Source of the DNA: Gammaproteobacteria bacterium
GTDB lineage: Bacteria; Pseudomonadota; Gammaproteobacteria; Steroidobacterales; Steroidobacteraceae
DNA: 32,745 nucleotides
Direction: 5' to 3'
NCBI GenBank assembly: GCA_030038755.1
Contig: JASHSK010000192.1
Location: forward strand, 1-32,745
Shown: piece after piece, positions 1-32,745 of the stretch
How positions within the stretch are numbered: position 1 is the stretch's first letter
How the letters are laid out: every line of letters starts with the position of its first letter
Program-made: the position numbers and the translations under genes
Notes under the pieces: generated by a model
Seen by the model: the letters and a program-made list of their open reading frames with translations, nothing else
What the model was told of the DNA's origin: nothing
The model's database searches: none

Positions 1-1
1 G

Positions 2-679
2 GAGACGACCGGGACCGGCACGACGAACCGCAGCGACGCGGCACTCGAGACCGTGGCGGCGCTGCCGGCGCAGGACCAGCTGCCCGGCGGCCAGTGGACC
101 GCGGGCACCAACTACCAGGTCCTCTCTCCGGCGCAGCCGACCAATGCGCCGCCCGGCCAGGTCGAGGTCATCGAGGTGTTCTGGTACGGCTGCCCGCACT
201 GCGATGCGCTCGAGCCGTATCTGGAGAACTGGTTGAAGAGCAAGCCCTCCTACATCGACTTCGTGCGAGTGCCGGTCATGTGGTCCGATATCCACCGCGA
301 GCACGCGCGCCTCTTCTATACGCTGCAGGCGCTCGGCAAGCTCGATGAGCTGCATGGCAAGGTGTTCGACGAGATCCACCGCCGAGGCGACGAGCTGTAC
401 GTGGCGAACGATCCGCAGGCGACTCTGGCCGAGCAGCTGAAGTTCGCGCAGGCCAATGGCATCAGCGCCGCGGCGTTCACTGACGCCTACAATTCCTCCG
501 GTGTGCAGAGCGATCTGCAGCAGGCCGACCAGCTGGATCGGCGCTACCAGATCGACGCGGTGCCGACCATCGTCATCGATGGCAAGTATGAAACTGACGT
601 CGGCCAGGCCGGCAGCGACGAGAAGCTCATCCAGCTGATCGACGATCTGGCCGCCAGCGAGAAGCGCCGCATCGGTTGA
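2..679 (+). CDS. dsbA: Thiol:disulfide interchange protein DsbA (5' end truncated by window)
   Basis: Frame is open to the window start. Thioredoxin-fold active site FWYGCPHCDALEP (CPHC) and the cis-Pro region AVPTIVIDGKY. Confidence 0.88.
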   Translation, partial: ETTGTGTTNRSDAALETVAALPAQDQLPGGQWTAGTNYQVLSPAQPTNAPPGQVEVIEVFWYGCPHCDALEPYLENWLKSKPSYIDFVRVPVMWSDIHREHARLFYTLQALGKLDELHGKVFDEIHRRGDELYVANDPQATLAEQLKFAQANGISAAAFTDAYNSSGVQSDLQQADQLDRRYQIDAVPTIVIDGKYETDVGQAGSDEKLIQLIDDLAASEKRRIG

Positions 680-704
680 TACGGTGTTGGCCGAGCAGGA
701 CGAC

Positions 705-781
705 GCGCCCGTAGCTCAGATGGATAGAGTGGCAGCCTCCGAAGCTGCAGGTCGTGGGTTCGAATCCCGCCGGGCGCGCCA
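705..781 (+). tRNA. tRNA-Arg (anticodon CCG), CCA encoded
   Basis: Acceptor stem GCGCCCG/CGGGCGC, discriminator G and encoded CCA; anticodon stem GCAGC/GCTGC around loop CTCCGAA; T-loop GGTTCGAATCC. Confidence 0.95.
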
Positions 782-908
782 TTTCGCAATGAAATCAGAA
801 GGCTACGCGAGAGTGGTTCATGGCGTGGCTCTCCCCGTCTATCGCCTTATCCGTTCGATCCGGCAAACCGCCGAATCAGATCGAGCCCGGTAATCTGGAG
901 AATGAGCC

Positions 909-1781
909 GTGCGGAATTATTTCGTGGGCTCGGTTGCCGAACAGCAGCTCAAACCTCTGTCGGAGCCCAATAACGGATCCGTTGGGGTTCGCAGGATCAG
1001 CCTGGTCGACCACGCGACCGCGCCGTCATGCGTCCATACCGGCCTGCAGCTGGATGAGATTGCCCCCGGAGGGCATCTTGCGCCGTCGATGCATGCTTAT
1101 GAGAAGGCATTTTATGTTCTCGAGGGAGAATTCATTTACGACCTTGAGGGAAAGTCTCATCGGCTGGAGAAGGATCACTACGGCCTGATACGCAAGGCGA
1201 CGCCGTATGCGATTCGGAACACGGGCAGTGGAGCGGTACGGCTACTGACTGTTTCGGCTCCTCAGCCCAAGCCTGCAAATGCCGATTTTGTCGATACCTA
1301 TTTCCCCGTCGCCAGGCTCGGCCAGCCCGAAGCCGTGGCTCCCAATTTGAACGACCCACGGATCCGATACGTTGGCAAGTTTCACGAGTCTCGTATCTCC
1401 AATGCAGTTGCAATCTCCGGCACCGGCGTGCGATCGAGTTCGATCTTTGGGATCTCGATAACGGAATTCATCGACCGCCTGTTTGGCGCTCAATTCCTCG
1501 CGATGTTCATGGTGCAGTTCAGTCCCGGCGGGTGCGGCACGTCCCATGACCATCCTCACGAAGAAACGTATTTTTTCCTTTCGGGGAAGGCAGAGGGTGT
1601 ATTTGACGGTGAGCGGCACGTCATAGAAGCCGGCCAATATGTATGGACGGGAGTGGGATGCTTTCACTCCTTCCGCACTCTTGGCGACCAACCGGTGCGC
1701 TGGATAGAGACTCAGGCGCCACTGCCCGCAGATTTCGAAGCCTTTCGTTTCCGCCGCGAATGGGACCCGCTGAGCCGGTAG
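909..1781 (+). CDS. Bicupin domain protein, resembling (S)-ureidoglycine aminohydrolase-type double cupins
   Basis: Two cupin-like halves, including PGGHLAPSMHAYEKAFYVLEGEF and PGGCGTSHDHPHEETYFFLSGKAEGVFDG. GTG start. Confidence 0.7.
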   Translation: MRNYFVGSVAEQQLKPLSEPNNGSVGVRRISLVDHATAPSCVHTGLQLDEIAPGGHLAPSMHAYEKAFYVLEGEFIYDLEGKSHRLEKDHYGLIRKATPYAIRNTGSGAVRLLTVSAPQPKPANADFVDTYFPVARLGQPEAVAPNLNDPRIRYVGKFHESRISNAVAISGTGVRSSSIFGISITEFIDRLFGAQFLAMFMVQFSPGGCGTSHDHPHEETYFFLSGKAEGVFDGERHVIEAGQYVWTGVGCFHSFRTLGDQPVRWIETQAPLPADFEAFRFRREWDPLSR

Positions 1782-1953
1782 GGGCACCGCCCGTCCGGTC
1801 GGCCGTCAGTGTCGGTGTCCGGCGACAACCCGAGACGACACCCGGGGGCTGCGAAACTTGCCGGCGTGAGGTCCGGTCTCAACCCGAGTCTGAGGTAATC
1901 TGATCGCACGGTTCGCGCGTTAGGATCGCAGGGAAGCACGGGAAGGAAGCTCC

Positions 1954-3228
1954 ATGAAAGCAGCCCTGGGTTGTTTGGCCGGTCTGCTCGGCGCGGCCCT
2001 GCTGTCGGCCTGCGGCGGCGGTGGCAGCAGTGGCGGCGGTGGAAGCATCGGCACCGCGACCGCGAGCCAGCCCGACTTTTCGGGCGGTGGCGCGAACGTC
2101 GTGCCGGTGAGCGTCAATGCCGGGCCCGCGAGCGCCGAGTACCAGACCTTCAATATCCCGTTGGTCAGCGTCACGGTCTGTGAGCCGGGCACCAGTACCT
2201 GCGCGACCATTCCGAACGTGCTGGTGGACACGGGCTCCTCGGGGCTGCGCCTGATGGCCTCCGCGCTGGCGAGCGCCGGCATCAGCCTGTCGCCGATGAC
2301 TGACCCGGATAACTCCGCCAATACGATTGCAGAGTGCCTGCCGTTCGCGGACGGCTACACCTGGGGAGCGGTTGCAACCGCCACCGTCATGATCGGGGGC
2401 GAGACCAGCAGCAGCGCCATCCCCCTGCAGGTCGTCGATGACAACGGCACCTCGCCCGCACCACCATCGGCCTGCACCAGCAACGGCAGCTCGCTCGATT
2501 CGGTGAACGATTTTGACGCCGACGGGGTGCTCGGCGTGACCGTCTTCAACCAGGACTGCGGTCAGAGCTGCGTCAGCGACTCCAGCAACGATATCTACTT
2601 CTCGTGCACCACGTCGGGCAGCTGCTCCTCGACGGCCCTCGCCCTCGCCGATCAGGTATCCAATCCCGCGGCGAGCTTTCCGACCGACAACAACGGCGTG
2701 ATCCTGCAGCTGGCCGCGGTCTCCGCGACCGGTGCCACCACCGGAGCGGGCTACCTGGTGTTTGGCATCGGCACGGAGAGTAACAACGGCCTCGGCAGTG
2801 CCCAGGTGCTGACCGCCAATGAGGACGGTAACTTCACCACCACATTCGAAGGCAGCACCCTCGCCAGCAGCTTCATCGATTCGGGCTCGAATGCCCTGTA
2901 CTTCAACGACAGCTCCCTCGCGACGTGCGGCGCCAGCGCTCCGGCCTCGGAGTTCTACTGTCCCAGCAGCACGGTGTCGCTCAGCGCCACCAACGAGGGC
3001 GCCAACGGCACCACCAGCGACGTCTCCTTCCAGATCGCCGACATCAACGACATCAACGACAGCTACTTCGCCATCGATGACGTCGGCGGCGGGGCCGAAT
3101 CCATTGCCGACTTCGGTGCCTATTTCGACTGGGGCCTGCCCTTCTTCTATGGCAGCACGGTGTACAACGCCATCGAAGGCATGAGCGCGGGCGGCACGGT
3201 CGGGCCGTATTACGCCTATATCCGGTAG
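1954..3228 (+). CDS. DUF3443-like secreted lipoprotein with aspartic-protease-like motifs
   Basis: Lipobox LLSACGGGG; PLVSVTVCEPGTSTCATIPNVLVDTGSSGLRLM; second motif FIDSGSNALYF; purine-rich RBS upstream of ATG. Confidence 0.75.
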   Translation: MKAALGCLAGLLGAALLSACGGGGSSGGGGSIGTATASQPDFSGGGANVVPVSVNAGPASAEYQTFNIPLVSVTVCEPGTSTCATIPNVLVDTGSSGLRLMASALASAGISLSPMTDPDNSANTIAECLPFADGYTWGAVATATVMIGGETSSSAIPLQVVDDNGTSPAPPSACTSNGSSLDSVNDFDADGVLGVTVFNQDCGQSCVSDSSNDIYFSCTTSGSCSSTALALADQVSNPAASFPTDNNGVILQLAAVSATGATTGAGYLVFGIGTESNNGLGSAQVLTANEDGNFTTTFEGSTLASSFIDSGSNALYFNDSSLATCGASAPASEFYCPSSTVSLSATNEGANGTTSDVSFQIADINDINDSYFAIDDVGGGAESIADFGAYFDWGLPFFYGSTVYNAIEGMSAGGTVGPYYAYIR

Positions 3229-3285
3229 CAGTCGGTTTCCTGATCCATCAACGATCGACCGGGCCGCTCGAGCTCTACGGCTGCC

Positions 3286-4815
3286 TTACTCGTGCTCTGC
3301 CGCCCTTGCTTCCGCGGCGGGACTCCGGGGTCCCAGGCGCTCGAGATAGTCGCTATCCGTCCCGACGTTCCAGCCGGCCGCAGGATCCAGGTGGTCGGCA
3401 GCCAGGGCGTCCACGACCGCCTTGGCGGCGAGCATGGAATGGTCCTGATTGTTGTAGCGATGCAGCCCATTGCGGCCGATGGCAAATAAGTTGTGAAAGC
3501 CGCAGAGGTAGTCGCGCAGGCGGCCGAGCTGTGCATACGCTCCAAAATAGGCCGGATAGGCCTGCGGCACGCGCACGACGGTTGCGTCCAGAAGATCGCG
3601 GCGGCGCGCCAGTCCCAGGCGCTCCAGTTCGGCGGCGCCAAGATCCTGAAGCTCCGAATCGCTGCGCGACCAGAGCGCATCGGCGCGCGTGCAGAAATAT
3701 TCGAGGCCGAGCCAGACGGTTTCCGGGCGGGCCAGCAGCGCGGAGCTCCAGTTATTGAAGATCTGCAGGCGGCCGAGCTGAACGCCCGGGTCGTGGACGT
3801 AGATCCAGTGGTCGGGCGGCATCCCACCGGGCATGCCTCGCAGCAATAGTCCGACCGTGATGAAATCACGATGCGGCAGATCTGCGGCGATGGTCGACAG
3901 CTGCGGGTCGGGTGGCCGCAGCAGTGTCACGAGCTCGCCCAGCGGCATCGAGGAGATCAGGTGGTCGCAGGACAGCGTGTGTCGCTCTCGGCTGGTCACA
4001 TCCTCGACGATGCCGGCAGTGATGCGTTCCCCGACCCGCTCGATGCCAACCAGGCGATGACCGGTATAGACCGCACCGCCTCTGGCACGAATGCGATCTG
4101 CCACCCGTTCCCACATCTGTCCGGGCCCGAGCCTGGGATACAGAAAGCGCTCGACCAGACTGGTCTCCGGGGCCGCGGATGCCGGATCGGAACGCGAGCA
4201 CCGGCGCCTCAGCGCGTGCCGTAGAGCCCGTCCCAGCGACAATCCCTGGATACGCTGCGCCCCCCAGGCCGCGTCGATCTCGCGACAGGGCACGCCCCAG
4301 ACCTTCTCGGTGTAACTCTTGAAGAAAGTTCGATACAGCACCGCCCCAAAGCGGTTGATCAGAAAGTCCTCGAGGGAAGCCTCGGGGTGGCGGGGCGAGC
4401 GTCGAGCGGCCACGTAGCTGGCGAACATGCGCAGACATTGCGCGGCCCCGAGGTTTCTAAGGGTGCCCCACTCGAGCCGCAGTGGGTAGGAATAGAACTG
4501 ACGCCGGTAGAGAATGCGTGAGAGTCGGCGGCGAACCAGCAGCACGTGCTCTGCAGGATCGTGCTCGTCGGCAATCGGCAGAATCGACTGCCACCAGCGC
4601 AGCACCCACGAGGATTTCGAATAGAAGCGATGACCGCCCAGATCCAGGCGATTGCCGCGATAAAGAACGGTCTTCGCCAAACCTCCCACCTGAGCATCCG
4701 CTTCCACGACGAGCGGTCGCACGCCGGTCCGCTGCAGCAGCTCATAGGCCGCCGTGAGTCCGGCGGGGCCTGCGCCCACGACGATGGCGGTACGGCTCAC
4801 GGCGGCGCGGGGCAT
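3286..4815 (-). CDS. NAD(P)/FAD-dependent oxidoreductase (UDP-galactopyranose mutase / protoporphyrinogen-oxidase-like amine oxidase superfamily)
   Basis: N-terminal dinucleotide-binding motif [64 protein letters not shown] near the C-terminus. Start chosen at [16 protein letters not shown]; the longer 735-aa ORF is an upstream extension. Confidence 0.8.
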
Positions 4816-6698
4816 GCGTAGAGCCGCAGCCCGGCGAAGCCGCTGCCCGCGGCGGCGGGGGCGACGGCGAGGGGGGCCGCGGCCAACGTCTGCCTCGTGA
4901 CCACGTACCGCAGGTCGGAAGCGGCGCATAGGTCGGTCAGCGACTGCGGCTCGTAGCTCCAGCCTGCCGGCAGCCTCGTCCCCGATACTCCCTCCAGCGC
5001 CAGGAACGGTCGCAGCGCCCGCATTCGCCGTGCCAGGACCATGGCCGCGGGCCGGGAAAAGAGCTCGGCACCCAGTTGCGGGCCCGACAGGTAGCTCGGG
5101 CGATCGAGCAGCACCCAGGCATCGAGCGGATTCTTCGGCCAGAGCACCTCGGCTTCCGGAGCGATTCGCTGTCGCCAGGGCTGGAAGGCCCGGTACAGCC
5201 CGGCCGTCAAGCCGACGTGCGTCCACTGAGCGAATGTCACCGGCAGGAGCAGCAGGCAGCCCAGGCATGCAGTGGCGCTCACGACGGCGCACCGGATGCG
5301 TTGATGCGAAAAAAAGGTGTAGCTCCACACGCCGCTGAGCAGCAGCGCCGGCAGGGCGCTGTCCCGCATCAACCGTCTCGCCATCTCGATCCCGGGGGCG
5401 CCGGGCACGGGCTCGAACGGCATGCCGGCCGAATACACACGCATCAGCACGTCCCAGGCAAGCGCCACCCCGACGAGCCCTAAGGCGCACCACACGGCCA
5501 GCCGAACGGCGGTCGACTCCTGCCCGGCCGGCAAAGCCGGCGACGCCGACGGTAGCGGCGATGCCGGGGATACCGGCGACGAGCCCGACCTGGAGGCACT
5601 GCCGGCGCGCCGCGACAGAAAGACGGCGCTCGCGCCAATCGGAAGACAGTAGAGCAGGTCATGCAGCAGATAGGTGGCGATCAGCAACAACAGCGCTGCC
5701 CGGCCCGCGGCATGGGCCCGCACAAGACGCATGGCGAGCGGCGGCAGGGACAGCGTGGCCACGACCGTGGCGGTCCACTGCCAGCGCCACGGCTGCGCCT
5801 GGATGAGCAACGTGATGCGCAGCGTCTCCGCGAGCACCGCCAGAGCCAGGCCCGTCAGCGCAACCACCAATGCACCCACCGCGAGCGTGCGATGCTCACC
5901 GGCCGGCAGGACACGAATGGCCATCCACAGAGTAATCAGCGGAACCGCCGTGCGTGCCCAGTCGGTCGTGGCCCAGCGGGAGGGCAACAGATAGGGCGTG
6001 TTCTGAGCGAGCAGGGCCAGCCAGGAGAGATCCATACGAGCGTGCATGAGTGCGCCGCCGCTCAGCATGACGGCGGCGATCATTGCCGCCGAGGCAAGCG
6101 CGACCCAGAATGCCGCGCCCCTGGCCCGCGGGGCGATCATCCGTATCCACACGACGACGCCCACGCCCGCAGCGGCCATCAGCGGATGGATCAGCAGCGC
6201 CGCGGCCAGCAGCACGGCACTTTTCTTCATGCCCCGCCGGTCCAGTGCGGCTGCAATGCTCCAGAGCACCAGCGCCTCGGCCAGCAGTCGCGGCGTCAGG
6301 AAGTCCTCGACCACAAAGAACACGCCCTGTGCACCGTAGGACAGTTCGAGAACGAACAGCAGTCCGATCGCCAGCAGCGCCTCGCGCTCGTCCATCAGTC
6401 GCCGCGCCAGCGTCCAGGCGGCTGCCGCGAGCGCCACCTGAGAGCCGATCCACAGCGCCGCCGCGGCGTGTTCCAGACCCAGGACGCCGATCAGCGGAGC
6501 GTACAGCACACCAAACAGCGTATAGCGATCCTGCGAGCCGAATCGAAAGAAGATGTCCTGCCGAAAAGGCGACGCGTGCAGATGGATCAGTCCCTGCATG
6601 GCGTAAACCACCGCATCGTTGACTACGCCGCGGTAGAGATGCAGCAGCAGCCACGAGAACAGGATCACCAGGGCGAATGCCACTTGCGGCCGGGGCAT
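4797..6698 (-). CDS. Polytopic integral membrane protein, possibly glycosyltransferase-like
   Basis: Many hydrophobic segments ([41 protein letters not shown] and others). Overlaps the start of the downstream FAD oxidoreductase by 19 nt. Start chosen at MPRPQVAF. Confidence 0.6.
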
Positions 6699-7065
6699 GG
6701 GTAAGGAACGAAACGCCGGGTGCGGCGTAGCAGCCGGTAGGGGTAGCTGTTCGACCTTCAAGGCTTCTCCGCCGGTGGGGCTGCCCGGGTAGACCCGACG
6801 CCAGCATTCAACATAATGATTGAATCGAAAGGCAGGATACCCGTTCCCGGAAAGCCAACCAAAGGGGTCCACCCCGGCGGTCTGTTCGGCAGATCCCCGG
6901 CCGCGGAGCGCCGGTACACGACGCAGGCCATCCCTTCCACCAGGCAGTCGGCTGGATATGTCGGCTCATGACGACATGTGCGCCGCTTCCCAGACCGTGA
7001 TTAGCATTCTGTTCCCAACATGCGGCGCCTGCGCGCTTTACGGGGAATCGGGGAGGCACGCGATC

Positions 7066-9030
7066 ATGAACGACACATCATTACGTCACGTCACGCGCGC
7101 GCATCGCACAGTGACCTGGCTACGGGTCCTGGGTCTGTTGCTCGCGACCGGCCTGGCTGCCTGCTCGTCGGGAGGCTCCGGCGGCGACAGCGCCGCGAAT
7201 GCCGGTGGCACGAGCTCCGCGGACACCAGTACACAGGCGTGCGGCAATTGCGGCACCGCGCTGATGACGATGAGCAGCAGCAGCTCTTCCAGCAACTTCC
7301 TCAGCTACATCGTCAACATCGTGTCGCTGACGCTGACCAGCGCGAACGGCACCGTGGTGCAAACGGTGCCGGTCACCACGCAGGTCGATCTGGCGCAGCT
7401 CGTGAATCTGTCCGAGATCCTCAGCGCCGCGCAGATTCCCGCCGGCCGTTACGTGTCGGCCGCGATCACCCTCGACTACAGCGACGCCACCATCGTCGTC
7501 AACAACGGCACGAGCAGTGGTGTGACGATTCCGGCCTCGGAGATCATCAATGGAGCCACCGGCAATCCGCTGGTCTCGCCCAACAGCCAGGTCACCCTCA
7601 CGCTATCACTGGGCGACAACAATCAGCTCGTCATCACTCCCAATGTGGTGGCCGACCTCGCGCTCAACTTCAATCTGGACGCATCCGACACCATCTCCCC
7701 GTCGACGAGCGCTCCGACCTCGGTGACGGTGAATCCGGTGCTCACGGCCAGCCTGGCGCCCGATACGACCCGGCAGACCCGCCTGCGCGGCCCGCTGGTC
7801 AGCGTGAACACGACGGCCGCCAGCTATGTCGTTGATGTACGACCGTTCAATGACTTCAACAACACCAGCGGCCAGGTGACGGTCGACACCAGCAGCACGA
7901 CGACCTACTCGATCAATGGCACCAGCTACACCGGCAGCGCCGGTCTGACCGCGCTCGCCGGCCTTGCGGCCGGCACCCTGACGGTGACGTATGGCTCCTG
8001 GGATCTGAGCACGCAGACGCTGACCGCCGACACGGTGCTGGCCGGCTCGAGTGTCGCTGGCATGAGCCAGACGACCATCGAAGGCGCGGTGCTCTCGATC
8101 AGCGGCGATACGCTGACGCTCGCCAGCGGGCTGGCATTCAGGCCGGGGTTCGCGGGCATGTCGTTCCTGCCGCAGGTGACCGTCACGGTCGGCTCGAGCA
8201 CCAGCGTCACCGAGCAGGGTCAGTCGGGAACCTTCAGCACCGCGGATATCTCGGTCGGCCAGCAGCTGCAGGTGTCGGGCACCTTGAGCACCAGCAGCGG
8301 CACCGCGAGTCTGGATGCCACCAGCGGCAGCGCGCTGTTGCTACCGACGCCGCTGACCGGCACCGTGAGCGCGATCGGCACCGATCAGGTGACCCTGAAT
8401 CTCGCCACGCTCGATGGCCGCGCTGCGTCGAGCTTCACCTTTACCGGCACGGGCACCAGCAGCAGCACGGACGCGACCGCGGCCGCCTACACGGTCGCGG
8501 TGCCCTCGGCGCTTTCCACCAGCTCGCTCAGCGTCGGCGCACCGGCCAGCTTCACCGGCTTCGTGGCGCCGTTCGGCACGGCGCCCCCGGATTTCATGGC
8601 CTCGACGCTGATCAGCTACGCGCAGGCCTCAGGCTGGCTGAATGTCGGCTGGGCATCGCCCGGCACCACCGCGCCGTTCTCGACACTCACGGGTTCGCAG
8701 CTCGCCATCAGTCAGGCGACTCTGCAGTCCGCCGCCGTGGACGTGGTGCGAATTGCTGCCTCGGTCACACTCAATCCATCCACTCTGAGCGGTGGCCTGC
8801 AGCTGGTGCCGGACTCTTCGGCGACCTCGCAGACCTTCCAGGCGTTCGCGATCGTGCATCGCGAGAGCTGGAACGTTGACAACTACAGCAGCTTCGACGA
8901 TCTGGCCACGGCTCTGGCAAGCGACCTGAACGGGACAACTACCGCGCTGCAGGTGACCGCCTATGGTCCCTATGACGCCAGCACCGGAGTACTGTCAGCC
9001 GATCAGCTGATCGTCGTGCTGGACGACTGA
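7066..9030 (+). CDS. Secreted lipoprotein, DUF4382-like N-terminal region followed by Ser/Thr/Gly-rich beta-type repeats (DUF5666-like)
   Basis: Lipobox LLATGLAACSSGG; IVNIVSLTLTSANGTVVQTVPVTTQVDLAQL...IPAGRYVSAAITLDYSDA; RBS GGGAGG upstream of ATG 7066. Confidence 0.6.
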   Translation: MNDTSLRHVTRAHRTVTWLRVLGLLLATGLAACSSGGSGGDSAANAGGTSSADTSTQACGNCGTALMTMSSSSSSSNFLSYIVNIVSLTLTSANGTVVQTVPVTTQVDLAQLVNLSEILSAAQIPAGRYVSAAITLDYSDATIVVNNGTSSGVTIPASEIINGATGNPLVSPNSQVTLTLSLGDNNQLVITPNVVADLALNFNLDASDTISPSTSAPTSVTVNPVLTASLAPDTTRQTRLRGPLVSVNTTAASYVVDVRPFNDFNNTSGQVTVDTSSTTTYSINGTSYTGSAGLTALAGLAAGTLTVTYGSWDLSTQTLTADTVLAGSSVAGMSQTTIEGAVLSISGDTLTLASGLAFRPGFAGMSFLPQVTVTVGSSTSVTEQGQSGTFSTADISVGQQLQVSGTLSTSSGTASLDATSGSALLLPTPLTGTVSAIGTDQVTLNLATLDGRAASSFTFTGTGTSSSTDATAAAYTVAVPSALSTSSLSVGAPASFTGFVAPFGTAPPDFMASTLISYAQASGWLNVGWASPGTTAPFSTLTGSQLAISQATLQSAAVDVVRIAASVTLNPSTLSGGLQLVPDSSATSQTFQAFAIVHRESWNVDNYSSFDDLATALASDLNGTTTALQVTAYGPYDASTGVLSADQLIVVLDD

Positions 9031-9041
9031 AGACGCGGGTC

Positions 9042-9086
9042 CTGCGGCGCGCGACGCTGCGGCGCGCGACGTTGCAACGGGCGACG
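9042..9086 (+). repeat. 15-bp tandem repeat, about 3 copies (third degenerate)
   Basis: CTGCGGCGCGCGACG / CTGCGGCGCGCGACG / TTGCAACGGGCGACG read directly, just after the stop of the 7066..9030 gene. Confidence 0.8.
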
Positions 9087-9220
9087 CGCGACGTTCTGCC
9101 GCGGGTATCCGTGCGGGCTGCGCACGGGCGTTGCTGGCGCGGTTATAATCGGCGCGCAGCCAGGAGACCGCATCGATCGTCGCCGAGAGTTCGCAGCCCG
9201 CGCCCGACAGCATCGAAGAA

Positions 9221-10582
9221 TTGCTCCAGCTTGCACTGCGGCTGGATTCGGCCGGTGAGCTGACCGCAGCCACGCACGCCTACCTGGACGTGCTGAAACG
9301 CGACCCGACGCATTTCACTGCGCTGAACGAGCTTGGCCGGCTGGCACTGGACCGCGGTCACCTCGCCGCCGCGCGCAGCGCCTACCAGCAGGCCGTGCAC
9401 CATCATCCACGCAACGCCATCGGTCGCGTCAATCTCGGCAATCTGCTCTATGAGGCCCGGGAGCTGCACGAGGCCCGCCGGCACTATGAGGCGGCACTGC
9501 AGGCCGCTCCCGGTATGGCGGAGGCGCATCAGGGTCTGGCCCGCGTGCTCGCACAGCTCGGTGATGAGCCGGCGGCGGCGCTGCATCGCGAGCAGGGTTT
9601 CGCGGCTCGACCCGTGGCGACGCGCCCTTATCGCGGCCGCGCCCCGCCAACCTCGGTGCTGCTGCTGGTCTGCACGCGCGGCGGCAACATTCCGACGCGA
9701 CAGATCCTGGACACGCGCGTGTTCGCCGTGACGGCGCTGTACACGGAATTTTTCCCGGCGACGCGACCGCTGCCTCCGCATGCCGTGATCTTCAACGCCA
9801 TCGGCGATGCCGACCTGTGCGCCTCGGCGCTCGCGCAGGCCGAGGTACTCGTGCGACACAGCAGCGCGGCGGTGATCAATCCGCCGGCGCGCGTGGCGCA
9901 AACCGGCCGTGCGGCCAACGCGGCGCGGCTCGCGGCGGTCAGCGGGCTCGTGGTACCGGAGGTTCGCAGCGTAACGCGCGCGACGCTCGCGCAGTGGCAG
10001 CGATCACCGGCGCAATCCGCGCTGCGCTTCCCGCTGTTGTTGCGCTCACCGGGCTTTCACACCGGGCGGCATTTCGTACGCGTCGAGCACGCCGAGGATC
10101 TGCAGACCGCGGCGGCAACGCTGCCCGGCGACGAGCTGCTGCTGATCGGCTATGTGGATGCGCGCGGTACCGATGGCCTGACACGCAAATACCGCGTCAT
10201 GTATATCGATGGTGTTCTCTATCCGCTGCATCTGGCGATCTCGACGGACTGGAAGGTCCACTACTTCTCCTCGGCCATGAGCCACAACGCCGCCCATCGC
10301 GACGAAGAGCGGCAGTTCCTCACTGACATGAGCGCGGTGCTTGGCGCGCGGGCGCTCTGCGCACTGGCCGATATCGGCAGCCTGCTGGGTCTGGATTACG
10401 CCGGCGTCGACTTCGCCATCGGTCGCGACGGCTCGCTGCTGCTGTTCGAGGCCAATGCCAGCATGGTCATCAATCCGCCCGGCCCGGAGGCGATCTGGGA
10501 CTATCGGCGCCCGGCGATCAACCGGGCGCTCGAAGCCACGCGGCAGATGCTGCGCGCCCGGGCCGGGCCCTCCGCGGCATGA
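9221..10582 (+). CDS. TPR protein with C-terminal ATP-grasp-like (RimK/glutathione-synthase-type) domain; start codon uncertain
   Basis: TPR units (RSAYQQAVHHHPRNAIGRVNLGNLLYEARELHEARRHYEAAL), then KYRVMYIDGVLYPLHLAIS...GLDYAGVDFAIGRDGSLLLFEANASMVINPP, typical of an ATP-grasp catalytic region. TTG start as given; the frame is open further upstream. Confidence 0.7.
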   Translation: MLQLALRLDSAGELTAATHAYLDVLKRDPTHFTALNELGRLALDRGHLAAARSAYQQAVHHHPRNAIGRVNLGNLLYEARELHEARRHYEAALQAAPGMAEAHQGLARVLAQLGDEPAAALHREQGFAARPVATRPYRGRAPPTSVLLLVCTRGGNIPTRQILDTRVFAVTALYTEFFPATRPLPPHAVIFNAIGDADLCASALAQAEVLVRHSSAAVINPPARVAQTGRAANAARLAAVSGLVVPEVRSVTRATLAQWQRSPAQSALRFPLLLRSPGFHTGRHFVRVEHAEDLQTAAATLPGDELLLIGYVDARGTDGLTRKYRVMYIDGVLYPLHLAISTDWKVHYFSSAMSHNAAHRDEERQFLTDMSAVLGARALCALADIGSLLGLDYAGVDFAIGRDGSLLLFEANASMVINPPGPEAIWDYRRPAINRALEATRQMLRARAGPSAA

Positions 10583-11658
10583 GCCGGGTCATCAATTTCT
10601 ATGCGGGGCCCGGCGCGCTGCCGCTGCCGGTGATGCGCCGTGTCCAGGCGGAGTTGCTGGATTTTCGGGGCCTCGGCATGTCGGTGATGGAGCTCAGTCA
10701 CCGCTCCGACGCCGCGCTGGGCCTGATCGCCGAGACGCTCGGGCGTCTGCGGCGGCTGCTCGAGCTGGACGACAGCTTCGAGCTGCTGCTGCTGCAGGGG
10801 GGAGCCTCGCTGCAGTTCGCGATGGTACCGCTGAATTTCTCACCGCCCGGTGGCAAGGTCGACTATGTCGACACCGGTTACTGGACCGGCAAAGCCGTCG
10901 CCGAGGCCCGGGGGCTCGGGCGGGACGTCGCGCTCGCCGCCAGCAGCGCGCCCGAGCAGCGGCGATTACCCACGCAGCTGCAGGTGCGTCCCGATGCCTG
11001 CTATCTGCATCTGTGCAGCAACAACACCGTCGAGGGCACGCAGTGGCCGGTGATTCCGCGCGTCGAGGTGCCGCTGGTGGTGGACATGAGCTCGGACATC
11101 CTGTCCCGCCGCATCGACTGCCACACGGTCAGCTGCCTGTACGCGCACGCGCAGAAGACCCTCGGGCCCGCCGGGGTGACCGTCGTGGCGCTCAGGCGGG
11201 AGGTCCTGAAGCGCATCCCCGAAGGTCTGCCGACGATGCTGGACTACCGGCCGCACATCGCGCACCAATCAAACTACAACACACCGCCGCTGTTCGCCAT
11301 TTACGTCGTCTGCTGCGTGCTCGATTGGCTGGAAAACGATATGGGCGGGCTGGCCGCCATGGAAGCGCTCAATCGACGCAAAGCGGCGCTGCTCTACGCC
11401 GCCATCGATGCATCCTCCCTGTTTCATTGTCCGGTCGAAAGCGGCTCGCGCTCGCTGATGAACGTCGTCTTCCGCCTGCCCGAGCCGCGGCTCGAGGGGC
11501 AGTTCATCGCGGCCGCAGCCGCGCACGGGCTGATCGGCCTGGCCGGTCATCGTTCCATCGGCGGCTGTCGCGCCAGCCTCTACAACCCGGTCACGCTCGA
11601 GGCAGTCGAAGAGCTGGTCGCCTTCATGCGCCGCTTCGAGCGGCACCTGGCCGCCTGA
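10579..11658 (+). CDS. serC: Phosphoserine aminotransferase (SerC) family, class V PLP aminotransferase
   Basis: INFYAGPGALPLPVMRRVQAEL, LLLQGGASLQFAMVPLNF, PLP-Lys region AHAQKTLGPAGVT, GHRSIGGCRASLYNPV. ATGA overlap with the upstream gene. Confidence 0.85.
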   Translation: MSRVINFYAGPGALPLPVMRRVQAELLDFRGLGMSVMELSHRSDAALGLIAETLGRLRRLLELDDSFELLLLQGGASLQFAMVPLNFSPPGGKVDYVDTGYWTGKAVAEARGLGRDVALAASSAPEQRRLPTQLQVRPDACYLHLCSNNTVEGTQWPVIPRVEVPLVVDMSSDILSRRIDCHTVSCLYAHAQKTLGPAGVTVVALRREVLKRIPEGLPTMLDYRPHIAHQSNYNTPPLFAIYVVCCVLDWLENDMGGLAAMEALNRRKAALLYAAIDASSLFHCPVESGSRSLMNVVFRLPEPRLEGQFIAAAAAHGLIGLAGHRSIGGCRASLYNPVTLEAVEELVAFMRRFERHLAA

Positions 11659-11672
11659 GCCGCCCGCGGCAC

Positions 11673-14048
11673 TCAGGCGCCCGTTTCGCGGCGGCCCAGG
11701 GCATCGAGCAGCGGACGCAGCTGACTCGCGTAGCTTCTCCATCGCCCGATGCTGCTGCGGTAGAGCGGTTGACGCACCTGACGCGCACTGACGGTGCGCA
11801 CCTGTCTGCTCGTGCGGTGGAATGACAGGCAGGCATCGTTCCACTGCATTCCGCAGAAGGAAATCAGACGCCGCGCCTCGGCGTCCAGATTCTCCACGAT
11901 GTCCTCGTACACGACTTCGGTGAAGCGTCCGGCGGGCAGCACCCGGCGCCAGTGCGCCATCAGCGCCTCGTAGTCGCGATAGAACAGCCCGAGCTCGCGC
12001 TGATCGAAGCAAAATCCGAGCCCGCTGCGAAAGTTCTTCGTGTAGCAGGACAGGCACGTATCCACTGCGTCACGGCGGCAATGAATGATGCGCGCATTCG
12101 GCAGCATCATGTGAATGAGCCCGGCGAAGCGGAAATTGACCGGCATCTTGTCGACGACGCGCCGCCGGCCCGGAGCGAGCGACTCCACGCGCTGCAGGTA
12201 CGCGCGCCCCAGGCTCGCGAGCGTGGCGGCGGACAGCGCGGCAAGGCCCTGAGGATACGCCGACCGGCCGGCGCCCGACCTCGGGAGGCCGTCGACGATT
12301 TCCTGCAGCAGCGATAATTCCCCGGCGCCGTGGATCTCGGGATGCGAGGCGAGTATCTGCTCGACCAGGCTGGTCCCCGAGCGCGGCATGCCGACGACGA
12401 ATACCGGGACCTCGGACGCATCCGACGCGCCCTCGAAGCGGCGCATCAGCTCGGGGGTGACGACTTCGGCGACGCTGGCGAGCCAGCGGGATGTGGCATC
12501 CCCGTCATAGGAGAGAGTGGCACGTTTGCGCCGATTCCCCGCATTCAGGTAGAGGAAGGCGCGCTGCGGATCCCCGGCATCCATCCAGGCCTTGCCGAGC
12601 GCGAACTCCAGGTCGATTCGCTCCCGTATGCGCAGCCCCTGCACATCGGCGGTCGCGAGCAGCGCCTGCATGCTGTCGATGTCCGGATCATGCGGGGTGA
12701 ATTCCTTGAGCTGGCTGCGCATGTGCCACGCGCAGCCGGAGCGTGGATTGACGGACAGCGCCTGCTGCGACGCCTGTGCCGCCTCCGGTATCCGTCCCAT
12801 TTCCATCAGCAGCAGCGCCCTGTTCACCCACGGGCTCTCGAACTCGGCCGCCATCAGGCTGGCCGCTCGATCGTAGGCGGCCAGGGCCTCCTGGTTGCGT
12901 CCCAGCTCCTTCAGCGCCGTACCCAGATTGTTGTGGGCGCCGGCGTAGTCCGGCCGCAATCCGATGGCGCGTCGACAGGCGGCGGCCGCCTCGTCCAGCC
13001 TGTCGAGCCCCTGCAATACGACGCCGAGATTATTGTGCGCCTCGGCGTAGTCCGGCTTCAGCTGCACGGCCCGCTCAAAGGCCGCCTGCGCTTCCTCCGA
13101 CCTGCCCAGATCACCCAGTGCGATGCCGAGATTGTTGCTCGCTTCCGCGTAGTCCGGTTTCAGCTCCAGGGCGCGCCGCAATGCGCTCACAGCCTCCTCG
13201 CCGCGACACAGATCCTGCAGCGCGACGCCCAGGTTGCTGTACGCCTCCGCATAGGCAGGATTGAGCGCGACGGCCCTGTAAAACGCCGCCAGCGCATCGC
13301 CGGGGCGCCGCAGCTTCCTCAGGACCACGCCCAGGTTGTTGTGCGCGCCCTCATGATCGGGGCTCAGCTCGATGGCTCTGCGATAGGCGGCCACCGCGTG
13401 CTCGTCATCGCCAAGACTCTGCAGCGCGACGCCGATGTTGAAATGGCCCACGGCAAAGTCGGGTTCGAGCCCGGTCGCCCTGCGATAACTGGCCAGCGCA
13501 TCCGCATGACGACCCAGGCCGGTCAGCGCGACACCGAGGTTGTTATGTGCCTGCGCATCATCGGGTGCCACCTCGACTACCCGGCGGCAGGCAACCAGCG
13601 CCTCCTCGTGACGGCCCATCTGCTTCAGCAGATCCGCCACATTGCGCAGTGCGCTTACGCTGTCCGGCTTCAGCGCGAGAGATCTGCGATACGCGCCGAG
13701 CGCTTCATCCAGACGTCCCAGCAGGCGCAGTGCGATGCCCAGGCTGCCGTGCGCCTCGGCGACGTCGGGCTGGATCGATAGGGACTGGCCGATCAACCCC
13801 ACGGCGCGCTCGGGCCGACCCGCCTGGGCCTCCAGCAGGCCCAGCAGATGCAAACCACGTGCATGCGCAGGATCGACCGCCAGAATCTGCTCGTAGAGCC
13901 GCGCGGCTTCGACCAGTCGTCCGGCCTGATGATCGCCCAGCGCCTGGGAAAAGAGTCGCTGAACCGCTGCTGCCGATCCGGCCCCTGCTGCGGGCGCGGA
14001 CCTGGCCTGTCGCGCATGCCTTCCCCGTCTCACGTCCCGCCGTGCCAC
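11673..14048 (-). CDS. Tetratricopeptide-repeat sulfotransferase family protein
   Basis: About ten TPR units (e.g. AEAHNNLGVVLQGLDRLDEAAAACRRAIGLRPDYAGAHNNLG) then sulfotransferase PAPS motif VFVVGMPRSGTSLVEQILASHPEI. ORF extends to 14096; GTG at 14048 follows GGAGGGA and is a plausible start. Confidence 0.85.
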   Translation of the reverse strand: MARRDVRRGRHARQARSAPAAGAGSAAAVQRLFSQALGDHQAGRLVEAARLYEQILAVDPAHARGLHLLGLLEAQAGRPERAVGLIGQSLSIQPDVAEAHGSLGIALRLLGRLDEALGAYRRSLALKPDSVSALRNVADLLKQMGRHEEALVACRRVVEVAPDDAQAHNNLGVALTGLGRHADALASYRRATGLEPDFAVGHFNIGVALQSLGDDEHAVAAYRRAIELSPDHEGAHNNLGVVLRKLRRPGDALAAFYRAVALNPAYAEAYSNLGVALQDLCRGEEAVSALRRALELKPDYAEASNNLGIALGDLGRSEEAQAAFERAVQLKPDYAEAHNNLGVVLQGLDRLDEAAAACRRAIGLRPDYAGAHNNLGTALKELGRNQEALAAYDRAASLMAAEFESPWVNRALLLMEMGRIPEAAQASQQALSVNPRSGCAWHMRSQLKEFTPHDPDIDSMQALLATADVQGLRIRERIDLEFALGKAWMDAGDPQRAFLYLNAGNRRKRATLSYDGDATSRWLASVAEVVTPELMRRFEGASDASEVPVFVVGMPRSGTSLVEQILASHPEIHGAGELSLLQEIVDGLPRSGAGRSAYPQGLAALSAATLASLGRAYLQRVESLAPGRRRVVDKMPVNFRFAGLIHMMLPNARIIHCRRDAVDTCLSCYTKNFRSGLGFCFDQRELGLFYRDYEALMAHWRRVLPAGRFTEVVYEDIVENLDAEARRLISFCGMQWNDACLSFHRTSRQVRTVSARQVRQPLYRSSIGRWRSYASQLRPLLDALGRRETGA

Positions 14049-14174
14049 CGCCACTCCCTCCGATGTGCATCGCCCATCGCTCGAAATAACGTACATCGTA
14101 CGAAATAGCGCACAGGGCGCGGCGTGTTCATCCGTCGCCGCGCACGCCCGGGCGCGAAGCGCCCCCGCCCACCT

Positions 14175-15275
14175 TCAGACTCCGGCGTCACCCGCAGGCT
14201 GCGTCGGGTTGCGAAGCACGTCCCGCACGGTACGTATCTCGCCGGGGCGATTGGCGCGATAGCCGGGAATCGACAGCAGCGCCTCGTGAAATTCGCGGCT
14301 GCGCATGACCGCCAGCACGCGCTTGACCGAGTCATCCTCGAGTGCGGGCTTGCGGCAGACGAAAAAGTAGTCCTCGGTGATCAGTCGTACGAAGTCGAGC
14401 TCGAACTGGCGCGCGGCCGCCTCGACGCCAAAGCAGGTATCCGCCATGCCGCTCGCCACGTACGCGGCGACGGCGGCATGCGTGAATTCCACGTGCTCAT
14501 AGCCGTTGATGCGCGCGCCCTCCAGGCGCTGTTGCGCCAGCAACTGCTCGAACAGCATGCGCGTACCTGAGTCCGGATCGCGATTGACGAAGCGCACCGC
14601 GGGGTCCAGCAGCCGCTCCAGTGAAGTGATTCCCAGCGGGTTGCCGCGCTTGACCATCAGCCCCATCTCGCGAGTCACGAAGCCAACGATGCGATAGCCG
14701 CTGTGCGACAGCAGGCTTCGACAGGCCGTGACAGCCTGTCGGCGCAGGCTTCCCTGGGGCAGATGCATGCCGGCGAGATCGCAGCCGTCGTGCGCCAGGG
14801 ACACCAGGGCAGTGGGGTTGCCAACATAGCGGATATCAACGCGCAGCCCCGGGTCCCTCGCCAGCAGCTCGCGCAGCTTCGAGACGGCAAACCCGTGACT
14901 GGCATGAATGCGTACCACCGACTGCGATTGAGGCAGCAGTCCATTGAGCTCGCTCTGCAGCTCCTGCGCGAGATTCTGCAGCTGCGGGCCCAACCGCGCC
15001 TGCAGCCGCTGTCCCGCCCACACCAGGCGCTCTCCGAACGGCGTCAGCGTGGTACCGCGTCCCTGATGACGTTCGACCAGCGCCGCCTCGAAGAAAAGCG
15101 ACCATTTCTCGATGAGGTTCCAGGCATGGCGGTACGACACGGCTGCCCGCTCGGCGGCACGCGTGATCTTGCCGGTGGCGCGAATCTCGTGCAGGAAGTC
15201 CAGCAGCACGCGCATCGACTGCCCATCGCCATCGCGCGTGAAGCGCCAAACGGGCTCGATCTCGATGCGGATCAC
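14175..15275 (-). CDS. ModE-like winged HTH regulator fused to a periplasmic-binding-protein-like (PBP-like) domain
   Basis: LLDFLHEIRATGKITRAAERAAVSYRHAWNLIEKW matches the ModE/LysR-type HTH; C-terminal part HASHGFAVSKLRELL...FVNRDPDSGTRMLFEQLL resembles a PBP-like domain. GTG start at 15275 preceded by CGGAGGG; ORF extends to 15305. Confidence 0.75.
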   Translation of the reverse strand: MIRIEIEPVWRFTRDGDGQSMRVLLDFLHEIRATGKITRAAERAAVSYRHAWNLIEKWSLFFEAALVERHQGRGTTLTPFGERLVWAGQRLQARLGPQLQNLAQELQSELNGLLPQSQSVVRIHASHGFAVSKLRELLARDPGLRVDIRYVGNPTALVSLAHDGCDLAGMHLPQGSLRRQAVTACRSLLSHSGYRIVGFVTREMGLMVKRGNPLGITSLERLLDPAVRFVNRDPDSGTRMLFEQLLAQQRLEGARINGYEHVEFTHAAVAAYVASGMADTCFGVEAAARQFELDFVRLITEDYFFVCRKPALEDDSVKRVLAVMRSREFHEALLSIPGYRANRPGEIRTVRDVLRNPTQPAGDAGV

Positions 15276-15299
15276 CGCATCCCTCCGGGTAGTCCATAT

Positions 15300-15351
15300 A
15301 TGCATTCTTGTACATATATCAGACCACCGATAGATGCATTCGTATTCATAT
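15300..15351. promoter_or_regulatory. Operator-like repeat pair ATGCATTC-N5-CATAT (two copies, 34 bp apart)
   Basis: ATGCATTCTTGTACATAT at 15300 and ATGCATTCGTATTCATAT at 15334; AT-rich in a GC-rich background, in the divergent promoter region. Confidence 0.55.
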
Positions 15352-15453
15352 GGAGCCGGTCACAGCATAGGTAGTTTCCGCCATATTCCCAGGGATATGC
15401 GTGATTGTCTATCCTGCCGGCCGTGTTCACCGGGCTCGTACGGATGCAATCCA

Positions 15454-15471
15454 ATATATGTACAGAAGTGC
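15454..15471 (-). promoter_or_regulatory. Third operator-like copy, inverted (GCACTTCTGTACATATAT)
   Basis: Reverse complement of 15454..15471 matches 15302..15319 (GCATTCTTGTACATATAT) at 15 of 18 positions; 9 bp upstream of the ALDH ATG. Confidence 0.55.
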
Positions 15472-15479
15472 CTATTAAC

Positions 15480-16946
15480 ATGAACGCGATCGCGTCGATT
15501 CCCAGCGCTCGCAGCAGGCAGGACCTGCTCATTCATGGCGCGCGGGTGCCCGCCGTGTCGGGCCGCTACTTCCCGACGCTCGATCCCGCCACCGAGCAGC
15601 CGATCGCCGAGGTGGCCGAAGGGGATGCGGCCGATATCGACGCGGCCGTGAAATCGGCGCGGTCGGCCTTTGACGGCGAGTGGAGTGGGCTGCGCGCCGC
15701 GGAGCGCGGAGAGCTGCTACTGCGACTCGCGCAGTGCGTCCGCGCGCATCTCGATGAGCTGGTCGAACTGGAGAGCCTGGATTCGGGCAAGCCCGTGTCG
15801 GCCATCCGCCGCCAGGATCTGCCGGCAGTGCTCGATACGCTGACCTACTACGCGGGGTGGGCGGACAAGATCAACGGCCAGGTGATCCCTGCCAGGACGG
15901 ATGCGCTGACCTACACCGCGCGCGAGCCGCTCGGCGTGGTCGGCGCGATCATCCCGTGGAATTTCCCATTGATGATTGGGATGTGGAAGATCGCACCGGC
16001 TCTGGCCTGCGGCTGCACCGTGGTGCTGAAGCCCGCGGAGCTCACCCCGCTGACGGCGCTGCGCATCGGTGAGCTGGCGCTCGAGGCGGGATTTCCCGCG
16101 GGTGTGCTGAACGTCGTACCCGGCTTCGGCAAGACCGCGGGCACGGCGCTGGTGCAGCACCCCGACGTGGACAAGATCACCTTCACCGGCTCTCCGGTGG
16201 TGGGCCGGCAGATTCTGCAGGGCGCCGCCGGCAATCTGAAGCGTGTCACGCTGGAGCTCGGCGGCAAATCGGCCAATATCATTTTCGAGGATGCCGATCT
16301 CGAGGCCGCCGTGAAGGCGGCAGCCTCGGGAATCTTCTTCAACAGCGGCCAGGTGTGCTCGGCCGGCTCCCGCATTCTGGTCCATCAGCGTATCCACGAC
16401 GAGGTGGTGCAGCGACTGGTGGAACGGGCCCGATCCGTTCGGCTGGGCAACCCCCGCGACGCCGGCACGGCCATGGGACCGCTGGTATCGGGCGTGCAGA
16501 TGAAGCGTGTCCTCGATTACGTCGCCGTCGGCCGCCAGGAGGGCGCACGCCTGGCCACGGGCGGCACTCGCAGCGGCGATGTCGGCTACTTCGTCGGTCC
16601 CACCGTCTTCGCCGGCGTGCAGCAGGATATGCGCATCTCACAGGAAGAGATCTTCGGCCCGGTCGCCGCGGTGCTGCCCTTCAAGGACGAGGCCGACGCC
16701 ATGCGCCTGGCCAACGGTACGCGCTACAGCCTCGCCGCGGGCGTGTGGAGCGCCGACGTCGGCCGCATACATCGCTGCGTACGTCGCCTGAAGGCGGGCA
16801 CCGTCTGGGCCAACACCTACGGTCCCACGGACGTGCGGCTGCCCTGGGGCGGCGCGCGCGACTCCGGCTTTGGACGCGAGCACGGCGATGCCGCCATCGA
16901 GAACTTCACCGAGCCCAAGACGGTGTGGATCAACATCGGCCGCTGA
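15480..16946 (+). CDS. NAD(P)+-dependent aldehyde dehydrogenase
   Basis: GVVGAIIPWNFPLMIGMWKIAPALACGCTVVLKP, FTGSPVVGRQI, VTLELGGKSANIIF, FFNSGQVCSAGSR, EEIFGPV: canonical ALDH motifs. Confidence 0.95.
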   Translation: MNAIASIPSARSRQDLLIHGARVPAVSGRYFPTLDPATEQPIAEVAEGDAADIDAAVKSARSAFDGEWSGLRAAERGELLLRLAQCVRAHLDELVELESLDSGKPVSAIRRQDLPAVLDTLTYYAGWADKINGQVIPARTDALTYTAREPLGVVGAIIPWNFPLMIGMWKIAPALACGCTVVLKPAELTPLTALRIGELALEAGFPAGVLNVVPGFGKTAGTALVQHPDVDKITFTGSPVVGRQILQGAAGNLKRVTLELGGKSANIIFEDADLEAAVKAAASGIFFNSGQVCSAGSRILVHQRIHDEVVQRLVERARSVRLGNPRDAGTAMGPLVSGVQMKRVLDYVAVGRQEGARLATGGTRSGDVGYFVGPTVFAGVQQDMRISQEEIFGPVAAVLPFKDEADAMRLANGTRYSLAAGVWSADVGRIHRCVRRLKAGTVWANTYGPTDVRLPWGGARDSGFGREHGDAAIENFTEPKTVWINIGR

Positions 16947-16977
16947 GCGCGCCCATCGACACGCACGAACCGCCCGC

Positions 16978-17961
16978 ATGAGAATCGCAATCATTGGTCA
17001 GCAGGCCTTCGGACAGAGCGTGCTGGAAGCCTTTCTGGCACGCTCCGACACGGTCGCCGGAGTGTTCTGCGCGCCCGAGAAGCCCGGTGCGAAGCCCGAT
17101 CCGCTGCGCCAGGCAGCGCAGCAGCGCGGTCTGCGCGTCCTGCAGCTGCCCACGCTGCGCGATGCGGCGGCAGCCGCCGCGCTGCGCGAGCTCGACGTCG
17201 ACCTGGCCGTCATGGCCTACGTGCTGCAGTTCGCGCCGCAGGAGTTCGTCAACATCCCGCGCTACGGCACCATCCAATATCATCCATCGCTGCTGCCACG
17301 CTTTCGTGGGCCCAGTTCCATTCACTGGCCGCTGATCCTCGGCAGGACGATGACGGGGTTGACCATCTTCCGGCCAACCGATGGGCTGGACGAGGGGCCG
17401 GTCATCCTGCAGAAGTCGGTGCTCATCGGCGCCGACGACACGGTCGGCAGTCTGTATTTCGACAGGCTCTTCCCGCTCGGTGTGCTGGCGATGCTCGAGG
17501 CCGCCGATCTGGTAGTGCAGGGGCGTTCGCGGGAGATCCCGCAGGATGAGTCGCAGGCGAGCTACGAGGGCTGGTGCAGGGACCCGGAGGCGCGCATCAA
17601 CTGGCACAGCCATCTCGACCTGACCTACAACCTGATACGCGGCTGCAGCCCTTCCCCCGGCGCCTGGACGCTGTCACTCGGACGCAAGCTGCGCGTCTTC
17701 GAGGCCATCAAGCATCCGGCGCGCAGGTTCGCCGACGTCAGGGGCCAGCCCGGCGAGATCGTGGCGCTCGGCGAGCGGGGACTCGAGGTCGCAATGCAAG
17801 GGGGACACCTGGAGATTCTCCGCGTGCAGCTCGAAGGTGCGCAGAAGATGAGCGGAGCGGCTTATGCAGCGCTTCATGGGCTGCGCCCCGGTGCGCGAAT
17901 CGACGCCGATCCCGTGGCCGGACCCGAGGCCGCGCATCGCGATCGATCAGCCCTGGTGTAA
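16978..17961 (+). CDS. Formyltransferase-family protein similar to the N-terminal hydrolase domain of 10-formyltetrahydrofolate dehydrogenase (ALDH1L)
   Basis: MRIAIIGQQAFGQSVLEAFLARSDTVAGVFCAPEKPGAKPDPL; YHPSLLPRFRGPSSIHWPLILG...DGLDEGPVILQK; SYEGWCRDPEARINW...IRGCSPSPGAWT. Confidence 0.82.
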   Translation: MRIAIIGQQAFGQSVLEAFLARSDTVAGVFCAPEKPGAKPDPLRQAAQQRGLRVLQLPTLRDAAAAAALRELDVDLAVMAYVLQFAPQEFVNIPRYGTIQYHPSLLPRFRGPSSIHWPLILGRTMTGLTIFRPTDGLDEGPVILQKSVLIGADDTVGSLYFDRLFPLGVLAMLEAADLVVQGRSREIPQDESQASYEGWCRDPEARINWHSHLDLTYNLIRGCSPSPGAWTLSLGRKLRVFEAIKHPARRFADVRGQPGEIVALGERGLEVAMQGGHLEILRVQLEGAQKMSGAAYAALHGLRPGARIDADPVAGPEAAHRDRSALV

Positions 17962-18040
17962 TCGCGCATCGCGCCGCGGCCGAGACTGCCGGGCAAGTGC
18001 CGCAGCCACGGTTGGGAATGACCGCGGACGACGACCTGTT

Positions 18041-19258
18041 CTATTTCGGCGTGAGATGGAAAAGTCCGCCGTCGTCGGCGTCTTCCAGCATCCACAGCGT
18101 GCCGTCCGGCGCCTCCTCGATATCGCGCAGACGTTTGCCGAGGCTCCAGCGCTGCACTGCCCTGGCACCTCCCCTGCGGTCAAACGTGACGCGCACGAGC
18201 GCCTCGCTGGCCAGGCCGGTGATCAGGGCATTGCCATTCCAGGGGAATACGTTGCCCTTGTAGAACATGAGGTTGCCAGGCGCGATCACCGGCACCCAAT
18301 AGATCACCGGCTTGGCGAGGTCCGGCCGCGTATCAGGGCTGGGGATTGGCACCCCGTCATAGTTGACACCATAGGAAACCAGCGGCCAGCCGTAGTTCCT
18401 GCCGGGCTGGATCAGGCTCAGCTTGTCGCCGCCGCGCGGACCATGCTCGAGCTCCCAGAGCCGGCCGTCGGGAGCGAAGGCGAGACCATAGGGCGTGCGG
18501 TGGCCCGTGGTCCAGGTTTCCGCCGGCGTCAGGTTGGGCCCGGAGAACGTATAGGTGCTGACCACCGGTGCGGTCTTGGCTGCCTCGGTATCGATCGCCG
18601 GATCGATCAGGGGAATGGTCTGGGCGCCGACCTTGCCTGCCCACGGATTGCCAGGAGCGGGCTGGCCGTCCAGCGTCAGCCGCAGGATCTTGCCCTCCGG
18701 CTGATTCGGATCCTGGGCGGGCGTGAAGCGCTGCCGGTCGCCCACCGTGAGGAATAGATACCTGCCGTCCGGAGAGAAGGCGACCTGCGCGCCTTCCTGG
18801 CCGCCCTTGCCCTTGGGCAGCTGGCGCCAGAGCACCTGGAAGCCTTCGAGCCTCGAGCGCCGACCATCCAGCACGAGCCGGCCCCGCCCGAGCGCCAGCC
18901 CGCCGCCATAGTCACCCGGCTCCACATAGGTCAGGTACACATTGTGATCGGTACCGTAATGGGGCGACAGGAATACGCCCAGCATGCCGTTCTGACCTTC
19001 GTAATAGCTGACCGGGACACCGCTGATCTGCGTCTTGGCGCCCTGCTCGGTGATCAGATCGAGCCGGCCGACCTTCTCGGTCACCAGCATGCGGCCGTCG
19101 GGCAGAAACGCGATACGCCACGGCAGGTCGAGCGTCGCCACCTGCGTGATGTTGAAGGGAAGATTGGGATCGGATTTCTGCTCGCCGGCATTGACCTGGG
19201 CGTGCGCCGCACTCGACAGCAGAACAGTCAGAAAAACCAGGCTCGTCGGCTTTGTCAT
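18041..19258 (-). CDS. PQQ-dependent sugar dehydrogenase family protein (glucose/sorbosone dehydrogenase-like), exported
   Basis: Signal peptide MTKPTSLVFLTVLLSSAAHAQ; LDLPWRIAFLPDGRMLVTEKVGRL; TTGHRTPYGLAFAPDGRLWELEHGPRGGDKLSLIQPGRNYGWPLVSYG. Confidence 0.9.
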   Translation of the reverse strand: MTKPTSLVFLTVLLSSAAHAQVNAGEQKSDPNLPFNITQVATLDLPWRIAFLPDGRMLVTEKVGRLDLITEQGAKTQISGVPVSYYEGQNGMLGVFLSPHYGTDHNVYLTYVEPGDYGGGLALGRGRLVLDGRRSRLEGFQVLWRQLPKGKGGQEGAQVAFSPDGRYLFLTVGDRQRFTPAQDPNQPEGKILRLTLDGQPAPGNPWAGKVGAQTIPLIDPAIDTEAAKTAPVVSTYTFSGPNLTPAETWTTGHRTPYGLAFAPDGRLWELEHGPRGGDKLSLIQPGRNYGWPLVSYGVNYDGVPIPSPDTRPDLAKPVIYWVPVIAPGNLMFYKGNVFPWNGNALITGLASEALVRVTFDRRGGARAVQRWSLGKRLRDIEEAPDGTLWMLEDADDGGLFHLTPK

Positions 19259-19483
19259 TGTTCGGTTCCCTTGCACGCTGCGGCGCAGGCTCATCTTGCG
19301 AACCCGGCAAGTATACTCGCGGCGCACAAGCAGCCGCGGCGTTCCACCCTCTGCGTCCTGCTGCATCGCCCCTGCGTCATTGCCCCTCGCGGCACCCCGA
19401 GTCGGGGTTTGATCGCAAGCCGTGAGGTGCATGCTCCGCGGCTTTGCGCGACGATGATGACCGCAACGCATTGGAGATCCCCC

Positions 19484-20584
19484 ATGCACTCATCATCGCT
19501 GCCGATTTCGGGCGCGGACCGCGCCGGCCCGCGACGCTTCGCCAGCGAGCGAGCGCGCTGGACCGCCTGCCTGGCGCGTGACCGATCCGCCGACGGACAG
19601 TTCGTGTTCGGCGTGCGCACGACAGGAATCTTCTGCCGTCCCTCGTGCGCCGCGCGTCGCCCGCGACGCACGAACGTGCGCTTTTACGAGGACGCCGCGG
19701 CCGCGCGCCGCGCCGGACTGCGTCCCTGCCGGCGCTGCGATCCGGAAGGATACGGCCAGGGCGAACGCGATGCGGCGCGCGTCGCGCGCATCTGCCGGCT
19801 GCTCGAACACAGCTCCACGCCCGTGCCGCTGACAGTGCTGGCACGACGCGCCGCGCTGAGCCCGTTTCATTTCCATCGGCTGTTCAAGCGCCTCACGGGC
19901 ATGACCCCGGCGGCCTACCAGCGCGCGCAGCGCAGCGAGCGGCTGCGTGCGCGGCTGCGCGCCGGCGATCGCGTCACCGATGCGATCTACGCTGCCGGTT
20001 ATGGCTCGAGCGCCCGCTTCTACGCCGACAGCGATGCGACGCTGGGCATGAGCCCGCGCAGCTACCGCAGTGGCGGAGCAGGCAGCGTGATCCACTTCGC
20101 CTCGACGGGCTGCTGGCTGGGGACGCTGCTGGTCGCGACCACGCGGCGCGGGGTATGCGCCATCCTGCTCGGTGACGCTGCCGACGATCTGCACAAGGAT
20201 CTGCGCCGTCGCTTCCCACACGCGCAGCTGCAGGCGGGCGACGCGCGCTTCTCGCGCCTGCTGGCGCGCGTGATCCGCGCGCTGGAACGGCCCGCGCTCG
20301 CCGCGCGGCTGCCGCTGGACCTGCAGGGAACGGTGTTTCAGCGTCGCGTGTGGGAGGCGCTGCGGGCCGTGCCTGCCGGTACCACGGCCAGCTACGCCGA
20401 GATCGCGCGCCGCATCGGCCATCCGCGCGCGGTGCGCGCCGTCGGACAGGCCATCGGGGCGAACCCGGTGGCCGTGGCGGTGCCCTGCCACCGCATCGTC
20501 CGCAGCGACGGCTCGCTGTGTGGCTACCACTGGGGCACCGAGCGCAAACGCGCACTGCTCGAGCGCGAGGCGCCGAGCCGATGA
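19484..20584 (+). CDS. ada: Bifunctional DNA-binding transcriptional regulator / O6-methylguanine-DNA methyltransferase Ada
   Basis: Zn-Cys Ada domain (FVFGVRTTGIFCRPSCAARRPRRTNVRFY...RPCRRCDPEG), AraC HTH (LSPFHFHRLFKRLTGMTPAAYQRA), C-terminal PCHRIVRSDGSLCGYHWG. Confidence 0.93.
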   Translation: MHSSSLPISGADRAGPRRFASERARWTACLARDRSADGQFVFGVRTTGIFCRPSCAARRPRRTNVRFYEDAAAARRAGLRPCRRCDPEGYGQGERDAARVARICRLLEHSSTPVPLTVLARRAALSPFHFHRLFKRLTGMTPAAYQRAQRSERLRARLRAGDRVTDAIYAAGYGSSARFYADSDATLGMSPRSYRSGGAGSVIHFASTGCWLGTLLVATTRRGVCAILLGDAADDLHKDLRRRFPHAQLQAGDARFSRLLARVIRALERPALAARLPLDLQGTVFQRRVWEALRAVPAGTTASYAEIARRIGHPRAVRAVGQAIGANPVAVAVPCHRIVRSDGSLCGYHWGTERKRALLEREAPSR

Positions 20585-21231
20585 GAGCCGCGCTGCCGGC
20601 GCTGCTGTTGCCGCGCGCCGCCCGGGAGCCTCTGGGCGAGGCAGCGGCGCTGCTGCCGGGATTCGCGACTGCCGAGGCCGATGCTCTGCCGGCGCTGCTG
20701 CAGGCGCTGTGGCGGGAGGCGCCGCTGCGCCACATGGTGACGCCCGGCGGTGCGCGCATGTCCGTGGCCATGAGCAACTGCGGAGAGGCCGGCTGGGTCA
20801 GCGATCGTCGCGGGTACCGCTACGAGCGCTGCGATCCGCACAGCGGGCGGCCCTGGCCGCCGATGCCGGCGCAGCTGCGCGAGCTGGCGCGACGCGCGGC
20901 CAGCGCGGCCGGGTTCGAGGCTTTCGAGCCCGACGCCTGCCTGATCAACTGCTACACGCCCGGCACGCGCCTCTCATTGCACCAGGACCGCGATGAGAGC
21001 GACCTGCACTCGCCGGTCGTATCGCTCTCCTGCGGACTGCCGGCCACGTTCCTGTTCGGAGGGCTGCGGCGAAGCGATCCCCTGCGCCGCACGCCGCTGT
21101 TTCACGGCGACGTGGTGGTCTGGGGCGGGCCGCAGCGACTGGCCTTTCACGGCGTCGCGCCACTGCTCGAGGGGGAGCATCCCCTGACCGGACGCCGCCG
21201 CATCAATCTGACGTTTCGCCGCGCGTTCTGA
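20581..21231 (+). CDS. alkB: Alpha-ketoglutarate-dependent DNA repair dioxygenase AlkB
   Basis: LINCYTPGTRLSLHQDRDE (HxD), WGGPQRLAFHGV (His), RRRINLTFR. ATGA overlap with the ada stop. Confidence 0.93.
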   Translation: MRAALPALLLPRAAREPLGEAAALLPGFATAEADALPALLQALWREAPLRHMVTPGGARMSVAMSNCGEAGWVSDRRGYRYERCDPHSGRPWPPMPAQLRELARRAASAAGFEAFEPDACLINCYTPGTRLSLHQDRDESDLHSPVVSLSCGLPATFLFGGLRRSDPLRRTPLFHGDVVVWGGPQRLAFHGVAPLLEGEHPLTGRRRINLTFRRAF

Positions 21232-21357
21232 CTGCACTGCGGTCGCGGTTGCCACCCGGGCCCCCGCAGGGTTGCACGGGTGACATGAACCACGCATCCC
21301 GGCGATCCCGTCGGCTATAATTTCCGAATTATCCCTTGACAGCATCGGTCGACCCCC

Positions 21358-21921
21358 GTGGATATGCAGGAAACGAAGCAGCAGGACTCGCAGTTCATTA
21401 CCGTCTTCTCCCTCGTGATCGGCCTGTTGGTCGCCGTAGCGGTGGTGCTCTTCGCGCTGGCGCGCGTGGTGGCCGCACACACCGAGGATGTCCAGGTGTA
21501 CGACGATCCTCTGTACGTCTCCACCGTCGACGAGCGCACCGCGCCCTTCGCGCGCGAGGCCATCGCCGGCAAGGACAATTCGGCGCTTGCGATCGCGGCG
21601 CCTGCGGGGGCGGGGCCGTCGATCGCGCTGGCGGTGCCGAAGAACGGCAAGGAGCTGTTCATGCAGGTCTGCATGACCTGCCACGGTCCGGGACTGGTGG
21701 GCGCGCCCAAGGCCGGCGACAAGGTCGCCTGGGCCTCGGCGATCGCCGAGGGGCGCTCGACCCTGTACCAGCACGCCCTGCATGGCTTCACCGGCAAGAC
21801 CGGTACGATGCCTGCCAAGGGCGGACGCACCGATCTGCCCGACGCTCTTATCCAGGAGGGCGTTGACTACATGCTTTCGCTGGTGGGGCAGCCGTTGCCC
21901 GCGGGCGAGCATTTCCAGTAG
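21358..21921 (+). CDS. c-type cytochrome, cytochrome c5 family, membrane-anchored
   Basis: N-terminal TM helix; FMQVCMTCHGPGLVGAPKAGDKVAW haem motif CMTCH; GTMPAKGG. GTG 21358 or ATG 21364 start. Confidence 0.88.
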   Translation: MDMQETKQQDSQFITVFSLVIGLLVAVAVVLFALARVVAAHTEDVQVYDDPLYVSTVDERTAPFAREAIAGKDNSALAIAAPAGAGPSIALAVPKNGKELFMQVCMTCHGPGLVGAPKAGDKVAWASAIAEGRSTLYQHALHGFTGKTGTMPAKGGRTDLPDALIQEGVDYMLSLVGQPLPAGEHFQ

Positions 21922-21925
21922 ATCT

Positions 21926-23587
21926 CTAGCCGTCGGGCTCCGCTGCCAGCGGCCGGCGCAGTTGGATGGCCTCGGCCAGATGGGCCGGCTCGATGGCTTC
22001 GCTGTCGGCCAGGTCCGCGATGGTGCGGCTCAGCCCCAGCAGGCGCTGCACACCCCGTCCGGAGAGTGGCCAGCGCTGGCAGGCCTGACGCATCAGTCGC
22101 GCCGTAGGCGCGGGTAGCGCCCGGCATTCGCGCAGGGCCGACACCGGGCCATTCAGCGCCCCGGAGCGCTGCAGGCGCCGCGCGCGTGCGGCGCGCACCT
22201 GCGCGGCATAGTCCGCGCCATCGGTACCTCCACCGACCAGCTGTGCCAGCTCCCGCGCGGCCAGACGCGCTACCGTCACGCGGATGTCGATGCGATCCAG
22301 CAGCGGGCCCGAGACGCGCTCGCGATAGTGGCGCACCTGCCCGGGCGTGCAGCGACACTCGACGCGCGCATCGCCCTGGTAGCCGCACGGACAGGGATTC
22401 ATCGCCGCAATCAGCTGGAAGCGCGCCGGCAGGTGCAACCGCCGCGCGGCGCGCGCGATGGTGATGCGGCCGCTCTCGAGCGGCTCGCGCAATGCTTCGA
22501 GCACGCGTCGATCGAACTCCGGCAGCTCGTCGAGAAACAGCACTCCACAGTGCGCCAGGCTGATCTCTCCGGGCAGCACCGCGGCCCCGCCGCCGACCAT
22601 GGCACTGGCGGAGCTGGTGTGATGCGGGCAACGAAACGGCCGCCGAGTCCAATCGCGTGCTTGCAACCGCTGCCCCGACAGCGCGCGCAGGCTGGCCACC
22701 TCGAGCGCCTCCTCGGCGCTGAGCGGTGGAAGCAGCGCCGGCAGGCGCGCCGCCAGCATGCTCTTGCCACTGCCAGGCGGCCCGATCAGCAGGATCGAAT
22801 GTCCGCCCACAGCGGCGATCACCAGCGCGCGCTTGGCATGGTGCTGCCCGATGACCTCGGCGAGCCCCGGTACCTCGGCATCATCGCGGACCTGCACGTC
22901 GGCGGCCAGCGCATCGATCGGCTGAATGCGAAACAGCTCGGGCCCGCTGGCCGAGCCACCCGCCGCCGGCCCGGGTGGTGGCGGCGACCCAGGCGACCCG
23001 GGCGGCGATCCAGGCGCCCCGGGTAACCCCGGCGCCCCGGGTGACCCAGGCGACCCGAGCGCCCCGGGCGACCCAGGCCCCCTGATGTAGGCGCGCACCG
23101 CGGCGCGCAGGTGCGTGGCCGCGCAGGCCGAGGCTACCGCCGCAAGAGCCACCTCCTCGGCATTCGCGGCCGGCACGATCAGCGTGTGACCGGCGCGCGA
23201 GGCCTGCAGGGCCGCCAGAAATAGCCCGTTCACCGGCTTGAGCTCGCCCGCGAGACCCAGCTCTCCGTAGCACTCGACGAGCGGCCGCGCCGGCGCCGCC
23301 AGTTGGCCGCTGGCGATCAGCAACCCCAGCGCGATCGGCAGGTCAAAGCGCCCGCCGTGCTTTGCGAGCTCCACGGGCGCCAGGTTGACGGTGATGCGCC
23401 GCTGCGGAAAGTCGTACCCGGAGTTCTCGAGCGCGGCGCGCACGCGCTCGCGACTCTCGCGCACCACCAGGGCCGGTAGCCCGACGATCGTGAAAGCCGG
23501 CAATCCGACACCGAGGTGCACTTCCACCTGCACCTGCGGTGCCTCCATGCCCAGCTCGGCGCGGCTGAGCACGCGCGCAACGCCCAT
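21926..23587 (-). CDS. comM: YifB/ComM family Mg-chelatase-like AAA ATPase
   Basis: LSRAELGMEAPQVQVEVHLGVGLPAFTIVGLP; Walker A IGPPGSGKSMLA; Walker B GVLFLDELPEF; MNPCPCGYQGD. Confidence 0.93.
   Translation of the reverse strand: MGVARVLSRAELGMEAPQVQVEVHLGVGLPAFTIVGLPALVVRESRERVRAALENSGYDFPQRRITVNLAPVELAKHGGRFDLPIALGLLIASGQLAAPARPLVECYGELGLAGELKPVNGLFLAALQASRAGHTLIVPAANAEEVALAAVASACAATHLRAAVRAYIRGPGSPGALGSPGSPGAPGLPGAPGSPPGSPGSPPPPGPAAGGSASGPELFRIQPIDALAADVQVRDDAEVPGLAEVIGQHHAKRALVIAAVGGHSILLIGPPGSGKSMLAARLPALLPPLSAEEALEVASLRALSGQRLQARDWTRRPFRCPHHTSSASAMVGGGAAVLPGEISLAHCGVLFLDELPEFDRRVLEALREPLESGRITIARAARRLHLPARFQLIAAMNPCPCGYQGDARVECRCTPGQVRHYRERVSGPLLDRIDIRVTVARLAARELAQLVGGGTDGADYAAQVRAARARRLQRSGALNGPVSALRECRALPAPTARLMRQACQRWPLSGRGVQRLLGLSRTIADLADSEAIEPAHLAEAIQLRRPLAAEPDG
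22983..23084 (-). repeat. 9-bp tandem repeat array encoding a collagen-like Gly-X-Y segment within comM
   Basis: About 11 units of GGCGAC/GCCCCG-type repeats; minus-strand translation GPGSPGALGSPGSPGAPGLPGAPGSPPGSPGSPPPPGP. Confidence 0.85.
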
Positions 23588-23659
23588 GAGCCCGCAGCGC
23601 CCGCCCGCGCCCCTCACGCCGCTGCAGATCGTGAGCCCGTCCAGCTCGCGTCGATCGCG

Positions 23660-23935
23660 CTACTGCACGGGTGGTGGCACCTCTTCTCCCAGCTCCTTCA
23701 GGTGCTTCTCGAGCGCGGCCACGCGCACTTCGAGTTGCTCGAGGCGCGCGCGCGTGCGCTCGAGGACCTTGGTCTGCACGTCGAATTCGTCGCGCGTCGT
23801 CAGGTCGAGCCGTCCGAGACTCGACTGCAGCACCGCGCGGAAGTTGCTCTCGATATCCCGGCGCATCGTGCGTGCGGTCTCGGGTAGTCGCTCGAACAAT
23901 GCCCGCGCAATGTCCTCGATACGAAGGTTGTCCAT
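23660..23935 (-). CDS. ubiK: Ubiquinone biosynthesis accessory factor UbiK (BMFP/YqiC family)
   Basis: MDNLRIEDIARALFERLPETARTMRRDIESNFRAVLQSSLGRLDLTTRDEFDVQTKVLERTRARLEQLEVRVAALE: typical length and coiled-coil. Confidence 0.88.
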   Translation of the reverse strand: MDNLRIEDIARALFERLPETARTMRRDIESNFRAVLQSSLGRLDLTTRDEFDVQTKVLERTRARLEQLEVRVAALEKHLKELGEEVPPPVQ

Positions 23936-24066
23936 CGTGATCCCCTCAGGCGTAAGCGCCCGATATTCGCCCCGAAACCGCGCATACCCGCCAATCCCAT
24001 GGCCAAACTGGTGCAGACCGCGGCCGCGGCACCCGACAACTCCTGATTTCACAGGCCGGCCGCTCG

Positions 24067-24082
24067 TGGCATGGATTCTGCA
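24067..24082 (+). promoter_or_regulatory. Putative sigma-54 (RpoN) promoter upstream of the PII-amtB pair
   Basis: TGGCATGGATTCTGCA against consensus TGGCACGNNNNTTGCW; invariant GG-N10-GC spacing kept; about 90 bp upstream of the PII start. Confidence 0.6.
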
Positions 24083-24172
24083 CCAGGGGCTCCAGCGCCG
24101 TTCCTGGACCTTCCAAGAATACGCGCGCTGGTTGGGTCCCGGCATCCGGATTAAAGGCTGGTTCGTTGCGAA

Positions 24173-24469
24173 ATGTCTGTCATGAAGATGATCACGGCGG
24201 TCGTTCGGCCCTTCAAGCTGGACGATCTGCGGCAAGCGATCGCTCAACTCGGCGTACAGGGCGTCACGGTGACCGAAGTGCATGAGGCGCAGTTCGGACC
24301 GCGCACCAAGCTGGAGATCGCGGTGGACGATGCGATCGTCGAGCCGGTGCTCGAGGCACTGGCGAACGTTTCCAGAACCGGCCGGCCCGGTGACGGACGC
24401 ATCCTGGTCGGCGAGCTCGAACAGGTGATCCGCATCCGCACCGGAGAGACCGGAGCCCCAGCCACCTAG
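24173..24469 (+). CDS. PII-family signalling protein lacking the T-loop (GlnK position, beside amtB)
   Basis: PFKLDDLRQAIAQLGVQGVTVTEV, B-loop RTGRPGDGRILV, C-loop IRIRTGE. The region between VTEV and KLEI is only HEAQFGPRT. ATG 24173 or 24182 start. Confidence 0.9.
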   Translation: MSVMKMITAVVRPFKLDDLRQAIAQLGVQGVTVTEVHEAQFGPRTKLEIAVDDAIVEPVLEALANVSRTGRPGDGRILVGELEQVIRIRTGETGAPAT

Positions 24470-24513
24470 TCGCTAATTTTTCTTCACTGAAACCAAAGCG
24501 GGAGTCGCACGTC

Positions 24514-26064
24514 ATGCGCATGGATCGTTTTGCCAGGAAACTCTGTTGGCCGGCGGTGCGGAAGGTCGCCGGCACCGCGCGATTGCCGGTCGCCGCTACT
24601 GTGCCATGGGCGGCGGGCCAGCGCGCGCGGGCGCTGGGGACGCGCGCCGTGATCGCGGCGTTTGCCGCACTGATCGTGTCCGTGCTGCTGCATGCGGCAC
24701 CGGCCGCGGCCCAGACGGCACCCCCTGCGCCGGCAGCAGCAGCACCGGCCGCGGCGACACCCGCCCCAGCGGCTACGGCGCCGGCACCCGCCGCGGCGCC
24801 CGCCGCAGCTGCGGCTGCGGCGCCGACCCAGCCCTATGTCACCACGTTCGACAAGATCAATTCGGGCGACACCGCGTGGATGCTGACCTCCACGGCGCTG
24901 GTGCTGATGATGACGGTGCCGGGACTGGCGCTGTTCTACGCCGGCATGGTGCGCAAGAAAAATGTGCTCGCGACGCTCATGCAGAGCTTCGCGATCACCT
25001 GCCTGGTGACCGTCCTGTGGTGGGCCGTGGGGTATTCGCTGGCCTTCACACCGGGCAGCAAGTACATCGGCAGCCTGCACTGGGCGTTCCTCAATCACGT
25101 CGTGTACATGCACGATGCAATGAAGGAAAGCGTCTCGCACCTCGCGCCCACGATCCCCGAGACCGTGTACGCGATGTTCCAGGCGACCTTCGCGATCATC
25201 ACCCCGGCCCTGATCTGCGGCTCGTTCGCTGAGCGCATGAAATTCTCGGCGATGATGTGGTTCATGGGCATCTGGCTGATCGTGGTGTACTGCCCGGTGG
25301 CGCACTGGATGTGGGAGTCCACCACCGGCTGGTTCGCTGCCACGCAGCTGGACTTCGCGGGCGGAACGGTGGTGCACATCAACGCCGGTATCGCCGGACT
25401 CGCGACCGCGCTGATGCTCGGCAAGCGCCAGGGTCTGGGACGCGAGGCGATGGCGCCGCATAACCTGACCCTTACCGTGATCGGCGCCTCGCTCCTGTGG
25501 GTCGGCTGGTTCGGCTTCAATGCCGGCTCCGCCGTCGTATCCGACGGCCGCGCGGGCATGGCCTTCGCGGTGACTCATATCGCCACCGCGACCGCGGCGC
25601 TCGCCTGGATGTTCACCGAGTGGCTCGTCAAGGGGAAGCCCAGCGTGCTGGGCATCTGCTCCGGAGCGGTGGCCGGATTGGTGGCCATTACGCCGGCCTC
25701 GGGCTTCGTCAGCCCCGACTCCTCGGTGATCATCGGGCTGGCGGCGGGCGTGGTGTGCTTCTTCACCTCCACCTCCCTGAAGAGGGCGGTGGGCTATGAC
25801 GACTCGCTGGACGCCTTTGGCGTGCACTGCATCGGCGGCATCATCGGAGCCCTGCTGACCGGCGCTCTGGTGAGCAAGGAGATCAGCGGCGCGACCGGCA
25901 GCGTGCTGCTGCAGCTGCGCGGCGTGATCGCCACGCTGGTGTGGAGCTTCGTGATGAGCATGATCATCCTCAAGGCCATCGATCTGACGATCGGGCTGCG
26001 CGTGAGCACCGACGAGGAGCGCGAGGGCCTGGATATTTCGCAGCATGGGGAGAGCATCGAGTAG
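24514..26064 (+). CDS. amtB: Ammonium transporter AmtB with Ala/Pro-rich N-terminal linker
   Basis: GDTAWMLTSTALVLMMTVPGLALFYAGMVRKKN; LDFAGGTVVHINAG; LWVGWFGFNAGS; FGVHCIGGIIGALLTG; conserved C-terminal tail. Confidence 0.95.
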   Translation: MRMDRFARKLCWPAVRKVAGTARLPVAATVPWAAGQRARALGTRAVIAAFAALIVSVLLHAAPAAAQTAPPAPAAAAPAAATPAPAATAPAPAAAPAAAAAAAPTQPYVTTFDKINSGDTAWMLTSTALVLMMTVPGLALFYAGMVRKKNVLATLMQSFAITCLVTVLWWAVGYSLAFTPGSKYIGSLHWAFLNHVVYMHDAMKESVSHLAPTIPETVYAMFQATFAIITPALICGSFAERMKFSAMMWFMGIWLIVVYCPVAHWMWESTTGWFAATQLDFAGGTVVHINAGIAGLATALMLGKRQGLGREAMAPHNLTLTVIGASLLWVGWFGFNAGSAVVSDGRAGMAFAVTHIATATAALAWMFTEWLVKGKPSVLGICSGAVAGLVAITPASGFVSPDSSVIIGLAAGVVCFFTSTSLKRAVGYDDSLDAFGVHCIGGIIGALLTGALVSKEISGATGSVLLQLRGVIATLVWSFVMSMIILKAIDLTIGLRVSTDEEREGLDISQHGESIE

Positions 26065-26161
26065 GGAGGACGAGGGCGAGCTGGCCGCGCGGGTGGCCCG
26101 GCCAGCAAGTCCGCAATTGAACAATAAGCCGCCTTGGCGCTTATGCGCAGACCCCCCCTCG

Positions 26162-26203
26162 ACCCCGGCGCGGACCCTGAAGTCCCGCCGGGGTAATTTT
26201 TTT
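26162..26203 (+). terminator. Rho-independent terminator downstream of amtB
   Basis: Inverted repeat ACCCCGGCG ... CGCCGGGGT followed by AATTTTTTT. Confidence 0.75.
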
Positions 26204-26386
26204 CAGCCGAGCCCAGTCGGCGCAGCGCCGGGCATGCGGCCCGCGGTGCACCACCCACCGGCTTCGAAGCCGTCTGCAGCCGACGTTCCGACGCAGGCCG
26301 TACTCGGCCCTCGCGCGACTGTGACGCCGTTCACCTCTTTGGCGAGCACGATCATCCGATACTGTGAGCCGCCTCGGAGGTCCGCC

Positions 26387-26842
26387 ATGCGTCGATACCT
26401 CGTGACCCTGTTGTTGATCCCGCTGCCGCTGACGGCCGCTTTGGCCGCGGACGTGTACCGCTCCGTGGATGCGCAGGGCCACGTTCAGTACAGCGATACT
26501 CCGACGCCCGGGGCGGTACTGGTCTCGACCACCGACGTCTCCACTGGCGCGGATGACAGTGCGTCTACCAAGGGCGCGATCGAAAAGGCTGCCAATGAGG
26601 CGAGCGACCAGGTGGCTCAGGAGGAGGCACAGAGGGCCGTCGACAAGGACACCGCCGCGGCCCATGCCGCGCAGTGCAAGCAGGCCCAGGATGCCTATCA
26701 GAAGTCGATCACGGCGCGCCGGCTGTACACCGTCGACGCGAACGGCGATCGTCAGTACATGAGCGATGAGCAGGCCGACCAGCTGCGCGTGCAGTACCGC
26801 ATGGCGATGGAGTCGGCCTGTCAGGATCAGGACTCGCAGTAA
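26387..26842 (+). CDS. DUF4124 domain-containing exported protein
   Basis: Signal peptide then ADVYRSVDAQGHVQYSDTPTPGA, the DUF4124 signature; RBS CGGAGG upstream. Confidence 0.82.
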   Translation: MRRYLVTLLLIPLPLTAALAADVYRSVDAQGHVQYSDTPTPGAVLVSTTDVSTGADDSASTKGAIEKAANEASDQVAQEEAQRAVDKDTAAAHAAQCKQAQDAYQKSITARRLYTVDANGDRQYMSDEQADQLRVQYRMAMESACQDQDSQ

Positions 26843-26961
26843 CACGCCCGCGCGGCGCCAGTCGCGCACCCGTCTTCCCGGCAACCCGAGAGAGCTCGGG
26901 ATGCGCCGCGATCCACACAGTCCCAGTCCCCCGGCCGAGGCGATGCGGTATGCTGCCGCCG

Positions 26962-27792
26962 ATGCGCCTCGACTTCGTCAAGATGCACGGGCTGGGCAAT
27001 GATTTCATAGTCCTCGAGCTGCCTTCCGACGCCACCCTTCCGACCCCCGCGCAGTGGCGCGCACTGTCCGACCGGCACGCCGGCATCGGATTCGATCAGG
27101 CGCTGGTGCTGCAGCCGGCGCGCCGCCCGGGAACCGACGTCTACTATCGCGTCTTCAACGCCGACGGCGGCGAGGTCGAGCAGTGCGGCAACGGCGCGCG
27201 CTGCGTGGCCGCGCTGCTGCAAGCGCGCGCGGCCGGCCGCGCCGCCCCGCTCACACTGGACAGCCCGGGTGGAGTGCTGCGGGCGCACGCGCTGCCCGAT
27301 GGGCGTGTCTCGGTGGATATGGGCGCACCGGATTTCGAGCCGGCCGCGCTGCCATTTCGCGCGCCGGCGCGCAGCGCGAGCTATCCCCTGCAGCTCGACG
27401 GCGAGAGTCTCGAGGCCGGCGCCGTCTCGATCGGCAACCCGCACGTCGTGCTGCGCGTGGCGCAGGTAGAGGCCGCGCCGGTGGAGCGCGTCGGCCGCGC
27501 GCTGCAGAGTTGCGCGCGTTTTCCACGCCAGGTGAACGTGGGCTTCATGCAGATACTCGACCGCGAGCACATCCGTCTGCGCGTGTACGAGCGCGGTGTG
27601 GGTGAGACGCTCGCCTGCGGCACTGGAGCCTGTGCGGCGGCGGTCATCGGCCGCGACCAGGGACTGCTGGATGCAGACGTCGAGGTGCATGTGCCCGGCG
27701 GGACGTTGAGCGTACACTGGGCCGGTGAGGGCGAATCGGTATGGCTGACCGGCCCCGCACAGCGGTCCTTCGCGGGCTACGTGGAGATCTGA
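26962..27792 (+). CDS. dapF: Diaminopimelate epimerase
   Basis: RLDFVKMHGLGNDFIVLE, FNADGGEVEQCGNGARCVA, ETLACGTGACAAAV. Confidence 0.96.
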   Translation: MRLDFVKMHGLGNDFIVLELPSDATLPTPAQWRALSDRHAGIGFDQALVLQPARRPGTDVYYRVFNADGGEVEQCGNGARCVAALLQARAAGRAAPLTLDSPGGVLRAHALPDGRVSVDMGAPDFEPAALPFRAPARSASYPLQLDGESLEAGAVSIGNPHVVLRVAQVEAAPVERVGRALQSCARFPRQVNVGFMQILDREHIRLRVYERGVGETLACGTGACAAAVIGRDQGLLDADVEVHVPGGTLSVHWAGEGESVWLTGPAQRSFAGYVEI

Positions 27793-27810
27793 GGGAAAGG
27801 AGCCTGGGCG

Positions 27811-28623
27811 ATGAGCAGCAATCAGGTGCAGGGTTTGAGCGGCGATGGGATCGACGAGGAAGCGGTTGCCCACTACCTGCAGCAGAACACCGACTTCTTC
27901 GAGCGCCACCCGCAGCTGCTGGCGCGCCTGCGGCTGCACCATCCACGCAACGGTGCCACCATATCGCTCATCGAACGGCAGGTCGAGGTGCTGCGCGAGA
28001 AGTTTCAGGCACAGGAGCAGAAGCTCGCCGAGTTCGTGCGTGTGGCACGCGCCAACAATGTGCTCGCCGACAAGATCCATCGCTTCACCTGCCGGCTGCT
28101 GCACACGACGACATCCACGCAGGTGCTGGCCGCGACCGAGGCCAGTCTGCGCGAGGACTTCGATACCTTTCATGCGGTGCTGGTGCTGGCGGAGCCGCAG
28201 GCTGTGCTCGCCACCGCGGCCGGCGCCGCCGGTGCGGTCACACTCACCGCAGTCGCAGCAGCCGCGGTCAGCGCCAGCGGCGGCGATGCCGCGCTCGGTG
28301 CGGCGGCCGGCGCCGACACGACGCTGGCGCAGCGCTTCCTGCGCCGCGTCTCGCCGCAGGACACCGTCTACCGCAGCTTCGAGGGATTGTTCGCGACCTG
28401 CAGGCCGCGCTGCGGACAGGTGCGCGATTCGCAGCGCGAATTTCTCTTCGGCAGCGACGCCGCGAGCATCGGCTCGGTGGCGCTGATTCCCCTGGGTGGG
28501 CAGCCGCCGCTCGGGCTGCTGGCCCTCGGCAGCGTCGACCACGAGCGCTTCCATCCCGGGATGAGCACCGAATTTCTCTCGCGCATCGGCGAGCTGGTCA
28601 CGCAGGCGCTGTCGCGGGGTTGA
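27811..28623 (+). CDS. DUF484 family protein
   Basis: YLQQNTDFFERHPQLLARLRLHHPRNGATISLIERQVEVLREK; position between dapF and xerC. Confidence 0.9.
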   Translation: MSSNQVQGLSGDGIDEEAVAHYLQQNTDFFERHPQLLARLRLHHPRNGATISLIERQVEVLREKFQAQEQKLAEFVRVARANNVLADKIHRFTCRLLHTTTSTQVLAATEASLREDFDTFHAVLVLAEPQAVLATAAGAAGAVTLTAVAAAAVSASGGDAALGAAAGADTTLAQRFLRRVSPQDTVYRSFEGLFATCRPRCGQVRDSQREFLFGSDAASIGSVALIPLGGQPPLGLLALGSVDHERFHPGMSTEFLSRIGELVTQALSRG

Positions 28624-28672
28624 TCCGCGGCGGGAGCTCGAGCAAGCCCGGAGCCAGGGGCCTGGCACATCG

Positions 28673-29575
28673 ATGACACCGCCGGCTCTGAAGTGGCTCG
28701 ATCGCTTCGCGCAGCACCTCGCCAGCGAGCGGCGTCTTTCGCCGCACACGGTCGCGGCCTACCGGCGCGATCTCGACGCGCTGCGCCGCTGGTGCGACGA
28801 CGCCGCCCTCGGGGATTGGACCCAGCTCGATCATCAGCACGTGCGCCGCTTCGCTGCGCGCAGCCACGCGCGCGGCCTGTCGGGCCGCAGTGTGCAGCGC
28901 CGCCTCGCGGCCGTGCGCAGTTTCTTCGGCTACCTGACGCGCGAAGCAGCGCTGGCGAACAATCCCGCCCTGGACGTACGAGCTCCCAAGGCCGCGCGCC
29001 GCCTGCCCGCCACCCTGGACGTGGACCAGATGGCGCGATTGCTGTCGATGCGGCCGCATGATCCGCTGCAGGTGCGCGATCTGGCGCTCATGGAGCTGCT
29101 GTATTCGAGCGGTCTGCGGCTCGCCGAGGTCGTGGCGCTGCCGCTGGCGGGGCTGGATTTGCTGGCCGGCGAAGTGCGTGTACGCGGCAAGGGCGACAAG
29201 GAGCGCGTCGTGCCGGTGGGCCGCGTGGCGCGGGCCGCGCTCGAGGCCTGGCTCGCCGAGCGAGCGAAGCTCGTGGGCCGTGAGGTGCAGGCGCTGTTCG
29301 TCGGCCGCGGCGGACGACCGCTCGGTGCGCGAGCCGTGCAGCTGCGCGTGGCGGCCCACGCGCGCGCCATGGGCTTGCCGATGCATCTGCATCCGCACAT
29401 GTTCCGGCACGCATTCGCGACGCATCTGCTTGAATCCAGCCACGATCTGCGCGCCGTACAGGATCTGCTGGGACACGCCAGCATCAGCACGACGCAGATC
29501 TACACGCATCTTGATTTCCAGCACCTCGCCCGCACATATGATGCAGCGCATCCGCGTGCCAGGCGCCGCGGCTGA
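28673..29575 (+). CDS. xerC: Tyrosine recombinase XerC
   Basis: Catalytic residues in SSGLRLAE, RGKGDKER, HPHMFRHAFATHLLE, LLGHASISTTQIYTH; dapF-DUF484-xerC gene order. Confidence 0.93.
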   Translation: MTPPALKWLDRFAQHLASERRLSPHTVAAYRRDLDALRRWCDDAALGDWTQLDHQHVRRFAARSHARGLSGRSVQRRLAAVRSFFGYLTREAALANNPALDVRAPKAARRLPATLDVDQMARLLSMRPHDPLQVRDLALMELLYSSGLRLAEVVALPLAGLDLLAGEVRVRGKGDKERVVPVGRVARAALEAWLAERAKLVGREVQALFVGRGGRPLGARAVQLRVAAHARAMGLPMHLHPHMFRHAFATHLLESSHDLRAVQDLLGHASISTTQIYTHLDFQHLARTYDAAHPRARRRG

Positions 29576-29584
29576 GCACTCACC

Positions 29585-30136
29585 ATGAGCGACAACTCCA
29601 GCTTCGATCCGCATGCCACGACCATCCTGGCCGTGCGTCGCAATGGCGTGATTGCCCTCGGCGGCGACGGCCAGGTGACGCTCGGCAATACCGTCATGAA
29701 ATCCAATGCCCGCAAGGTGCGGCGACTGTCCAATGGCCGTGTGCTCGCCGGCTTTGCCGGCGGCACCGCCGACGCGTTCACGCTGTTCGAGCGCTTCGAG
29801 GGCAAGCTGGAGAAGTATGGCAACCTGACGCGCGCAGCCATCGAGCTGGCGAAGGACTGGCGCGCCGACCGCTACCTGCGCCGGCTCGAGGCGTTGCTGC
29901 TGGTCGGTGACCCGCAGAATCTGTTCGTGGTGTCGGGCAACGGTGACGTCATCGAGCCGGAGTACGCCACCGTGGCGATCGGCTCGGGAGGCCCGTACGC
30001 GCAGGCAGCCGCGCGCGCGCTGCTCGACAACACCGAGCTCGATGCGCGCAGCATCGCCGAGCGTGCGCTCGGCATCGCCGCCGACATCTGCATCTACACC
30101 AACCGCAACCTCGTGATCGAGGAGCTCGGCGCATGA
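29585..30136 (+). CDS. hslV: ATP-dependent protease subunit HslV
   Basis: [54 protein letters not shown]. Confidence 0.97.
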
Positions 30137-31461
30137 CCCCACAGGCGATCGTCCAGGAGCTCGACAAGCACATCGTCGGGCAGACGGCCGCCAAGCGCGC
30201 GGTGGCCATCGCGCTGCGTAACCGCTGGCGGCGCATGCAGGTCGACGAGCCGCTGCGCCAGGAGATCACGCCGAAGAACATCCTGATGATCGGCCCGACC
30301 GGGGTGGGCAAGACCGAGATCGCCCGCCGCCTGGCGCGCCTTGCGCAGGCGCCGTTCGTCAAGGTCGAGGCGACCAAATTCACCGAGGTCGGCTATGTGG
30401 GTCGCGAGGTCGACTCCATCATCAAGGAGCTGGCCGACGTCGCGGTCAAGATGACGCGCGAGCAGGAGATGGAGCGCGTGCGCGGCAGCGCGCGCGACGC
30501 TGCCGTGGAGCGCGTGCTCGATGCGCTGCTGCCCCGGCCACGCATGCTGGGCTTCTCGACCGACGAGCACGCGCCGGCGCGCGACTCGGAAACCCGCCAG
30601 AAGATGCGCGAGATGCTCGCGCGCGGGGAGATCAACGATCGCGAGGTGGAGATCGAGGTGCGCGCCATGCCGATCGGCGTGGACATCATGGCGCCGCCGG
30701 GCATGGAGGAGATGCAGCAGCAGCTGCAGTCCGTGCTCTCCAACCTCGGCGGCAATCGCACGCGCACGCGGCGCGTGAAGGTGGGCGAGGCCCTCAAGCT
30801 GATGCTCGACGAGGAAGCCGCCAAGCTCATCAATGAGGAGGAGCTCAAGGCGCGGGCGCTCGCCAGCGCCGAGCAGAACGGCATCGTGTTCATCGACGAG
30901 ATCGACAAGATCACGCGCCGGCAGGAGACCATCGGAGCGGACGTATCACGCGAGGGCGTACAGCGCGACCTGTTGCCGCTGGTGGAAGGCTGCACCGTCA
31001 ACACCAAGTACGGCTCGTTGAAGACCGATCACGTGCTGTTCATCGCCTCGGGCGCCTTCCACATGTCGCGGCCGGCGGATCTGATCCCGGAGCTGCAAGG
31101 CCGCTTTCCGATCCGCGTGGAGCTCGACTCGCTCAAGGTCGATGACTTCGTGCGCATCCTGACCGAGCCCGACGCGTCGCTGACGGCGCAGTACCGCGCG
31201 CTGCTCGCGACCGAGCGGCTCACACTGGAGTTCGCGCCCGACGGGGTGCGCCGGCTCGCGGAGATCGCCCATCAGGTCAACGAGCGCACCGAGAACATCG
31301 GCGCCCGGCGGCTGCATACGGTCATGGAGCGGCTGCTCGAATCGGTGTCCTTCGACGCCACCGAGCATCCGGGATCGGCGCTGCGCATCGACGCGCGTTA
31401 CGTCGACGAGCATCTCGGGGACCTCGCCAAGGACGAGGATCTGAGCCGCTACATCCTGTAG
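30133..31461 (+). CDS. hslU: ATP-dependent protease ATPase subunit HslU
   Basis: [50 protein letters not shown]-terminus [17 protein letters not shown] overlap with hslV. Confidence 0.97.
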
Positions 31462-31514
31462 GGCTCTCCTTCGGGGCTCCTTCTGGGGTCCTTCACGGCC
31501 CCGTCAGGGCTGCT

Positions 31515-31658
31515 TCAGGGCTGCTTCCTGGCGGGGCTGCCCGTCGTCGACGTTGTCTTGGCGGCGCGCTGCTTGCCGCCCGGATGCTTCGGACGGCTCT
31601 TGCCGAAGCTGCCGCGGTAGATCTTGCCGCGGCGCGTTTTCATGTCTCCCTTGCCCAC
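31515..31658 (-). CDS. 30S ribosomal protein THX family protein (47 aa)
   Basis: (M/V)GKGDMKTRRGKIYRGSFGKSRPKHPGGKQ: typical MGKGD...RGKIxRGSxGxxRPK signature; GTG start at 31658 (ATG at 31643 possible). Confidence 0.75.
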   Translation of the reverse strand: MGKGDMKTRRGKIYRGSFGKSRPKHPGGKQRAAKTTSTTGSPARKQP

Positions 31659-31836
31659 CCGCTGTACTCCCGATCGCTGCGCGCCCCACGTGGCGCGCGC
31701 GCAGTCTATTGATTCGCGTCCCGGCATGCCAGTAGGTCAGCGACATCTGATTGCAACATGGGCGGGAAATCCGGCCCCGGCACGCAGGCCAGCGGGCGAC
31801 AATCGCCAACCCACCAGCGCCTCCGTGGAGATCCCC

Positions 31837-32442
31837 ATGGCAACCCAATCACTCCGTGGCTTGAAGATTGCCATTCTGGCCACCGACGGCTTCGAGCAGT
31901 CGGAGCTGACCGAGCCGCGCAAGGCGCTGCAGGACGCCGGCGCCGACACCGAGATCGTCTCGCCCAAGCCGGGACGGCTGCGCGGCTGGAAATTCAAGGA
32001 GTGGGGCGATGAGGTCGCGGTCGACCAGGGGCTGGATGACGCCGATCCCAAGGACTACGACGCGCTGGTGCTGCCGGGCGGAGTGCTCAATCCGGATTCG
32101 CTGCGCACGCAGCCCCGGGCCGTCGCCTTCGTGAAAGCCTTCTTCGATGCCGCCAAACCTGTGGCTGCAATCTGCCACGGCCCCTGGACAGTGGTGGAAT
32201 GTGGGGCCGCGCGCGGCCGGCGTATGACCTCGTGGCCTTCCCTCAGGACGGACATCCGCAACGCGGGAGGGCAGTGGGTCGACGAGGAGGTCGTGGTCGA
32301 CGGCAACCTCATCACCAGCCGCAAGCCCGACGACATTCCGGCCTTCAATCGCGAGATCATCGAGCTGTTCAGCCACGCGGGGCCGGAGGCGCGGGCCGCC
32401 GGCGCGCCGCGCGCCGCGGAGGGCTCGCGGCCGGGAGCGTGA
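31837..32442 (+). CDS. DJ-1/PfpI family protein (type 1 glutamine amidotransferase-like)
   Basis: KIAILATDGFEQSELTEPRKAL; DALVLPGG; nucleophile AICHGPWTVVECG; MTSWPSLRTDIRNAGGQWVDEEVVVDGNLITSRKPDD. Confidence 0.93.
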   Translation: MATQSLRGLKIAILATDGFEQSELTEPRKALQDAGADTEIVSPKPGRLRGWKFKEWGDEVAVDQGLDDADPKDYDALVLPGGVLNPDSLRTQPRAVAFVKAFFDAAKPVAAICHGPWTVVECGAARGRRMTSWPSLRTDIRNAGGQWVDEEVVVDGNLITSRKPDDIPAFNREIIELFSHAGPEARAAGAPRAAEGSRPGA

Positions 32443-32510
32443 GCGGGGCCTGCAGGACACCCCCGCCGGAGACACCCGCGCCACTGGTCAGCGGCACCTG
32501 ACGTTGCTAT

Positions 32511-32586
32511 CCCACGTGGATACGGGGACCCGTCAGGCGAATACATCTCCCCGTATTCGCCTGAAGGGTCTCCGTATCTATGTGGG
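32511..32586. repeat. 34-bp imperfect inverted repeat (8-nt loop) between convergent genes
   Basis: CCCACGTGGATACGGGGACCCGTCAGGCGAATAC - ATCTCCCC - GTATTCGCCTGAAGGGTCTCCGTATCTATGTGGG; 30/34 Watson-Crick pairs. Confidence 0.85.
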
Positions 32587-32594
32587 TTGGGGCC

Positions 32595-32745
32595 TCAGCG
32601 AAACCGCGCCAGTGTCTTGGCGAGCGCCTGCGGGCCGGGATTGAGCCGCTCGTAGGGCAGCTGGTTCAGCGGCTCGTCGGGCGTGGCATTGAGCTCGTGA
32701 AATTCCGGCTGCTCGGCGGCGACATGCAGCAGCCCGGTCAGGTAT
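32595..32745 (-). CDS. 2-oxoacid:ferredoxin oxidoreductase beta subunit, C-terminal end (truncated by window)
   Basis: Minus-strand translation YLTGLLHVAAEQPEFHELNATPDEPLNQLPYERLNPGPQALAKTLARFR*, matching the C-terminal pattern of KorB-type subunits. Confidence 0.7.
   Translation of the reverse strand, partial: YLTGLLHVAAEQPEFHELNATPDEPLNQLPYERLNPGPQALAKTLARFR

Follow-up and report, generated by a model that had tools for sequence, protein, structure and literature searches.

The window, the whole 32,745-nucleotide stretch that we analyzed, carries an uninterrupted open frame on the forward strand (24173-24469; 98 aa, MSV-MKMITAVVRPFKLDDLRQAIAQLGVQGVTVTEVHEAQFGPRTKLEIAVDDAIVEPVLEALANVSRTGRPGDGRILVGELEQVIRIRTGETGAPAT) that encodes a short PII signalling protein. 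Because PII proteins begin with MK, we preferred the start at 24182 to the alternative ATG at 24173, nine bases further 5', and this start gives the 95-aa frame that the earlier note had read here. The protein matched P-II (PF00543) over the full length of the profile (positions 1-102), and its 68.6 bits exceeded the curated cut-off of 25. The amtB gene begins 45 bp 3' of the short PII gene and is intact. The ComM/YifB-like frame of the window (21926-23617, reverse strand) has a collagen-like stretch in mid-protein (GSPGALGSPGSPGAPGLPGAPGSPPGSPGS...), and a similar GGAGGAGG run was read by eye in a glutamate-cysteine-ligase-like frame of L145.

Table. Features at the short PII locus (positions are those of the window).
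Feature	Position	Strand	Basis and remarks
ubiK/yqiC (BMFP, PF04380)	23660..23941	-	Conserved neighbour upstream of the short PII gene
Weak NtrC-like site ATGGCCAAACTGGTGCA	23999..24015	+	8/12 consensus bases
Sigma-54-type -24/-12 promoter-like site TGGCATGGATTCTGCA	24067..24082	+	Consensus fit and conservation
T-loop-less PII (GlnK orthologue)	24182..24469	+	95 aa from MK; ORF, Pfam, alignment
New tight beta-hairpin HEAQFGPRT, replacing the T-loop	24281..24307	+	Codons 34-42; alignment, AlphaFold2
B-loop RTGRPGDGRIL	24374..24406	+	GDG kept; Lys90 position is Arg here, variable across the clade
C-loop RIRTGE	24431..24448	+	R101 and R103 equivalents, invariant
amtB, ammonium channel	24514..26064	+	PF00909, 383 bits; N-terminal extension, conserved C-terminal tail GLRVSTDEEREGLDISQHGE

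In PII proteins the T-loop is the element for modification, 2-oxoglutarate sensing and, in most known cases, target contact. When the short PII was aligned with canonical PIIs of 112 aa, the only difference in length fell in this loop. The short protein reads VTEV-HEAQFGPRTK-LE where canonical PIIs carry the T-loop, a net loss of 17 residues that include R38, Q39, R47 and Y51 (E. coli numbering, from the alignment and general knowledge of PII); after VTEV come HEAQ and then the F-x-P-K/R-x-K of strand 3. The same 17 residues of the loop (about residues 37-55) were deleted in all 19 short members that we found. Across 18 short proteins, hairpin residues E35, G39 and R41 were invariant, as was the C-terminal AT. 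R41 lies at the position of K58, and Lys58 is thus replaced by Arg in 18/18.

The residues that an intersubunit nucleotide cleft requires, T29, E62, G87-D88-G89, R101 and R103, were invariant in 18/18 short proteins, a pattern consistent with trimerisation and adenine-nucleotide binding as far as sequence can speak to them. The K90 position was occupied by R in 8 proteins, K in 4, H in 2, S in 2, and L and Y in one each, so nucleotide binding may be weakened. Thus among the Mg-ATP/2-oxoglutarate ligands R38 and Q39 are absent, K58 is changed and K90 is variable; in all 88 PIIs compared from outside this GlnK lineage, ten of them GlnB-type proteins of the window's genus, R38, Q39, Y51, K58 and K90 were invariant. 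In the 2-oxoglutarate complex the protein binds Mg through Q39 alone (PMC3198391), and with Q39, R38 and K58 gone, canonical 2-oxoglutarate sensing would not be expected. The alignment confirmed the net loss of 17 residues, with Tyr51, Gln39 and the arginine that plugs AmtB, described in the earlier note, and the absence of uridylylation on Tyr51 and of AmtB plugging by Arg47 that it foresaw follows directly from the missing residues. Its view that the B-loop and C-loop motifs are kept held for GDG, R101 and R103 but not for the phosphate ligand Lys90, which is relaxed; neither this change nor the one at Lys58 had been mentioned there.

An AlphaFold2 monomer model made with a 40-sequence alignment had the PII fold (pLDDT 87.5, pTM 0.76), and in it a three-residue turn linked strands 29-35 and 39-48 into a tight hairpin. 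Foldseek matched the model to solved PIIs at query-normalised TM-scores of 0.88-0.95. These included 5ovo_B, which was also the best end-to-end sequence match in the PDB; in the 5ovo entry the engineered GlnZ-delta42-54 is bound to DraG.

We then considered whether the deletion was an error of assembly, a frameshift or a peculiarity of one strain. The draft genome to which the window belongs is fragmented into 376 contigs, which speaks for an error, and the other genomes of the clade are likewise drafts. However, 19 species-level genomes, from two related genera and with sequences up to 36% divergent, had the same in-frame deletion, and at least four of these (L004-L007) are public MAG records in their own right. 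We rejected an artefact on these grounds and give it next to no credence. The earlier note had raised the possibility that close relatives all have a full T-loop at this locus; this was not so, as 13 of the 15 genomes of the window's genus had a short PII, 64-93% identical to that of the window. In one of these genomes (G004) the contig ends within the gene, after codon 81 of 98. The remaining six carriers belong to a second genus, g25.

Beyond these two genera we found no short PII among the listed matches in 217 family genomes (25 genera), nor among those listed at a strict threshold in 397 order genomes (72 genera) and 369 class genomes. A search of 399 phylum genomes with a loop-less profile, expected to favour loop-less proteins, yielded no independent T-loop-less PII among its best-scoring matches, to which the result applies; all others were full-length, at 324-333 bp. 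Plasmid matches were all below 60% identity, and the six listed were full-length.

Canonical PIIs accompany the short form in its genomes. In the window's genome, where the earlier note had advised looking for a full-length PII, there are two canonical copies with complete T-loops (C193 and C108), and glnD is present. A glnD match above the cut-off was found in 12 of the 13 short-PII carriers of genus g1.

The order cytc-comM-ubiK-PII-amtB-dapF-DUF484 is common to the short PII loci of both genera and to full-length GlnK loci in sister genera g5 and g23, which identifies the short PII as the locus's own GlnK, altered in place. In a maximum-likelihood tree the short PIIs grouped with the GlnKs of g5, g23 and g20 (94/99), several of which have eroded T-loops, and separately from the GlnB-type PIIs that the same genomes encode. 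Alignment, synteny and tree thus bear out the description of a T-loop-deleted PII in the glnK place beside amtB, and show that it is the vertically inherited GlnK of an ancestral glnK-amtB locus that has since lost its T-loop. We also considered a recent duplicate, and rejected it because the gene occupies the ancestral glnK position and groups with family GlnKs, not with glnB copies. All short PIIs share the hairpin ExxFGPR, and a single deletion in the lineage of the two genera would be the simplest reading, from an alignment whose few columns leave the inner branching unsettled.

Other GlnKs at this locus were altered to lesser or greater degrees. Out of 24 full-length family GlnKs, R38 was changed in 5, Q39 in 5, Y51 in 2, K58 in 5 and K90 in 4, while R47, which enters the AmtB pore, was retained in 24/24. 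Full-length proteins with R38, Q39 or Y51 substituted were L113, L121, L165, L169, L115, L173 and L180. We found no PII between ubiK and amtB in G216 (L197), G008 (L198) or G207 (L199), where the two genes are direct neighbours. These are apparently PII gene losses with amtB retained, in three genomes of three genera, and they indicate that the PII gene is dispensable. Across the sister genera the locus therefore presents a series of canonical GlnK, eroded T-loop, deleted T-loop, and gene lost with amtB kept. This comparison is undated, but it suggests an order in which function may have been lost: the 2-oxoglutarate and Mg-ATP ligands, which vary among the full-length GlnKs examined although all of these retain the AmtB-plug arginine, then the AmtB plug, and the gene last.

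The graded series would also fit a slow decay, in which the T-loop-less PII has no present function and is on its way to loss, as in the genomes that keep amtB alone. The coding sequence argues against this. Median pN/pS was 0.23 in the 18 complete short genes versus 0.25 in full-length family glnK and 0.19 in the glnB of the genus, and dN/dS was 0.03-0.33 in the 20 closest pairs of short genes. No stop codon or frameshift occurred in the 18 genes, whereas 91% of runs simulated under neutrality, with 0.5 substitutions per site, acquired stops. The low pN/pS is maintained over high dS, the hairpin residues are invariant, the promoter-like site is conserved and the gene has persisted in two genera. 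Because neutral sequence would have gained stops, this evidence, above all pN/pS, largely refutes slow decay, which we regard as unlikely. A pseudogene was rejected for the low pN/pS, the lack of stops and the conserved hairpin; the earlier note, too, had argued against simple decay. We conclude from the substitution pattern that, as these sequence-based measures show, the short PII gene is maintained by purifying selection.

A site of the form TGGCA[C/T]-N5-CTGCA lies about 115 bp 5' of the start, at an alignable position, in the 17 short PII loci that were aligned, with the variant TGGTACGCTTCCTGCT in G013; in full-length glnK loci the site lies at -78 to -135. The g25 loci have good NtrC-like sites and the window a weak one, of which the GGTGCA half is kept in most relatives. 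The conserved sigma-54-type site leads us to infer that the short PII and AmtB would be co-produced when nitrogen is limiting.

The short PII gene adjoins amtB in 14 genomes. The AmtB proteins beside it (L147-L164) fall into two divergent types, with identity to the AmtB of the window of about 78-86% in one and about 52% in the other; it looks as though amtB was swapped there and the short PII retained. In G013 the short PII is retained without amtB at the locus, and amtB is on another contig (L158, G013:C44; L163, G013:C320). A second, complete pair of full-length PII and amtB is found elsewhere in a short-PII genome (L151, G014:C10). Two more Amt-family proteins, L206 (G000:C345) and L207 (G000:C151), are just 30-33% identical to the window's AmtB.

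Might the short PII still regulate AmtB, docking for example on its C-terminal tail without entering the pore? Adjacency in 14 genomes and conservation of that tail would fit. However, GlnK contacts AmtB almost exclusively via its T-loops (PMC4274968), the two divergent types of adjacent AmtB imply that no specific partner was preserved, and AmtB without a neighbouring PII occurs in sister genomes. We consider regulation through such a contact improbable.

Two published results suggest uses for a core without a T-loop. PII paralogues can assemble together: heterotrimers of GlnB with GlnK were described in E. coli (van Heeswijk 2000 and Forchhammer 1999, both cited by PMC5448240). Furthermore, GlnZ-delta42-54 retains binding of UmpH and has lost the response to 2-oxoglutarate (PMC11617674). 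We propose that the 95-aa protein would fold as a PII core, oligomerise and keep the adenine-nucleotide cleft (T29, E62, GDG, R101, R103). It would lack the Mg/2-oxoglutarate site (Q39 and R38 absent, K58R), the site of uridylylation and the AmtB plug, and would act as a PII subunit permanently devoid of the output loop. When nitrogen is scarce, it would most likely join canonical GlnB paralogues in mixed trimers, and fewer T-loops per trimer would mean less blocking of AmtB and less GlnB signalling.

A second mode is close in likelihood. The short PII may form homotrimers that bind a target through the core or lateral face under control of ATP/ADP only, by analogy with GlnZ-delta42-54, which retains DraG (5ovo) and UmpH (PMC11617674). 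The invariant E35, G39, R41 and C-terminal AT suggest a maintained interaction surface, but amtB is the sole fixed neighbour, and the GlnK-AmtB contact is made almost exclusively by T-loops (PMC4274968). We hold a separate partner to be possible, with a good deal of doubt. The mixed trimer is placed slightly ahead because canonical PIIs are present, the gene shares an operon with amtB and has no other linked partner gene. Counted against mixed trimers is the identity of only about 50% between the short PII and its own genome's GlnBs, versus 67% between E. coli GlnB and GlnK (PMC11617674); the variable Lys90, the dispensability shown by the losses in G008, G216 and G207, and the short PII of G013, with no amtB at its locus, count against the explanation as a whole. 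Taken together, our best explanation is a selected GlnK, changed in place, that lacks the T-loop and serves as a loop-less subunit, most likely in mixed trimers with GlnB. We advance it tentatively, at somewhat less than even confidence. Still more tentative is the idea that such proteins form a class of T-loop-less PII that occurs naturally and is under selection, a nitrogen-induced "blank" subunit with which dilution of T-loops by stoichiometry, and not a ligand or covalent modification, sets the AmtB block and signalling of GlnB.

A PII long retained in the glnK place without its T-loop separates the function of the core from that of the loop. Either the short PII works without a part thought essential, or it acts by joining full-length copies.

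In the literature covered, which leaves out most subscription papers, PIIs with no T-loop or a short one were only engineered variants or PII-like proteins, and none was a natural PII. PstA, SbtB, CutA and similar proteins share with PII the ferredoxin-like trimer class, but the short PII sequence matches true PII families only. It resembles canonical GlnK/GlnB (PF00543) in fold, in B-loop and C-loop motifs, in the glnK-amtB locus and in the sigma-54-type promoter site, and differs in being short, without the T-loop (R38, Q39, R47, Y51), with K58 changed to R and K90 variable. The eroded GlnKs of sister genera (those named above, except L115) belong to the same GlnK lineage; several share K58R, and those of g23 share the C-terminal GETGxAA(T/A). 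They differ from the short PII in that the T-loop and R47 are present, with R38/Q39 or Y51 substituted. The known protein most like it is GlnZ-delta42-54 of Azospirillum brasilense (PDB 5ovo), a PII core with a shortened T-loop. That protein is a laboratory construct that lacks 13 residues and keeps GFGRQ with R38 and Q39, while 17 are missing from the natural short PII, whose new hairpin is invariant. Nevertheless, the construct shows that a PII core with a shortened T-loop folds and binds partners.
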